A DNA stretch of 64,000 nt, from assembly GCF_030811115.1 (NCBI RefSeq), contig NZ_JAUSQK010000001.1, positions 186,001 to 250,000 on the forward strand, written 5' to 3'. This document shows, piece by piece, positions 1-64,000 of the stretch; positions within the stretch are counted from its first letter, which is position 1, and the number at the start of each line of letters is the position of its first letter. Under the pieces are notes generated by a model. It did not search any database and had not been told where the DNA came from. It was given only the letters and a program-made list of their open reading frames with translations. A program made the position numbers and the translations under genes. This DNA is from Olsenella profusa DSM 13989. Lineage in GTDB: Bacteria > Actinomycetota > Coriobacteriia > Coriobacteriales > Atopobiaceae.

Positions 1-395
1 TGTATGGCCTCTCGATCGATGCCAGGCAGTATGGCGCCAGCGTACGTGACTATCGCACGGCCTATCGCCTGCTCGAGCCCGCTGGCTCGCCCACTCAGAG
101 GGCGCTCGCGAGCCTGGAGCGCCTCGTCAGACCCCACTCCATGGCATGCGCCCTCGCCCACATGCCCAGCGCAAGCGACACATGCGCCGCTGCGAACCTC
201 GAGCATCACGTGTGGCATGATCCCAGCACGAACGAACCCAGCACCGCAAGCTTCGCCGATCTGTTCCAAGACGCCCTCGCCGAATGGCCAGACCTCTGTG
301 GGGCATTCGTCAGGGGCGACCTCAAGGCGCTCCAGGACCTGGTGGGTTCCCGCAACTATGACGGCGTCCCCACAGAGGGGGGTCGGGCCGTGTAG
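1..395 (+). CDS. C-terminal part of an unrecognised protein (5' end outside window)
   Basis: A reading frame is open from base 3 to a TAG at 393-395 with strongly GC-biased third positions, giving about 130 residues. I do not recognise a family. The sequence is soluble-looking and mildly acidic at its end, with no membrane segment. It converges on the next gene and their 3' ends overlap by about 74 bases, which is unusual, so one of the two tails may be an annotation artefact. The coding call rests only on codon pattern and an uninterrupted frame. Confidence 0.5.
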   Translation, partial: YGLSIDARQYGASVRDYRTAYRLLEPAGSPTQRALASLERLVRPHSMACALAHMPSASDTCAAANLEHHVWHDPSTNEPSTASFADLFQDALAEWPDLCGAFVRGDLKALQDLVGSRNYDGVPTEGGRAV

Positions 396-930
396 CGTCC
401 CCCGGATGCGTGGGTGGCCTCTCGGGCATGGCTGCGACATCGTCCTGCGCCGGCCGGAACTGGGTGACAAGGGCACGGTAGCCACCACGGGCCAGATACT
501 CTGCGGCATCCATGCGCTCCCCGCGCTCATGCGCCTGGATGAGGCGCCTGCGGAACTGCTCCTGATGCTCCATGAAGGCAAGGCGATGCTCATGGAGGAT
601 CGCACGGGGATCCTCGTGGCGCATCACGAGCTGCCCGAGGGCCTCTGCCGGCTCCGCCACGCGCACGACCGCCGTCACGATGGGAATGAACAGCACCGTG
701 AGCGCCGAGTCCAAGAGCAAAAGGACGAGGATCGTAGCCACCAGACGAACCAGCGGGAACGACGACCCCTCGCTGCTCTCGTTCATGAAGTGCCAGACCA
801 CCTCGGGTACCGCCCGACCTGGCACCAGGCTCGCCAGGAACGGCGCAAGCGTCGCCGTGAGCAGCATGACGGTGAGCGGAGAAGACTGCTGCCAAGGCTC
901 CCCCTGATCGCTAGCCCAACAACGTCCCAC
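322..930 (-). CDS. Hypothetical small membrane protein
   Basis: This 202-residue frame lies 62 bases downstream of ligA on the same strand. It has two hydrophobic stretches, around residues 19-37 and 60-84 (the second rich in Leu/Val/Ile), followed by a charged amphipathic helical region of about 70 residues with many His, Arg and Glu, and a Pro/Gly-rich tail. The furthest-upstream start is GTG at 930; a Met at residue 22 is an alternative, and neither has a strong ribosome binding site. No family was recognised. The last 35 residues overlap the convergent partial CDS and look like low-complexity read-through. Confidence 0.5.
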   Translation of the reverse strand: MGRCWASDQGEPWQQSSPLTVMLLTATLAPFLASLVPGRAVPEVVWHFMNESSEGSSFPLVRLVATILVLLLLDSALTVLFIPIVTAVVRVAEPAEALGQLVMRHEDPRAILHEHRLAFMEHQEQFRRRLIQAHERGERMDAAEYLARGGYRALVTQFRPAQDDVAAMPERPPTHPGDATRPDPPLWGRRHSCGNPPGPGAP

Positions 931-992
931 ACAACCGCAGGGGCACCCCAGAACGCATGTCGCGGCCGTCGTGGCATGTGTCTCGCCGCAGT

Positions 993-3320
<2,328 letters not shown>

Positions 3321-3340
3321 TCACGCCGATTGGCGATGCC

Positions 3341-4840
3341 CTATCGGCTGCTGTCGCTACCGCCCCTGCCGCTCGAGCCCGACCCGCTCGAGTCGCTCGT
3401 CTTGCCATTGTCGGAGCCCAGCGTCACGGCGATGTCCTGGGACTGGCCATCACGCATGACGGTCACGGTGATGGTGTCACCGATGTTATGTGAGCGAACA
3501 GCTAGGATCATGCCATCCGCCGACGAGATCTCCTCGCCATTGACGGCCGTGATGACGTCACCCACCTTGACGCCCGCCTTGGCAGCAGGGCCATCGGAGG
3601 TGACGGAGGAGACATAGGCTCCCTGGTTGACAGAGAGATGGTTGCGCTTGGCGACGCGCGAGTTCACAGTCTGCATCGAAAGGCCAATGTAGGCATGCTC
3701 GACCGCCTTGCCGCTGATGATCTGGTTCGCGATATTCATGGCATAGTTGCCCGGAATGGCGAAGCCAATGCCCGCAAACGACTCGGTATCCGAGGAGAAC
3801 AGCGTACAGATGCCCACGAGCTTGCCCTCATCATTCACGAGCGCCCCACCGGAGTTGCCGGGGTTGATGGCCGCGTCCACCTGGATGAGGTTGGTGTAGA
3901 TGGTCTGACCGCCGGAGGAGTTCAGCAGCGTGTTGCGCGCAAGCGAGCTCACGACGCCTGAGGAGACCGATTGGTCAAGGCCGAACGGGCTGCCGATGCT
4001 CATGACCCAGTCACCCACGACAAGCTGGTCGGAGTCACCGATCTCCATGGGGGTGAGCGTGGTGTCACCAAAGTCGGCATGGATCACGGCGATGTCACTC
4101 GAGGAATCGGTGCCCACGACCGTGGCATCGAAGCTCTTGCCGTCCAGGTTGATCGAGACGTCATCGGCACCATTGACCACATGGTAGTTCGTGACGATGT
4201 TGCCGCTGGTATCCAGGATGACCCCCGAGCCGAGTCCCGCGCCCTTCTTGTTGGTCACGTAGACGGAGACGACGGAGGGCAGGTCCTTGGCGGCGACCGC
4301 CTTGGCGACCGAGGTGTCCTCGCCATCACTCGTGATGTTGACGGTACGACCTGCCGCGCTGTTGGTGGTGTTGATGACCTTGGTGCCACCGATGACGCCC
4401 GTCAGGGTGAGCACCAGCACGAGCAGGCCGGCGCCCACGACGCCGCAGACGGCGCCAATGAGACCCGCGCGCAGGCCTCCCGCCATGGGCTTGTGGGGCT
4501 TCTTCTGCTTGGGCTTGGCGGTCCGCTGCTGCGGCGCACCGGGAGCAGGGACGGACTGCTGCTGGGAGGTGGTTCCCGTCGCAGCCGCGGCCTGCGGGGC
4601 CGCCTGGCCCGCCACCTGCTGCCGGGGGGGCTGTTGGGTTGGTTGCACGGGCCGCTGCTGGTAGCCATAGGGCTGCGGCTGAGGGGCTGGGCTGGGCTGG
4701 GCCGCCTGGTAGCCTTGCTGGGGCTGTGCGGCATACTGGGGCGCGGCCACCGGCTGCCCCTGGCAAGACGCCTGGCCCCCCTGGGCAGGCTGCTGCGGAA
4801 CGCCTGCCTGAGAGGTCCCGCTCTGGTTCGTGTCGCTCAT
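3341..4840 (-). CDS. HtrA/DegP-type membrane-anchored serine protease with PDZ domain
   Basis: A quality-control protease of the envelope. The 499-residue protein has a long Gln/Pro/Ala-rich cytoplasmic N-terminus (1-115), one membrane helix (about 122-150), a trypsin-like domain with the catalytic triad visible as His220 (TNYHVV), Asp249 (SSSDIAVI) and Ser330 (NPGNSGGAL), and a C-terminal PDZ domain (about 370-480) ending in a Ser/Gly-rich tail. This layout is typical of Gram-positive HtrA. It sits 148 bases downstream of a response-regulator gene on the same strand but has its own promoter with a palindrome in the spacer, suggesting separate stress control. Confidence 0.94.
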   Translation of the reverse strand: MSDTNQSGTSQAGVPQQPAQGGQASCQGQPVAAPQYAAQPQQGYQAAQPSPAPQPQPYGYQQRPVQPTQQPPRQQVAGQAAPQAAAATGTTSQQQSVPAPGAPQQRTAKPKQKKPHKPMAGGLRAGLIGAVCGVVGAGLLVLVLTLTGVIGGTKVINTTNSAAGRTVNITSDGEDTSVAKAVAAKDLPSVVSVYVTNKKGAGLGSGVILDTSGNIVTNYHVVNGADDVSINLDGKSFDATVVGTDSSSDIAVIHADFGDTTLTPMEIGDSDQLVVGDWVMSIGSPFGLDQSVSSGVVSSLARNTLLNSSGGQTIYTNLIQVDAAINPGNSGGALVNDEGKLVGICTLFSSDTESFAGIGFAIPGNYAMNIANQIISGKAVEHAYIGLSMQTVNSRVAKRNHLSVNQGAYVSSVTSDGPAAKAGVKVGDVITAVNGEEISSADGMILAVRSHNIGDTITVTVMRDGQSQDIAVTLGSDNGKTSDSSGSGSSGRGGSDSSR

Positions 4841-4908
4841 GGTTGCACGCTTTCTCTCTCCCTAGGCCAAGCACGCTGCCCGACCTCTCTGGGGACGAAT
4901 CCCACTTT

Positions 4909-4935
4909 TTCATATCCTACGATTGTAGGTGTCAA
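4909..4935 (-). promoter_or_regulatory. Promoter of the HtrA gene with palindromic spacer
   Basis: On the minus strand a perfect TTGACA (4930-4935) is followed 15 bases later by TATGAA (4909-4914). The spacer is almost entirely the inverted repeat CCTACAATCGTAGG (4916-4929), an obvious candidate operator. The spacing is short for an ordinary sigma-70 promoter. The 5' leader to the ATG would be about 60 bases. Confidence 0.5.
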
Positions 4936-4988
4936 GAGGGCGGTAGGAAAATCCCGACATCAGCACCAAAGTCTCCCATAAAGCTGCT

Positions 4989-5663
4989 CTAAAGCTTGAA
5001 GAGGTACCCCACGCCACGCACGGTGGCGATGTGCGAGGCGATGTGCGGCCCCACCTTGGAGCGCACACGACGAATGTGCACGTCAACCGTACGTGTGCCA
5101 CCGCAGTACTCAAAGCCCCACACGCGATGCAGGAGCGTCTCGCGCGAGTACGCACGCGAGGGGTGCGTGGCCAGAAAGGACAGCAGCGAATACTCCATGA
5201 GCGTGAGGTCAACGGGCTCGTCGTCGATATACACCTGATAGGTGGCGAGGTTGATGGTCATGTTGTCGACCGTCACCACGTCGGAGGGGGTGCTCTGGTC
5301 GCTCGGCCAGAGCAGCAGGGCGCAGCGCACCTCGAACTCCGCCTGGCTCGCATCGGCAATGATGAAGTCGTTCCTCCCCTGTACGGGAAGATGGAGGTTG
5401 GAGAGCTGGCTCGCGTCCTGGATGGCCAGCACCGGAATGCAGCCGTTCTCCGAGACATAGTCGTCAATCTCGTTGACCGTCGCCTGGCTGAGGCCGGCAA
5501 AGTCCACTATGACGAGGTCGAACTCATGACCGGAGCGAATCGCCTGCGAGAACGTCTCCGGGGTGGTGGGCAGGATCGAGACATCCAGCGAGCGCCTGAG
5601 CTCATGCATGTGACTCATGTAGCGTGAGGTCTTGGAAACCAGGAGAATGTTCTTGTGGTGCAT
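4989..5663 (-). CDS. OmpR/PhoB-type response regulator with atypical receiver
   Basis: A 224-residue transcription regulator. The C-terminal half (about 120-222) is a clear winged-helix trans_reg_C domain (LTLMEYSLLSFLATHPSRAY, then the recognition-helix region VDVHIRRVRSKVG and GVGYLF). The N-terminal half has receiver-like topology with an Asp at residue 54 (DLVIVDFAG), but the acidic pair near the N-terminus is replaced by Ser-Lys (NILLVSKTS) and the conserved late Lys is not evident. No histidine kinase is adjacent. The ATG at 5663 is chosen because GGGAG precedes it; the longer frame upstream lacks family similarity. Probably phosphorylation-independent (inference). Confidence 0.88.
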   Translation of the reverse strand: MHHKNILLVSKTSRYMSHMHELRRSLDVSILPTTPETFSQAIRSGHEFDLVIVDFAGLSQATVNEIDDYVSENGCIPVLAIQDASQLSNLHLPVQGRNDFIIADASQAEFEVRCALLLWPSDQSTPSDVVTVDNMTINLATYQVYIDDEPVDLTLMEYSLLSFLATHPSRAYSRETLLHRVWGFEYCGGTRTVDVHIRRVRSKVGPHIASHIATVRGVGYLFKL

Positions 5664-5849
5664 CCGTGCTCCCCGTCTCATCTGCATCATCATAGTCATC
5701 CAACGGTCGGAGAGGGCCGTTATCGAGCCTACCACACATCCTTGGCCACACATCGTCGTATACAGGCAAACCGGTACGACAGTGCGCAAGGGTTCCACAA
5801 TTGCGACCCGACGGGCAGCCGATGACATGCATGGCGCACACGACGCCCC

Positions 5850-6725
5850 CTACCGAAGGCTTCCCAGAAACTCACGCGTGCGCGCCTCACGGGGATGGTC
5901 AAAGACGTTCTCGGGCAGTCCCTGCTCGACCACGACACCCCCCTCCATGAACACCACGCGATCGGCCACGGCGCGCGCGAAGCCCATCTCGTGGGTGACC
6001 ACGACCATGGTCATGTCCCCATTGATGGCGAGGTCCTGCATGACGGCAAGCACCCCACGCACGAGTTCGGGATCAAGCGCCGAGGTGGGCTCGTCGAAGA
6101 GCAGTACCTTGGGATGCATGGCCACCGCACGTGCGATGGCCACGCGCTGCTGCTGACCGCCCGAGAGCTGAGGTGGCTTGAACTCGGCTCGGTCGGCGAG
6201 GCCCACGGCATCGAGCTGGCGCAGGGCCTCCGCCTCGGCCTCCTCATGCGCCATGCCGAGCACGCGCATCGGGCCCAGCATGACGTTCTGCTTGGCCGTG
6301 AGGTGCGGAAAGAGGTTGAACTGCTGGAACACCATGCCGAGATCGCGTCTGATCCTGGTCGCCTCCGCCTTCGTCGCGCCCGTGATCTCCCGATCGTCCA
6401 CAAGGATGTGGCCCGAGGTGGGCGTCTCAAGCAGGTTGATGCACCGCAGCATGGTTGACTTTCCCGAGCCTGAGGGGCCCAGGATCACCACGATCTCGTC
6501 GTTCCACACGTTGAGGCTCACGTCGCGCAGCACGGGCGTGGCACCGAAGCTCTTGCCCAGATGCTCGATGCGAACGACTGGGTGCTCCCCTTCCGTGAAG
6601 TGATGGTTCGAGAGGTGCCTATCGTGATCGAAGGCGACACGCGCCGCCTCCTCGGAGGCGAGCGGGGCGGGAGTCGCCCTGGCAGACGCCTGCCCAGAGG
6701 CACTCTTCCTCCTAAAGGGCATCAT
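5850..6725 (-). CDS. Polar amino-acid ABC transporter ATPase (GlnQ/HisP-like)
   Basis: The ATP-hydrolysing subunit of an importer for a polar amino acid. It shows Walker [11 protein letters not shown]-loop FQQFNLF, signature [14 protein letters not shown] and Walker [15 protein letters not shown]. An extra 45-residue N-terminal segment precedes the ATPase core. The start ATG at 6725 lies behind GGAGG and overlaps the end of the upstream permease gene by 14 bases, so the two are translationally linked. The general family is secure; glutamine as substrate is only suggested by glnA upstream. Confidence 0.92.
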
Positions 6726-8985
6726 TGGTACCTCCATCGGTTACGACATGTGGGCCAAGGGGCGCCAGGAGCGACCGCAGTGCCGAGGGCCGCCCGGCCG
6801 AAGCCCTGGCCCGATCGGACTCTGCGGCGGCACCCGCATCGACGCCTGTGGCCGTCCCCGCATCGGAGGGGGCCGATGCCCCCTCCTCGACCGCGGGGCG
6901 GTCCCCGCCACCTCGTTCGGCCGTGGCCATGCGCCGCTCCACGGAGCTCACGAGCTTGATGAGCGGCAGCGTCACGATGAGGTAGTAGATGGCCGCCGCG
7001 ATGTAGGGCGTGATGTTGCCCGTGGTGTTGCTGATGTTCTTGGCAAACATCATGAGCTCCATGACGCCCACGGATGAGAGCAGTGACGTGTCCTTGTACG
7101 AGGTGATGAAGTCGCTCGTGACGGTGGGAATCACGCGACGGATCGTCTGGGGCAGGATGACCCACACCATGGTCTGCAGGGGACTCATACCCAGCGAGGA
7201 GGCGGCCTCGTACTGGCCATCCGGTATGGACTGGATGCCGGCACGATAGATCTCGGCCTGGTAGGCGGAGGAGTTGATGGCCACCACGATGACGCCAAGG
7301 ACCACGTTGTCGATGTTGACGCCCATCATGGGCAGGCCAAAGAACATGAGGTAGATCTGCAGGAAGAACGGCGTCCCTCGCAGCACGTTGACGTAGAGGG
7401 ACGAGAGGCCACGCAGCACGGCATGGCGCGAGATGCGCATGAGGGCGAACACGAGCCCCAGCAGGATGGCACAGGGGTAGGCACACAGCACCAGCACCAG
7501 GCAGAGCAGCCAGCCGGGAAACAGGCGCGCGAATGACGTCACCAGGATCTGGGGCTTGAGGAACGTGCCCAGGAAGGGCACGGAATTCCACGCGGCGACC
7601 CAGGCCTGGTCATCCAGCCATGTGACCGTCGCCTGCAGCGGCGTGATGGCAATGGTGTGGATGCTGGGCGAGGCGGGAATGACACCCGCAAGGCCCATCG
7701 CCGTCTCATAGCCTCCCGATACGGCGAAGTCCCCACCACCGCTTGGGAAGCGCATGTTCGTGGCCTCGATGCGCAGCAGAGAGCCGTCCTGCACGGGCGT
7801 GTCGAAGGTGACCGTGAGCGTGGAACCCTCCACGCTCACGGTCGTGGGAACCTCAAGGCGGTCGAGGCCAGAGAGCACCGTCACGCGCGTGCTGGCATGC
7901 TCGAGGCTGGAGCCTTCGGGCAGCTGAAGGGTGACGGACGAGACGCCATCGGCCACATGGACGGTTCCCTCCCAGGTGAGGCGCGTATCGATGCCGCCGA
8001 TGATGGAGTCGCCTCCCTCCTCGTTGGGGCGTGCCGTCGCCTTGCCGACGGTGATGCTGCCTGCGCCCGACGAGTCGATGGCGTCGTCACCCGTGGAGAG
8101 CGTGGCGACATCTGACGAGGACGCACCGCCGAACCACTTCTTGTCGAGGGCGTCGATGGTGCCGTCGTCACGGCATTGCTGCAGGGCGTCGTTGAGTGCC
8201 TCGGTGAGGCTGGGGTTGTCCTTGGAGACCACGAGCCCAAACTGCTCGCCCGTGGGCACCTGCAGTGCGATGCGGAGATCGGTGAACGAGTTCATGCACT
8301 CGTACCGCATCACGGGGAGGTCGGCGATCGTGGCCGTGTAGAGGCCGCTCTGCACGCCCGTAAGAGCGGCGATGGCGTCGTCGAGGGCAACTATCTGGGC
8401 GTTGGGCAGGTTCTCGCGCGCCCACTGGTCGGCCGTCGTGCCCGATTGCACGGCAATGGTAGCGCTGGGCACATTGAGGCTCTGATAGTCGCGCGCCACG
8501 GCGTCGGAGGTGCCGGCGGGCGTGACGATACCCAGGTTGGAGTCGATGTAGGGATTGGTGAAGTCGACCTCCTGCAGGCGCTCGTCCGTGATGGTGAGGT
8601 TGGAGGCGCCCACGTCGGCCTTGCCGCCCTGCCTGATCATGGGAATGATGGAGTCGAACTTCTGTGGTGGCAGATACTCGCAGGTAAGGCCCATCTTTGC
8701 GGCAAGCGCCTGCATGAGCTCCACCTCATAGCCCGCCGGCGCGGCGGCATCGTCCATGTAGTCGAAGGGAGGGTTTGCCAGATCGGAGACGACGGTGAGC
8801 GTCCCTGGTGTCACCGTGGTGTAGGCGGGCGCCTGTGCCCCGCTCGCCCCCTGGTCGTCCTGCCGTACGCCGCACCCCGCAAGGAACGGCACGAGCGCGG
8901 CGACGACCAGCGCAAGTGCCATGGCGAGGATCGGGTGCCCCGTCTTGCGATGGGCCCTTCCGTGCGTGCCATGCGCAGTCTGCAT
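6712..8985 (-). CDS. Fused substrate-binding protein and permease of an amino-acid ABC importer
   Basis: A 757-residue lipoprotein-permease fusion. The N-terminus is a lipoprotein signal with lipobox LAGC (Cys38). Residues about 55-300 form a type-3 periplasmic binding domain ([24 protein letters not shown]). About 320-430 is an additional beta-rich segment that is not part of the standard binding protein or permease. About 470-690 is the HisM/GlnP-type membrane domain with the EAA-loop region ([20 protein letters not shown]). The C-terminal 60 residues are Ala/Gly/Asp-rich. Binding-protein/permease fusions are known in Gram-positive glutamine importers; the middle domain is less usual. An extended -10 promoter lies directly upstream. 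Confidence 0.92.
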
Positions 8986-9037
8986 GCTGGACCTCCCCGA
9001 GGCGGACCATGAATCACCAATCGGAAAGTTGAAGGAA

Positions 9038-9093
9038 ATTATACCAGCAGCTGATTATGGCTTCGTTACCTTATCGTGTACCTGAATAATACC
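9038..9093 (-). promoter_or_regulatory. Extended -10 promoter and phased GGTA repeats upstream of the ABC transporter
   Basis: The minus strand has TGGTATAAT (TATAAT at 9038-9043 with TG extension), 46 or so bases before the ATG, and no good -35. Upstream, GGTA occurs three times at 9067-9070, 9079-9082 and 9090-9093, spaced by 12 and 11 bases, i.e. on one DNA face. This could be an activator site compensating for the weak -35. Confidence 0.45.
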
Positions 9094-9172
9094 TGGGGTC
9101 ATTATGCGTATGACCGTATCAGGCACACACCCGATGCGGGGCAAGGGGTGCGCAGGCAGGGCGGTGCGTTTC

Positions 9173-10519
9173 CTAGATGCCAACGTAGTAGGTCGTACGC
9201 TCCCAGTCCGTGACGACGGAACAATACTCATCCCACTCGCTCCACTTCTGCTCCACAAGGTAGTCGCAGATATGGTCGCCCAGCGTCTCATGCATGAGCT
9301 CGCTCTTGTCGAAGCTCTTGATGGCCTCGCCCAGGTTGCGCGGCAGGCGATGGATCCCCCGGCGCGTGAGCTCGGCGTCACTGAGCTTCTCGAGGCCCGA
9401 GAACGACTCCTCGGGCAGCTTGAGACCCTCCTCGATGCCACGGACCCCGGCGGCCACGCTCGCGGCGATGGCAAGGTAGGGGTTGGCGGCGGGATCGGGA
9501 TTGCGCAGCTCGACCCTCGTCGCCTGATGCTTGCCCGGCTTGTGGGTGGGCACGCGCACCAACGCGGCGCGATTCTTGCGCCCCCACGTGGTGTAGATAG
9601 GCACCTCGCCGTTGGGGATGAGGCGCTTGTAGGAGTTGACCGTGGGATTGGTGACCAGGAGGAACTCGGGCGCATACGCGAGCAGCCCCGCCACGTAGCT
9701 CTGGCCAAGCGGCGAGAGGTGCGCGGGATGCCCCTCCTTGGGGCCCCAGAAGAGGTTCTCCCCATCGTGGTTGAAGATGGACTCGTAGAGGTACATGCCC
9801 GAGCCCGAGAAGTCCGAGAACGGCTTGGGCATGAAGGACGCCATGAAACCGTGCTCGTTGGCCTCGCGGCGGATCACGAGGCGCGCGGTCATGATGTTGT
9901 CCGCCGCGGTGATCGCCTCGGCATAGCGCAGCTCGATCGCGTTCTGGGAGGGGGCGTTGCTGTGATAGGAGTACGAGACGGGAATGGACATCCGCTCGAG
10001 CGAGAGCGTGGTCTCGCGACGGATGTCGGTGGCGAAGTCGGAGGACGTGAGGTCGAAGTAGCCGGCACCATCCACCGTCTCGGGGATGTCGGAGTTCCGG
10101 TCGTGCAGGTAGAAGTAGTCGAGCTTGGGGCCGACGTTGATGACATAGCCCTTCTCGTCCGCCTGTTCGAAGATCCTGCTCAGCACGGAGCGCGAGTCGC
10201 CGGCGAACGGCTCGCGACTCGGCGTGCGCACGTCACAGAACATGCGCGCGGCGGCATGTGCCTCGGGACGCCACGGCAGCACCTGAAAGGTGGTGGCATC
10301 AGGGAAGGCCAGCATGTCCGACTCCTCCTGCGAGACGAAGCCCTCGATGGACGAGCCGTCGAAGCCGATGCCCTCCATGAACGCCTCCTCGAGGTCCTCC
10401 GAGGAGATGGAGAACGACTTGAGCTTGCCCAAGACATCCGTGAACCACAGCTGCACGAAGCGGACGTTGCGCTTCTCTATGGTCCGCAGGACGAAGTCGA
10501 TGTTCCTGTCATCACTCAT
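9173..10519 (-). CDS. glnA: Type I glutamine synthetase
   Basis: Makes glutamine from glutamate, ammonia and ATP. The 448-residue protein carries the GS signature regions: FDGSSIEGF near the N-terminus, the Glu-rich metal site YFDLTSSDFATDIRRE, the Asn/Gly region FMPKPF, and NPTVNSYKRLIP with the ATP-site region RNPDPAANPYLA. The Tyr adenylylation segment of the beta subgroup (NLYDLPP) is absent, placing it in the GSI-alpha group that is feedback-regulated rather than adenylylated. The start at 10519 (MSDDRN) follows GAGGAGGG; seven upstream residues in the frame are not needed. It lies just upstream of the amino-acid ABC importer on the same strand but in a separate transcription unit. Confidence 0.96.
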   Translation of the reverse strand: MSDDRNIDFVLRTIEKRNVRFVQLWFTDVLGKLKSFSISSEDLEEAFMEGIGFDGSSIEGFVSQEESDMLAFPDATTFQVLPWRPEAHAAARMFCDVRTPSREPFAGDSRSVLSRIFEQADEKGYVINVGPKLDYFYLHDRNSDIPETVDGAGYFDLTSSDFATDIRRETTLSLERMSIPVSYSYHSNAPSQNAIELRYAEAITAADNIMTARLVIRREANEHGFMASFMPKPFSDFSGSGMYLYESIFNHDGENLFWGPKEGHPAHLSPLGQSYVAGLLAYAPEFLLVTNPTVNSYKRLIPNGEVPIYTTWGRKNRAALVRVPTHKPGKHQATRVELRNPDPAANPYLAIAASVAAGVRGIEEGLKLPEESFSGLEKLSDAELTRRGIHRLPRNLGEAIKSFDKSELMHETLGDHICDYLVEQKWSEWDEYCSVVTDWERTTYYVGI

Positions 10520-10577
10520 GGGCCCTCCTCGGCCTCGCATACAGAGACGGTCTCATCACCTTGACCTTGACAGAGTC

Positions 10578-10607
10578 ATATTACGTCACTGTTTCGAGCC
10601 GGGCCAA
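10578..10607 (-). promoter_or_regulatory. Putative glnA promoter
   Basis: Minus-strand TTGGCC (10602-10607), 18-base spacer, TAATAT (10578-10583), about 60 bases before the glnA start. A fair sigma-70 match. Confidence 0.45.
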
Positions 10608-10634
10608 CCACACGAGCGGTCACACGTGCGCCAT

Positions 10635-10844
10635 CTAGCGGTCGTGTCGCGCGTCGAGCGCGCGCTCCGCATCGGCGACCATGGACTTGGCAACCGTGCA
10701 GCTACCCCTGCCCGTACGACGCACCGAGCAGCTCGCGGCGGCGGAGCAGTCGGCACAGTCCCCTCCCCTGTGGCGCACCAGCGAGCGAATGCACAGCAGC
10801 AGCACGGCCAGTACGGCACCGATGACGATGACGTTCGCAACCAT
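10635..10844 (-). CDS. FeoB-associated Cys-rich membrane protein
   Basis: A 69-residue protein with one N-terminal membrane helix (about 4-20), a short basic stretch, and a Cys cluster (GDCADCSAAASCSVRR ... SC). This matches the small family found next to FeoB iron transporters and annotated as FeoB-associated Cys-rich proteins, but no feoB is present here. GGGAGG lies in front of the ATG and a TATAGT -10 is upstream. The molecular role is unknown. Confidence 0.75.
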   Translation of the reverse strand: MVANVIVIGAVLAVLLLCIRSLVRHRGGDCADCSAAASCSVRRTGRGSCTVAKSMVADAERALDARHDR

Positions 10845-10876
10845 GGCGGTTTCCTCCCTATCGTTAGTCTAGGGTT

Positions 10877-10905
10877 ACTATACCCAGCCGTGCCACGTTG
10901 GTCAC
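10877..10905 (-). promoter_or_regulatory. Putative promoter for the Cys-rich protein gene
   Basis: Minus-strand TATAGT (10877-10882) with GTGACC (10900-10905) 17 bases upstream, about 33 bases ahead of the start codon at 10844. The -35 is weak. Confidence 0.35.
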
Positions 10906-11092
10906 ATGGGATAGAGGCGCGATGGGACGGGGAGGGAAGGGCGGGGCGTACCGATCGCGTCGCAGGACGGCCCGTTTGCCGTTCGCCCAAGTGCCTGTGC
11001 AACCGCAGGGCGCCTCCCCATAGAATGGGAGGCGGCTGCCCCCGCTCATCCCCAGGGCGACCGATCGCGCGCCCCAGACAAGCGAGGCCCCC

Positions 11093-13033
11093 ATGGAACA
11101 GACCCACCAGATGCCCGTCGGCGATGACCTCAAGTATGCACGCCTGCTCTCCCAGCGCTTTCCCAACCGACAGGCCACCATGAGCGAGATCATCAACCTC
11201 AAGGCCATCCTCACGCTGCCCCGTGGCACGGAGACCTTCATGAGTGACATCCATGGCGAATACAAGGCCTTCCGGCACATACTCAACAACTGTTCCGGCA
11301 TCATCCGCGAGCAGGTGCGCATCATCCTCTCCTCGGAGCTGGACGCGCACGAGCAGGCCGAGCTGAGGACGCTCGTGTACTATCCCCGCGAGAAGATCGA
11401 CCGCGTGCGGCAGGAGGGCGGGCTCACGGACGAGTGGTACCTGGAGAACCTCCACCTGCTCGTCCGTCTCGCCCGCTGGATCGCGGGCAAGTACACGCGC
11501 TCCAAGGTGCGCAAGGCCATGCCCCAGGAGTACGCCTACATCATGGACGAGCTCATGCATGCCACGCGCGACGAGGAGCGCGTGCGTCACAGCTACCACC
11601 TGTCCATCCTGCGCTCCGTCGTGGGCACCGGTGCCGCAGACGACCTCATCGAGGCCTTCGCGAACCTCATCAAGCGGCTGGCCGTCGACCGCATGCACGT
11701 GGTGGGTGACATCTTCGACCGTGGCACCCATGCCGACAAGGTCATGCACACCATCTCGCACCTGCCCTCGGTGGACGTGCAGTGGGGCAACCATGACATC
11801 GCCTGGATGGGGGCAGCGGCGGGGTCCACGGCCTGCATCTGCTCGGTCGTGCGCACCTGCGTTCACTACGGGACCCTTGCCACGCTCGAGGTGGGCTACG
11901 GCATCCCCCTGCGCGAGCTCGCCCTCTTCGCCAACGAGGCCTACCGCGCCGACGATGCGCTCGCCCCCATCGAGAAGGCGATCGACGTCATGCTCTTCAA
12001 GGTGGAGGGACAGACCTACCGCCGCCATCCCGACTGGCGCCTGTCGGCTAGGAGGCTCCTTTTAGACAAGATGGACCCGACCCGCGGCACCGTGCGCGTC
12101 GGCGACCGCGAGTGGCCCCTCAGGACCTGCGACTTTCCCACCATCGACCCAAGTGACCCATACCGCCTGAGCGAGGGCGAGCGACGCGTCCTCGATGGCC
12201 TCACGACGGCGTTTCGTGAGTCGGACCGCCTCCACCGCCACGTGGCCTTCCTCTACGAGCAGGGGTCGATCTACCGTGTGTGCGACGGCAACCTGCTCTT
12301 CCATGGGTGCATCCCGCTCGAGCCCGACGGGACCTTCTCCACGGTCATATGCGAGGGCAGGCCCTACCGTGGCAGATCCTACCTGGACTTCTGCGACAGG
12401 GTCGCGCGACGTGCCTGGACGCTCGGCGACCAGGTGGCGCTCGACTGGATGTACTACCTCTGGTGCGGCGCCCACTCGCCGCTCTCCGGCCGTGTGGTCA
12501 AGACGTTCGAGCGCTCCTTCGTGTGCGACGAGCGCGCCTGGGAGGAGCCGCGCGACCCCTACTTCGACCTCAGCGACTCCGCTGGGACCTGCGAGCGCAT
12601 CCTGGCCGAGTTCGGCCTCAAGGGACCCGGCTCCAGCATCGTCAACGGGCACACCCCTGTGCGGGCCTCCGCCGGCGAGAGCCCCATCCGCGCAGGCGGG
12701 CGCAAGCTCATCATCGACGGCGGCTTCTGCAGCGCCTATCACACAAGGACGGGCATCGCCGGATACACGCTGGTATCGGGCTCCCACGCCCTGCGCATCA
12801 AGGCGCACCGCCCCTTCCTGGGCGTGGAGGCGGCGCTCGACGACAACGCGGACATCCTGAGCGACAGCGACGTGATCGACCGCCATGCCCATCAGGTCCT
12901 GGTGGCCGAGACGGACAAGGGCGCGATCATCCGCTCCCGGATTGCCGACCTCGAGGCGCTGACCCATGCCTTCGAACAGGGCACCATCCCCGAGCATGGG
13001 CTGAGCGGCGGCACCTTCGCGGTAGGCCGCTGA
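11093..13033 (+). CDS. fbp: Class III fructose-1,6-bisphosphatase
   Basis: Gluconeogenic phosphatase converting fructose-1,6-bisphosphate to fructose-6-phosphate. The 646-residue length and metallophosphoesterase motifs identify the Firmicutes-type class III enzyme: MSDIHGEYKAF (GDxHG-like), GDIFDRGTHAD and WGNHDIAWMGAAAG, then the C-terminal NGHTPV and DGGFCSAYH metal-site regions. The ATG at 11093 follows a GAGG element. It is monocistronic, divergent from the Cys-rich gene and convergent with the flavodoxin gene. Confidence 0.95.
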   Translation: MEQTHQMPVGDDLKYARLLSQRFPNRQATMSEIINLKAILTLPRGTETFMSDIHGEYKAFRHILNNCSGIIREQVRIILSSELDAHEQAELRTLVYYPREKIDRVRQEGGLTDEWYLENLHLLVRLARWIAGKYTRSKVRKAMPQEYAYIMDELMHATRDEERVRHSYHLSILRSVVGTGAADDLIEAFANLIKRLAVDRMHVVGDIFDRGTHADKVMHTISHLPSVDVQWGNHDIAWMGAAAGSTACICSVVRTCVHYGTLATLEVGYGIPLRELALFANEAYRADDALAPIEKAIDVMLFKVEGQTYRRHPDWRLSARRLLLDKMDPTRGTVRVGDREWPLRTCDFPTIDPSDPYRLSEGERRVLDGLTTAFRESDRLHRHVAFLYEQGSIYRVCDGNLLFHGCIPLEPDGTFSTVICEGRPYRGRSYLDFCDRVARRAWTLGDQVALDWMYYLWCGAHSPLSGRVVKTFERSFVCDERAWEEPRDPYFDLSDSAGTCERILAEFGLKGPGSSIVNGHTPVRASAGESPIRAGGRKLIIDGGFCSAYHTRTGIAGYTLVSGSHALRIKAHRPFLGVEAALDDNADILSDSDVIDRHAHQVLVAETDKGAIIRSRIADLEALTHAFEQGTIPEHGLSGGTFAVGR

Positions 13034-13072
13034 CCTGACGACGCTGAGCCCACGGGATCGCGCGGGCCGAGC

Positions 13073-13296
13073 CTGTGGGTGCCAATCGCTGCGTGTGGGC
13101 GCCCTTCTCCACTCGTGTGGGCGTCGATCGATCCGTGTGGGTGCGAATCGGGCCGTGTGGGTGTCTTTCTCCCGCGGACGGCCCACAAAACGGCAGGTCG
13201 CCAGAAGCCCGTCCGGGAGAAAGACACCCACACGCAGCAAAAGACACCCACATGCAACAGAAAGCACCCACACGGGTGGAGAAAGGTGCCCACACG
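13073..13296. repeat. Nested palindromic array of GTGTGGGYG elements
   Basis: The gap between fbp and the flavodoxin gene holds five direct GTGTGGG units (near 13075, 13093, 13115, 13135, 13155) followed by four in opposite orientation (near 13224, 13244, 13265, 13288). An inner perfect 21-base inverted repeat pairs 13154-13174 with 13214-13234, and an outer 28-base imperfect one (25 matches) pairs 13092-13119 with 13269-13296. The array could fold into a large multi-branched cruciform or RNA. It is too repetitive and symmetrical to be coding, although frames stay open on both strands. Confidence 0.8.
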
Positions 13297-13350
13297 AGAG
13301 CTGCGGGCAAACGGGCCTCGGTAGCTCGGACCCTCAGCCATGCCATGGAG

Positions 13351-13381
13351 GTGGGGCCACTCGCATGGCAAGTGGCCCCAC
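13351..13381. terminator. Bidirectional terminator-like hairpin between fbp and flavodoxin
   Basis: GTGGGGCCACT (13351-13361) pairs perfectly with AGTGGCCCCAC (13371-13381) around a 9-base loop. It lies between the 3' ends of two convergent genes. No U-tract is visible on either side. Confidence 0.45.
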
Positions 13382-13416
13382 AGTCAGCGCGCAGGGTTGG
13401 ACAGGCATGACCGTCC

Positions 13417-13821
13417 TTACTGGGCGAGCGTGGCACCCAGCTCCTTGAGCTGCGTCAGCGCGTCGTCATCAGGCGCGAGGTTGGCGATGACGGTGCCCAC
13501 CACCGTGACGCCCGCCTCCTCCGCAGCCTCCTTCCAGCTGTCCATCCACTCTCCCGTGCCCCAGTCGTAGCTGCCGAAGAGCGCCACGGGCTTCTCGCCG
13601 AGGGCGGGGACGCAATCGTCCCACAGCTCCTCGAAGTCGGGGTCAAGCTCCTCGGAACCCATGGCGGGACAGCCAAAGGCAAAGGCATCGTAGCCTGCCA
13701 CCTGACCGGCATCGAAGTTGTCATACTCGACGGCCTCGGTACCGGCGCCCTCAGCCACGGCATAGGCCATCGTCTCGGTGTTGCCGGTCTGTGAGAAGTA
13801 CACCACCGCTACCTTGCTCAT
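13417..13821 (-). CDS. Flavodoxin
   Basis: A 134-residue FMN-binding electron carrier. The N-terminal phosphate-binding loop is VVYFSQTGNTETM; the later FMN-contacting loops are GCPAMGSEELD and GSYDWGTGEWM. The length fits short-chain clostridial-type flavodoxins. It is downstream of eno on the same strand with a 51-base gap. Flavodoxins can reduce the iron-sulphur cluster of radical-SAM activases, so it is a possible electron donor to CutD (inference only). Confidence 0.93.
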   Translation of the reverse strand: MSKVAVVYFSQTGNTETMAYAVAEGAGTEAVEYDNFDAGQVAGYDAFAFGCPAMGSEELDPDFEELWDDCVPALGEKPVALFGSYDWGTGEWMDSWKEAAEEAGVTVVGTVIANLAPDDDALTQLKELGATLAQ

Positions 13822-13872
13822 ATCGTCTCTCCCTAGAAGCTCGGTTCTCCTGTCAGATGGGGGCGAACGCGG

Positions 13873-15502
<1,630 letters not shown>

Positions 15503-15982
15503 CTAGGCCCCCTGACGTTGGCGGGCCTTCGCCTCCTCCAGCGATATGACAGGGATGTCTTCCTCCAGATATGCCCTCAGCTCGGGGATGCCCTCGCCCG
15601 TCGCGTTGTCCACCAGAAAAATTCGCTCGCAGCAGCAGCTCTCGAGCCACTGGCGCACCATGGGCACGTTCGCATTGGGTGCGTTGATCTTGGTGATGAT
15701 GCCGATGAGCGGACGGTTGAGAAACGCGTTGCAGTTGGGCGCGAAGACCGTGAACGGTTCGTTTGCAGCAATGAGAATGGCCACGACATCGGACTCGAAC
15801 GAGAAGCAGGCCAAGCCCACACCCACCTGCTTGGACTCCGAATACTCACCAGGTGTGTCGATAGTGTCGCCATGGGCATAGGTATACTGCGTCTTGTGAT
15901 AGTGCAGCTCCTCGCCACGCAAGGCCTGGATGAGGGACGTCTTTCCCGCCTCGCTACGTCCCATCAGGAACAGTCGCTTCAT
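15503..15982 (-). CDS. EutP/PduV-family small GTPase of the microcompartment operon
   Basis: A 159-residue Ras-like GTPase homologue of EutP/PduV. G1 is GRSEAGKTS, the switch region contains TIDTPGEY (DTPG, G3), and ITKIN (TKxD-like, G4, with Asn at the fourth position) follows. Family members are found in ethanolamine, propanediol and choline microcompartment operons; a role in locating compartments or acetate-kinase-like activity has been proposed for some. It is the last gene of the operon, 8 bases after the second EutS-like gene. Confidence 0.88.
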   Translation of the reverse strand: MKRLFLMGRSEAGKTSLIQALRGEELHYHKTQYTYAHGDTIDTPGEYSESKQVGVGLACFSFESDVVAILIAANEPFTVFAPNCNAFLNRPLIGIITKINAPNANVPMVRQWLESCCCERIFLVDNATGEGIPELRAYLEEDIPVISLEEAKARQRQGA

Positions 15983-15989
15983 CTCGTAC

Positions 15990-16421
15990 CTACCGGTATG
16001 TCATCTGGCATACGTGAAAATCGAGTTCATGACCAAAGTAGCTAAGAATCTCGTGTTGGGCGCTCTCGATCTCTGTGATGGCACCACATAGGATGAGCGA
16101 GCCATTGAAACGATCCATGAAGCCCAGGTCCACCGAGCCGTGCTTCATGGCAATATCGGCGGCAATCACGACGGCCTCCCATGGTGTGAAGCGCATGAAG
16201 CCAAGCGCCTCACCCGTATGGTCCTCGCCTTCGTGCGTGCCGATATCCAGATCCAAGGTCTCGCATACGCGGCGACGGGAGGTTCCCATTATGTGTGCAA
16301 GGTCGATCTCGCGCCCGGGCACGCGTATACGTGTGATGCGGATCTCGCCATTCTCCCCGCGGGGCGGCTCACCGTGGAAGAACTCCTCGAAGACCTGTTC
16401 CCTTGTGATTCGTTCCCTCAT
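15990..16421 (-). CDS. EutS/PduU-like BMC shell protein (copy 2)
   Basis: A circularly permuted BMC-domain hexamer protein of 143 residues. Family landmarks: PGREIDLAHIMG near the start of the core, FTPWEAVVIAADIAMKHG and VDLGFMDRFNGSLILCG, then a C-terminal strand ending CQMTYR, as in EutS. Compared with EutS (about 111 residues) it has a charged N-terminal extension of about 25 residues. It lies 9 bases after the other EutS-like gene. Confidence 0.9.
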   Translation of the reverse strand: MRERITREQVFEEFFHGEPPRGENGEIRITRIRVPGREIDLAHIMGTSRRRVCETLDLDIGTHEGEDHTGEALGFMRFTPWEAVVIAADIAMKHGSVDLGFMDRFNGSLILCGAITEIESAQHEILSYFGHELDFHVCQMTYR

Positions 16422-16430
16422 TCAGCTCAC

Positions 16431-16793
16431 CTAGCGCTTCGTGACCTTGCAGGTAACGTAGCCCAAGGTGTCATGGAAGAACTCGACTACCTGGGTGATG
16501 GCGGTAGTGACGTCTGCGATCTCGCCACTGATAATCATGGTACCGGTAAAGCGGTCAGCGAAACCTAGATACACGTCCGCACTCTTGATTGCAATGTCAG
16601 ATGCAATGACGGCAGACTCCGGTGGCGTGATGTTCATGATGCCCAGGGCGCTGGAACCGTAGTCAACCGATGGATTGAGGCCGAGCTTGGTGTAGATGAT
16701 GGGCTCGGGACCACCGATAACGTGGGCAAGGGTAATCTCCTTGCCCGAAACGGTCTCTTGGACCACACGAATCTGATCTTGTTCGTTGCTCAC
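16431..16793 (-). CDS. EutS/PduU-like BMC shell protein (copy 1)
   Basis: A second permuted BMC protein, 120 residues from a GTG start at 16793 preceded by a G-rich element; the longer upstream frame has no family similarity. Landmarks: SGKEITLAHVIGG, ITPPESAVIASDIAIKSADV, YLGFADRFTGTMIISG and the C-terminal VTCKVTKR. Together with copy 2 it would form PduU/EutS-type facets with beta-barrel-capped pores. It follows the alcohol dehydrogenase gene after a 124-base gap, one of the largest in the operon. Confidence 0.9.
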   Translation of the reverse strand: MSNEQDQIRVVQETVSGKEITLAHVIGGPEPIIYTKLGLNPSVDYGSSALGIMNITPPESAVIASDIAIKSADVYLGFADRFTGTMIISGEIADVTTAITQVVEFFHDTLGYVTCKVTKR

Positions 16794-16917
16794 GTTCGTC
16801 TGCCCCCATGCGCTGAGACGATCTGGACCCCACCCTATGTGTAGGTGCTTACATCCTGTGAAAGTCAAGCCACGGCTTGGCAGATAGTTGCCCTGCGCCG
16901 CCGAAGCGCGTATTCAA

Positions 16918-18033
16918 TCACGAGAGATGCCTCTTCTTTGCCTGGCCTCGATACGCATCACGATAGATGTTGATAAGATCCTGCTTTGAGACTGGGCGCG
17001 GGTTGGTGGGAGTGCAACGATCGTGGGCCGCAGTCTCTGCCATCTCGCCCACAGACCGCTCGAAGTCAGAGGAGTCAATCTTGCCCAGGTCGGCCAGGCA
17101 GTTCTCGATATCCAGCTCATGACGCAGATCGATGACTCTCTGCAGCAGCTCGTCGGCATCCGCCATACCCAACTCGCACGCCAGCCGCTCATAGGGCTCG
17201 CGGTAGCGATCCTCTGCCATATGGAAACGCATGACATAAGGCAGCAGGATGGCATTGAGGCGACCGTGGGCGATGTGGAAGCGTCCGCCCAGAGCGTGAG
17301 CGAGACTGTGGTTGATGCCCAGACCCGCATTGGTGAAGGCGATGCCCGCCACGCAGGAGGCCTCGGCCATACGGCCGCGCGCCCTCATGGCGTCACCGTC
17401 GTGAAAGACCACCGGCAGGTCCTCGAACACGATGCGCAGGGCCTTGGCCGCAAGCGCATCGGAAAAGCTGCTGGCCTTGTTGCTCACATAGGCCTCGAGG
17501 GCGTGCGTGAGGACATCCAGGCCGGTGTCTGCGGTAATGACGGGCGGGACGGAGCGGGTGAAGCTCGCGTCCAACAGGGCCCCGTCAGGGGCAAGGGCAT
17601 CGTCAATCAAGGCAACCTTGGCCATCCCACGGGTGATGACGGCAAAGTTGGTGACCTCGGAGCCCGTTCCCGCCGTGGTGGGAACGGCCAGGAAATACGG
17701 TCGTCCTATGCCTTTCTGACCTGCGAAGTACAGGATGGCCTTGGTGGCGTCTATGCAGGAGCCGCCACCAAAGGCGATGACGAGATCGGGCTTTGCCTGC
17801 ATGATCATCTCGACGCCCACATCCACCAGCTCCTGGCTGGGATCGGGCTGGACGTTGGAGTATACGCTCACGTGCACACCAGTGGGAAGGTACTGGGTCA
17901 TCTTGTTGACCATGCCGGACTCCTGCAGGAAGCCGTCCGTTACGACGACGACGTTTGAGTACGTCAAGGAGCCAAGGTGCTCCACAGCCTGGGATCCGAA
18001 GAAAAGCTTCGTCTTGAGGTAGAACTCGTTCAT
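16918..18033 (-). CDS. Iron-dependent alcohol dehydrogenase of the microcompartment (EutG/PduQ type)
   Basis: Reduces acetaldehyde to ethanol while regenerating NAD+ inside the shell. The 371 residues carry the group III ADH features: NAD site AFGGGSCIDATKAI, TTAGTGSEVT, and iron ligands in GINHSLAHALGGRFHIAHG. Length matches PduQ/EutG. The ATG follows GGAG and sits 3 bases after the MerR gene stop. Its placement after CutC, ALDH and PduL completes the expected fermentative choline pathway. Confidence 0.93.
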   Translation of the reverse strand: MNEFYLKTKLFFGSQAVEHLGSLTYSNVVVVTDGFLQESGMVNKMTQYLPTGVHVSVYSNVQPDPSQELVDVGVEMIMQAKPDLVIAFGGGSCIDATKAILYFAGQKGIGRPYFLAVPTTAGTGSEVTNFAVITRGMAKVALIDDALAPDGALLDASFTRSVPPVITADTGLDVLTHALEAYVSNKASSFSDALAAKALRIVFEDLPVVFHDGDAMRARGRMAEASCVAGIAFTNAGLGINHSLAHALGGRFHIAHGRLNAILLPYVMRFHMAEDRYREPYERLACELGMADADELLQRVIDLRHELDIENCLADLGKIDSSDFERSVGEMAETAAHDRCTPTNPRPVSKQDLINIYRDAYRGQAKKRHLS

Positions 18034-18036
18034 CTC

Positions 18037-18900
18037 TTACTCCGTTTCTGCTTGCACGAGGATCTCGGTTACGAAGAGGTCGGTATTGTAAGTTGTCCAA
18101 TAGTCCAGGACAAAGCGTTCCATGGCAGACCCGACGACCTTGTATCCGTTCTGCTCAGCAAAGTCGATCACACGCTGGTACGCGACGGCCATGTGTTCGA
18201 ACATGCCAACGTGATACGTCGACAGGTAGATGCCCTCAGGTAGGATTTGACCGTTTTCGGGCGAGATGGGGCGCACCGGCTTCTGAAGCAGCTGCACGTC
18301 GCACTCTCTGCCTTCCGACGCCGCGAGCATGGCGTCCTCGACTCCATCGAAGCCCAGGATGACAGGACCACAGATGGCATTTCCGACCCTTTGCACATAC
18401 GAGGCGAAGTCAAGGCTGACGATGGCCTCCGCAAAGCTGCCGCAGAAGCGTGAGGGTAGGCACAGCAGCTCACGGCTAGGTAGGTACCTCACGCTCACCG
18501 CAGTCGGACGGACCCTGAGGATCATATTTGCCTCGTTGACAAGCTCGCTCCACTCAACGATGGCCTGCCTTCGCTCGTCGAGCCGACGGGCCTCCACATC
18601 GCATTCGGTCAGATGCTTGGACAGCAGGCTCTTGGCCTCTTCCAGACTAGAGTGCTGAAGCATCGACGCTATTTCCTCAAGAGAGAACCCCATCATCTTG
18701 AGGTAGTTGATGACGGGAATCTTGAGCATGGTCCGTAGGCTGTAGAAGCGATAGCCGTTATCGCCCACCACATCAGGCTCCATGAGACCCAGCTCGTCGT
18801 AATGCCTCAGGGTGCGCTGGGAGATGCCGCCGATTCGGCTGACCTCGCCTATTCGGTAGAGGTTGTCGCATTCGCATGCGTAGCGCTCCTTGCAATGCAT
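18037..18900 (-). CDS. MerR-family regulator with GyrI-like effector domain
   Basis: A 287-residue regulator. The N-terminal MerR DNA-binding domain is clear (RIGEVSRIGGISQRTLRHYD, then a wing ending NGYRFYS), followed by a long dimerisation helix (about 80-125) and a C-terminal GyrI/BmrR-like ligand domain (ILPEGIYLSTYHVG ... YQRVIDFAEQNGYKV). A preceding Cys-containing tail (ERYACECDN) is unusual. The ATG at 18900 has a near-perfect GGAGGTGA and lies within the 3' end of the DUF4125 gene. It may control the cut operon or just its own cassette. Confidence 0.9.
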   Translation of the reverse strand: MHCKERYACECDNLYRIGEVSRIGGISQRTLRHYDELGLMEPDVVGDNGYRFYSLRTMLKIPVINYLKMMGFSLEEIASMLQHSSLEEAKSLLSKHLTECDVEARRLDERRQAIVEWSELVNEANMILRVRPTAVSVRYLPSRELLCLPSRFCGSFAEAIVSLDFASYVQRVGNAICGPVILGFDGVEDAMLAASEGRECDVQLLQKPVRPISPENGQILPEGIYLSTYHVGMFEHMAVAYQRVIDFAEQNGYKVVGSAMERFVLDYWTTYNTDLFVTEILVQAETE

Positions 18901-19628
18901 GCGCTCACCTCCGTTGCATCAATGAGCCGGGACGCAAGGACATAGCTCAGCGCAATGGGGTTCTCACGAGGCAGCTGACGGCCCAGTGCGTCGCGTAACC
19001 TATAGATAGTGCCAAGCGAATACCCCTCGACCTCTGCAAGGAAGTAGTCCATAGCCGACACGGTCCTGGCATTCGACCGGTCGGGGCGCGCATGAAGATG
19101 AGACTGTGGCAGCTCGCGCGCGGCGTCATCAAGCGCAGGTGAGAGGAGCGCACGGATCTGGGCAAGCGCTGCCTTCCGCACAGGTGAGGGAATGGGCAGC
19201 TTCCGCGCCCAGGTGGTGCGGTAGATCTCCGGGTCAGTCACACGCATCATGCGTGCGTACTTCTCTGCAATGAGGTTTCTACCCTCGTCATCCGCGCGCT
19301 TGAGCTCACTCAGCACAGGATGCACCAGCTCATGTGGGAAGGCCAGATACTGTGCGCTGCGATACGCGAAAAACTGCCTGAGGTCATCTTGGCAGCTCGC
19401 GCGACCATTCATACCTAGGACCGAATCGAACTGCTTCCACTCCAAGGCGACCAGATGGCAGAGGTCCTCCCTGGATGCCTGGCCCAGACCTTCCTCGTCG
19501 AGAACCATCACGACCCCCGGAAGGGAGAAGAGCCTCTCCATATCGATCTGACGCTCGGAGCGAGAGAAGCCGGTCCCGAAGGCCGTGCATGCATCACGAG
19601 AATCGGCATGGATCGAATCACAAATCAT
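18849..19628 (-). CDS. DUF4125-family protein
   Basis: I recognise this 259-residue protein as DUF4125-like from WKQFDSVLGMNGRASCQDD and AEKYARMMRVTDPEIY. It looks soluble and mainly helical, with no known catalytic motif. The ATG at 19628 overlaps the DUF4037 stop; an internal Met at 19541 is an alternative start. The C-terminal 18 residues overlap the MerR gene and are Ala/Thr/Ser-rich. DUF4125 and DUF4037 genes tend to be neighbours in gut bacteria. Function unknown. Confidence 0.75.
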   Translation of the reverse strand: MICDSIHADSRDACTAFGTGFSRSERQIDMERLFSLPGVVMVLDEEGLGQASREDLCHLVALEWKQFDSVLGMNGRASCQDDLRQFFAYRSAQYLAFPHELVHPVLSELKRADDEGRNLIAEKYARMMRVTDPEIYRTTWARKLPIPSPVRKAALAQIRALLSPALDDAARELPQSHLHARPDRSNARTVSAMDYFLAEVEGYSLGTIYRLRDALGRQLPRENPIALSYVLASRLIDATEVSACIARSATHANATTSTE

Positions 19629-20550
19629 TTGAGAATGCCCCCTCGTTCAGTGGACGCTCACGCAGATAGTCGTTGGGAATTCCCTGCCAGATGGACAACG
19701 CCGCATCCAGGAGGAAGTTGGAGTCCCCTGTGGCCCAGCCCAGTGCAAGCACACAGCGAAGCACGATGCCGCAGAGGCTCTCGACATCCGCCTGCGAGAC
19801 CCGGCTCACAGGAGCCATGGCGATCTTTCGCACCAGCTCACAGATGGGCGCGGGGACGTACGCACGCTCAGACAGCGAGCGGAAGGACCACTTGTAGAAG
19901 GGCATATAGCTACCGGACAGTAGGTGGAGTGCCGCCATTGCCGCACACAGGAACTCGGAACGAGCCACATTTGCCGCCACTACCTCATGACGGGCGAGAC
20001 AGCGTTGGAGGTTGTACTGACCAGACTGCGCCATGATTGACATGTTTGCGGCAACCTTCTTGCGGATGACGGACTCAGGATAGAAGTCCTCGTACACACT
20101 GCGAATCTGGGAGAACTGGTTGCTCATGTCCTTGAAGACGGCACCTCCCGTGACGATGGCCAGAAGCTGCTCTGGAATCCTCAGCCACTCCACAACGCTT
20201 TGGGGGGCGCGGTCAAGCCCCGTGAAGTTGCGGTAGAAGGCCTCGGTCTGGAAGACGCCAACGCGCTGGCCAGCAAGAGGCATTTCCGTGCGACGATAAC
20301 CCAAGAACTCTCGCGGAAGGGACGCATAGCGATGGGAGAGCTCCTCCCCACATTCGTCCCAAAGGTCATGGGGGACCCAAACGCAGAATCCAGGGCCAAA
20401 GTCGTGGTCCTGGGACAGCTCGTCATCAAAGCCCAGACACTCCGAGCCCGGACCCACAAGGCCAAAGGCAAGCCGAGACTCGACGGAGTATGAAAGCCCA
20501 GACACGAGGACTGACCCGTACTCGCCATAGAACTTGGCTGCAAGCTCCAT
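19618..20550 (-). CDS. DUF4037 protein with nucleotidyltransferase-like motif
   Basis: A 310-residue protein from the ATG at 20550. The N-terminal part has a Pol-beta-type nucleotidyltransferase pattern: GLVGPGSECLGFDDE followed by SQDHDFGPGF, where Asp48 and Asp50 fit the metal-binding DxD. The rest is helical and resembles the DUF4037 C-terminal region. The substrate is unknown; nucleotidylation of a small molecule or protein is an inference from the fold. It sits between the TPR and DUF4125 genes with start-stop proximity, indicating co-translation. Confidence 0.75.
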   Translation of the reverse strand: MELAAKFYGEYGSVLVSGLSYSVESRLAFGLVGPGSECLGFDDELSQDHDFGPGFCVWVPHDLWDECGEELSHRYASLPREFLGYRRTEMPLAGQRVGVFQTEAFYRNFTGLDRAPQSVVEWLRIPEQLLAIVTGGAVFKDMSNQFSQIRSVYEDFYPESVIRKKVAANMSIMAQSGQYNLQRCLARHEVVAANVARSEFLCAAMAALHLLSGSYMPFYKWSFRSLSERAYVPAPICELVRKIAMAPVSRVSQADVESLCGIVLRCVLALGWATGDSNFLLDAALSIWQGIPNDYLRERPLNEGAFSNDL

Positions 20551-20560
20551 GCCCTTCACG

Positions 20561-21391
20561 TCATGCCTCCCCTTCCGAGCGTTCGCACAGGCCCCCAGAA
20601 GCGAGGATGTACATGTCTCGCGCCTTCTCCTCCAGAAGCCGTGCATACGGGACGTCTCCCAGCTTTTCGCGAAGGACCTTTGCGGCCATACGGTAGAACT
20701 CCCCCGCCCGAACGTAGTCACCCCTCAAGTAGGCAATGCGAGCTGCCGTGGCCAGGGCGTGGGGGCGATGGACGTCACGGCCGGCATTGAGCGTCTCATA
20801 TATCACGAGAGCGCCAACGATGACCTCGGCCGCCTCCTCGACCCTCCCCTCGTCCATGAGAACCTGGGCCAGGTTGATGGCGTTCGTCGCACGCACGCCA
20901 TCGGATCCGGGGACCGTCTCCAGAAGCCGTCCCGCCCGCCTGAGATCAGAGTGTGCCTCTGCAAATCGATTCATGCCGCGCAGTGCGCTGCTACGGTTGT
21001 TGCAGATCGCGCTCATCTCATATTGGTGACCATCCTCGTCTCCCAGCAGCGCCTCCGTGGCATCGAAGGTGTCAACGGCGGCGGCAAAGCGGCCCCGAGC
21101 CACATAGACGTCGCCCAGGTTGACGAGCGCCCGCGCACGGTCCTCTGCGCCGACATCCATCGATTCGAGCAGACGCACAACCGTGTCGTAGAGCCATTCC
21201 GCTTCCGCAAGGTCGCCACGTAGGCGCAGGACGCTTCCCAGTTCATTGGCTGAGGCCACCTCCGCGGGCTTGTCACCGGCGAGTCGGGCGCGTCGGAGTA
21301 CCTTCCGAAGGAAGCCTTCGACGTCTGAACCCGACTCGCCATAGAGTCGATCGAGCTCCGTATAGAAGTCCGAGAGCCCCACGCAAGTCAC
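20561..21391 (-). CDS. Tetratricopeptide repeat protein
   Basis: A 276-residue all-helical protein with about five or six TPR-like units: ELGSVLRLRGDLAEAEWLYD, ALVNLGDVYVARGRFAAAVD, NNRSSALRGMNRFAEAHSDL, and INLAQVLMDEGRVEEAAEVI show the alternating small/hydrophobic pattern. No enzymatic motif. The GTG start at 21391 shares a base with the TAG stop of the aldehyde dehydrogenase gene, so it is coupled to the microcompartment genes. TPR proteins generally mediate protein interactions; the partner may be DUF4037 or a shell or enzyme component (inference). Confidence 0.85.
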   Translation of the reverse strand: MTCVGLSDFYTELDRLYGESGSDVEGFLRKVLRRARLAGDKPAEVASANELGSVLRLRGDLAEAEWLYDTVVRLLESMDVGAEDRARALVNLGDVYVARGRFAAAVDTFDATEALLGDEDGHQYEMSAICNNRSSALRGMNRFAEAHSDLRRAGRLLETVPGSDGVRATNAINLAQVLMDEGRVEEAAEVIVGALVIYETLNAGRDVHRPHALATAARIAYLRGDYVRAGEFYRMAAKVLREKLGDVPYARLLEEKARDMYILASGGLCERSEGEA

Positions 21392-23049
21392 TACTCCCCG
21401 CGGAATGCCGAAACCAGCTCGTTAATCATCTTGTTCAGTTCGTCGGCATCAACGACATCACTCTTGCTCGGTCCATCCTGTATGGCCTGGGGGGTGCAGC
21501 TGTTGCAGCCAACGGAATAGCTGATACCGCTCGTGTCATGGCCCACGGGGACCTCGATTCCCACGTCACTGCCCGTGGTGGGTACAGCCGCGACATCGGC
21601 AGCCTCGGCATGGGCACAGCTGCCGCTCGTGCATCCATACTCGCCGACGAGCTCGGGATGCCACTTGGCAAAGGTCTCGTCCACCGCAGCAACCTGGTCG
21701 GGCTCGATGATGCCGTTGGCGACGCGCTTGACGTTGATGAGATGCTGGGGGCCAACATTCTCGGAGACGGAGCTGCCGCCCCAGGTGCCACATCCTAGCG
21801 TCAGCGCAACGTCGAGACCGGTGGAGAGGCCCGTGCCACCCTGGGTGCCACCCGTGTTGATGAGGATGCGGGAAGCCGGCTTGACAGAGAACTTGCGAAC
21901 GATCTCCTTGTCCTCGGTATGAATGTTCATCGTATGGCCGATGCCATTCTGGAGGAGGGTGATGGAGAGGTCGCAGGCCTCGTGCCAGTCAGCGACGGTG
22001 TAGAAGCCGAGGACGGTCGTGAGCTTCTCGTAGGAGAGAGGCCAATCGGGACCGACGCCATGCTGCTCGCCGATGAGGACCTTGGTGTCTGCGGGAACGC
22101 AGATGCCGGCGGCCTTGGCGATGCTCTGGGCATCGTGACCAACGAAGTTGGGGCTCATCGAGTGACCGTTGCGGAACAGGATCGAACAGACCTTCTTGCA
22201 CTCGTGCTCCGACATGAAGTAGCCACCCTGGGCCTTGAACTCGGCAACGACCTCATCGTGGTTCACAGTCTCGCAGATGACGCTCTGCTCGGAGGCGCAG
22301 ATGGTGCCGTTGTCAAAGGTCTTGGAGGCCATGATGCGACGAACGGCGTCATGGACGTTGGCGGAACGTTCGATGTACGAGGGCGAGTTGCCTGCGCCAA
22401 CGCCAAGGGCCGGCTTGCCGGAGCTGTAGGCGGCCTTGACCATGCCAGGACCACCGGTCGCGATAATCATCTTGACCTCGGGGGCGTGCATGAGCTCGTT
22501 GGTGGCCGCGATGGTCGCCATGCTCACGCCCTGGATGACGTTCTCGGGGGCGCCCGCCGCGACGGCGGCGTCGTTCATGAGCTTGATGGCCAGGTTGGTG
22601 CACTTGGCCGCCTTGGGGTGGGGCGAGAAGACGATGGCGTTGCGTGCCTTGAGGGCGATCATCGACTTGTAGAGGACCGTGGAGGTCGGATTGGTGGAGG
22701 GCACGATGCCCATCACGAGACCAACTGGCTCCGCAATGGCGATGACCTGCTTCTCCTCGTCGACATCGATGACACCGATGGTCTTGGCGTCCTTGATCTG
22801 CTCGTAGAGCAGGCCGGAAGCCATGTGATTCTTCAATATCTTGTCATGGACGTTGCCAAAGGTGGTCTCCTCGACAGCCATCTCAGCAAGCTGCCTGGCA
22901 TTCTTCTCGGCAACCTCGACCATGGCACGAAGGATGCGATCGATCTGCTCTGCGCTGTAGTTTGCGATCTGGTTGGCGGCAACCTGGCCCCTGCGCGCAA
23001 GGTTGCGCACGGCCTGGATGCTCTGGAGATCGTAATCGTATTCCTGCAT
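21391..23049 (-). CDS. CoA-acylating aldehyde dehydrogenase of the microcompartment
   Basis: Oxidises acetaldehyde to acetyl-CoA with NAD+ and CoA. The 552-residue enzyme has the catalytic Cys251 in NGTICASEQSV, glycine-rich ATGGPGMVK, PSTNPTST and the C-terminal family signature LTLGCGTWGGSSVSENVGP. A long C-terminal extension (about 465-552) contains two Cys clusters (YGCTSGSC and VGCNSC) and ends in an amphipathic helix (DELNKMINELVSAFRG) of the type that targets enzymes into microcompartments. This is the functional counterpart of the degenerate homologue at 30965. Confidence 0.93.
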   Translation of the reverse strand: MQEYDYDLQSIQAVRNLARRGQVAANQIANYSAEQIDRILRAMVEVAEKNARQLAEMAVEETTFGNVHDKILKNHMASGLLYEQIKDAKTIGVIDVDEEKQVIAIAEPVGLVMGIVPSTNPTSTVLYKSMIALKARNAIVFSPHPKAAKCTNLAIKLMNDAAVAAGAPENVIQGVSMATIAATNELMHAPEVKMIIATGGPGMVKAAYSSGKPALGVGAGNSPSYIERSANVHDAVRRIMASKTFDNGTICASEQSVICETVNHDEVVAEFKAQGGYFMSEHECKKVCSILFRNGHSMSPNFVGHDAQSIAKAAGICVPADTKVLIGEQHGVGPDWPLSYEKLTTVLGFYTVADWHEACDLSITLLQNGIGHTMNIHTEDKEIVRKFSVKPASRILINTGGTQGGTGLSTGLDVALTLGCGTWGGSSVSENVGPQHLINVKRVANGIIEPDQVAAVDETFAKWHPELVGEYGCTSGSCAHAEAADVAAVPTTGSDVGIEVPVGHDTSGISYSVGCNSCTPQAIQDGPSKSDVVDADELNKMINELVSAFRGE

Positions 23050-23092
23050 ATTGCCTCTTTTCGCTTAGCTCGTAAGGAATCTAGTCGCTTCG

Positions 23093-23704
23093 CTACTCGG
23101 CGCTGGGCAGGATGGACTCGACCATGCCGTCCGGGCGCGGGATGACGTGGACGCTCAGGAGCTCGCCCACGCGCTGGGCCGACGCCGCGCCGGCGTCGGT
23201 GGCGGCCTTGACGGCCCCCACGTCGCCGCGGACGAAGACGGTGACCAGGCCGCCGCCCACGCGCTCCTTGCCGACGAGGCGGACGTTGGCCGCCTTGACC
23301 ATCGCATCGGCCGCCTCGACGGCGCCGACCATGCCCTTGGTCTCGATCATTCCGAGTGCCTCAGTGACGTTTGCCACTGTGATAACCTCCTTGCTGCTGG
23401 GTGCGACCTCTGCAGGTCGAACCGCGGTCTTGGATGCGTCATGTGCAGATGCCTCTGCAGCGGATTCGCCCTTTGCCACCGGGACGGCAGAGACGCTGGG
23501 AGCAGGCTTTGTCGCACGGGCAGCAGAAGTTGTCGACTTCTTATGAGAGGTGGACATGCGGCCCGCACTCCCTCGCCCCGTCTCGCCCCTTGGATGATTC
23601 ACTGGGGTCTGGGCAGCCTCAGACGCCTTGCCCCTCCCACCAGAAGGACGAGAGGGCGGCATGACCTTGCCATCGCCCTCTTGTCCCGACTTCTTCGTGG
23701 CCAT
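23093..23704 (-). CDS. BMC-H shell protein fused to a basic, low-complexity N-terminus
   Basis: A 203-residue protein. Residues about 110-203 are identical to the two neighbouring BMC-H proteins ([15 protein letters not shown] ... [16 protein letters not shown]). Residues 1-109 are Lys/Arg/Ala/Ser/Pro-rich and predicted disordered. The start at 23704 follows the previous BMC stop by 5 bases; an internal Met (about residue 50, at 23557) is an alternative. The tail could tether cargo, nucleic acid or neighbouring shells. The DNA of the BMC part is a perfect repeat of the upstream copies. Confidence 0.85.
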
Positions 23705-23708
23705 GTGC

Positions 23709-23996
23709 CTAGGCCTCGGCGCTGGGCAGGATGGACTCGACCATGCCGTCCGGGCGCGGGATGACGTGGACGCTCAGGAGCTCGCCCACGCGCTGGGCCG
23801 ACGCCGCGCCGGCGTCGGTGGCGGCCTTGACGGCCCCCACGTCGCCGCGGACGAAGACGGTGACCAGGCCGCCGCCCACGCGCTCCTTGCCGACGAGGCG
23901 GACGTTGGCCGCCTTGACCATCGCATCGGCCGCCTCGACGGCGCCGACCATGCCCTTGGTCTCGATCATTCCGAGTGCCTCAGTGACGTTTGCCAT
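23709..23996 (-). CDS. BMC-H shell protein (repeat copy 2)
   Basis: A canonical 95-residue hexameric shell protein ([49 protein letters not shown]), identical to copy 1 except for an extra C-terminal Ala. Its ribosome binding site, AAGGAGG, lies inside the repeated DNA. Confidence 0.95.
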
Positions 23997-24059
23997 GATG
24001 TTTCCTCCTTGGGTTCACGGGCACACCAGCCCGCATGACGCTGTGGGTTTGCACTATTC

Positions 24060-24344
24060 CTACTCGGCGCTGGGCAGGATGGACTCGACCATGCCGTCCG
24101 GGCGCGGGATGACGTGGACGCTCAGGAGCTCGCCCACGCGCTGGGCCGACGCCGCGCCGGCGTCGGTGGCGGCCTTGACGGCCCCCACGTCGCCGCGGAC
24201 GAAGACGGTGACCAGGCCGCCGCCCACGCGCTCCTTGCCGACGAGGCGGACGTTGGCCGCCTTGACCATCGCATCGGCCGCCTCGACGGCGCCGACCATG
24301 CCCTTGGTCTCGATCATTCCGAGTGCCTCAGTGACGTTTGCCAT
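24060..24344 (-). CDS. BMC-H shell protein (repeat copy 1)
   Basis: A 94-residue BMC-domain protein forming hexagonal facets, of the EutM/PduA type. First of three identical BMC copies; 42 bases after pduL. The leader with AAGGAGG is shared base for base with copy 2. Confidence 0.95.
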
Positions 24345-24386
24345 GATGTTTCCTCCTTGGAATTGCTGTCTAACCCGCTACCTTGT

Positions 24387-25286
24387 CTACCTAACGACCC
24401 GAAGGGTAGAGCCACACTTGATGTGGAGCGCGTTCGCCTCCTCGGTGTCGATGTGACAGTCGAGGTTGCCGCTCTTGGTCACGCGAATGATCACGTTGTC
24501 GAGCTGACCGCCACGATCGCCCTCCACCTTGAGTGAGACGACCTCTCCGTCATAGAAGCCGCGCTCGGCCGCCTGGGCAGGGTTCATGTGAATGTGACGG
24601 GCGGCCACAATGACACCCTCCTCAAGGGTCACGGAACCCTTGGGACCAACGACGGTCACGCCAGGGGTTCCCTCAAGATGCCCAGAAAGGCGAACCGCCT
24701 GGGGAATACCAAGCCTAAAGGTGTCGCCAGCCAGAACCTCGATCTGAGTCTGGGAACGAACGGGTCCCAGCACGCGGACCCTCTCGATGACACCGTTGGG
24801 TCCCGCAAGAGTCACGCACTCCTGAGCGGCGAACTGACCGGGCTGGCTCAGGTCCTTCAGGGGTGTGAGCTGATAGCCCGTGCCAAACAGACGGTCCAGA
24901 TCGTGCTGAGACAGGTGGATGTGACGGCCAGAGATGCCAACCGGAACGACATCGGGGTCAATGGTCGAGTCCCTCTTACCAAGCAAGGGCTCGATGTCGT
25001 CCTGCGTCCAGATGCCCTTCGCGAAGGCGGCGGAGATAAGATGCTCGAGTTCGTCGGCAGAGAAGACTGGCTCTGCGTCCTTTGTATCATGCCGCCCGCA
25101 GCCCTCCTCCTGTGTGGCCTCATGCGCGGCATGGTCGTGCCGCCCGCTCTTGTCGAGAACGGCCACGCCATGCTCCTTTGCAACGTCGAGCGCCTGGGCC
25201 GTCACGATGGTGTTTTCATCAACATAGATGTCCTCATGCCCACGTGCGGCTGTCATAACGTCCTGCGAACTTATAAGTCTCTTCAT
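24387..25286 (-). CDS. pduL: PduL-type phosphotransacylase with extended N-terminus
   Basis: Converts acetyl-CoA and phosphate to acetyl phosphate, recycling CoA in the compartment. The C-terminal 200 residues carry two metal-binding motifs, GRHIHLSQ and ARHIHMN, with VLGPVRSQTQIEV between them. The 299-residue length exceeds classic PduL (about 210). The N-terminus (KRLISSQDVMTAARG ... ENTIVTAQALDVAKEHGV) resembles the leading domain of EutQ/EutT-type proteins and is joined by a His/Glu-rich linker. It may act in encapsulation (inference). Confidence 0.9.
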   Translation of the reverse strand: MKRLISSQDVMTAARGHEDIYVDENTIVTAQALDVAKEHGVAVLDKSGRHDHAAHEATQEEGCGRHDTKDAEPVFSADELEHLISAAFAKGIWTQDDIEPLLGKRDSTIDPDVVPVGISGRHIHLSQHDLDRLFGTGYQLTPLKDLSQPGQFAAQECVTLAGPNGVIERVRVLGPVRSQTQIEVLAGDTFRLGIPQAVRLSGHLEGTPGVTVVGPKGSVTLEEGVIVAARHIHMNPAQAAERGFYDGEVVSLKVEGDRGGQLDNVIIRVTKSGNLDCHIDTEEANALHIKCGSTLRVVR

Positions 25287-25300
25287 GTTGTCCTCCCTTC

Positions 25301-25570
25301 CTAAAGACTCACGTCTTCGTCAATGATTCCTACTATCACCGCGTCTACCGGGACGCTCCCCTGGAACTTGTCCCTCACGAACAGGTATGCGGAGGCACCC
25401 GTGGTGACGATGACCCTGTCTCCGACTCCCGCACTGATGGTATCGATGCAGATGAGCTGTTTGCCGGCCTCACCCCCCGTGATGGCCTCGACTTGCATGA
25501 GCTTCATGCCACTCAGCTCGTCGTACTTGCGCGTGGCCCAGATGGAGCCCAGGAGCTTACCGACAATCAT
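25301..25570 (-). CDS. EutN/CcmL-type pentameric vertex protein (BMC-P)
   Basis: An 89-residue OB-fold protein closing the vertices of the shell: MIVGKLLGSIWATRK, AGVGDRVIVTTGASAY and VDAVIVGIIDE are typical. It overlaps the preceding BMC gene by 14 bases. The only vertex protein visible in the operon. Confidence 0.95.
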   Translation of the reverse strand: MIVGKLLGSIWATRKYDELSGMKLMQVEAITGGEAGKQLICIDTISAGVGDRVIVTTGASAYLFVRDKFQGSVPVDAVIVGIIDEDVSL

Positions 25571-25862
25571 GGGCGTCGTCCTTTCCCTCGCGAATCCGCC
25601 TTAGGCACTCCATGACCTCGGCGGTCTCCCCCGCGATGGCGAGCATCACCATGTTCTGCGGGCAGGATCCACGTACGTCAGTGACGATCACGCCGGCCGT
25701 CTTCTCGGCGATGTCGCTTGCGACGACCATCTCGATCAACTTGCCCTGGACAAGTCCCACGGCAGCAGGTCTGAAGTCCTCTGGCCACCGGACTCCGCTC
25801 CTCTGGCGAATGATCTGCATGGTGCCGGGCGCCGGTGCCTTGATGACGCTGATATCGATCAT
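25557..25862 (-). CDS. GrpU-like BMC-domain protein
   Basis: A 101-residue protein. Its central part follows the BMC pattern (VASDIAEKTAGVIVTDVRG ... NMVMLAIAGETAEVMECL). In the pore-loop position it has GSCPQN, with a Cys where GrpU-type shell proteins of glycyl-radical compartments are reported to hold an iron-sulphur cluster. The N-terminus is ISVIKAPAPGTMQ. ATG overlaps the stop of the EutJ-like gene (ATGA). The BMC fold is moderately sure; the cluster is inference. Confidence 0.7.
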   Translation of the reverse strand: MIDISVIKAPAPGTMQIIRQRSGVRWPEDFRPAAVGLVQGKLIEMVVASDIAEKTAGVIVTDVRGSCPQNMVMLAIAGETAEVMECLRRIREGKDDAHDCR

Positions 25863-26704
25863 GGGTGCGGCCCCCTTGCCTCACGCACGCAGCCCAATGC
25901 GATGCCTAGGGGCGTGACGAACGACGGGTGGTTGGGCTTGCGGACATCAATGCCAAGCTCGCGTTGTATCCTGTCCTCGATGCCGTTCAGCTCTGCCGTG
26001 CCGCCCACAAGGATGACCTCGTCCACGCCGTAGCCCTCGCAGGCACGCTGGATGATCGACATCACCTTGTCGATGGTGGGCGAGACGATGGGAAGGATCT
26101 CCTTGTGATGCTCGGGATCCCGCTTATAGAGTTCCGCATCGCCAAAACTCATCCCTTTTGCGCCGGCAAGCACAAGCGAGAAGTGTGTACCACCGGTAGA
26201 CTCGTCGACGCACTTGATGGCCCTGCCATCCTTGAAGACGGAGACACCCGTCGTACCACCACCGATGTCGACGACCGCTCCGTTGTCCGTGCCGATGAGC
26301 AGGTTGGCAGCTGTAGGCTCATCAAACACCGCGGTGCAGGTAAGACCTGTGCTCTCTGCGACGTTGCGCACCGCACCACCATCGAGCGCCTCCGTCTCTG
26401 GCGGGATCGCCACCGCACATCGGTCAAGCTCCACGCCTAGCTCCGACTCGATCCGCGCCTTGAGGGATGCGGCGATATCGCAGGCACCGATGTAGTTAAC
26501 GACCATGCCATCCCTGACGACGTCTGCGAACTGGTACTTGCAGTCAATGGGGTTGCCGCTCTCGTCCAACACGACCAGGACGATGAAGGCGGTGCCAAGG
26601 TCGAGTCCGCAATAGAGCGGCTGGCCCTCCTTGACCTTCTTGGGATGGTCGACGCAGTCCACAAGCTCTTGGAGCCTCTGGTTTGTCAGCTCGAAGTCGA
26701 CCAT
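25859..26704 (-). CDS. EutJ-like Hsp70-family chaperone
   Basis: A 281-residue actin/Hsp70-fold ATPase homologous to EutJ. Phosphate-1 loop YCGLDLGTAFIVLVVLD, IPPETEAL, phosphate-2 VVDIGGGTTGVSVF and adenosine region VILVGGTAELNG are visible. It lacks a substrate-binding domain, as do EutJ proteins. A likely role is folding or reactivation of encapsulated enzymes. AGGAGGTG precedes the ATG. Confidence 0.92.
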   Translation of the reverse strand: MVDFELTNQRLQELVDCVDHPKKVKEGQPLYCGLDLGTAFIVLVVLDESGNPIDCKYQFADVVRDGMVVNYIGACDIAASLKARIESELGVELDRCAVAIPPETEALDGGAVRNVAESTGLTCTAVFDEPTAANLLIGTDNGAVVDIGGGTTGVSVFKDGRAIKCVDESTGGTHFSLVLAGAKGMSFGDAELYKRDPEHHKEILPIVSPTIDKVMSIIQRACEGYGVDEVILVGGTAELNGIEDRIQRELGIDVRKPNHPSFVTPLGIALGCVREARGPHP

Positions 26705-26707
26705 CCG

Positions 26708-27331
26708 TTACACCTCCTCTTCCGCACGAGAAATGGCCCCTTCTATCAACTTGCAGGCAAACGTCGCCTCGGCGATCCATGCCCTGACGCACTCGGACTC
26801 GTCTGGACCCAACGTGGTCTGGAGATGCCCCCAGGCGTGTGCGCAACGCCTGATCTCCGCATGGACGCACGCCATATCGAAGAAGATGGGGCATATCGTC
26901 GCCTCAAGCGCTGGGGCTGGGGTGGGGCCAGGCGAGCCCTCGCCTGCTCCCGACCCCGTTGCGTCCTTGGGCAACTCGCCGAGCATGTGTGCTGACTGCC
27001 AGCTGCAGCCAAGCTCGTCGGCCCGATGTGCGAACGCGTTGTCGACGCCGAGCGCCCCGCGAGCAAGCCGCCTCAAGCGGGTACCAAGGAGATTGACGTC
27101 GTGCACGAGTCCATCAAGGGAGTCGACAGTGGTCTGGGGCGCACGACAGAAGACCTGGTGACCTAGGGCATTCGGCGACGGTTCGTCCTTGCCGCCCTCG
27201 AAGCTCACCCTGAAGTCAATCAGGAACTGGCGGGCGCTCGGCGTAAGACGGGTGTCCGGGGAAAGCCTGTAGGAGCTGAAGGGCTCACGCCCATAGGCTG
27301 CACGCAGCTCGTCCTCGGTAACGTAGCGCAT
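26708..27331 (-). CDS. EutT-like protein of the cut operon
   Basis: A 207-residue protein starting at the ATG behind GAGGAGGG (27331), not at the upstream GTG. Residues 1-45 (TEDELRAAYGRE ... DTRLTPSARQFLIDFRV) resemble the N-terminus of EutT/EutQ proteins; the remainder is helical with scattered Cys (CPIFFDMACVH). EutT proteins are cobalamin adenosyltransferases, but the CutC reaction needs no B12, so the activity here is uncertain. It lies between cutD and the EutJ-like gene. Confidence 0.65.
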   Translation of the reverse strand: MRYVTEDELRAAYGREPFSSYRLSPDTRLTPSARQFLIDFRVSFEGGKDEPSPNALGHQVFCRAPQTTVDSLDGLVHDVNLLGTRLRRLARGALGVDNAFAHRADELGCSWQSAHMLGELPKDATGSGAGEGSPGPTPAPALEATICPIFFDMACVHAEIRRCAHAWGHLQTTLGPDESECVRAWIAEATFACKLIEGAISRAEEEV

Positions 27332-27389
27332 GACACCCTCCTCTCTGTCTTTCTCGTCTCTCCACATGTCAAACGATCTCCCAGGCCTC

Positions 27390-28343
27390 TCAGTGCTTCA
27401 CAAGGCGTACCTTGAAGTCCGCCGCCTCGATCCACCCTTCCAGGCGGTCCAGGTCACCATCGCTCAGCGAGGGATCGCCCTCTATCTCGTAGTCGCGACC
27501 AAGCGATGCGTACTTTCCGACCCCAAGCTTGTGATAGGGCAATAGATCGACGCCGTCGAAGTTCTTCTGGTACCGGTACGGCTTGAAGAAGGCGATCACC
27601 GCATCGATCTCTTCCTTCGAGTCGTTCACCCCCTTGAGCAGGGGCATGCGCACGCGGACGTTGAACCCGTTCTCCAGGAGCGTCTGGACATTAGCGAGGA
27701 TCAGCTCGTTGTTCACACCCGTCCAGTACTTATGCCTGACGGGATCCATCTGCTTGATGTCGAACAGGAACAGGTCGACGTACTGTGCGATTCTCAAGAT
27801 CGTGGGCATGGGAGCATATCCGCAGGTCTCGATTGCGGTGTGATGGCCACGTGTCTTCGAGGCCATGAGGATGGAGAGGGTTGCCTCCGGTTGGGCGAGC
27901 ACTTCTCCACCAGAGAGAGTGATGCCGCCGCCAGACATGCGGTAGAAGTCGACATCCTCGTCGAGGAAGTCCATGATGTCATCGATCGAGCGGTCGTCGC
28001 CCATGATCTCAAGGGCATGGTACATGCAGGCCTTCTCACACGCACGACAACCGATGCACTGGACGCTGCGGTCGACCTCATGAACGCCATCGGCCATTCT
28101 GTGGACGCCGACCGGACAGGCTGCGGCACAGGCACCGCAGCTGACGCAGTTCGCACGCTTGAACATGACCTCATGCCCACGCTGCTGGCTCTCCGGGTTG
28201 GAGCACCACTTGCAACGTAGGGGGCAACCCTTGAGGAAGGCCATGGAGCGCACGCCCGGGCCGTCGTACATGTTGTACTTCTGGAGGTTGAAGACGCGTA
28301 CCGTACGCTCGACGCTGCCTTGCTCGTGGTCCGTCATCGTCAC
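27390..28343 (-). CDS. cutD: Choline TMA-lyase activating enzyme (radical SAM)
   Basis: Installs the glycyl radical on CutC using S-adenosylmethionine. The 317-residue protein has the radical-SAM CX3CX2C motif (GCPLRCKWC, Cys40/44/47), a ferredoxin-like insert with two 4Fe-4S motifs (CVSCGACAAACPVG and CIGCRACEKACM), and GGGITLSGGEVLAQ. Standard for glycyl-radical activases. Directly downstream of cutC, 75 bases apart. Confidence 0.95.
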   Translation of the reverse strand: MTMTDHEQGSVERTVRVFNLQKYNMYDGPGVRSMAFLKGCPLRCKWCSNPESQQRGHEVMFKRANCVSCGACAAACPVGVHRMADGVHEVDRSVQCIGCRACEKACMYHALEIMGDDRSIDDIMDFLDEDVDFYRMSGGGITLSGGEVLAQPEATLSILMASKTRGHHTAIETCGYAPMPTILRIAQYVDLFLFDIKQMDPVRHKYWTGVNNELILANVQTLLENGFNVRVRMPLLKGVNDSKEEIDAVIAFFKPYRYQKNFDGVDLLPYHKLGVGKYASLGRDYEIEGDPSLSDGDLDRLEGWIEAADFKVRLVKH

Positions 28344-28418
28344 TCACTCCTTTCGTACGGCATGTCGCGGGAAGCTGACTCGGTGACCTTCCCAGTGGTT
28401 GGCTGACCCATATGACTG

Positions 28419-30962
28419 TTAGAACTTCTTCAGCACGGTTCGGCTGATGATCTCGTCCTGGACGTCCTTGCAGAGCTCGTTGAAGAACGCAGAGTAGCCA
28501 GCGACGCGGACGACGAGGTCACGGTGGTTCTCGGGATGCTTCTGGGCGTCAATGAGCGTCTTGTTGTCGAGGTAGTTGAACTGCATTTCGCCATTGCCGA
28601 ACATCGATGCGGTGCGTAGCAGGGTGACGAGTCCGTCCTCACCCTCACGTGTGTCAAGCAGACCGCTCATGAGCTTGAAGTTATGGACCATGCCGATGTT
28701 CATCGAGTCGTTGGCGAGCTTGGAGACCGACTTGATGATGGCAGTTGGGCCGTTGTGGTCGGCCCCCTGGCTTGGGCTGATGCCGTCGGAGAGGGGCGTC
28801 CATGCCTTGCGGCCATTCGCAGACGCACCGGTCATCTCGCCGAAGGGCGTATTGTTGGAGATGGAAAGCGTGCCGGTCGACATGTGCGAGTACAGGGTCT
28901 TGAACTTCACGTGGATGCTCTCCGTGTAGTAGAGCAGATCGGCCGCGATCCCGTCGGCATAGTCGTCATCGTTGCCATACTTCGGCGTATCGATGCAGTC
29001 CTGGCGCATGCGCTCGAAGCCGACGAAATCCGCCTTGAGTCCCTCGTTAAGCTGCTCGAGCGTGTACTTGTGCTCATCGAACACGAGCTTTTTGATGGCA
29101 GCCATGGAGTCGGTGTAGGTGCCCAGGCCCGTCCACACGACGCCGGGACCATAGTTGTACATGGCACCGCCAGCCGAGACGTCCTTGCCGCTCTCCATGC
29201 AGCCCTCGTACATGATCGACATGAGGGGCTTTGGGGCCACATCGCGGGCCACGCGCTGCGAGATGACCGTCGCGACGTCAGTCCACTTCGTGACGTAATA
29301 TATGGTCTTCTTCACGGCAGCGTCGAACTCCTCGTACGTCTTGTACTGGGAGAGGTCGCCGAGGTCGGGGGTAACCTGCTTGCCGTACCAGAGGTCGACG
29401 CCATGGTTGAGCGTGAGCTCGATGCAGATGGGCCACTGCGTATAGGACGTGGAGGTCCACTGATAGAGTCGGCCGGACTTCTGGGGCTCGACGCACCCCA
29501 TCATGCAGTAGTCGCGAGCGTCCTCGACGCTGACGCCCTTCGCAAGCATCATCTTGATGTGCGTGTCGTCAAAGTGACAGGCGGGAAAGCCCATGCCCGA
29601 GCGCACGAGGTCAACGATCTTGCGCATGTACTTCTCGGGAGACTTGTTATGGATGCGGCAGGCAATGGTGGGCTGGTAGATCTTGACGTGACGCGCGGCA
29701 TCCATCAGGAGGTAGGTGAGCTCGTTCGTCGCGTCGTCACCCTTGCGCGTGACGCCTCCGAGCGTCATGTTGATGAAGGGTTGGTACCCCGCGAAGAACT
29801 CGGATTGGCCACGGGACGTGACCCACATCATCTCGCTCATCTTGATGAGCATGCAGCCCGCGATGTCGAAGGCCTGATATGGCGTGATGCGGCCGGCCTC
29901 GACGTCGGCCTTGTAGAAGGGGTACATGTACTGGTCGACGCGACCGATGGACATCCCCGTCTGGTTCTCCTCGACGGGGAGAAGGCTCTCGATGACGAAG
30001 ACGGACTGCACGGCCTCCCAGAAGGTGCTGGGCTTGTGGGCGGGAACGTGCGTAAGGATGGTGGAGATCTGCTCGAGCTCTGCCTTGCGCTTCGCGTCAT
30101 GACACTCGCTCGCAAGCTGTGCCGCATAGTCGCTCATGCGCTTGGCGTAGGTCATGACGCCCTCGGTGGTGTCGATGACGCTCTTGTAGAAGTAGATCTT
30201 GTCGAGGTCCTCGGGATTGGCATAGTCGAGCTGCTCCAAGTGCCGCTTAGCCTCCTCCTGGATGTCGACCATACCCTTCCTCATGAGGATGACGTCGTAA
30301 CCGGGGTTGGAGTCACCACCGCCACTCATGGCATGGTAGGAGCAATCGGAGACGAAGGACTCACCGGAGAGCTCCCAGACGCCCGCCTCACGATACTGGT
30401 CCTCGCAGATCTCGTCCTGGGACTTGCCCTCCCAGAAGGGAAAGAGGACGTCGCGACAGTACTGCTTGTCCTCCTCAGAGATGTAGAAGGGGTCCTGCGG
30501 ACGGGTGCCGATGGTGTCAAGCTCGTCACGCAACCAGCGCCACGCGAGGTCGGGGGAGAACGCTCCGGCGCGCGGAGCGCCGCAGGGGGCGCCAACGATG
30601 AGTTCGTCATCCTGGATGACCAGCGGTGCGGTCTCGCAGCAGCGACGGAACGCCTTGGCGCGCAGCTCGATCTTCGGCATGCCAGGGTTGGCCTTCATGA
30701 TCTCGGTAACCGCACGTGCGCGATACATCGTGATGCTGGGGACCTGCTTGAGGAAGTTGTCCTTCAGACGAGCCTGACGCTCGGTGGGACCATCGGGCAC
30801 GTCGTAGGGCTCGTTGCCACTCACATGTACGGGATTGGAGGTGTCAGGCGCATCGAGCTGGTCTGCCACCTTCTCGAACATCTTGCGGACGGTCGCGCGC
30901 TGCTCCTCGGACATGTCCCTGGTAGCATCGGACAGCTCCTTTGCAAACTCCTTGATGTCCAT
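28419..30962 (-). CDS. cutC: Choline trimethylamine-lyase (glycyl radical enzyme)
   Basis: Cleaves choline to trimethylamine and acetaldehyde. The 847-residue protein (ATG at 30962 behind GAGGAG; a GTG two codons upstream is less likely) shows the full set of residues known from Desulfovibrio alaskensis CutC, each shifted by one: Tyr209 and Asp217 ([15 protein letters not shown]), Phe396, Cys490 and Glu492 (GCVEP), Thr503, Tyr507, and the radical Gly822 (VRVAGYSAF). The constant offset across 600 residues distinguishes it from pyruvate formate-lyase and diol dehydratases. The length places it in the short type I group, not the extended type II group. Confidence 0.97.
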
Positions 30963-30964
30963 TC

Positions 30965-32509
30965 TCACTCCTCTTCACTAGCGCCCTGCATGGCCTTGAC
31001 GACACCGGAGAACCAGCTCTCCGGATCCATACCTTGTTTCGTACGTTCACGCTTGGAAGCAGGCTCCGCGCGGCTCGCTGTCGTGCTGTCTGGGATGCGG
31101 ATCCGCACGGTTACGGGCGTGTGGTCGCACGCGCTGGCCTTATCGAGAAGTTCGCGCTCCACGGTTCCCGCACCTATTCCCACCTGTCGCCTGCGGACGA
31201 AGTCGCCGTAGGTGACACCCAGCTCGGACGTGGTCGCGCAATCCCAACCCGTGACCGTGAGCGTCTTGGGAAGGTCGCTGTGGCAGCCGATGCAGCCGAG
31301 CCCCGTGCTCACATTGACCAATACCCTTCCCACGGGCTTCTTCAGGATGAACTGGCGGATGACCTCGGGATCCCTTGAGAAGATCGACAGCGCGTTACCA
31401 TGACCGCTGTTCAGGATGAGCTCGATGCACTTCTCGCAGGCCGTGCGCCAGCTGTCTTCCACGTAGTACGAAAGGACGGGGCCGAACTTGGCCTTCGAGA
31501 AGAAGCTGTACTCGCTGACATAGGGCTTCTCCACCACGAGCACCTTGGTGCCCTTGGGTACCGTGATGTCCGCACGTCGTGCGAGGTCGAAGGCACTCTT
31601 CGCGATCAGCTCGCGATAGGGCGTCCCATCCTTCGCGAAGAGCGTGCCAACCAGGCGATCAGCCTGCTCGTCGGTAAGGAAGTGGCACCCCCGCTGGCGA
31701 AGCTCCTCTTGGAAGCGCTCATCCACATCGCGCTCGACCACCACACTCTGCTCCGCACCGGGAAGCATGCCGCAACAGAACGACTTGCCCAAGACGACCT
31801 CGTCCGCGCAGGACGCAAGGTCGGCCGTGGACTCGACGAAGACGGGGTTGTTGCCCAAGGTCGCGTGGTAGACGTCCTTGCCGGCACCGTCGACGGCACG
31901 GGAGGAATGCTCCTCGCGCGAGTCGATGACGACGTGGACGCACGACCGCGAGCAGACCCATTCCTCACCCTCTGCGCAGAAGACACTCAGAAAGCCGATG
32001 GCCTCTGCGGGGTAGTGGCAGAAGTCCGCTATCTCGAGGATGTCGTTCATGACCCTCTCGCACGTGGAGTGAATGCGCGAGCTGGCAGAGAAGACGATGG
32101 GGCTCTTCGAGCGCACCGCCATGAAAAGCTGGCTCAACATCGTGGGGACCGCAAGCCATTCCGGAAGCAGCGAGACAACCACGCCCTTGGAGAGGCAGAC
32201 CTCGGCCGACCCCCTGCGGGAACGGATGATCTTCTGGACTGGCGCCTCGGCACACACGTCGGCCATCAGGTCCGTGAGAACCCACTTGGTGAGGGCTGCC
32301 TCGTCATACGGAGAGCAGTAGTCGCTTTCGGCGTAGGATGCCTCGGCGTATTCCTCCGCCCGGGGCAGCAGACGCTCACCTAGGTGGTGCAGGAAGTCAT
32401 CGACCAGCGACGCCGGCAGTCCCTCGAGTACCTCAACGGACTCGTTGGCATGCTCCAGGAGGATGCGTGCCTCCTGAATCGAGAGAAGGTCATTGTCTAT
32501 GAGAGACAT
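30965..32509 (-). CDS. Aldehyde dehydrogenase homologue lacking the catalytic cysteine
   Basis: A 514-residue ALDH-family protein next to cutC. Ungapped alignment with the other operon ALDH over 35 residues places Pro250 at the catalytic Cys ([15 protein letters not shown] against KTFDNGTICASEQSV); a Cys pair lies at 245-246 instead. The TGGPG nucleotide loop and the C-terminal GGxS signature are also altered ([10 protein letters not shown]). The N-terminus has an amphipathic helix of the targeting type ([18 protein letters not shown]). It is probably structural or regulatory rather than catalytic, unless Cys245/246 substitute. Confidence 0.85.
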
Positions 32510-32520
32510 CCGACGCCTCC

Positions 32521-32832
32521 CTAGTAGGGCAGGAGCTTCTCGACGGTGTACTTATCGGTGATCTTCCGCAGATCGGGATGTGGTCTTGGGATGACCACAG
32601 AGCTGTAGACCTCGGCACCCAGGGACTCGACGGCCCTGACACCGGCCGCGACGGCGGCCTTGCAGGCCGCGACGTCACCCTGGACGAGGATGGAGATGTA
32701 ACCGGATGCGGTATTCTCGTACCCAATGAGCTCGACGTCGCCGGCCTTGCACATGGCATCACCGGCCTCGAGGACCCAAACCAGGCCAAAGGTCTCGATG
32801 GCGCCAAGCGCGTCCATGCCCTCACCTGCCAT
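32521..32832 (-). CDS. BMC-H shell protein
   Basis: A 103-residue hexameric shell protein (ALGAIETFGLVWVLEAGDAM, ASGYISILVQGDVAAC) with a charged C-terminal tail. It is distinct from the tandem trio and lies 11 bases before the ALDH homologue. Confidence 0.94.
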   Translation of the reverse strand: MAGEGMDALGAIETFGLVWVLEAGDAMCKAGDVELIGYENTASGYISILVQGDVAACKAAVAAGVRAVESLGAEVYSSVVIPRPHPDLRKITDKYTVEKLLPY

Positions 32833-32843
32833 GATCCAGCCTC

Positions 32844-33143
32844 CTAGTTATAGTCCACATCGTGGACAGAGACAACGTCACCGATGGGTAGTACGGGTCT
32901 CCTCATGACATTCGCGGCAGTAAGTTTGCCGATGCTGGAGGCCGCTGCCTTGCCGGCCTTGACGGCGGCCTCGCAGGCGGCAACATCACCCTTGACGATG
33001 ATGGTGACCAATGTCGATCCGATATTCTCGTAGCTGACCAGCTCGGTGTCGCCAGCCTTCAGCATCGCATCGGCGGCATAGATGGCAGGGACCATCCCGA
33101 TGGTTTCGATGAGACCGATGGCCTCTCCTCCCCGGTAGCGCAT
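32844..33143 (-). CDS. BMC-H shell protein
   Basis: A 99-residue BMC-domain protein (AIGLIETIGMVPAIYAADAM, TLVTIIVKGDVAACEAA). First shell gene of the operon, 11 bases before the next BMC gene. Confidence 0.95.
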   Translation of the reverse strand: MRYRGGEAIGLIETIGMVPAIYAADAMLKAGDTELVSYENIGSTLVTIIVKGDVAACEAAVKAGKAAASSIGKLTAANVMRRPVLPIGDVVSVHDVDYN

Positions 33144-33154
33144 GACAACCCCCC

Positions 33155-33418
33155 CTACTTGATGTACGAATTGATCGTGTCGCGCTGCTCGGCATTGGCG
33201 CTGTAGAACACGCGGAGTTCGCCATTGTCATCGAGGTCGACGCGTGACTCACCGATGAGTCCGTTCTTTTCGGCCGTCATGAGGGCCTCCTGCATCTTGT
33301 CGCGCTTGAAGGCGGTGAAGGCTGAGTAGTCGGCCTCAAGGTCGTTCATCACATCGTCGACGCTTGCCTCCTCGACGGTCGTAAAGTACTTGAGCATCGC
33401 GTAGTTGAGCGGGCGCAT
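33155..33418 (-). CDS. Small winged-helix-like protein of the cut operon
   Basis: An 87-residue protein with the alternation typical of a winged helix: a helix (YAMLKYFTTVEEASVDDVM), a recognition-like helix (KRDKMQEALMTAEKNGLI) and a hairpin (RVDLDDNGELRVFYS). The start ATG overlaps the transporter stop (TGATG). It resembles small unnamed proteins I associate with choline clusters; function unknown, and a DNA-binding role is inference. Confidence 0.75.
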   Translation of the reverse strand: MRPLNYAMLKYFTTVEEASVDDVMNDLEADYSAFTAFKRDKMQEALMTAEKNGLIGESRVDLDDNGELRVFYSANAEQRDTINSYIK

Positions 33419-34512
33419 CAGGCCGCCTCCTTTTCTCCGAACAGCTCCTTGGGGTCAACGGCAATGACAACGATTCCAAGGATCATCACGAGGGCAGCGA
33501 TCCAGGCAATCGGGGGAAGTGCGTAGCCATCGATGCCCATAACCACGCCAACGATGATCCAGGTGACAAGCGGGGCGACGAAGGTGTAGGTACCGTTGCA
33601 AGCCATGCCAAGGGCGGTGCCACACATGGAGTTACCGCGATACCAGCTTGCGAAGGACTTATAGGCAGAGAAGCCAGCGACAATGAAGCAGGCGATGGTG
33701 GGAAGGTCGGTGACAGCTGCGCCAACGTACCCAAAGGCCTGACCAAGAGAGATGCCACCAAACAGGGAGAGGATGGGAAGGATGACGAGAAGCTCGACGA
33801 CACCAGAGACGCACTGGCGAATGGTGATGCCAATCTGGGTATCGATCATGCACGAGGCGTAGCCGGCGATGCAACCCTCGGCACCCCAGCCGAGCGCCGC
33901 GATGAACGCGAGCACAAGGCCAAGGACCATGTTGGACGAGGAGTCTCCGGTAAGGCTTGCGGAGCCGATCATGAGGCCCGCAGCGACGCAGATGGCGATG
34001 CCCAGGAGCTTGCGGGGACCAAGCTCCTGCTTATAGAGGATGCGGGAGAGAATCGAACCGATCGCAGGATTGAGGGCCGCAATGGGAACGACGATGGTGC
34101 CCGCCTGAGAGAGGGCGATGATGTAGGCGACCGTTGCGATGGGGCCACCAACCAAGGCGCTGAGGATCAGGATGACGCCAGGCCTGGTATTGACAGTTCG
34201 GCCGAAGTCGTTGAGCTTGCCTTGCTTCGCGGTGATGGCAAGCGCCCAGATTGCACTACAGGTATCATTGATCGCGCTGGCGACCGTGGGGAGAATAAAC
34301 ACGACAAGAAATGCCGTCGGATCTATGGCATCCATCCACCCGAACCATAGCGCCGAGCTCTGGCCCGCTGTGACAAATGCCGTATAGAAGCCATACATGA
34401 GACTCGAGAACAGGGCAACCAGGATGCCCCTCCTGAAGAAGCTCGCATCAAGCGCCCTCTTCTTTTGCCTGGCAACGCTCACGCTTGACGAGGCCGCAGA
34501 CATTGCTTGCAT
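33418..34512 (-). CDS. DMT/EamA-type membrane transporter, first gene of the cut operon
   Basis: A polytopic membrane protein of about 364 residues and roughly ten helices with two internally related halves, as in drug/metabolite transporters (IVVPIAALNPAIGSILSRIL is the hallmark end of half one). The start at 34512 (MQAMSAASS) follows GGAGTGGGGG; longer frames lack a ribosome site. Its place at the head of the operon suggests uptake of choline or export of trimethylamine, by context only. Confidence 0.85.
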   Translation of the reverse strand: MQAMSAASSSVSVARQKKRALDASFFRRGILVALFSSLMYGFYTAFVTAGQSSALWFGWMDAIDPTAFLVVFILPTVASAINDTCSAIWALAITAKQGKLNDFGRTVNTRPGVILILSALVGGPIATVAYIIALSQAGTIVVPIAALNPAIGSILSRILYKQELGPRKLLGIAICVAAGLMIGSASLTGDSSSNMVLGLVLAFIAALGWGAEGCIAGYASCMIDTQIGITIRQCVSGVVELLVILPILSLFGGISLGQAFGYVGAAVTDLPTIACFIVAGFSAYKSFASWYRGNSMCGTALGMACNGTYTFVAPLVTWIIVGVVMGIDGYALPPIAWIAALVMILGIVVIAVDPKELFGEKEAA

Positions 34513-35171
34513 GCCATCCCCCACTCCGGACGAACCTGACTTCATGGTGGTGCAATGGTGCAAGACTCCCGTTATGTGAAAGAAAGGGTACCTATGGGCA
34601 CGGATACGCAAAACGGGTAAACGGTTCGAAAGTGTCAGGCGAACGGAAGCACAAACGCCCGTGAATGATCTTTCATATACGACTCCGGGCTTGTGATTTC
34701 TCTTTTACGTTCTTTTTACATTATTTATCGAATATATTTACATCCACTGAAAAGATTTATCGAACAATGATGATATCGCTATATTATGGTATATATTTCA
34801 TAAATATATCGGTTATTTCTTAAATATAGACAATTTAATATATAATATATTCAAAATAATGAAATTGTTTGCATTGCCAACAAATGGAGAAACAACCAAG
34901 TATCGATGCACATCTCAGACCCTCACACGAGGTCTGCGTTTACTGTTTATGGGTAATTTTATTTATTTCTCCAGGTGATGACGTAGTAGCCCACCGCTGG
35001 AGGAAGCACTTCCTTTCAGCCGCACGAACCTGGCAAGGGCACACGCACCCAAGTGGAAGCGCAGATCATTCCAAGCGCAGGAGACATGTCATGCGCAAGA
35101 TTGGCAGCGGGAAACCGTTGGGGCAAGTATGCGAGCCATCGCGTATGACCCATCCCGATAGGGCCAAGTCC
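34513..35171. promoter_or_regulatory. AT-rich leader and regulatory region of the cut operon
   Basis: A 660-base gap without a credible gene; 34680-34990 is strikingly AT-rich against GC-rich surroundings. TTTATCGAA occurs twice (34724-34732 and 34756-34764), 32 bases apart, about three helical turns, and TATCG recurs nearby. Many TATAAT-like hexamers on both strands make the actual promoter unclear. A long plus-strand frame through here is a shadow of the minus-strand genes that follow. Confidence 0.55.
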
Positions 35172-35513
35172 TCACGATGTCCGTGCGCTGTTCCATACGG
35201 CCATGCGTGCGGCTTCGGTATAGGCGACAAACTCGTCCCCCGCATCCTGGGGATGAGCGATCAGCCTGTCCTTCTGGGAGTGCGTCATGTGGTGAAGGCG
35301 CCATTCCAACCTGCTGGCAGAGGAGCGATCCGGAGCCTCCCACAACGCCGCAACCCCCGTGACCGGATGCGAGCGCGTATAGCGGGCGGAACGTGTCCCG
35401 CGGCTCAGGTGCTCCCGCACACGCCGGACGGCATCGGTCGTCATGCCGCTGTAGAGGGAACCGTCGGCACAGGTCATCACATACACATAGTAGTGTCCGG
35501 AGCCCTCATCCAC
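35172..35513 (-). CDS. GIY-YIG domain protein (UPF0213 type)
   Basis: A 113-residue single-domain protein with YYVYVMTCADGSLYSGMT (the GIY-YIG element in its YVY-YSG form), a conserved Arg (VREHLSRG) and Glu (RLEWRLHHM). Small proteins of this kind are structure-specific nuclease-like; the biological role is not established. Stands alone. Confidence 0.88.
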   Translation of the reverse strand: MDEGSGHYYVYVMTCADGSLYSGMTTDAVRRVREHLSRGTRSARYTRSHPVTGVAALWEAPDRSSASRLEWRLHHMTHSQKDRLIAHPQDAGDEFVAYTEAARMAVWNSARTS

Positions 35514-35594
35514 ACGCGTCCCCTCACGCCATCCCCTCCCAGCCAGTGTAGCGCTGGCGTGCAGCGCCCGGCGCGCGCAGCAGGCCGGCTGGTG

Positions 35595-35942
35595 CTAGTG
35601 GTGGCGTGGGACGCGCGCCTTGGCGGCGTCCTCCAGGATGACGCGCACGGCGGCCCGCACGTTGCGCGGCGTCCGGGCGTACAGGCCATACCAATCCAGA
35701 TAGGCGTCATCAAGCTGGATGGACGACACACCATCATCGGGATAGCCAAAGAGGTCGTTGGGCGAGCAGGACAGGCTCTTGCACAGGGGCACCACGAAGC
35801 TTCCGCGCAGCTCGTTGCGACCGGTCTCCCACGAGCTATACGTCGCCTTCGAGATGCCCAGCTCTGCGGCGATCTCCGCCTGCGTCTTGCCGACGAGCTT
35901 GCGCAACCGGCGCAGGCGCGCCGTGAGCTCCGCATCAGACAT
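35595..35942 (-). CDS. XRE-family helix-turn-helix regulator
   Basis: A 115-residue regulator with an N-terminal HTH_3 domain (LRKLVGKTQAEIAAELGIS, KATYSSWETGRNEL) and a short C-terminal helical part. The start is the ATG behind GGAGGGGAG at 35942; the longer frame is not supported. An inverted repeat directly upstream may be its operator. Confidence 0.88.
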   Translation of the reverse strand: MSDAELTARLRRLRKLVGKTQAEIAAELGISKATYSSWETGRNELRGSFVVPLCKSLSCSPNDLFGYPDDGVSSIQLDDAYLDWYGLYARTPRNVRAAVRVILEDAAKARVPRHH

Positions 35943-35956
35943 GGCATCTCCCCTCC

Positions 35957-35981
35957 CTACTCGAAAGTCGATTCTGAGTAG
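35957..35981. promoter_or_regulatory. Imperfect palindrome upstream of the XRE gene
   Basis: CTACTC (35957-35962) and GAGTAG (35976-35981) flank a 13-base centre with further partial symmetry. It lies 15 bases before the XRE start, as expected for autoregulation. Confidence 0.4.
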
Positions 35982-36095
35982 GGTGAGGGACCGGTCGTAT
36001 ATGATACGTATCCTTCCTGACCAGTTCGCGGTAGTATCTACCTTGCGTAGACTTCTCATGCACAGAGTATAGTTCCCGGCGATCTGGAGCTGCAT

Positions 36096-36287
36096 ATGGA
36101 CGACACGCCATTCGAAGAGGAACCGTTCGTGCCACCCCATCCCGAGACGCCCTATCTCCTGCTCGATTCGGGCACGACGATAACCTACCGCGAGATGTGC
36201 GCCGGCATCGACCCGAGGCTTCTCCCCACCGACGAGACCTCCCTCGAGGTGCTTCTGGACACCTTCGGGGCTGCAGAGGTCTGGTAG
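36096..36287 (+). CDS. Small acidic hypothetical protein
   Basis: A 63-residue, acidic, soluble protein with a TGGAGC ribosome site 7 bases before the ATG and good codon bias. It diverges from the XRE gene. No family recognised. Confidence 0.55.
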   Translation: MDDTPFEEEPFVPPHPETPYLLLDSGTTITYREMCAGIDPRLLPTDETSLEVLLDTFGAAEVW

Positions 36288-36376
36288 CCGTCGTCGCGCG
36301 GCGCGCATCGTCCTCCCTTTGACAGGCCACGCCAGTATAGGCAGAATCGATGCGTGCCTACCCGAGGGGGACATCC

Positions 36377-37369
36377 ATGCGACTCCAGCAGCTCCGCTAC
36401 ATCATCGCCATCGCCGAGAACGGCTCCATCAACGCCGTGGCCCACAGCATGTTCATCTCGCAGTCGAGCCTCTCGGTTGCCGTGCGCGACCTCGAGCGCG
36501 AGATGGGCATCAGGATCTTCAACCGCTCCACGCGCGGCATCTCGCTCACCAGCGACGGCGTCGAGTTCCTCAGCTATGCACGCCAGGTGGTCGAACAGGC
36601 CGACCTGCTGGAGAGCCGCTACGCATCGGGCGAGCCCACGGGGGGGAGGCTCTCGGTCTCATCCCAGCACTACGCCTTCGCCGTGCAGTCCTTCATCGAC
36701 TTCGTGGCGCGGCACGACGCCCCCGGCGTGCAGTTCACGCTCCGCGAGACCCGCACGGCCGACATCATCACCGACGTCGGCAGCTTCAGGAGCGACCTGG
36801 GCATCCTGTACCTCTCCACGAGCAACGAGCGCCCCCTGAGGGGGCGCCTGCGCGAGGCTGGCCTCACGTTCACGTCACTCTTCCGCTCGCGCCCGCACGT
36901 GTTCGTGCGTGAGGGGCACCCCCTCGCGCACCGCGACCACATCGAGGTCAAGGACCTCGAGCCCTTCACGCGCTATACCTTCGAGCAGGGCATGGAGAGC
37001 TCGCTGTACTTCTCCGAGGAGCCGCTGCCCACCCTCCCCCACGACCGCCAGATCGTGGTGAGCGACCGTGCGACCATGACGAGCCTGCTCAAGGGCTATG
37101 ATGGCTACCTCATCTCCACGGGCGTGCGCTCGGACGAGATGTTCAGCGGCATCCGCTCCATCCCGCTCGACACCGACGAGGTCATGAACGTGGGCTACGT
37201 GATCCATGGCGAGCGCAGGCTGGGTGCGCTGGCTCTTGACTATCTCGACCTGCTCACCGATCGCATCATCGGCTTCAAGGACGAGTCGGTGGTCGTGCCC
37301 GCACGCCATGCGCTCAAGCGCACGCTGCGCCAGCAGGGTGATGTCACGGATGACAGCGAGGAGACATGA
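36377..37369 (+). CDS. LysR-family transcriptional regulator
   Basis: A 330-residue LysR protein. The N-terminal winged HTH is clear (MRLQQLRYIIAIAENGSINA, ISQSSLSVAVRDLEREMG, FNRSTRGISLT), followed by a periplasmic-binding-protein-like effector domain from about residue 90. The effector is unknown. The start chosen is MRLQQL, which fits the family. Its 3' end overlaps the next small gene by 4 bases. Confidence 0.93.
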   Translation: MRLQQLRYIIAIAENGSINAVAHSMFISQSSLSVAVRDLEREMGIRIFNRSTRGISLTSDGVEFLSYARQVVEQADLLESRYASGEPTGGRLSVSSQHYAFAVQSFIDFVARHDAPGVQFTLRETRTADIITDVGSFRSDLGILYLSTSNERPLRGRLREAGLTFTSLFRSRPHVFVREGHPLAHRDHIEVKDLEPFTRYTFEQGMESSLYFSEEPLPTLPHDRQIVVSDRATMTSLLKGYDGYLISTGVRSDEMFSGIRSIPLDTDEVMNVGYVIHGERRLGALALDYLDLLTDRIIGFKDESVVVPARHALKRTLRQQGDVTDDSEET

Positions 37370-37620
37370 CGATGGACGAGAGCGACGCGTCGCTTGCCGA
37401 GGCGCTCAGAAGGGAGCTCGTAGGATCGGGCAGGAGGACGGCGTTCGGCCCGGGCGATGCGAACCCAAAGGACGACGAGGGTGGTGCCTTCCTCGCGGCG
37501 CTCGAGGCCTTCCGTGCGGCCAAGCGCTCCGGCGACACGGCCAGGACCGCCGCGGCGGAGCACGCGCTCCAGGACGTGGTGCGCGCCGAGATGGCACGCG
37601 ACGAGGGATGCGACCTCTAG
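37366..37620 (+). CDS. Hypothetical protein between LysR and helicase genes
   Basis: An 84-residue, Ala/Asp/Glu-rich, probably helical protein. GAGGAG stands 3-8 bases before the ATG at 37366, and the ATGA-type overlap with the LysR gene and a 20-base gap to the helicase gene suggest an operon. Not recognised. Confidence 0.6.
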   Translation: MTMDESDASLAEALRRELVGSGRRTAFGPGDANPKDDEGGAFLAALEAFRAAKRSGDTARTAAAEHALQDVVRAEMARDEGCDL

Positions 37621-37640
37621 TGGAGAGACGACGGGAGACC

Positions 37641-40235
37641 ATGGGACACGATGGGAGCGCGCGACAGGAGGAGGCACGCGACGCCGCCGACGAGGCGGGC
37701 CTGGGCCAGCTCATTCCCTGGCCCGACGACGAGCACTTCCCCAACATCGCGCCGGAGGACGCCCTCGAGCTCTTCCTGGGCTGGGTGGAGGCGCGCGGCA
37801 TCACCCTCTGGGAGCACCAGGATGAGGCGCTGCTCACGCTGGCGGCGGGGGACAGCCTCATCCTAGGGACCCCCACGGGATCGGGCAAGAGCCTCGTGGC
37901 GCTGGGCCTGTGCTTCATGGCCTGCTGCACCGACCGGCGCAGCTACTACAGCGCCCCCATCAAGGCCCTGGTGAGCGAGAAGTTCTTTGCCATGGTGGAC
38001 ATCCTGGGCCGGGACAACGTGGGCATGATCACGGGGGACGTCACCATCAACCCCCAGGCGCCCATCGTCTGCTGCACGGCGGAGATCCTCGCCAACAAGG
38101 CGCTCGCCGAGGGGGAGCATGCCGACATCGGCGCCGTCGCCATGGACGAGTTCCACTTCTTTGGCGATCGCGAGCGCGGCTGGGCGTGGCAGGTGCCCCT
38201 GCTCACCCTCCCCCACGTGCAGTTCCTGCTCATGAGTGCCACGCTCGGCGACATGAGCGCCATCGCCCGGACGCTTGCCGCCAAGAGCGACCGCGCCGTG
38301 GAGCAGATCCTCGATGCCCCGCGTCCCGTGCCCCTCTCCTGGCACTTTGTTGACACCGCGCTCGAGGCGACCGTGAAGGTGGCCCTCGAGGCGGGCGCAG
38401 CACCCCTCTACATCGTGCACTTCGCCCAGGACGCCGCCCTCAAGAGCGCCCAGGGGCTCGCGAGCTTTGGCGTCTCCACCAAGGAGCAGCGCACGGAGAT
38501 AAAGGAGGCCATCACGGGCACGCGCTTCACCACCACCTTCGGCAAGACGCTGCGCCGCCTCCTGCTCACGGGCGTGGGCGTGCACCATGCGGGCATGCTG
38601 CCACGCTACCGCCTGCTCGTGGAGCGCCTCGCCCAGCAGGGCCTGCTCCCCGTCATCTGTGGCACGGACACGCTCGGCGTGGGCATCAACGTGCCCATCC
38701 ACACCGTCATCCTCACGCAGCTCACCAAGTTCGATGGCCGTCACATGCGCAGGCTCAACGCGCGCGAGTTCCACCAGATCGCGGGGCGCGCCGGGCGGGC
38801 GGGCTTCGACACCGAGGGTGTCGTCATCGCGCAGGCCACCGAGTACGACATCGAGAACGCCCGCGCCCTGGCCAAGGCCGGAGGCGACCCCAGGCGCGCC
38901 CGAAAGGTAAAGACGAGGAAGCCTCCCGCGGGCTTTGTGGGCTGGAACGAGCAGACCTTCCAGGGACTCATCGAGGCCATGCCCCAGACGCTGCGCCCGC
39001 GCATGCGCATCTCGCACGCCATGGTGCTGAACGAGGTGGAGCAGGGCGGTGACGCCCGCGAGCGCGTGCGGCAGCTCATCGAGGACTCCCTGCAGACGCC
39101 CGAGGAGAAGCTCCGCCTCAAGACCCGCGCGGACGAGATCTTCGCCACCCTCATCGATGCGGGCGTGGTGGAGCGCACAGCCGACGCAAAGGGCGCCGAC
39201 ACCTATGCCACCACCGTCGACCTTCCCGAGGACTTTGCGCTCGACCAGCCCCTCTCCCCCTTCCTGCTAGCGGCGCTCGAGCTCCTCGACCCCGAGGACG
39301 AGCACTACGCGCTCGACCTCATCAGCATGGTGGAGGCCACGCTCGAGGACCCGCCGCAGATCCTGCGCGCCCAGGAGCGCGAGGCGCGCGACAGGGCCAT
39401 GGCTGCGATGAAGGCCGAGGGCGTAGACTATGACGAGCGCATCGAGAGGATCCAGGAGGTCACGTACGCCAAGCCCCTCGAGGGGCTGCTCGGCGAGGCC
39501 TATGAGCGCTACGTGGCCGAGGTGCCCTGGGCGGCGGACTTCTCCCTCTCGTGCAAGTCGATCCTGCGCGACATGGTGGAGAGCGCCGCGGACTTCAAGG
39601 GCTACGTCCAGCGGCTTGGCATCGCCCGCAGCGAGGGCACACTCCTGCGCTACCTCTCCGACGCCTACCGCGTGCTCTCACGCACCGTGCCGGCGGAGCG
39701 GCTGGACGAGCGGCTCGAGGACATCGTCTCGTGGCTGGGCATGGTCGTGCGCACCGTGGACTCCAGCCTCGTGGATGCCTGGGCCGGCACGGACTCGGAG
39801 GAGGTGGATGCTGGCAGAGCCCCCGAGGCGGCCGATGTCGTCGTGCACGACCGGCGTGCCGTCACGCTGCTCGTGCGCAACGCCCTCTTCGCCCGCGTGC
39901 GCCTGCTCGCCCGGAGGGATGCCGATGCCCTCGGCGACCTCGACGGCGGGTGGGGCTGGCGCGCTGCGCGCTGGCGACAGGCCATCGACGCCTACTACGG
40001 GACGCACGATGAGGTACTGCTCGACGGCGATGCCCGAAGCTGGGACTTCCTCACCATCGATGACGCCGATGAGAGGGCCGACCATGTGTGGCACGTGCGG
40101 CAGATGGTGAAGGACGCCGAGGGCGACCGCGACTTTGGCCTCTCCGCCGACGTGGACCTCGACGCCACCCAGGAGGAGGGGGAGGCCATGCTCAAGGACC
40201 TCCGCGTGGGCTTCATCGAGGAGCTCATGCCGTAG
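37641..40235 (+). CDS. Ski2-like DEAD/DEAH helicase with DUF3516 C-terminus
   Basis: An 864-residue superfamily 2 RNA helicase-like protein found in actinobacteria. Walker A GTPTGSGKSL (about 76-85), motif II AMDEFHFF, motif III LLMSATLGD, and motif VI HQIAGRAGRAGFD are present; the second half (about 430-864) matches the DUF3516 region (LLGEAYERYVAEVPWAADF, GTLLRYLSDAYRVL). The ATG behind GGGAGACC at 37641 is used rather than the longer frame that overlaps the preceding genes. RNA processing is likely but untested. Confidence 0.93.
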   Translation: MGHDGSARQEEARDAADEAGLGQLIPWPDDEHFPNIAPEDALELFLGWVEARGITLWEHQDEALLTLAAGDSLILGTPTGSGKSLVALGLCFMACCTDRRSYYSAPIKALVSEKFFAMVDILGRDNVGMITGDVTINPQAPIVCCTAEILANKALAEGEHADIGAVAMDEFHFFGDRERGWAWQVPLLTLPHVQFLLMSATLGDMSAIARTLAAKSDRAVEQILDAPRPVPLSWHFVDTALEATVKVALEAGAAPLYIVHFAQDAALKSAQGLASFGVSTKEQRTEIKEAITGTRFTTTFGKTLRRLLLTGVGVHHAGMLPRYRLLVERLAQQGLLPVICGTDTLGVGINVPIHTVILTQLTKFDGRHMRRLNAREFHQIAGRAGRAGFDTEGVVIAQATEYDIENARALAKAGGDPRRARKVKTRKPPAGFVGWNEQTFQGLIEAMPQTLRPRMRISHAMVLNEVEQGGDARERVRQLIEDSLQTPEEKLRLKTRADEIFATLIDAGVVERTADAKGADTYATTVDLPEDFALDQPLSPFLLAALELLDPEDEHYALDLISMVEATLEDPPQILRAQEREARDRAMAAMKAEGVDYDERIERIQEVTYAKPLEGLLGEAYERYVAEVPWAADFSLSCKSILRDMVESAADFKGYVQRLGIARSEGTLLRYLSDAYRVLSRTVPAERLDERLEDIVSWLGMVVRTVDSSLVDAWAGTDSEEVDAGRAPEAADVVVHDRRAVTLLVRNALFARVRLLARRDADALGDLDGGWGWRAARWRQAIDAYYGTHDEVLLDGDARSWDFLTIDDADERADHVWHVRQMVKDAEGDRDFGLSADVDLDATQEEGEAMLKDLRVGFIEELMP

Positions 40236-40273
40236 CGATGCGGCAGGCCCGCGAATGACGTCCGAGGCCTGCA

Positions 40274-40702
40274 TCAGGCTCCCACGAGCCTTCCCCGTGG
40301 ACGGAAGTAGGCAGCCACATCCCAGCCATGGTCGTTGGTCACCATGCCCATGGCCTGGTAGAACGCATTCGCTCGTCCGTCGGCCTCATCGGTCAGGAGC
40401 AGGAAGTGAGGGACCTGCGAGAAGCGCTGGGATGCGTGGGCAAGCAGCGTACCCCCGATGCCCTGGCGCCAATACGAGGGGTCGACGATAAGGTCCTGGA
40501 CCAGCACCACGAACGTCCCATCGCCCACACAGCGTACGAAGCCCGCGAGCCTTCCCCCATCGAAGGCACCCAGCGTATAGAGCGATGCGTCGAGCGCCCT
40601 GCCGATGAGGTCACGCTGTGACAGGTAGTCCTGCCAGCCGTTGCGTCCGTAGATCTCAATCGCCTCAAGCGCACGCTCCGGGCCGAACTCCTGATAATCC
40701 AT
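40274..40702 (-). CDS. GNAT-family N-acetyltransferase
   Basis: A 142-residue acetyl-CoA-dependent acetyltransferase. The core motif VQDLIVDPSYWRQGIGGTLL contains the RxxGxG/A acetyl-CoA loop, and FYQAMGM is the typical C-terminal element. Substrate unknown. Divergent from engB. Confidence 0.9.
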   Translation of the reverse strand: MDYQEFGPERALEAIEIYGRNGWQDYLSQRDLIGRALDASLYTLGAFDGGRLAGFVRCVGDGTFVVLVQDLIVDPSYWRQGIGGTLLAHASQRFSQVPHFLLLTDEADGRANAFYQAMGMVTNDHGWDVAAYFRPRGRLVGA

Positions 40703-40795
40703 GGGGTCACCTCTCGTCAGCCATGGGCCTCAGATACGATACAGTCAGCATATCGCACCATTTTCTGCCCCAGAGCCATCTCACGAGGAGGACCC

Positions 40796-41386
40796 ATGCC
40801 AGCCAGGCTCAGGTACGAGACCGCCCGCTACGTCGCCGCCTACGGCACGCCCGAGCAGCTGCCCGAGCCCATCACCCCCGAGGTGGCCTTCGTGGGCCGT
40901 TCCAACGTGGGGAAGTCGTCCCTGCTCAACAAGCTCGTCGGCCGCAAGGCGCTGGCACACGTCTCGAGCCGGCCGGGCAAGACGGCCAACATCAACTTCT
41001 ATGACGTGGATGGCGTGATGTTTGTGGACCTGCCCGGCTACGGCTTCGCCAAGGTCTCCCAGGAGGAGAGGCGGCGATGGGCCAAGCTCATCGCAGGCTA
41101 CTTCGATCAGGAACGAAGCTTCAACCTCGTCGTGGCACTCATGGACATCCGCCACGACGCACAGCGGATCGACCTCGAGACCATGGACTTCCTCATGAGC
41201 AGGGAGCTGCCCTTCGTGATTGCCCTCACCAAGGCGGACAAGCTCAACAAGACGAAGCAGGAACGGCAGACCATGCTCTTGGCCCGGCAGCTTGGCGTCG
41301 CCCGCTCTCGGATGACCGTGACCTCTGCCGAGACGGGCATGGGCATCAAGGACTTGCGCCGCCACATCGAGGGGGCCTGCCTCTAG
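40796..41386 (+). CDS. engB: Ribosome biogenesis GTPase EngB/YsxC
   Basis: An essential GTPase in 50S subunit assembly. The 196 residues show G1 GRSNVGKSSLLN, switch I SSRPGKTANINFY, G3 DLPGYGFAKVS and G4 TKADKL. GAGGAGG precedes the ATG. Its 3' end forms part of a hairpin and a second terminator follows. Confidence 0.97.
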   Translation: MPARLRYETARYVAAYGTPEQLPEPITPEVAFVGRSNVGKSSLLNKLVGRKALAHVSSRPGKTANINFYDVDGVMFVDLPGYGFAKVSQEERRRWAKLIAGYFDQERSFNLVVALMDIRHDAQRIDLETMDFLMSRELPFVIALTKADKLNKTKQERQTMLLARQLGVARSRMTVTSAETGMGIKDLRRHIEGACL

Positions 41387-41395
41387 GCAGGCCCC
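41372..41395 (+). terminator. Hairpin at the engB stop codon
   Basis: GGGGCCTGCCT (41372-41382) and AGGCAGGCCCC (41385-41395) form a perfect stem spanning the stop codon. No U-tract; may act with the next hairpin. Confidence 0.4.
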
Positions 41396-41416
41396 GCAGA
41401 TCGCTCATCCATAACA

Positions 41417-41444
41417 AGGCGGGCGACCCCATTGTCGCCCGCCT
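41417..41444 (+). terminator. engB terminator hairpin
   Basis: AGGCGGGCGA (41417-41426) pairs perfectly with TCGCCCGCCT (41435-41444), 8-base loop, 31 bases after engB. Followed by a pyrimidine-rich stretch rather than a clean U-run. Confidence 0.55.
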
Positions 41445-41459
41445 CACCTCTTCTATCCG

Positions 41460-41840
41460 TACCTCCTCGGGAAATTCTCTAGCCCTTCGGACTCACTCCC
41501 TCACATGAGAACTGCCAGCACCTTATCGGTTGGTGCTCCTGCTTGAACGCGAAGGCACCGGTTCTTCCGTCTGTCCCTTGGACTGCTGCGGTGCCTGTAC
41601 CGCCTACGAGACCCTAACGAGTGGTCTGGCTAAAAGAGACGGGACACGCGATGCCATACGCGCAAGCCATCGAATCCGACTCTTCCCTGTCCACTGGCAT
41701 CACCTCCCCTGCCGGCCGCTGACTTCGGTGCGGCTCCTTCACCTATGCCCATCATACCCGGTCATGACGTGCGTGCATGCAGCCCTCTCAACCATATCGC
41801 GAGTGGTCGTTTTTGGGCGCGAACGGCAGGCAGTGCTGAG
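41460..41840. other. Gene-free region with several stems; candidate structured RNA
   Basis: About 380 bases between the engB terminator and the HelD start. Short perfect stems lie in order: AGCACC/GGTGCT, GGCACCG/CGGTGCC, AGACC/GGTCT and GATGCCA/TGGCATC. The open frame through this part is Cys/His/Pro-rich and unlike a protein. I tested it mentally against RNase P, tmRNA and SRP RNA hallmarks and found none. Strand undetermined. Confidence 0.35.
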
Positions 41841-41889
41841 GGTAGAATGGTCGGATACCGGAATGGATGACGCACGAGCAAGGAAGACC

Positions 41890-44088
41890 ATGCCACACGC
41901 AAGCCCCCAGACCCCCCAGACAAGCCTTGACCCCGTCTACCAGGAAGAGCAGGGCCATCTCTCCGACGTGTACCAGAAGCTCCTGGCGCTAAGAGACGAG
42001 CTCACGAAACGCATCGAGGTCGGGCATAAGGCGGCCGCCCGGGATCTGATCAGCATGTCCGAAGAGGTCACCCAGGACTTTGGCGGCGCAGACGAGACCA
42101 TGGAGACGCTCGCTGCCATCGAGACGCTCAACTCCGTGATCGATGCCTACAACCAGGCGCACGACTTCGATGTCGAACGCCTGGGCCGTGTGATGCTCCT
42201 GCTGAGCCAACCGTACTTTGCCAAGGTGCGCCTGCGCATGGCGGCCGGCGGGGAGCCACGCGACATATACATCGGAGCCGTGGGCGTGACGGACGAGCAC
42301 CACACGCCCCTGGTGGTGGACTGGCGCAACCCCATCGCCGAAACCTACTACAACCAGCAGATGGGCCCCTGCTCCTACATCGTCAACGGCAACGTGCGTA
42401 CCGCCGAGATGCTGTTGCGTCGCCAGTTTGACATCACGAAGGACCATCTGAACGGCTACTTTGACACCACGGTCGCCATCCAGGACTCGCTGCTGCTCTC
42501 GGCGCTTCGGCATGGCCATACCGAGAAGCTCCGCGCCATCACCGCCACCATCCAACGCGAGCAGAACGCCGTGGTACGCCACGAGGACGTGCCCGTGCTG
42601 CTTGTGGGCGGCATCGCCGGCTCGGGCAAGACCTCCGTGCTCCTGCAGCGGGTCGCCTTCCTGCTGTATCAGGAGCGTGGGACGCTTGACGCCAGTCAGC
42701 TCTACCTCTTTACGCCCAACGACGTGTTCCAGCGCTACATTGACACCGTGCTCCCCTCCCTCGGCGAACGCAACCCCCAGACCTTCACCTGGCGGCAGTT
42801 CTTCGAGAGCCTGGGCCAAGCCGAACGTCCCATGGGCGAGGACACCGACCCCGTCGCCTTCACGCAGCTCGAAGGGGCCCTGCGCACCCTCGAGCTCAAT
42901 GCGGACGACTTCAGCGACATCCGCGTGGATGGTCTCACGCTGGTACGGGCTGCGCAGATCAAGCGCAGCTGCGACAAGTTCCCCCGTGCGGCCATGGGCC
43001 CTCGGCGCATGGCGCTCGTGAAGGAGGAGCTGCACGAGAAGCTCGACCGCAAGCTCACGCAGATGGCCAAGGACGAGGATGTGCAGAACGAGCTCTTGGC
43101 CCTCGACCTCGACGAGCAGCTGCGCATCTTTGGCGAGATGATCGATCCCGACCCGGCAGACCAGAAGAGCGTGATCGCCTTCACGAGGCGCTATGTGGGA
43201 CACAGGTATGCCGCGGCGCACGACGTCATCGAATCCAACCAATGGCTGCGCATCGACCACATCGGCCAGCGCATCCTGCACGAGGGGACGCTCACTGCCG
43301 TCGAATGGCTCTACCTCGAGCTGCTGCTGACGGGCGGAACCGCGCGTGATGCCCGCTTCGTGATGGTCGACGAGGTGCAGGACTACACCGTCGCCCAGCT
43401 CATGCTGCTGGCACGCTACTTCGCCGGTGCGCACTTCCTGCTGCTGGGAGACGAGAACCAGGCCATCCGCGAGGGCACGGCCACGTTCGCACAGATACGC
43501 GAGATATTTGAGCGCACGCATGGCAGCGTGGACGAGCTGAGCCTGCGCACAAGCTATCGCTCGAGCCCCAAGATCACGGAGCTGTTCTCCGGCCTCTTGG
43601 ACGAGTGCAAGCGCGGCCAGCCGAGCTCGGTCCAGCGCGACAGTGACGACCCCGTCATACGCTCGTGTCCGTCCGACGGCGAGGGTTACGTGAGGGAGCT
43701 GAAGGCACACATAGCTGCGGCGCAGGCACGTGTGGACGAGGCGGCCGCCCGAGGCGAGGACTACCTCGCCGCCGTGATCGCCGCCGACAGGCCTCGCGCC
43801 AACTGGCTGCGCAAGCAGCTGGGCGAGCAGGTGCTTGCGCTGCGCAAGGGCGAGGGGCTTCCCTCCTCGGGTGTTATCCTGCTCGACCTGCATCTTGCCA
43901 AGGGTTTGGAGTTTGACGAGGTCATCGTACCGGATGCGCAGGCAGGGGCCTATCCTGACACACCCCTGGCCCGCCGCAGGCTCTACACCGCCATCAGTCG
44001 TGCCATGCACCGCGTCTGCGTTCTGTCTCAGGGCGCGATGACGCCGCTGCTGGATGGCGTCTCCCACGCGTCGGCTGACAACCAGTAG
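41890..44088 (+). CDS. HelD-like superfamily 1 ATPase (UvrD fold)
   Basis: A 732-residue helicase-fold ATPase resembling HelD, which removes stalled RNA polymerase from DNA. N-terminal helical region (about 10-110), then the two UvrD-type lobes with Walker A GGIAGSGKTSVLLQRVAF, motif II MVDEVQDYT, motif III LLGDENQAI, motif IV TSYRSSPKI and motif V LHLAKGLEFDEVIVPDA. VDWRNPIAETYYNQQMG is a HelD hallmark. Start at the ATG behind AAGGAAG; nine upstream codons are an alternative. Confidence 0.9.
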   Translation: MPHASPQTPQTSLDPVYQEEQGHLSDVYQKLLALRDELTKRIEVGHKAAARDLISMSEEVTQDFGGADETMETLAAIETLNSVIDAYNQAHDFDVERLGRVMLLLSQPYFAKVRLRMAAGGEPRDIYIGAVGVTDEHHTPLVVDWRNPIAETYYNQQMGPCSYIVNGNVRTAEMLLRRQFDITKDHLNGYFDTTVAIQDSLLLSALRHGHTEKLRAITATIQREQNAVVRHEDVPVLLVGGIAGSGKTSVLLQRVAFLLYQERGTLDASQLYLFTPNDVFQRYIDTVLPSLGERNPQTFTWRQFFESLGQAERPMGEDTDPVAFTQLEGALRTLELNADDFSDIRVDGLTLVRAAQIKRSCDKFPRAAMGPRRMALVKEELHEKLDRKLTQMAKDEDVQNELLALDLDEQLRIFGEMIDPDPADQKSVIAFTRRYVGHRYAAAHDVIESNQWLRIDHIGQRILHEGTLTAVEWLYLELLLTGGTARDARFVMVDEVQDYTVAQLMLLARYFAGAHFLLLGDENQAIREGTATFAQIREIFERTHGSVDELSLRTSYRSSPKITELFSGLLDECKRGQPSSVQRDSDDPVIRSCPSDGEGYVRELKAHIAAAQARVDEAAARGEDYLAAVIAADRPRANWLRKQLGEQVLALRKGEGLPSSGVILLDLHLAKGLEFDEVIVPDAQAGAYPDTPLARRRLYTAISRAMHRVCVLSQGAMTPLLDGVSHASADNQ

Positions 44089-44151
44089 CCACTCCGTGCC
44101 GGAGCCCCGGTCGAGCGCGCTCCCCGACCTGCTCTGTCCCCATGGCCCCGC

Positions 44152-44200
44152 CCAAGCGCGGCGCTCGCGCCCGACGCGAGCGCCGCATGCGCTTTGGGTA
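44152..44200 (+). terminator. Strong hairpin after the HelD-like gene
   Basis: GCGGCGCTCGCG (44158-44169) pairs perfectly with CGCGAGCGCCGC (44175-44186); outer bases extend the stem with a small bulge. No U-tract follows. Confidence 0.5.
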
Positions 44201-44272
44201 TAAGGCACGCTGCCACGCGCAGGCCGCTCTGGCTGTCCCCACACGCCCACTGCCATCAAGGGAGTGCACACC

Positions 44273-44878
44273 ATGGCCCATATGGACTACGACAGCGGCA
44301 AGGACCGCCTCGCCGCCTTCTTTGACGCGGTGCTCGCCATCGTCATGACCATCCTCGTGCTGGAGCTGCAGATTCCCAGCCCCATCTCCCTGCAGGGCTT
44401 CTGGGGCATCCGTGACGGCCTGCTCACCTACTTTCTCACCTTCTTCTGGCTGGGAGCGCTGTGGGCCGCTCATCATGCGGAATGGCGCTTCGTGCGCGAC
44501 ATCGACCACGGCGTCGTATGGTCGATGCTCGTGCTCCTCTTCTTCACATCGCTGTTCCCCTATGCGGCACGCCTGGTCTCCCTCGACTTCTGGTCGCGCT
44601 CCGCCCAGGGGTTCTACGGCATCGTCACCATCTGCACCACGGCCGCCAACATGGCCTCGTACACCTCTATCGTCAGGGCGGACCCAGACAACAACACCCT
44701 CAAGCACTATGTGCACTACAACCGCCAGATGATGCCCATCGACCTCGTCGTCAAGGTCATCGGGCTGGTGGTGACCATGGTCGCCTGGCCGCCCGCCATG
44801 ATGGTCTCCACGCTCGTTGCCGCAGCGTTGGTGCTTTTCTCCCAGGTGCACCATCGCAGAAGCTCACGGCTGCGCTAG
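44273..44878 (+). CDS. TMEM175-family (DUF1211) potassium-channel-like membrane protein
   Basis: A 201-residue protein with about six helices. The first helix carries the family pattern DRLAAFFDAVLAIVMTILVL (RxxxFxDAVxAI). Bacterial TMEM175 proteins form potassium-selective channels; that activity is assumed from the family. Start ATG at 44273 with GGGAG upstream. Confidence 0.88.
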   Translation: MAHMDYDSGKDRLAAFFDAVLAIVMTILVLELQIPSPISLQGFWGIRDGLLTYFLTFFWLGALWAAHHAEWRFVRDIDHGVVWSMLVLLFFTSLFPYAARLVSLDFWSRSAQGFYGIVTICTTAANMASYTSIVRADPDNNTLKHYVHYNRQMMPIDLVVKVIGLVVTMVAWPPAMMVSTLVAAALVLFSQVHHRRSSRLR

Positions 44879-45267
44879 GGGCACAGGGCCCGTGCCTCCC
44901 AAACGTGGGACAGGGTCTCTGCACCGACCATAGCGAGTGCCTCAGACACAGGGCCTTGACTCGTCCCAAGCCCCTGTGTCTGAGGCCAAGGCAGCTCCCA
45001 GAATCTCCTGGGAAAGGAATCGCATAGCGACCTCTCGACACGTCAGCGTACGAGATTCTGTTCCAGCCATGCCTCCGCATGGCCACGCATGGCAGTGCGG
45101 ACCTACGTTGGCGGCACCCGTCGCCGACAGTCGCCCATCTCCCATGCACGGCGCCACCGCTCTGGTATATGTTGGGAGCAGGAGCAATTCTATCGGCCTG
45201 AGCACGGAGCGCATGCCGTTGGGTCACAGGCGGCCGTTGCGTTCTTGGGCCCATCGAGGAGGCACCC
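44879..45267 (+). promoter_or_regulatory. glgA leader region
   Basis: A 389-base gap. It holds a long hairpin (44939-44986), a smaller TCCCAG/CTGGGA hairpin near 44997, and an extended -10 candidate TGGTATATG (45163-45171) about 100 bases before glgA. No gene seen. Confidence 0.35.
44939..44986. repeat. Long near-perfect inverted repeat
   Basis: GCCTCAGACACAGGG (44939-44953) pairs perfectly with CCCTGTGTCTGAGGC (44972-44986), and the inner bases continue the stem to about 20 pairs with one mismatch. It may terminate the TMEM175-like gene or be an intergenic repeat; no U-tract. Confidence 0.7.
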
Positions 45268-46974
45268 ATGCCATCACAGAGCCCCAAGAAGGTTGCGCAG
45301 CGGACGAGCGCCAAGAAGAGGCCTACGAAGAAGCCTGTGAGGGAGAAGTCTCCCCAGGGCAAGCCCACGAGCCCCACATCCGCCGCAGCAGAGAAGGCAG
45401 GGGCGTCCACCGCAGCAGCGGACGAGCGACCCGTCTCCCCTGCCACGGGAAGACCCCAGAAGAGCGAGACGGAGCCCGCCGCCGCCATGCCACCCACAGA
45501 GTCTGCCGCACCCCTTCCCGAGCCACGGCGCAGCATTGCCTTCATTGGCTCCGAATGCTGGCCCTTCGTGAAGACCGGCGGCCTCGGGGACGTGATGTAT
45601 GCCCTGCCCAAGGCTCTCATCAAGCAAAACTGCGACGTGAAGGTCATCCTTCCCAAGTACGGCTGCATCCCACAGGAGCACAAGGACAGGATGGTCTATC
45701 GCGGTTCCTTTGACATGGACCTCTGCTCGGACGGGCGCAGGTTCTATGTGGGCATCATGGAGTACGTCTGGGACGGTGTGGTCTATGACTTCCTTGACAA
45801 CGAGGAGTTCTTCTCCTGGGGCGATCCCTACACCAACCTCGTCGACGACATTCCCAAGTTCTGCTACTTCGGCAAGGCGGCGCTCGCGGCCCTGCTCTAC
45901 ATGGACTGGATTCCCGACGTCATCCACTGCCATGACTGGCAGGCGTCACTCGTTCCCATCTACCTGTGTACGCTCTTTGCCGGCACACGGCTCGCAGGCG
46001 CCAAGTCCATCCTCACGATTCACAACCTGCGCTTCCAGGGCAAGTACAACATCCCCACCCTCAAGTACTGGACGGGCCTGCCGGATTCCGCCTTCACCAT
46101 GGGTGCCCTCCAGGAGCGGTGGACCGAGGCCAACATGCTCAAGGGCGGCATCGCGTACGCCGACATGGTCACCACGGTGAGCGGTACCTACGCCGGAGAG
46201 ATCCAGACGCCCGAGTATGGCGAGGGGCTCGACGAGCACCTGCGCTTCCACTCGTACAAGCTGCGGGGCATCGTCAACGGCATCGACTGCGGCGTCTGGG
46301 ATCCCGCGCGGGACGAGAGGATCGATGCGCCGTACGATGCCTCCAGCGTGATCGAACGCAAGAAGGAGAACAAGCGCGCGCTGCAGGAGGAGCTCGGCCT
46401 CGAGCAAGACGACGACAAGATGGTCATCGGCCTCATCTCACGCCTCACGAGCCAGAAGGGCCTCGACCTCGTCAACGCCATCGTGCCACAGCTCGTTGAC
46501 GGCAACACGCAGCTCGTGTTCCTCGGAACGGGCGAGAGGCAGTACGAGGACTCGTTCCACTACTACGAGGGAGCCTACCGCGGCACCATATGCTCCAGCA
46601 TCATGTACGACGAGACCAGATCGCATAGGGTCTATGCTGGCAGTGATGCGCTGCTGGTGCCGTCGCGCTTTGAGCCCTGCGGCCTCACGCAGCTCATCGC
46701 CATGCACTATGGAACCATCCCCATCGTACGGGAGACGGGCGGCCTCAAGGACACCGTCGAGCCCTATAACAGGTTCAGCAACAGGGGCAATGGCTTCACG
46801 TTCGACCGCTATGACGCCGGCCTGCTGCTCGACACCATAAACCGAGCCAAGACGCTGTACTTCACCAATCGCTGGCGCTGGGATGAGATGGTCCGGCGTG
46901 ACATGGCCAAGGACGTCTCGTGGGAGAGCTCTGCCGCGCAATACCGCGCACTCTACCTGGAGCTCACGCAGTAG
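45268..46974 (+). CDS. glgA: Glycogen synthase with disordered N-terminal extension
   Basis: Transfers glucose from ADP-glucose to the growing alpha-1,4 glucan. The GT5 domain begins near residue 89 (SIAFIGSECWPFVKTGGLGD, Lys102 in the ADP-binding KTGGL), with the second lobe showing GLISRLTSQKG and VPSRFEPCGLTQL. The first 88 residues are Lys/Pro/Ala/Ser-rich and absent from most GlgA. GAGGAGG precedes the ATG, so the long form is likely real. No other glg genes are adjacent. Confidence 0.95.
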   Translation: MPSQSPKKVAQRTSAKKRPTKKPVREKSPQGKPTSPTSAAAEKAGASTAAADERPVSPATGRPQKSETEPAAAMPPTESAAPLPEPRRSIAFIGSECWPFVKTGGLGDVMYALPKALIKQNCDVKVILPKYGCIPQEHKDRMVYRGSFDMDLCSDGRRFYVGIMEYVWDGVVYDFLDNEEFFSWGDPYTNLVDDIPKFCYFGKAALAALLYMDWIPDVIHCHDWQASLVPIYLCTLFAGTRLAGAKSILTIHNLRFQGKYNIPTLKYWTGLPDSAFTMGALQERWTEANMLKGGIAYADMVTTVSGTYAGEIQTPEYGEGLDEHLRFHSYKLRGIVNGIDCGVWDPARDERIDAPYDASSVIERKKENKRALQEELGLEQDDDKMVIGLISRLTSQKGLDLVNAIVPQLVDGNTQLVFLGTGERQYEDSFHYYEGAYRGTICSSIMYDETRSHRVYAGSDALLVPSRFEPCGLTQLIAMHYGTIPIVRETGGLKDTVEPYNRFSNRGNGFTFDRYDAGLLLDTINRAKTLYFTNRWRWDEMVRRDMAKDVSWESSAAQYRALYLELTQ

Positions 46975-46998
46975 ACGGCATCCCGTGGCCGCACAAAG

Positions 46999-47028
46999 GC
47001 CCCGCATCGCATGCTCGCGATGCGGGGC
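46999..47028. terminator. Terminator between glgA and tRNA-Phe
   Basis: GCCCCGCATCGC (46999-47010) and GCGATGCGGGGC (47017-47028) form a perfect 12-bp stem with a 6-base loop, followed on the plus strand by TGTCGTTT. Serves convergent transcription from both sides. Confidence 0.75.
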
Positions 47029-47037
47029 TGTCGTTTC

Positions 47038-47113
47038 TGGTGGCGGGGAAGGGAATCGAACCCCTGACACGGGGATTTTCAGTCCCCTGCTCTACCAACT
47101 GAGCTACCCAGCC
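47038..47113 (-). tRNA. tRNA-Phe (GAA)
   Basis: Cloverleaf reads on the minus strand: D-arm GCTC/GAGC, anticodon stem GGGGA/TCCCC around CTGAAAA (anticodon GAA, Phe), T-loop TTCGATT, and an encoded CCA end. The acceptor stem 5' GGCTGGG against 3' CCCCGCC has one U-C mismatch at pair 4-69. Confidence 0.93.
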
Positions 47114-47137
47114 GACATGCTGCTATGCAGCTTGCTA

Positions 47138-47165
47138 AGTGTAGCAAAGATTTGGTGGACGTCAA
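47138..47165 (-). promoter_or_regulatory. tRNA-Phe promoter
   Basis: TTGACG (47160-47165), 16-base spacer, TACACT (47138-47143) on the minus strand, about 25 bases before the tRNA 5' end. Confidence 0.6.
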
Positions 47166-47180
47166 CGCTCTTTTTCGAAT

Positions 47181-47430
47181 ATGGAGCTGCGCAGGAAGGC
47201 CGGCTACAAGCCCAGGAGGCGCTCGGCGCCGCGGTGGGCGGCCCGGGCATGCGGCTCATGTTCGACGCCATGCCCGCCGACAACGGCGGCGAGTTCGTCG
47301 GCGGGCCGGCGGAGCATGCGCACCGGATCCAACACGACGCCCCGACACGGAGTCTACAACGGCGTTCCCACCCACGGGGGCGGACTCAAGGCCACGCGGT
47401 GGCGTGTCGATAGCTGCAGAATCATGGAAT
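47181..47430 (+). pseudogene. Degraded DDE transposase fragment
   Basis: One plus-strand frame reads MRLMFDAMPADNGGEFVGG, resembling the second catalytic block (DNGxEF) of IS30-like DDE transposases; flanking parts continue in other frames. Short, without ends or inverted repeats, so a scar of an insertion sequence. Adjacent to the tRNA gene. Confidence 0.4.
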
Positions 47431-47495
47431 CAGATCAGGGCGTTGCGCTGAGCTCGCGCATCACCCTTTTCAAACTCTCCAGATGCAATCCGACG

Positions 47496-49415
47496 CTAGA
47501 ATGCCCCACCGCCGCCACCGCCGCCGAAGCCGCCGCCACCACCGCCGGAGAAGCCACCTCCGAAGCCACCGCCGGAACTCCTGGAAGAGGATGCGAGGGT
47601 TGCCGTGCTCACCTGATGGGCCGATGAGACGGCAGAGTCGAACACCCGGGCAGGTGACCCATAGACGCCACCGTAGTAGTACCAGCCGTACACCGGGGCA
47701 AACGTGGGGTCGCTCAGCAGCTCCGGGGCGGCCACCTGCAGCTGTTTGATGACCTCGTCCGCAACGCCAAGGACCACGGCCATGACCAGCAGGCGGTTCC
47801 ACAGCACCACATCATGCGGAACGGCCTCCCCCAGACGCGTGAAGTCCTTGAGCCAGCGCTTGAGCGCCTTGGACTTCGCCTGGATCTCCACCGCCTCGCG
47901 CGAGAGGCTGCGAAGCGTACGGGCGCACAGGAAGCAGACGAGTCCCCCTGCCAGGAGGAGAACGAGGGAGAGGACACCCAGCTGGGCCATCAGGGTCCCA
48001 CTCGCGATGAGGATGACCGAGACAAGGCAGAGGAGGACATCGAGTATGCCGATGCCCACGAGGGCGCCCCTGCCCGTCGGACGGTCATCCACCATAAAGC
48101 CGCGGCGGTCGCACTGCCCCCGCACGGTTGCCACCCACCTGTCCCAGGCATTGGAATACGCCTTCGCATCGTGCTTGGCGACGACCTCCACCTCGTCGAA
48201 ATCCAGGAGCCGATCGCTACCGGCAGAGGAGTGCGGGGCGATGTCCCTGAAGAGGAAGTCCAGCGTGCCGTCATCCACGACGCCCCACTGGCTCGGTCCC
48301 GACACGCCAAAGTCGGTAAGGCGCGTGAGACGATAGCCGTGCTTGGCTGCCGTGTCGTCAAGACGCACCTTGCGTTCGTTGGTGAGCCACATGAGGGATG
48401 CCGTGAGCTCGTTGGACGTTACCGCACCACCGTTGAGGAAGGCGCCGATGACGGCCGGATGGTCCTGGGAGGGGACGTCGCGGAAGTAGGTATCGGTGAA
48501 GAGGGGCGCGTGCGTCCTCTGGTAACGCCGTCTCAGCACGATGGCGATAACGATGCTTGCCAGGGCAAATGCGGCTGCCACGCCCACACACGACCAGTTG
48601 ATGATCCGTGCGCGCGCACGCTGTTGGTTTGCTTGGTCGGCATAGCTCTGCTCCTCTGACAGGATGGAGCCAAGCCGGCTGCCGGGGGTGATCTGCGTGT
48701 CGGAGAGCCACTCCGCCGGAAAGGTGACGCGCATCTCGGCGAACTCGCTGGTGCCCACGCCAGGGGCTCGGTAGACGACGTCGTTGCCATCGAAGCTCAC
48801 GGTGCCGTCCAGCGGGCCGTGACCCCAGGCACGTACGTTGTCGCCCGACGCCACCGTCTCCCCTGTGGGAACGGGCAAGTGGAGGCGGCAGGTGACGTTC
48901 TGGGACTCCTTGTCCCATCCGTCGGACACGAACTTCCAGTAGAGCTCCGCCGTGTCATCGTAGCGCGCGGCCAGATTGCTCAGGGAGTAGCTGATCTGAA
49001 ACTGGGCCTTCTCGTCCTCATGCGCGGAGTAGATCTTGATGCGCACGTTGGAGCCCTCCTGCGTGACGCTATAGGTGCCATCACCTCCGGCGCTGGACTC
49101 CCTGAAGGGGACAAGGGTCCCATCCCTCACCTCGCCGATGCCCAGGACGGAGACCCGTATCGTCCTGCCCTCGTACGTCCCCTCTGGGATCTCCCAGTAC
49201 ACGCCATGAAAGGATCCGTCAAAGTCGAACTCGCGCGTCTCGCTGACATCGAGCGAGCCGTCCGTGTTGACGGTCGCATCCATATCGACACGATCGATGC
49301 TGTAGTCGCCGTCTGCCAACGCCCGCGCGGGGGCAAGGATGGCAGCCAGCGCAATGGCCATCATGACGAGGGCAACCCGCACCCACCGAAGACGAAACGA
49401 TATGCGTCGCACCAT
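47496..49415 (-). CDS. DUF2207 membrane protein with Gly-rich C-terminus
   Basis: A 639-residue protein: signal peptide (about 1-35), a beta-rich extracellular DUF2207 domain (TREFDFDGSFHGVYWEIPEG), a membrane helix near 310, further helices around 500-550, and a tail of Gly, Phe and Ser repeats. The ATG at 49415 follows GGGGAG. Family function unknown. A decayed relative lies at 59689-60591. Confidence 0.9.
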   Translation of the reverse strand: MVRRISFRLRWVRVALVMMAIALAAILAPARALADGDYSIDRVDMDATVNTDGSLDVSETREFDFDGSFHGVYWEIPEGTYEGRTIRVSVLGIGEVRDGTLVPFRESSAGGDGTYSVTQEGSNVRIKIYSAHEDEKAQFQISYSLSNLAARYDDTAELYWKFVSDGWDKESQNVTCRLHLPVPTGETVASGDNVRAWGHGPLDGTVSFDGNDVVYRAPGVGTSEFAEMRVTFPAEWLSDTQITPGSRLGSILSEEQSYADQANQQRARARIINWSCVGVAAAFALASIVIAIVLRRRYQRTHAPLFTDTYFRDVPSQDHPAVIGAFLNGGAVTSNELTASLMWLTNERKVRLDDTAAKHGYRLTRLTDFGVSGPSQWGVVDDGTLDFLFRDIAPHSSAGSDRLLDFDEVEVVAKHDAKAYSNAWDRWVATVRGQCDRRGFMVDDRPTGRGALVGIGILDVLLCLVSVILIASGTLMAQLGVLSLVLLLAGGLVCFLCARTLRSLSREAVEIQAKSKALKRWLKDFTRLGEAVPHDVVLWNRLLVMAVVLGVADEVIKQLQVAAPELLSDPTFAPVYGWYYYGGVYGSPARVFDSAVSSAHQVSTATLASSSRSSGGGFGGGFSGGGGGGFGGGGGGGAF

Positions 49416-49494
49416 ACCATCTCCCCGTGACTCGCAACAGAACAGGTACGCGTGAATATAGCAGAGTTGCGACGCAGCCGTTTGGGCGCCCCAG

Positions 49495-50106
49495 TTACCG
49501 CGTGGGCCCCAGCAGGGTGAGGAATGTGCCACAGACATCCAGGGTATCGCCCACACGCAGGCGCTCCCTCGTCTGCAGGCTCCTCCCACGCAGGCGCGCG
49601 GGATTGGTCGCCCCCAGGTCCTCCACCATTACCTCACCCCCCTCCCGACTCACGCGGACGTGCTCTCGCGAGACCGCCGTGCGGCGCAGCACGATGTCGC
49701 ATGCCGAGTCGCGCCCCACGATCAGGGAGCCCTGGGGAAGGGGAACGGACAGCTCCACATCTGCCGCGCGCACGAGCAGGGAGAGGCCATGCGGATCCGC
49801 AGAGGGCGATAGGGCGGCTGTGTCCTGTTTCCGCACGGTTCGACTCCCACCAGATCGTGCCGGGAGGAAAACGCCATCGGGCTCCTCCAGATCGTCTACA
49901 CCGACGCCGAACGAGGGCTCCACGGGAGGTCGGTCGAAGTCGTAGAGGCACTCGTAGCATACGCCCATGTCGCTGAAGAGCTCCGCTCCGCAGCGTGGGC
50001 ACACCTTGGTTGCCGGCAACTCACGCAGGTCGGATTGCTCGGACGTCGGAGAGGAGGTCGTATCCCCCTCGTCCGCCTGCGTCCCAAAGGACCATGTCAC
50101 ACCCAT
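49495..50106 (-). CDS. FHA-domain protein with zinc ribbon
   Basis: A 203-residue protein. Zn-ribbon CPRCGAELFSDMGVCYEC (about 36-53), linker, then a forkhead-associated domain (LIVGRDSACDIVLRRTAVSR, VEDLGATNPARLRG) binding phosphothreonine. Its start overlaps the DUF192 stop (TGATG). Last gene of the tad block; likely a regulatory partner of a Ser/Thr kinase elsewhere. Confidence 0.9.
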   Translation of the reverse strand: MGVTWSFGTQADEGDTTSSPTSEQSDLRELPATKVCPRCGAELFSDMGVCYECLYDFDRPPVEPSFGVGVDDLEEPDGVFLPARSGGSRTVRKQDTAALSPSADPHGLSLLVRAADVELSVPLPQGSLIVGRDSACDIVLRRTAVSREHVRVSREGGEVMVEDLGATNPARLRGRSLQTRERLRVGDTLDVCGTFLTLLGPTR

Positions 50107-50435
50107 CAGAACTCCAATCTCTCCGATTCCCTCACCCAAATACCGCTGTGGCTTGGTCGCTCGAGCACGCACCGTGCGCCATGGCAGGACACCACCTTGC
50201 CCGGCATGAGGCCCCTGTGCACCCCACACACGACTCCCCGCCCATCCACGAACGCGACGTCGATGGGATAGCCCATGCCCACGGTATGGATCGAGGAGCA
50301 GCGGCATATGAGCACGGGCAGGGTGCTCGCGTTGGTGCCCAAAAGCCCCCGCAGCCGCTTGCCGAAGGTGTCGAGCACACGAACGTCCCCCGACCACGTG
50401 GGCGTCCGCACGTGCCGCACGACCGTCGCGCTCAT
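50106..50435 (-). CDS. DUF192 family protein
   Basis: A 109-residue protein with the DUF192 hallmarks RLRGLLG and IHTVGMGYPIDVAFVDGRG. Often found beside tad genes in actinobacteria. The start at 50435 is inferred from the family N-terminus and an upstream G-rich site. Function unknown. Confidence 0.85.
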   Translation of the reverse strand: MSATVVRHVRTPTWSGDVRVLDTFGKRLRGLLGTNASTLPVLICRCSSIHTVGMGYPIDVAFVDGRGVVCGVHRGLMPGKVVSCHGARCVLERPSHSGIWVRESERLEF

Positions 50436-50923
50436 ACGACCACCCCCGCCCTGAATCGGTCGACCACCAGAGAGCGCGTATGGTCGATGGTGAGGGGCGT
50501 CCCCACGCGCACCCCCGCAAACGAGTCGACCTGTGGCCATGGCCGGTAGTGCATGGTGCAGGTGAAGCGCGTGAGCAGGGGCGAGACGGGAAACCCCACG
50601 CCCCTGCCGCCGCTGACGTCACCCGCGCCACCGGAGAGCTGCTCGGCAGACACCTCGACGGCAAGATCATCGTCCTGGAGCGCGCCCTGGATGCAGGACC
50701 TCACCTCGTCCACCGCTGCCGCACGGTTCTGGTCGCCTGCCGGTGCCACTCCCTGAGAGACCACCGCATCGAGCGCCACGCGGTCAAAGCTCGCGCAGGC
50801 GGCGGAAAAGCGCAGCAGGTTGATGGCCACGAGCACCACCGCGATGGTCACAGGCAACACCACGGCAAGCTCGACGGTCATCTGCCCGCCCTCGCGCCAG
50901 CCCTCGCCCAGGGTCCCATCCAT
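50432..50923 (-). CDS. TadE-like pilus protein
   Basis: A 163-residue protein with a short cytoplasmic segment and class III pilin-like motif GGQMTVELAVVLPVTIAVVL, then an extracellular domain. Minor pseudopilin of the Flp system by context. Starts 4 bases after the preceding stop. Confidence 0.8.
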   Translation of the reverse strand: MDGTLGEGWREGGQMTVELAVVLPVTIAVVLVAINLLRFSAACASFDRVALDAVVSQGVAPAGDQNRAAAVDEVRSCIQGALQDDDLAVEVSAEQLSGGAGDVSGGRGVGFPVSPLLTRFTCTMHYRPWPQVDSFAGVRVGTPLTIDHTRSLVVDRFRAGVVV

Positions 50924-50927
50924 GCGA

Positions 50928-52985
50928 TCACCCCGATTCCAAGAGGTCGTCAAGACGTATCGTCAGGGGTATGCTCATGCCGGGAACACCGGGAATGGGC
51001 ACCTCTGCGATGGTGAACTCCGCGCCGCCAAGCTCCTCGAGCGCGCGGCCGAGGCAGGCCTTTGCCTGTCCCTCCGGATCCTGTGGGAGCGATTCCAGAA
51101 ATGACCTCAGCTCCGCCGCACTGCTGTTGCCCGCCTTGTCCATGATGGTCTGGCTGTTGACGAGCACCGGCTTTCTGAGGCGCATGTCCGCAGGGGCGAA
51201 CCCACCTGCCTCCACGATGGAGGAGATCCTGTCCCTCAGCCAGCCTGCGACCTTCTCGCCACCCATGCCCCCTATGCCATCGAGGAAGCCATCCACCGAG
51301 CCTGATACGCTCTCATAGGAGCTCCCATAGCCCACCAGCAGCCTGCCCCACAGGTCCGTGATGCCTCCCACCAGCGAGAGTGCGATTGGCTGGCCGTCTC
51401 CCTTCAGGCCGTCGAAGACGCTCGAGAGCACGTTGTGCCCGTCGGTCGCCTCATCGGGCGCCAAGGTGGCGCCCGCGACGGCAACGCCCGCGGGAAGCGT
51501 TCCCTCCTCGAGAAAGGCAGAGGTGAGCTGGGAGGGGACCTCCGTGTCGCCACGCCACACGAAGGCGATGCACCCATAGGAGCCTGGCGGGGTGAGCTTG
51601 GGTCGATCAACGGACAAGAGGTCGATCGCTTTCTGGAAGGCGGATGCCGAGCCCTCGGCCTTCTCCTGCATCTCTCGCTCGTAGCGCTGGGCATCCTTGC
51701 ACGCCACAGCGTACTCCTTGGATGCCTCGACGACCACGCGCCAGTAGTGCTCGAAGCCATTGTCGATGTTCGTGGAGGCGTTGGCCACGTTGCCCATGGC
51801 CACCACATCCATCTGACAGGTCTCACAGCGCCTCACCGCACCGGCATCGACGTCCGCAAGGGATGCCATGCCCGAAGGGGCCCCCGTCGCTCCCGGACAG
51901 ACGGACGAGGCGTGCAGCGTCCTGCCTTCGGGCTCGTCGGTGCAGGGCCAGATGGGATCGGTGCAGAGCGTCGTCTCACGCACCATGTCGGCCTTATGGG
52001 GAAGATCAGGCAGGTCAATGACCACATCATCGCCCTCACGACAGGTGGCGTCCCTCACCTTTTCCCACGCATAGTGGTAGAACACCTTGCGGGCACAGGA
52101 CCTCTGCAGCTCGTCTGGCGTGTTCCCAGACGCCGCCTCACGCTGCCAGCGTACGTAGTAGTAGTTCTCCGCCCGCGCGCGGGCATACTCGAAGCGCCAC
52201 TCGGCAACGCTCGGATAGGCGGGGTTCTGTGCTCCCGAGAGGCCTGCCAGGCTCTCGGCACGGCTCCGCATGCACAGTGGGTCATCCACCGTGTCCGCAC
52301 GCCAGGCGCGTTCCTTGGCGGCGCTGACGCGCCTGTCCGCCTCCGCCTTCCTGGCGCTGGCCTCCTGCAGCTCCTTGGCCTGCCGCTCCATCTCCTCTCC
52401 ATCCAGACCATCATCCAGACAGGAGAAGTCGCTCTGGGAGTCCAGGGGCATGGGCAGGGCCGTCCCCGCATACCTCATCGATGCGCCCGAGTTCGCCGAG
52501 GCCGTCGAGGCGGCATTGGCCGCCACGAGTGCGGGAATCGCCCGCTCGAGCCTCTGGAGCCCCTCTGCGGCGGACGTGGCAAAGCTGCGCCGCGCATCCA
52601 GGATCTTCCGGCCCATGTCCAAGATCCTCGGTGCGGCCTCCTGCAGAAGCGGTATGGCCGAGACCACCATGCCCGCAGCCATCACCGAGGCACCCGTAAG
52701 CCCCATGCTGAGCACGCAGGCATCCAGCACCTGCGCGACCGTGGAATAGCCGGCGACCACATTCGCGCCCGACATGGCAGCCGCATCCGCCACCGTCTGG
52801 ACGTCACTCGATCGGCTGTTCGTCCAGACGGCAGCCGCCGTCGAGCACACGAGCGCCAGACTGACGAGGAGCGCGCAGGCGACGGCGACGGTCGTGTAGC
52901 CCCCATCGTCGTCAATGAACGTGTCAAGACGGGGCAGCAGGGAAGCATGCCCCTCCCTACCCCCACATCTGCTGCCATTCGCCAT
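50928..52985 (-). CDS. Large TadG-like pilus-associated protein
   Basis: A 685-residue protein with one N-terminal membrane helix (YTTVAVACALLVSLALVCST) followed by the conserved DVQTVADAAAMSGAN segment seen in TadG/Flp-associated proteins. A long extracellular part has coiled-coil-like stretches and a Cys-rich middle. The start at 52985 overlaps the upstream TadE gene by 29 bases. Probably anchored at the cell surface. Confidence 0.75.
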   Translation of the reverse strand: MANGSRCGGREGHASLLPRLDTFIDDDGGYTTVAVACALLVSLALVCSTAAAVWTNSRSSDVQTVADAAAMSGANVVAGYSTVAQVLDACVLSMGLTGASVMAAGMVVSAIPLLQEAAPRILDMGRKILDARRSFATSAAEGLQRLERAIPALVAANAASTASANSGASMRYAGTALPMPLDSQSDFSCLDDGLDGEEMERQAKELQEASARKAEADRRVSAAKERAWRADTVDDPLCMRSRAESLAGLSGAQNPAYPSVAEWRFEYARARAENYYYVRWQREAASGNTPDELQRSCARKVFYHYAWEKVRDATCREGDDVVIDLPDLPHKADMVRETTLCTDPIWPCTDEPEGRTLHASSVCPGATGAPSGMASLADVDAGAVRRCETCQMDVVAMGNVANASTNIDNGFEHYWRVVVEASKEYAVACKDAQRYEREMQEKAEGSASAFQKAIDLLSVDRPKLTPPGSYGCIAFVWRGDTEVPSQLTSAFLEEGTLPAGVAVAGATLAPDEATDGHNVLSSVFDGLKGDGQPIALSLVGGITDLWGRLLVGYGSSYESVSGSVDGFLDGIGGMGGEKVAGWLRDRISSIVEAGGFAPADMRLRKPVLVNSQTIMDKAGNSSAAELRSFLESLPQDPEGQAKACLGRALEELGGAEFTIAEVPIPGVPGMSIPLTIRLDDLLESG

Positions 52986-53415
52986 AGCCGCCTCCCACCC
53001 ACTCCGCTCGAACCTGCTCGGCACAGGTGGCCTCAAGCACCACGCCCGTGCCATCCGACTGGCCAAACGCCGACGCGGCGACCCCAAGCAGGGGAAGCGG
53101 TCGCACATGCCCCCGGATGCTCACGGTCACGCGGGAACCGTCGCGTGTCATCTGGCAGTTCCAGTCCTCGGCCCCTCCCACATGGAAAGGCGCCAATTCG
53201 GGCACGGCAGCGAGACGACGTCTCGCATACTGTGCGCAGTCGCCCAGGCTCCCGTCGTAGTCCGTTGCGACGGCACGCGCCGTCTGGGCGGCCACGGCCC
53301 GCATGGTCGCATAGGTGTAGCCCATGCACGCAGGCTCCAGGACCAGGGCGAGCACGAGCATGACCGCAGGCAGCAAAAGTGCCGCCTCGACCGTCGCCTG
53401 ACCCCCCTCCCCCAT
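52957..53415 (-). CDS. TadE-like pseudopilin
   Basis: A 152-residue protein with GGQATVEAALLLPAVMLVLAL at the N-terminus, the TadE signal-anchor, and an extracellular domain with two Cys. GGGAG precedes the ATG at 53415. Second of two TadE-like genes. Confidence 0.85.
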   Translation of the reverse strand: MGEGGQATVEAALLLPAVMLVLALVLEPACMGYTYATMRAVAAQTARAVATDYDGSLGDCAQYARRRLAAVPELAPFHVGGAEDWNCQMTRDGSRVTVSIRGHVRPLPLLGVAASAFGQSDGTGVVLEATCAEQVRAEWVGGGYGEWQQMWG

Positions 53416-53422
53416 ACGCTCC

Positions 53423-53659
53423 CTAGAAGAGCAGCACGTCCTGCAATGCGTCGACCAGTCCCGCATCAATCGAGTGCGAGGCGCTGCCCAGGGCCGTGCC
53501 CAAGAGCCCTCCCGCCGAGAGCCACCTCCACAGGGCAATGAGCGCCACCACCATTGCAAGAAACGCGCAGAGCACGACGACGTATTCCAAGCTCGCCTGC
53601 CCCGTCTGGTCGCGCGGAAACGGCCTATGCCACGTCCCCGTCCGCTCCATTCGATGCAT
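53423..53659 (-). CDS. Short Flp-like pseudopilin
   Basis: A 78-residue protein with TGQASLEYVVVLCAFLAMVV, a prepilin motif with the processing Glu/Tyr pair, and one helix. Ribosome site GGAGG overlaps the end of the preceding gene. May be a minor pilin. Confidence 0.75.
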   Translation of the reverse strand: MHRMERTGTWHRPFPRDQTGQASLEYVVVLCAFLAMVVALIALWRWLSAGGLLGTALGSASHSIDAGLVDALQDVLLF

Positions 53660-54110
53660 CGACCTCCTCCTCCCACGATGATGCCTCCATCCTCTGCACG
53701 CTCACGTCACTCCCACCATCTTCGTTGGCGCGCACCACGCACAGGTCAACCCATCCGTCCCCCGTCACCACGCAGCTCCAGACCCTTCCTGCAAGGTCGA
53801 TGTAGCCGGCCTGTGTAAGGACGCAGCGTCCCTCGTCGCGATAGTCTGCGAGGAGCTTCTGGGCCTGCTGCCCAAGGGTCCGCTCGCTCTTCCAAGACCC
53901 CGTGCGCTGGGGGTCGTCCACATCCCCAGGGGCGGGGGTGGCAGGCTTTCCGTCGGAGTCGCTCGACGGCGAGGCAATGCCCGCTTCCCCCTCCGCACCA
54001 GGGCGCATGAGTGTGACCCTCGCCACGAGGGCGAGCACCACCACGACGAGCATGCCAACCAACACCCATGCCCTGTGACGTGTGAGGCGCCCGTGTCCTC
54101 CCTGACCCAT
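53625..54110 (-). CDS. Hypothetical membrane-anchored protein of the tad locus
   Basis: About 161 residues: basic cytoplasmic N-terminus, a membrane helix (VLVGMLVVVVLALVARV), then a Pro/Ser-rich stalk and a compact extracellular domain with two Cys. Position between flp and the minor pilin suggests a role in pilus assembly. Not recognised. Confidence 0.65.
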   Translation of the reverse strand: MGQGGHGRLTRHRAWVLVGMLVVVVLALVARVTLMRPGAEGEAGIASPSSDSDGKPATPAPGDVDDPQRTGSWKSERTLGQQAQKLLADYRDEGRCVLTQAGYIDLAGRVWSCVVTGDGWVDLCVVRANEDGGSDVSVQRMEASSWEEEVDASNGADGDVA

Positions 54111-54117
54111 GCCCGAC

Positions 54118-54327
54118 CTAGAGCGACCCGATGCCACTGGCGATGGCATCCCAGAGCTCCTGGATCTTGCCTCTGAAGGTGATGATCGAGAGGATTGCGA
54201 TGACCACGAGCACGCCTACGAGGATGGCGTACTCCGTCGTCCCCTGGCCGCTCTGGTCGTGTGCCTCCGTAAGCACCTGTCGCACCCCATCCATCGCACC
54301 CCACACAACGAGATTGAGACGTTCCAT
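54118..54327 (-). CDS. flp: Flp-type major pilin
   Basis: A 69-residue pilin precursor with the Flp motif GQGTTEYAILVGVLVVIAIL, where processing would occur after the Gly. The best pilin candidate in the locus. Confidence 0.88.
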   Translation of the reverse strand: MERLNLVVWGAMDGVRQVLTEAHDQSGQGTTEYAILVGVLVVIAILSIITFRGKIQELWDAIASGIGSL

Positions 54328-54362
54328 ATCCCTTCCCTTCATCCATGGGCGCTCACGCCCAC

Positions 54363-55016
54363 CTAACCGGCCAAGAGGGTCCCGCCAAGGAGCGGCCCCA
54401 GTATCGCCAGCAGCATCGCCGGCACCACCAGCGTCCCCAGGGGGATGAGCATGCGCACGGGGACGCGCTCGATCTCCTCCTCGAGCTCGCTGCGCTGCTC
54501 GTCCCTGATGGCATGGGCCTGTCGCTCCAGCGCCGCTGCCAAAGGGGAGCCAAAGGTCAGCGCCTGTGACACCGTCGCGGCAAAGCTCCTGAGCGCCGCC
54601 ACGTCCATCTCCTCGGCCAGCGACGCAAGCGCCCCGTCACGCGTGCAGGTGCCCATGCGCCAACTCAGCAGGCACTCCCTGAACGAGGCCGCAGTGGGCG
54701 TATGGAAGTGCTCGCAGTAGAGCTCGAGCGAGGCGTCGAACGAGAGGCCCGAGAGCAGCCCGAGATTGACCACGTCGAGCATCTGGGGAAGCTCGCGCAG
54801 GCGCGTCGTGCGCCGACGCGCACGGGCGGCGCGCTCGCGCAGGCGGCGCACGGCAGGCACTCGTCGCCCCACGTCCCGGAGCGCCTCGTCCACACGATGC
54901 CCCCATCCCGAGTCGGCCTGTCTCCCCCGTACGGGACGCGTGCCCATGAGCACGAACACACAGGCGAATGCAATGACGCCACAGGCCGCAGGGTATGCCA
55001 TCTCCGCCGCGCTCAT
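54363..55016 (-). CDS. tadC: Pilus assembly membrane protein TadC
   Basis: A 217-residue T2SF-domain inner-membrane protein (LPQMLDVVNLGLLSGLSFDA, GSPLAAALERQAHAIRDEQR, then two C-terminal helices). Partner of TadB in pilus assembly. Overlaps tadB by 4 bases. Confidence 0.88.
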   Translation of the reverse strand: MSAAEMAYPAACGVIAFACVFVLMGTRPVRGRQADSGWGHRVDEALRDVGRRVPAVRRLRERAARARRRTTRLRELPQMLDVVNLGLLSGLSFDASLELYCEHFHTPTAASFRECLLSWRMGTCTRDGALASLAEEMDVAALRSFAATVSQALTFGSPLAAALERQAHAIRDEQRSELEEEIERVPVRMLIPLGTLVVPAMLLAILGPLLGGTLLAG

Positions 55017-55942
55017 GAGAGCACCCCCGCGAGGAGCCTGCGCACGATGAGGATGGCGCACAGGTCCATGGCAGTCGCAAGGCCCAGGCTCACCATGCCC
55101 GGCATCGTCATCAGACCGGCGCGAAAGTCGGCGGACAGCAGGGCGAGGGTGCCCACCAACACGGGCGGCATGAGCGTCACGATGCGTACCGAGAGCCTCA
55201 CCTGGGCCGTCTTGACGGCGAGGAGTCGCTCCGACTCTCCGCGGCTCTCCAGCAGCTCCGCCGCATAGTCAAAGAGTCCCTTGAGCGGGCTGCCCGTCCT
55301 CTGCGAGACGACCAGCGCCGTGGCGAGCAGCCCCACCCCTGGGGTGTCCAGCTCCCCCCGCAGCGCCTCGATGGCCTCCGCCACCGTCGCCCCACAGCCC
55401 AACCGCAGGCTGCAGCGCGAGAACGCCTTGCCCGCTGGTCCCTGGGCATGGGTACCGACATATCCGATGGCCTGCGCAAGCGTCTGCCCGGATCCCAGTG
55501 CCAGCGCAAGCGTGCGGAAGACCTCGGGCATCTCGCGCGAAAGCTCCTTCGCACGAGCACGGCAGCGCCCCTCGTACCATGCGGGGACGCCCCCTGCGAG
55601 GGCGGCGACCACCGCGACGAGGCCAAGCGGGCTATGGAGCACCCCCACCAGAAGTAGCGCAGCGGCCAGCAGAAACGCGCACCCCTCCTCCCGCTCGAGG
55701 ACGATGCCATGTCGTCCGAGCACCGTCGCCACCTCATCGGAGGCCTCCCGCCACGAGGGGAGCCTCAGAAGCCAGCGCACGGGCTGCGTTCGTGCCATCT
55801 GCCCCAGCAGGCGGTACAGCAGGCGCAGGACACGGGCCGCACGCAGGGCGGGCGAGTGCCCACCCATGCCCGGTGCGCCCACAAGGGAGAAGGCGCCAAG
55901 CCACGATGCGGCGGCGATCCCTAGGAGACGGACGACTTCCAT
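55013..55942 (-). CDS. tadB: Pilus assembly membrane protein TadB
   Basis: A 309-residue T2SF protein with the conserved MPEVFRTLALALGSGQTLAQ and LLATALVVSQRTGSPL, and terminal membrane helices. Overlaps the tadA stop region by 22 bases, consistent with coupled translation. Confidence 0.9.
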   Translation of the reverse strand: MEVVRLLGIAAASWLGAFSLVGAPGMGGHSPALRAARVLRLLYRLLGQMARTQPVRWLLRLPSWREASDEVATVLGRHGIVLEREEGCAFLLAAALLLVGVLHSPLGLVAVVAALAGGVPAWYEGRCRARAKELSREMPEVFRTLALALGSGQTLAQAIGYVGTHAQGPAGKAFSRCSLRLGCGATVAEAIEALRGELDTPGVGLLATALVVSQRTGSPLKGLFDYAAELLESRGESERLLAVKTAQVRLSVRIVTLMPPVLVGTLALLSADFRAGLMTMPGMVSLGLATAMDLCAILIVRRLLAGVLS

Positions 55943-57258
55943 GCGTCCACCTCCCCACGACTCAGCGCGCCCGCCGTGAGCGCCGCGTCCACGAATGCCG
56001 GCAGATGCTCCAGGTGCCAGCTGCGCTGCGCACTGTCAAAGGTCACGCAGGTCGCCAGCCTCACGCCACCCCCATCCGAAGGCGAGACCTCCGAGAGCGA
56101 GCCGATGCACCGCGTTCCGTCATACAGGCGGTGGCTCATGACCAGCAGGTCGAGCGCCGTCGCAATCTGTGCCTCGATGACATCGGTGGGCAGATCCATG
56201 CCAAAGCGCGCCATGAGCACGAGACGCAGGATCGCCTCATGGGGGGTACCGGCATGCAGCGTGGTCATGGAGCCGTCGTGCCCCGTGTTCATGGCCTGCA
56301 GCATGTCGATGGTCTCCTCCGAGCGGCATTCGCCCACGATGATGCGGTCGGGACGCATGCGCAGCGAGTTCTTGACCAGGTCGCGAATGCTTACCGCACC
56401 GGTCCCCTCTATCGATGCCGCACGCGCCTCAAGGCGCACCACGTCTGGATGGGACCGGAAGCGCAGTTCGGCGGAGTCCTCGATGGTCACGATGCGCTCC
56501 TCGAGGCCAATCTCGCAGGAGAGGGCGTTGAGCAGCGTCGTCTTGCCAGATCCCGTACCTCCTGCCACGGCGATGTCCTTGCGCAGGGCAACCGCCCACG
56601 AGAGCAGCCGCGCATACCATGTGGGAAGTGACCCCAGGGCTGTCAGCTCGTCAAGGGACGTGATGCGGTTGGAGAACTTCCTGATGGTAATGGCCGGCCC
56701 ATCCACGGCGACGGGCGGGGCCACGGCGTTCACGCGGTCACCGTTGGCAAGGCGTGCGTTCACGATGGGGCTTGCCTGGTCGAGCCTGCGCCCCAAGGGT
56801 GCCAGGATCTTGTCGACCACCGTGAGGATCTGCTCGTCCGAGTCAAACACGAGCGGTGCCGTGTACAGCTTGCCGTCCCGCTCGAAGAAGAGCCCGTGCG
56901 TCCCGTTGACGACCACCTCGGTTATCGCATCGTCCTCGAGCAGGCCTTGCAGGGGCCCAAGGCCGCACACGTCATCCAGGGCCTGTCTCACCAGGGCCGC
57001 GCGCTCGTCGTCAGCAACGTCCTCGTATCCACCAGAGTTGAGAATCGCACGACAGGTGACGGCAAGCTCTGCCCGAGAACGCTCGACGTCACGTCCCGTG
57101 GCGATACGTGCCACCACATCGAGGCCCAGGCGCTCCACCAGCGCCTCCTTCAGCCGCGAGCGCAACGCGGCCTGACGCGCACGTCCCTCGGTAGCCTCCA
57201 TGCCCTCGGACGAGGGACCCTGCCCATCCTGCGCGCGAACCATATCGAGCAGGGACAT
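55921..57258 (-). CDS. tadA: Pilus assembly ATPase TadA/CpaF
   Basis: A 445-residue secretion ATPase powering pilus polymerisation. Walker A AVAGGTGSGKTTLLNAL, then EDSAELRF (Asp box), and RPDRIIVGECRSEE (Walker B region) followed by TGHDGSMTTLHAGTP. AGGAGG precedes the ATG at 57258. Adjacent to tadZ with a 1-base gap. Confidence 0.95.
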   Translation of the reverse strand: MSLLDMVRAQDGQGPSSEGMEATEGRARQAALRSRLKEALVERLGLDVVARIATGRDVERSRAELAVTCRAILNSGGYEDVADDERAALVRQALDDVCGLGPLQGLLEDDAITEVVVNGTHGLFFERDGKLYTAPLVFDSDEQILTVVDKILAPLGRRLDQASPIVNARLANGDRVNAVAPPVAVDGPAITIRKFSNRITSLDELTALGSLPTWYARLLSWAVALRKDIAVAGGTGSGKTTLLNALSCEIGLEERIVTIEDSAELRFRSHPDVVRLEARAASIEGTGAVSIRDLVKNSLRMRPDRIIVGECRSEETIDMLQAMNTGHDGSMTTLHAGTPHEAILRLVLMARFGMDLPTDVIEAQIATALDLLVMSHRLYDGTRCIGSLSEVSPSDGGGVRLATCVTFDSAQRSWHLEHLPAFVDAALTAGALSRGEVDAWKSSVS

Positions 57259-57259
57259 G

Positions 57260-58588
57260 TCAGGCCTCCTTCCTGCGTCCAAAGAGCAGGAAGCGCCTCG
57301 GGCGCTCACGCCTGTCGGCATCCGCGCGTGCCGCATCGCAATCCGGCAGCTTGCCCAGCTCCGAGAGCATGTGGGCAAGCATGAGGCCTATGGCATTCCC
57401 AAAGGCGCCCTCATCCGTCGCGAGGGCGCACACCTCCCCCGCCGCAGTGAGGTCATCCACATCGGCCCCACCATCGGGCATGTGGAAGACCCGTGCACCC
57501 TCTAGGCCCACCTCCGCGCGGCCCAGGGCCAACCCCTCCTCCCCGTGTGCGGCCGACCAGTTCTCGAGCCGTATGAGCCTGGTGCGCGCGACACCCAGCC
57601 GGATGGCCAGGGCACTCACGCGCGCAACCGACGCAATGGCACGGCTGCCAGGTGGCGAGACCAGCACCAGGCGATCCGTCAGCTGCACCGCCTTGGCAAC
57701 CGCCACGGTGAAGGTGACCGGGCAGTCAACCAGCACCAGATCGAAGCGCTCACGCAGGTAGCCGATGAGGGTTCCGACCTGTGCCATGAGTCCCTCGGCC
57801 TCCTCGGGACGCTCGCAGGGGCCCCAGAGGAAGACGTTCTCCGCGACGCGGACATTCGTGCGTCCCATGGCCTCCCTGGTCAGCTCGCTTCCCGCCAGCT
57901 TGCCGAGATCGCTCCCATGGGCAACGCCAAAGAGGCTGTTGAGGTTGCCACTGGTGAAGTCGAGGTCGACGAGGGCCACCCGCATGCCCCATGACGAGGC
58001 ACGGGCCGCGCAGGAGGCGACGACCGTGGTCTTTCCCACGCCACCCCGCCCCGAGACGAACGTGACCACGGCACCGCCTTGCCGTGTCACGCGTGCCTGC
58101 TGGGATTGGGCGAGGGTCTCCCTCACGCGAGATGCCTTCGTAGGCTGCAGGGCCATCGTCTTGTCTGCAGGGCTCCCTTCCTCCCCCGTTCGCTCCGGGG
58201 GCGCCATCGGATGCCTCCGTGCGCGGTTGTGTTGGTCGTCACCCGTACGAACGGGGGAGCTCGGTGCCGCTGCGTCGATGACACGCGAGATGCCTGCCCG
58301 TGCGGCACGTGATCTCAACGAGCCCGAGGGATGCCTGCACACCAGCACGACCTCGCTCGCACGGCCGTCATGCGCGATGGCGGCGGCAAGGTTGACGTCA
58401 GAGATGCCCCGCTCGCTCATGCCCACGATGGCTCCGACGGAGCCTGGCTCCTCGTCCCTGAAGGCATCACGGAGCTCGCCTGGGCCGCCAACCAGGCAGA
58501 GCAGGGAGCCGGGGGAAATGGACCTGAGACTCTCGCGCAGCTCGCGTCGAGCGGCTGCAGCCGCATATCCCATCCATATGTCAGTCAT
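57260..58588 (-). CDS. tadZ: Pilus localisation ATPase TadZ/CpaE
   Basis: A MinD/ParA-like ATPase of about 442 residues. The N-terminal atypical receiver-like region (1-120) and linker precede the deviant Walker A SGRGGVGKTTVVAS, VALVDLDFTSGNL and DLVLVDCP. Recruits the pilus machinery to a cell site. GGAG fits the ATG at 58588. Confidence 0.9.
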   Translation of the reverse strand: MTDIWMGYAAAAARRELRESLRSISPGSLLCLVGGPGELRDAFRDEEPGSVGAIVGMSERGISDVNLAAAIAHDGRASEVVLVCRHPSGSLRSRAARAGISRVIDAAAPSSPVRTGDDQHNRARRHPMAPPERTGEEGSPADKTMALQPTKASRVRETLAQSQQARVTRQGGAVVTFVSGRGGVGKTTVVASCAARASSWGMRVALVDLDFTSGNLNSLFGVAHGSDLGKLAGSELTREAMGRTNVRVAENVFLWGPCERPEEAEGLMAQVGTLIGYLRERFDLVLVDCPVTFTVAVAKAVQLTDRLVLVSPPGSRAIASVARVSALAIRLGVARTRLIRLENWSAAHGEEGLALGRAEVGLEGARVFHMPDGGADVDDLTAAGEVCALATDEGAFGNAIGLMLAHMLSELGKLPDCDAARADADRRERPRRFLLFGRRKEA

Positions 58589-58597
58589 GCCCATCTC

Positions 58598-59368
58598 CTA
58601 CTCCGCCGAGCCCAGCTCGACCGTCGCATGCGATTGGATAGAGGGCTCGTCGGCCGCAGCCGTCCCCTCCACGGGCTCAGGTGCCCGTGCGTCCCCAGAC
58701 GTGGCACTCGCATCCGGCAGCACGGCATCATCGGCAGGAAGAACGAACTTGAGCGTGCCTGCAGCACTGGCGGCAAGCAGGGCGTCCACATCGTCCGAGG
58801 GGGCAGCGACGGTCAGCTGTGCCTGCGCGGCGGAAGCCGCAAGGCCACTTGCGGAGGGGCCACTCGGCACGCTCAACACCACCACCCCCTCGGCCAGGAG
58901 CCGTGCGCTCTCCTTGTCCACCTGATAGGCCCTAAGGTGTGTGCCAACGGGCACGCCACGCTGTATGCCCAGCTTGTCGGTTATGGGAAGCGTTATGGCA
59001 ACCATGCCAGAGGGGACCTGTGCCATGGCCTCGTCCGTACGGAAGCTCGAGTCCGCAACGACGGCGTTCTTGGGAATGGGGCTTGTGACCTCGTGTCCCA
59101 GCACGGCATCCAGACTCGTGCAGGCACCCTCGGGAACAAGGTCGGCTATCCAGTCGCGCATGCCCACATCGGACGCCTCCACGACGTCTCCGGGCTCTAA
59201 CGCCGCAGTGGCAACCACCACGCTCGCCACATCCCCGCCGTAACGCGCCACGGCGTCGTTATGCTCCTGAAGTGCCGCAGCGCGAATCGTGTCCGCATAG
59301 CCAACGGCCAGCATCGCCACAAGCACCGCACAGGCACTGGCGAAGACGATCCGAAACCTGAGTGACAT
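58598..59368 (-). CDS. cpaB: CpaB/RcpC-like SAF-domain protein
   Basis: A 256-residue protein with an N-terminal membrane helix (RIVFASACAVLVAMLAVGY) and an SAF domain (LEPGDVVEASDVGMRDW). In Gram-negatives it works with the secretin; here no secretin is seen. First gene of the tad block. Preceded by a GGGGGG ribosome site. Confidence 0.88.
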   Translation of the reverse strand: MSLRFRIVFASACAVLVAMLAVGYADTIRAAALQEHNDAVARYGGDVASVVVATAALEPGDVVEASDVGMRDWIADLVPEGACTSLDAVLGHEVTSPIPKNAVVADSSFRTDEAMAQVPSGMVAITLPITDKLGIQRGVPVGTHLRAYQVDKESARLLAEGVVVLSVPSGPSASGLAASAAQAQLTVAAPSDDVDALLAASAAGTLKFVLPADDAVLPDASATSGDARAPEPVEGTAAADEPSIQSHATVELGSAE

Positions 59369-59386
59369 GCCCATCCCCCCCGTCAT

Positions 59387-59688
59387 CCCCTGACCACGGT
59401 GCGACTCCCCTGCGTGGGAACATTCTCGTAGGCAGGGGGCCTTGTCAGGAGAGGTTTCTCGGACTTGCTGGCAGCCGTGTCACGCATATCTGCACACGTC
59501 TGCGACAAACGAGAGGAAGACCAGGCAGGAACCCCTACCCAGAGATGTAGGCCACAAAAAACGCCAGGCGCACCTACCGGTGGCGTCTCCATCGGGCAAG
59601 GTGACGATATGGGACGCCTCCAGGGCAGCGCGCCCCATGCATCGGGGCAAACGATCCCGCACGTTCCGTCGCGGCGTGAGTCACATCG
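59387..59688. other. Gap upstream of the tad operon
   Basis: Holds the terminator at 59556-59586 and presumably the tad promoter, which I could not define. No gene seen. Confidence 0.4.
59556..59586 (-). terminator. Intrinsic terminator of the decayed DUF2207 gene
   Basis: Minus-strand ACGCCA (59581-59586) pairs with TGGCGT (59561-59566) and is followed by a run of T (59556-59560). The clearest factor-independent terminator in the window. Confidence 0.7.
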
Positions 59689-60591
59689 CTAGGACGCACC
59701 ACCGCCGCCGAAGCCATCCTCACCACCGCTGGAGAACCCACCGCCCCCGCCGGCGTTGGACTCGAATTCGAGGGCGCCTCGTCCGTGATGTCGTGCGCAT
59801 GGCCTGCCGTGTCATCGGACGCCTGTACCGGCGACGTCGAGCTGCCATCCGTGCCGCACCAGACATAGATGGCCATGAGCAAAGGCCTGTTCCAGAGCAT
59901 GACGTCCTGGGGCGCGGCCTCGCGCAGGCGCGCTCCATTCCCTTGTAGCCGACCAGCGAGACGTGCAGGCCGGCGGGCTCGAATATGGCCTTCGGCCTCT
60001 CGACGGCGTGGTACCGGATCATGAACTCACTCTTGAATTCTCTCGAGTAGGTGATCCGGAGCGGCTCGACCCGCTCCACGGCGTCGAGTGAGGAGAGGTG
60101 TTCCATCTCCTCGTCGGTGAACCGTCCTTTGTGCACTTGCGGGCCCTTTCGTTCTCGGGCTCGCCGCCAGGTTTCATTCGGAAACCGGTTCCGGTGTCCA
60201 TTCTATAGGGTCCACATCAGTTGGCGTCCGTATGGCTGAGGGTGCGGCGCGCCCCCTCACGGGATGGTAGATCTTGACCTTTGCAGGAGCCTGCGTCATT
60301 CGTGACGGCAAAGACGCCACCCCGTCCGTTTGAGGCGGAGCTGACGGTAGGGAAGGGCACGCCGCGACCGTTCTCCCCGACGCTCGCGACATTGGCGGCC
60401 GTCCGTATCGTGCGGCCATCGGATGTCTCGCCCGTGGGGATGTCCCAGCAGGTGCCATTGGCGTCGCCCTTGAAATCGAACGTGCGCGTATGGACTCCCC
60501 TTCGCGAGATGGGGTTTCCTGCAAAGCGCGTGTCCCACAGCAAAGGGCAGGGGGGGGTGGGCCCGGCGAACCGGACGGGACGCTCACCCAT
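59689..60591 (-). pseudogene. Decayed DUF2207 paralogue
   Basis: Fragments in several frames match the intact protein at 47496. The 5' part (TRTFDFKGDANGTCWDIPTG and then VPFP) corresponds to its N-terminal domain; after a frameshift comes VKIYHP. Near the 3' end RLREAAPQDVMLWNRPLLMA matches RLGEAVPHDVVLWNRLLVMA, followed by a Gly-rich tail ending at the stop 59689-59691. The middle domains are deleted, and an unrelated in-frame piece (60136-59920) is present. Confidence 0.8.
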
Positions 60592-61798
60592 GGGTGGATG
60601 GGCCGGCCGTCACGTCGGGATCGAGCGCCATCCTGGATGCCCGCATCTCCCGTGCCAGCGACAGGTACGCATCGAGGCGTGCCCAAGGGAACGCGCCCGC
60701 CTCGAGGCACGCCCGCACCTCGCAGCCAGGCTCATGCGTGTGCGTGCAGTCACGGAAGCGGCATCCCTGCGCAGCGGAGGCGATCTCAGGGAACACCCTC
60801 AGGAGACCCTGCTCGTGCCCCACGATGGGCAGACTCCTGAGCCCCGGCTCGTCGATGACGATCCCCGCCCCCGGCATGGAGACCATGCGCCGCGCCACCG
60901 TCGTGTGACGTCCCGTGTCATCGCGCTCGCGGATGCCCCGCGTCTCAAGCACGTTCGTCCCGAGCAGGGTGTTGAGCAGGGTCGACTTGCCTACACCGGA
61001 CTCCCCCAGCACGATAGCCACGGTGCCTGCCGGTATGAGCGAGCGCACCCCTCGCTCGCCCCAGAGGGCATGACGCTCACGAGCGGCCTGCGCGAGAGGC
61101 CCGTTGTCCATCCTCCCATGCCCCGACCCGGCGCATGTCACCGCGATGGGGACATCATCGCCCAGGACCTCGTGGATGCGTGCGAGATCGGCCGCAAGCA
61201 CCTTGGGCGTCGTGCGATCGGCCTTCGTGAGCACCAGGGCAACACGCGCACCGCAGTCGACGGCAACCACCGTCGAGCGTACCATGCGGTCGCACGAGAC
61301 GGGCTCCGCGCCAAGGGCCTGCACGACCAGCACCTCGTCCACGTTGGCCGCAAGCGTCTGCCTGCGGACACGCGAGCCACCCCTCCAACGGGCGATGTCG
61401 CTCTCACGCGGCAGCACGAACTCGATGACGCCCATGTCATGATGCTCGGGGCGACGCAACGCGACCCAGTCGCCCACGGCGGCCGAGGGCTCCCGCACGA
61501 CCCCAAAGCGAGACGAGAACTCGGCGCGACAGAGCCCCGAGGCCGCCATGAGGGCGGGGAAGGAGCGATCGAGCCGCACCACGCAGGCAGGCTCCACCTC
61601 ACGGGCATCGGCCCCCTCGCCACGTAGGACGTCCACGTCGTCCTCGTAGGCCTCGCGCTGCGCGTCGCTCATCGCAAGCTCGTCAAACGCCGGCAGCTCC
61701 GTGAGCGAGGAAAGTGCCGGCAGAGCCTCGACCGAGGCCCCACCGGCACGCCTGGAACGCCTCTTGCTGCGTGGACGCCTGGCCACCAGCGTCCCCAC
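60584..61798 (-). CDS. rsgA: Ribosome small-subunit GTPase RsgA
   Basis: A circularly permuted GTPase aiding 30S maturation. In order: OB fold, G4 LTKAD, G1 GESGVGKSTLLN, G3-like DEPGLR, and the C-terminal zinc site CRFRDCTHTHEPGC. The 404 residues include a 90-residue N-terminal extension compared with classic RsgA. The frame begins with a GTG right after the upstream ATPase stop; later starts are possible. Confidence 0.93.
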   Translation of the reverse strand: MGTLVARRPRSKRRSRRAGGASVEALPALSSLTELPAFDELAMSDAQREAYEDDVDVLRGEGADAREVEPACVVRLDRSFPALMAASGLCRAEFSSRFGVVREPSAAVGDWVALRRPEHHDMGVIEFVLPRESDIARWRGGSRVRRQTLAANVDEVLVVQALGAEPVSCDRMVRSTVVAVDCGARVALVLTKADRTTPKVLAADLARIHEVLGDDVPIAVTCAGSGHGRMDNGPLAQAARERHALWGERGVRSLIPAGTVAIVLGESGVGKSTLLNTLLGTNVLETRGIRERDDTGRHTTVARRMVSMPGAGIVIDEPGLRSLPIVGHEQGLLRVFPEIASAAQGCRFRDCTHTHEPGCEVRACLEAGAFPWARLDAYLSLAREMRASRMALDPDVTAGPSTHG

Positions 61799-64000
61799 CT
61801 ACTTCTTGCCCTTGTCGATGGCGCGCATGACGGCCTTCTCCGCCTCGACGATGGGGATGATGAGGATGGACAGGCCCATGGAGATGAGGTAGTGGGCGAC
61901 ATCAAGCTCGGCGAAGTCGAACGCCTGGGCGAGCGGCGTCTCGATCACCAGGAAGGTGAGCAGCAGGGCGACACCCAGCGATGCCCACAGCCACTTGTTC
62001 TGGCCCTTGAGCGTGAAGATGGAGCCACGCTGGCTGCGCATGTTGAGCGCGTGGAACATCTCGACCATGGAGAGCGTGAGGAATGCCATGGTCATGCCCA
62101 CGAGGCCCGCCTGGTCACTGGCAATCGCGTCGGCAAGCGAGACGCCTGCGGTCGAGATGCCGATGAAGTAGGCGGCCAACGTGAGCAGGGCGATGACGAC
62201 GCCCTGAAAGATGGTGTCCGCACCCATGCCACCGGCGAAGATGCCGTCCTTGGCGTCGCGCGGCCTGCGGCGCATGATGTCAGCCTCGGCGCCCTCCGTT
62301 GCCATGGCGAGCGCGGGCAGCGAGTCTGTGATGAGGTTGATCCACAGCAGGTGCGTGGGCTCCAGGATCGTGAAGCCGACGAGTGACGCCACGAACACCG
62401 AGATGACCTCGGCCAGGTTGCTGGAGAGCAGGAACTGGATGCACTTGCGGATGTTGTCGTAGATGCGCCGGCCCTCTTCGACGGCACCGATGATGGTGGC
62501 GAAGTTGTCGTCGGCCAGCACCATGTCGGCCACGTTTTTGGTGACGTCGGTGCCCGTGATGCCCATGCCGATGCCGATGTCCGCGCGCTTGATGGAGGGG
62601 GCATCGTTCACGCCGTCGCCGGTCATGCCGACGACCTTGCCCTCACGCTTCCAGGCGTCGACTATGCGAGTCTTGTGCTCGGGCTGCACGCGGGCATAGA
62701 CGCCAAAGTCCCTGATTCGGGCGGCAAGCTCGTCGTCTGACAGGCGGTCGAGCTCGGCGCCCATGATGGCCTGTGAGCGATCCCTCACGATGCCGAGCTC
62801 CTTGGCGATGGCCACGGCGGTGTCAATGTGGTCGCCGGTGATCATGACCACGTGGATGCCTGCGGAGTGGGCCTCGTCTATGGCGGCCTTCACCTCGGGA
62901 CGGACGGGGTCGATCATGCCGGAGAGGCCCACAAAGGTGAGGTCGTGCTCAAGGTAGTCGGGCTCAAAGCCCTTGGGCCTCTCGTCACCCCAGTCGCGGC
63001 GGGCCGCGGCCATCACGCGCAGGGCCCTGTCGGCCATGGCCTTGTTGGCCTCCATGACCTGCGAGCGCAGCTCATCGGTCATGGGCACGATGCCATCCTG
63101 CGAGAGGTACTTGGTGCAGCGGGAGAGCACCACGTCGGGGCCGCCCTTGGTATGCTGCATGTAGCCGTCCTTGCCGCGGACGACCACGGACATCATCTTG
63201 CGGCCGGAGTCAAACGGCGCCTCGCCCACGCGCGGGCGGCTCTGGGCCAGATGCGCCGTGCTGAAGCCCAGCTTGGCGGCATCGGCCACAAGCGCGGCCT
63301 CGGTCGGCTCGCCCACCGCGGCATCCGCGGTGTCGTCCCACCTGGCGTCGGAGGCCAGGGCCATGGTGCGCACCTGGCTCGTGAGGTTCTCGGTAAAGTG
63401 GTCGACGACGGTCATCTTGTTCTGCGTGAGCGTACCCGTCTTGTCCGAGCAGATGATCTGCGTGCAGCCCAGGGTCTCCACAGCGGAGAGCCTGCGAATG
63501 ATGGCGTGGCGCTCACTCATCTTGGTGACGCCCATGGAGAGCACGATGGTGACGACGGCCACCAGGCCCTCGGGGATGGCGGCCACGGCAAGCGCCACGG
63601 CGACCATGAAGGTATTGAGCACGAGATCGAGGTTGGTGATGAAGCCAGACCCATACCTGAAGAAGCCTGTGAGGAACACGATGGCGCAGATGGTGACGAC
63701 GAGGATGGTGAGGATGTGGGAGAGCTCGTTGAGCCTCGCCTGCAGCGGGGTCTCCTCGTCCTGTGCCTCGGCGATGGCGCCGGCGATCTTGCCCATCTCG
63801 GTCTGCATGCCCGTCGCCACGATCACGGCACGGCCACGGCCAAAGACCACGGTGGAGCCCATGTAGCACATGTTCTTGCGGTCGCCGAGGGGAATGTCGT
63901 CCGCGCCCTCCTCGAGGGTGATGACGTCAGCGTGCTTGGTGACGGGAACGGACTCGCCGGTAAGCGCCGCCTCCTCGACCTTCATGGACGCGCTCTCGAG
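61799..64000 (-). CDS. P-type cation-transporting ATPase (calcium-type), 5' truncated by window
   Basis: At least 733 residues; the frame continues past base 64000. The actuator TGES motif, phosphorylation site ICSDKTGTLTQNKM, hinge MTGDGVNDAPSIK and PEGLVAVV in helix M4 (the P-E-G signature of P2 calcium-type pumps) are visible. The C-terminal six helices are complete. Calcium as ion is suggested by type but unproven. Directly upstream of rsgA. Confidence 0.93.
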   Translation of the reverse strand, partial: LESASMKVEEAALTGESVPVTKHADVITLEEGADDIPLGDRKNMCYMGSTVVFGRGRAVIVATGMQTEMGKIAGAIAEAQDEETPLQARLNELSHILTILVVTICAIVFLTGFFRYGSGFITNLDLVLNTFMVAVALAVAAIPEGLVAVVTIVLSMGVTKMSERHAIIRRLSAVETLGCTQIICSDKTGTLTQNKMTVVDHFTENLTSQVRTMALASDARWDDTADAAVGEPTEAALVADAAKLGFSTAHLAQSRPRVGEAPFDSGRKMMSVVVRGKDGYMQHTKGGPDVVLSRCTKYLSQDGIVPMTDELRSQVMEANKAMADRALRVMAAARRDWGDERPKGFEPDYLEHDLTFVGLSGMIDPVRPEVKAAIDEAHSAGIHVVMITGDHIDTAVAIAKELGIVRDRSQAIMGAELDRLSDDELAARIRDFGVYARVQPEHKTRIVDAWKREGKVVGMTGDGVNDAPSIKRADIGIGMGITGTDVTKNVADMVLADDNFATIIGAVEEGRRIYDNIRKCIQFLLSSNLAEVISVFVASLVGFTILEPTHLLWINLITDSLPALAMATEGAEADIMRRRPRDAKDGIFAGGMGADTIFQGVVIALLTLAAYFIGISTAGVSLADAIASDQAGLVGMTMAFLTLSMVEMFHALNMRSQRGSIFTLKGQNKWLWASLGVALLLTFLVIETPLAQAFDFAELDVAHYLISMGLSILIIPIVEAEKAVMRAIDKGKK

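Follow-up and report, generated by a model that had tools for sequence, protein, structure and literature searches.

Why should a bacterium keep, directly in front of the gene for its choline-cleaving glycyl radical enzyme, an aldehyde dehydrogenase (ALDH) gene that has lost its active site? The question is raised by a locus of Olsenella profusa DSM 13989, which lies in a window of 64,000 nucleotides (the whole stretch of DNA we analyzed). The phenomenon is already in print. Axen 2014 (PMC4207490) has a passage on GRM1 loci with two ALDHs, in all of which the catalytic Cys of one has become Ser or Pro; it suggests "scaffolds or regulators" for this inactive second AldDH and places Olsenella uli among the GRM1 hosts. 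Sutter 2021 (PMC8217296) marks, in the part that concerns us, a putatively inactive second copy in both GRM1A and GRM1B. The window protein has the same locus type and the same Cys loss as the proteins in these two papers. It is a genuine pseudoenzyme, maintained by selection and of a type already described, and the scaffold idea has likewise been published. What we add is a probable descent from a GRM2-type ALDH and a set of invariant residues that are the pseudoenzyme's own, with the proviso that the tree figure of Sutter 2021 may already show the sister relation. Our search of the open-licence literature found no functional study of the pseudoenzyme and no account of CutC core assembly in GRM1 compartments.

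The gene, its locus, and the lost active site

The pseudoenzyme gene sits in a CutC microcompartment locus that has shell genes and a second, Cys-bearing ALDH (CutF). The main features are as follows.

20561 to 21391, minus strand: TPR-repeat protein, immediately downstream of CutF
21391 to 23049, minus strand: catalytic acylating ALDH (CutF), Cys251 intact (TIGR02518, 707 bits, cut-off 620.1)
24387 to 25286, minus strand: phosphotransacylase, PTAC (PF06130, 248.2 bits)
25859 to 26704, minus strand: EutJ-like ATPase (PRK15080, 343.3 bits)
27390 to 28343, minus strand: cutD, CutC-activating enzyme (TIGR04395, 529.6 bits)
28419 to 30968, minus strand: cutC, choline trimethylamine-lyase, 849 residues (TIGR04394, 1617.8 bits, cut-off 1050)
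30965 to 32509, minus strand: ALDH-fold pseudoenzyme, 514 residues in one open frame read from 32509 to 30965
32521 to 32832, minus strand: BMC-H shell protein, immediately upstream of the pseudoenzyme gene (PF00936)
32844 to 33143, minus strand: BMC-H shell protein (PF00936)

Read along the minus strand, two BMC-H genes are followed by the pseudoenzyme, cutC and cutD, and the cutC frame, which starts with GTG, takes in the last four nucleotides of the pseudoenzyme gene. This gene content fits a GRM1 choline microcompartment, and from its position we take the pseudoenzyme gene to be the one named CutB in the literature. The window CutC is 100% identical to that of Olsenella profusa F0195. Another part of the locus, 23093 to 24344 on the minus strand, holds three consecutive BMC-H genes with a single 94-residue protein sequence common to all (in the third from residue 2), their DNA near-identical at 282/285 and 281/282 positions; we read them as the product of gene conversion or of a recent triplication. 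At its N-terminus the third is longer by about 110 residues, among which Lys, Ser and Ala abound.

An initial annotation of the pseudoenzyme gene had proposed that the frame is intact and its codon use normal, that catalytic Cys, the preceding DN pair, the nucleotide loop and the C-terminal signature are lost, and that selection acts on something besides classic catalysis. Frame and codon use are as it described, with a GC3 of 0.805 against 0.709–0.849 in nine genes of the locus. It had also called the alignment with CutF of the same operon gap-free; this was mistaken, since the two proteins share 24% identity over 453 columns with 14 gaps. The central substitution is as it said, and three elements can be located from the alignment.

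31760 to 31762, minus strand: codon of Pro250, in place of the catalytic Cys (aligned with Cys251 of CutF)
31772 to 31777, minus strand: codons of C245–C246, aligned with D246–N247 of the active ALDH; a lineage quirk
31901 to 31927, minus strand: degenerate nucleotide loop, residues 195–203, IDSREEHSS

The Asn and the TGGP cofactor loop are functional elements of the catalytic acylating acetaldehyde dehydrogenases. In the window protein the Asn is L119, and the NAD loop, IATGGPGMV in CutF, reads IDSREEHSS, so that IDSREE stands where the TGGP loop should be. Glu and His, to which a section of PMC5311937 ascribes roles in acylating acetaldehyde dehydrogenase, are A340 and Asn, respectively, and the C-terminal stretch INTGGTQGGTG of CutF is altered too.

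The fold is another matter. An AlphaFold2 model built from 61 sequences (mean pLDDT 88.7) has the ALDH fold, and its closest solved structures are 3k9d (Z 49.2, rmsd 2.7 over 445 aligned residues) and 5j78 (Z 47.8). Both are acylating acetaldehyde dehydrogenases of the TIGR02518 family, with which the pseudoenzyme has its predicted fold in common but not its active-site residues; against that family's model it scores 210.6 bits, well below the cut-off. Beyond the core the model has two further elements.

31025 to 31114, minus strand: predicted disordered linker, residues 466–495 (pLDDT below 50 at 466–472 and 474–495)
30971 to 31024, minus strand: predicted C-terminal helix, residues 496–513, encapsulation-peptide-like

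Type I microcompartment ALDHs have an encapsulation peptide at the C-terminus, according to a passage of PMC8217296, and the modeled tail of the window pseudoenzyme resembles one. Its best helical moment, 0.41, is below that of most homologues, and in 9 of the 80 homologues compared below the tail is absent, the proteins ending 9–15 residues past the core.

Homologues beside cutC

We gathered the ALDHs beside cutC from the window, from 11 Atopobiaceae loci and from the best 80 of 265 named CutC loci. Identical sequences and fragments shorter than 350 residues (the pieces at L081, and L093 and L127) were left out of the residue counts, and 80 distinct sequences remained. Not one of the 80 has Cys at the catalytic position, the check that the initial annotation had called for among homologues of other phyla; the rows come from four phyla, and a Fusobacteriota copy (L212) has Pro there, like the window protein. 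Pro (41) and Ser (30), the two replacements that Axen 2014 (PMC4207490) reports in the passage cited above, are joined in our set by Ala (7), Thr (1) and Val (1). The other ALDHs of these loci keep Cys in 76 of 76. A local mutation or sequencing error can therefore be rejected, the latter also on the evidence of another genome of this species, whose protein is identical.

Two of the initial annotation's claims hold for the window protein and do not extend to all homologues. The change of DN to CC is real in the alignment but local: Cys occupies the first position in 14 of the 80 homologues, and the second position is variable even in the 76 active ALDHs (Asn in 41, Tyr in 35). The nucleotide loop, degenerate in the window, is kept in many homologues of what we call the Ser type. 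The 24 Ser-type rows preserve T198 in 22, G199 in 24, P201 in 20, E341 in 22, H372 in 22 and T373 in 20 to 24, while Asn120 has become Ser in 23 and G200 has become Val in 21. Some of these copies exceed the curated NCBI cut-off for acetylating acetaldehyde dehydrogenase (G692:C48:42295-43773, for example, scores 679.3 bits with Ser in place of Cys), so automatic annotation would call them active enzymes. The window belongs instead to the Coriobacteria-type group, a strongly degraded branch compared with the inactive GRM1 AldDHs generally, in which cofactor loop, Asn, Glu and His have all changed. Throughout its 12 rows, one of which comes from a genome labeled Alkalibaculum, all six of the residues counted above are lost: Ser replaces T198, Arg replaces G199, a residue other than Pro replaces P201, Ala or Thr replaces E341, Asn replaces H372, and T373 is gone as well.

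These counts bear on the idea of a ligand-binding regulatory subunit, one that would hold NAD(H), CoA or acetaldehyde, turn none of them over, and tune CutF or CutC. The intact ALDH fold of the predicted structure would suit such a part, and so would the residues that the Ser-type members retain. The Val that most Ser-type rows have for G200 speaks against it, however, and with all six cofactor-site residues lost in all 12 Coriobacteria-type rows, cofactor binding through them is not a function that the whole clade shares. We consider a regulatory subunit unlikely.

How faithfully does the gene accompany cutC? Among the best 80 of the 265 named loci, the gene or part of it lies directly upstream of cutC in 78, although in Anaerococcus hydrogenalis (L081) it is in pieces and some of the loci reach a contig end; it is absent from L071 and L104. 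Genome samples give a similar count. Of 140 genomes from the window's family, 12 have a CutC above the cut-off, and it is these 12 that have the pseudoenzyme, at 65–100% identity. The corresponding figures are 6 pseudoenzymes for 7 CutC genomes among 395 Thermodesulfobacteriota (the phylum of L101), 6 for 7 among 98 Fusobacteriota (the phylum of L119), and 12 for 14 among 398 Bacillota (the phylum of L094), where 8 copies are adjacent to cutC and 4 have an ADH-like gene between. Together the four samples have the pseudoenzyme in 36 of 40 CutC genomes, a set that overlaps in part with the organisms of the named loci.

The exceptions are of two sorts. At L071 (genome G146) and L104 (G147), BMC genes stand immediately before cutC, yet every strong ALDH match bears Cys. 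Three further genomes (G597, G636 and G940) have GRM1-like loci, again with BMC genes immediately before cutC, those of G597 and G636 looking alike; whole-genome searches found no pseudoenzyme in any of the three, and their strong ALDH matches bear Cys. Five GRM1 loci with shell genes thus manage without the gene, and it is therefore not always needed. Genome G161 is an exception of a different sort: there is no BMC-domain match anywhere in it, no pseudoenzyme, and a single weak ALDH match (47.4 bits). The six other short CutCs compared each have an N-terminal arm of some 40 residues, which the CutC of G161 lacks. The CutC and CutD genes of this genome (L178, 10052–13486) lie near a BCCT transporter, a GcvH-like protein, a pyridine nucleotide-disulfide oxidoreductase and a lipoate ligase.

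Two other loci deserve a mention in their own right. Genome G117 holds the remains of a cutC (L179, about 7330–9500), broken by an internal stop; a whole-genome search for the pseudoenzyme returned an AdhE-sized match and a weak ALDH match, neither of them the pseudoenzyme, and this is a lost choline locus. G043 has a second CutC-like gene (C1:1277100-1279331, in L182), which scores 1168.4 bits, over the family cut-off, across model positions 44–787 and lies a few kilobases past that genome's GRM1 locus.

So constant a place, directly upstream of cutC and overlapping it by four nucleotides in the window, invites the thought that the pseudoenzyme serves the glycyl radical enzyme itself, by aiding CutD in the activation of CutC or by protecting or opening CutC. 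The distribution argues otherwise. G161 has a CutC/CutD pair, no BMC-domain matches and no pseudoenzyme, and the three GRM2 loci discussed below do without the pseudoenzyme, as do the five GRM1 loci. A service to CutC itself seems to us improbable.

Constraint on the pseudoenzyme

The pseudoenzyme is constrained, less so than CutC. Pairwise dN/dS is 0.047–0.141 in 18 pairs, not all of them independent, compared with 0.029–0.148 for CutF (16 pairs) and 0.010–0.093 for CutC. Where the constraint acts is the more telling point. Mean entropy over 18 active-site columns is 0.09 bits in the active ALDHs and 1.87 in the pseudoenzymes, against averages over all columns of 0.85 and 1.69, respectively. 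Nine residues (F224, Y330, P344, E351, K360, C361, L374, S378 and V393) are identical in 64 of 64 non-redundant pseudoenzymes from four phyla. The same residues are rare in 52 active ALDHs: Y330 occurs in none, F224, P344, E351 and K360 in one each, L374, S378 and V393 in three each, and C361 in eight. Most of them fall within one stretch.

31331 to 31522, minus strand: segment 330–393, with most of the pseudoenzyme-invariant, active-rare residues (Y330, P344, E351, K360, C361, L374, S378 and V393)

When the pseudoenzymes are divided into six segments, residues 321–400 show the strongest conservation (1.11). Constraint has departed from the active site and has stayed, or arisen, elsewhere. The initial annotation's view that selection acts on something besides classic catalysis is borne out by the missing Cys, the dN/dS values and these invariant residues, which may form a binding or docking surface.

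Could the protein be a cryptic enzyme with other chemistry, working for example through the invariant C361 or through a Ser nucleophile? C361 is present in every pseudoenzyme and Ser takes the place of Cys in three-eighths of the homologues, but 49 of the 80 have Pro, Ala or Val at the nucleophile position, C361 also turns up in active ALDHs, and conservation at the active-site columns falls below the clade's average; we regard this as highly improbable. That the gene is a functionless, decaying relic of a displaced enzyme, as its absence from five GRM1 loci and its fragmented state in A. hydrogenalis (possibly a draft-genome error) might hint, is barely credible given the low dN/dS, the residues invariant across four phyla and the single open frame of all 80 counted sequences, even if the start at L077 is shifted.

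Ancestry and a possible role

Where did the pseudoenzyme come from? In a tree of 71 rows, 30 pseudoenzymes, the window's included, form one clade (100/100), and the sister of that clade is the CutF of the GRM2 loci of E. coli, K. pneumoniae and P. mirabilis (100/98). The window protein lies beside the GRM2 CutF clade and not inside it, and the GRM1 CutFs make up a separate clade (100/100). For this tree we removed 11 fast or fragmentary pseudoenzyme rows and thinned what was left of the pseudoenzyme and CutF rows to about half. The pseudoenzymes stayed on one side of a branch and the sister relation persisted (100/97) in a tree of 79 rows from which fast rows were taken out and to which 17 other type I ALDHs were added (17 of 20 further ALDH loci gave a row). 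That tree also left out the Coriobacteria, Peptoniphilaceae and Lactobacillales pseudoenzymes, the window row among them, so the window's placement comes from the 71-row tree. GRM2 is represented in both trees by three enterobacterial loci only, and for K. pneumoniae the row holds a 437-residue open frame, because that ALDH stands in two pieces in the record. A recent duplication of the resident CutF can be rejected: a tree forced to group the pseudoenzymes with GRM1 CutF, a comparison that we settled on with the first result already in view, is 65.7 log-likelihood units worse (p-AU 0.00027).

Gene order tells a similar story. The four Bacillota loci with an intervening gene run pseudo-ALDH, ADH-like gene, cutC, and three of the four supply the rows (L239, L240 and L242) that branch first within the pseudoenzyme clade in both trees. 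At one of them (L236, the locus of row L240) the order is BMC-H, BMC-H, pseudo-ALDH, ADH and cutC, with the shell genes and ADH assigned by Pfam; the GRM2 order of E. coli is three BMC genes, ALDH, EutN, ADH and cutC. From the tree and the similar gene order, the pseudoenzyme looks like the counterpart of the working ALDH of GRM2 and not like a spare GRM1 copy. This suggests that it descends from a GRM2-type ALDH and is the displaced, older enzyme of the compartment.

The two compartment types divide their parts differently. Each of the three GRM2 loci we read has one ALDH place, with Cys where the pseudoenzyme has none, and a long CutC: 1128 residues in both E. coli and K. pneumoniae, and 1142, as an open frame, in P. 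mirabilis. The extra N-terminal part of about 340 residues, described in a section of PMC6971018, is missing in the GRM1 CutCs that we read. In GRM1 the CutC is short, catalysis falls to a separate CutF, and the pseudoenzyme is usually present. According to the same section of PMC6971018, GRM2 CutF shifts CutC to larger complexes, the CutC N-terminal domain being needed, and the authors propose that CutF cross-links the GRM2 core.

We can now return to the question at the outset. The reading we prefer, and to which we give about an even chance, is that the pseudoenzyme is a displaced ancestral ALDH that has lost its active site and is kept as a non-catalytic partner of the CutC core. Its ancestor would be the ALDH that remains the working enzyme in the choline microcompartments of GRM2. 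In the lineage leading to GRM1, catalysis would have been taken over by another ALDH, the CutF of the operon, and the older protein would have lost its active site and been retained for an additional, non-catalytic job. Made together with CutC, and presumably binding CutC, CutF or both, it would help to hold the CutC/CutF core together and to bring that core into the shell. In this division of labor, the old ALDH would have kept the structural half.

A role in core assembly, which the initial annotation had put forward as an example, is favored by three things: the protein's closest kin is GRM2 CutF, for which PMC6971018 describes an interaction with CutC; its gene lies next to cutC; and its predicted C-terminal helix is encapsulation-peptide-like. 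The role is weakened by the five GRM1 loci that have shell genes and no such gene. The displaced-enzyme reading also gains from G161, where BMC-domain matches, the pseudoenzyme and the CutC arm are missing together. Evolutionary distances did not help us to name the partner. Those of the pseudoenzyme correlate with those of CutC (0.79), CutD (0.81) and EutJ (0.80) alike, and the partial correlation with CutC, 0.705 with three proteins, falls to −0.13 once CutD, EutJ and two shell proteins are added; CutC is therefore not singled out, and we draw nothing from the distance test. In C. ljungdahlii, an excerpt of PMC12016505 reports, an ALDH gene beside the choline lyase gene is induced on choline (log2 7.2, versus 7.9 for the lyase). 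This ALDH is presumably the pseudoenzyme, given where it lies and given that the C. ragsdalei copy has Pro.

A more specific form of the displaced-enzyme reading is offered tentatively. GRM1 might have kept the ancestral ALDH purely as a structural part, a bridge from CutC to CutF and shell, standing in for what the CutC N-terminal domain and the catalytic CutF provide in GRM2; Y330, P344, E351, K360, C361, L374 and S378 would then be its docking surface.

What follows from this? One consequence concerns annotation. A 2026 review (PMC13258700), in the part on these genes, gives CutB/F as two predicted CoA-acylating oxidoreductases, CutB thus being listed as a predicted oxidoreductase, and one GRM1 copy is annotated as "aldehyde dehydrogenase family protein"; for a protein of this kind such names are a trap. 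The other concerns the compartment. The breakdown of choline by CutC yields trimethylamine, and if the displaced-enzyme reading is true, the pseudoenzyme would be a handle on the assembly of the GRM1 core, with named residues to mutate.
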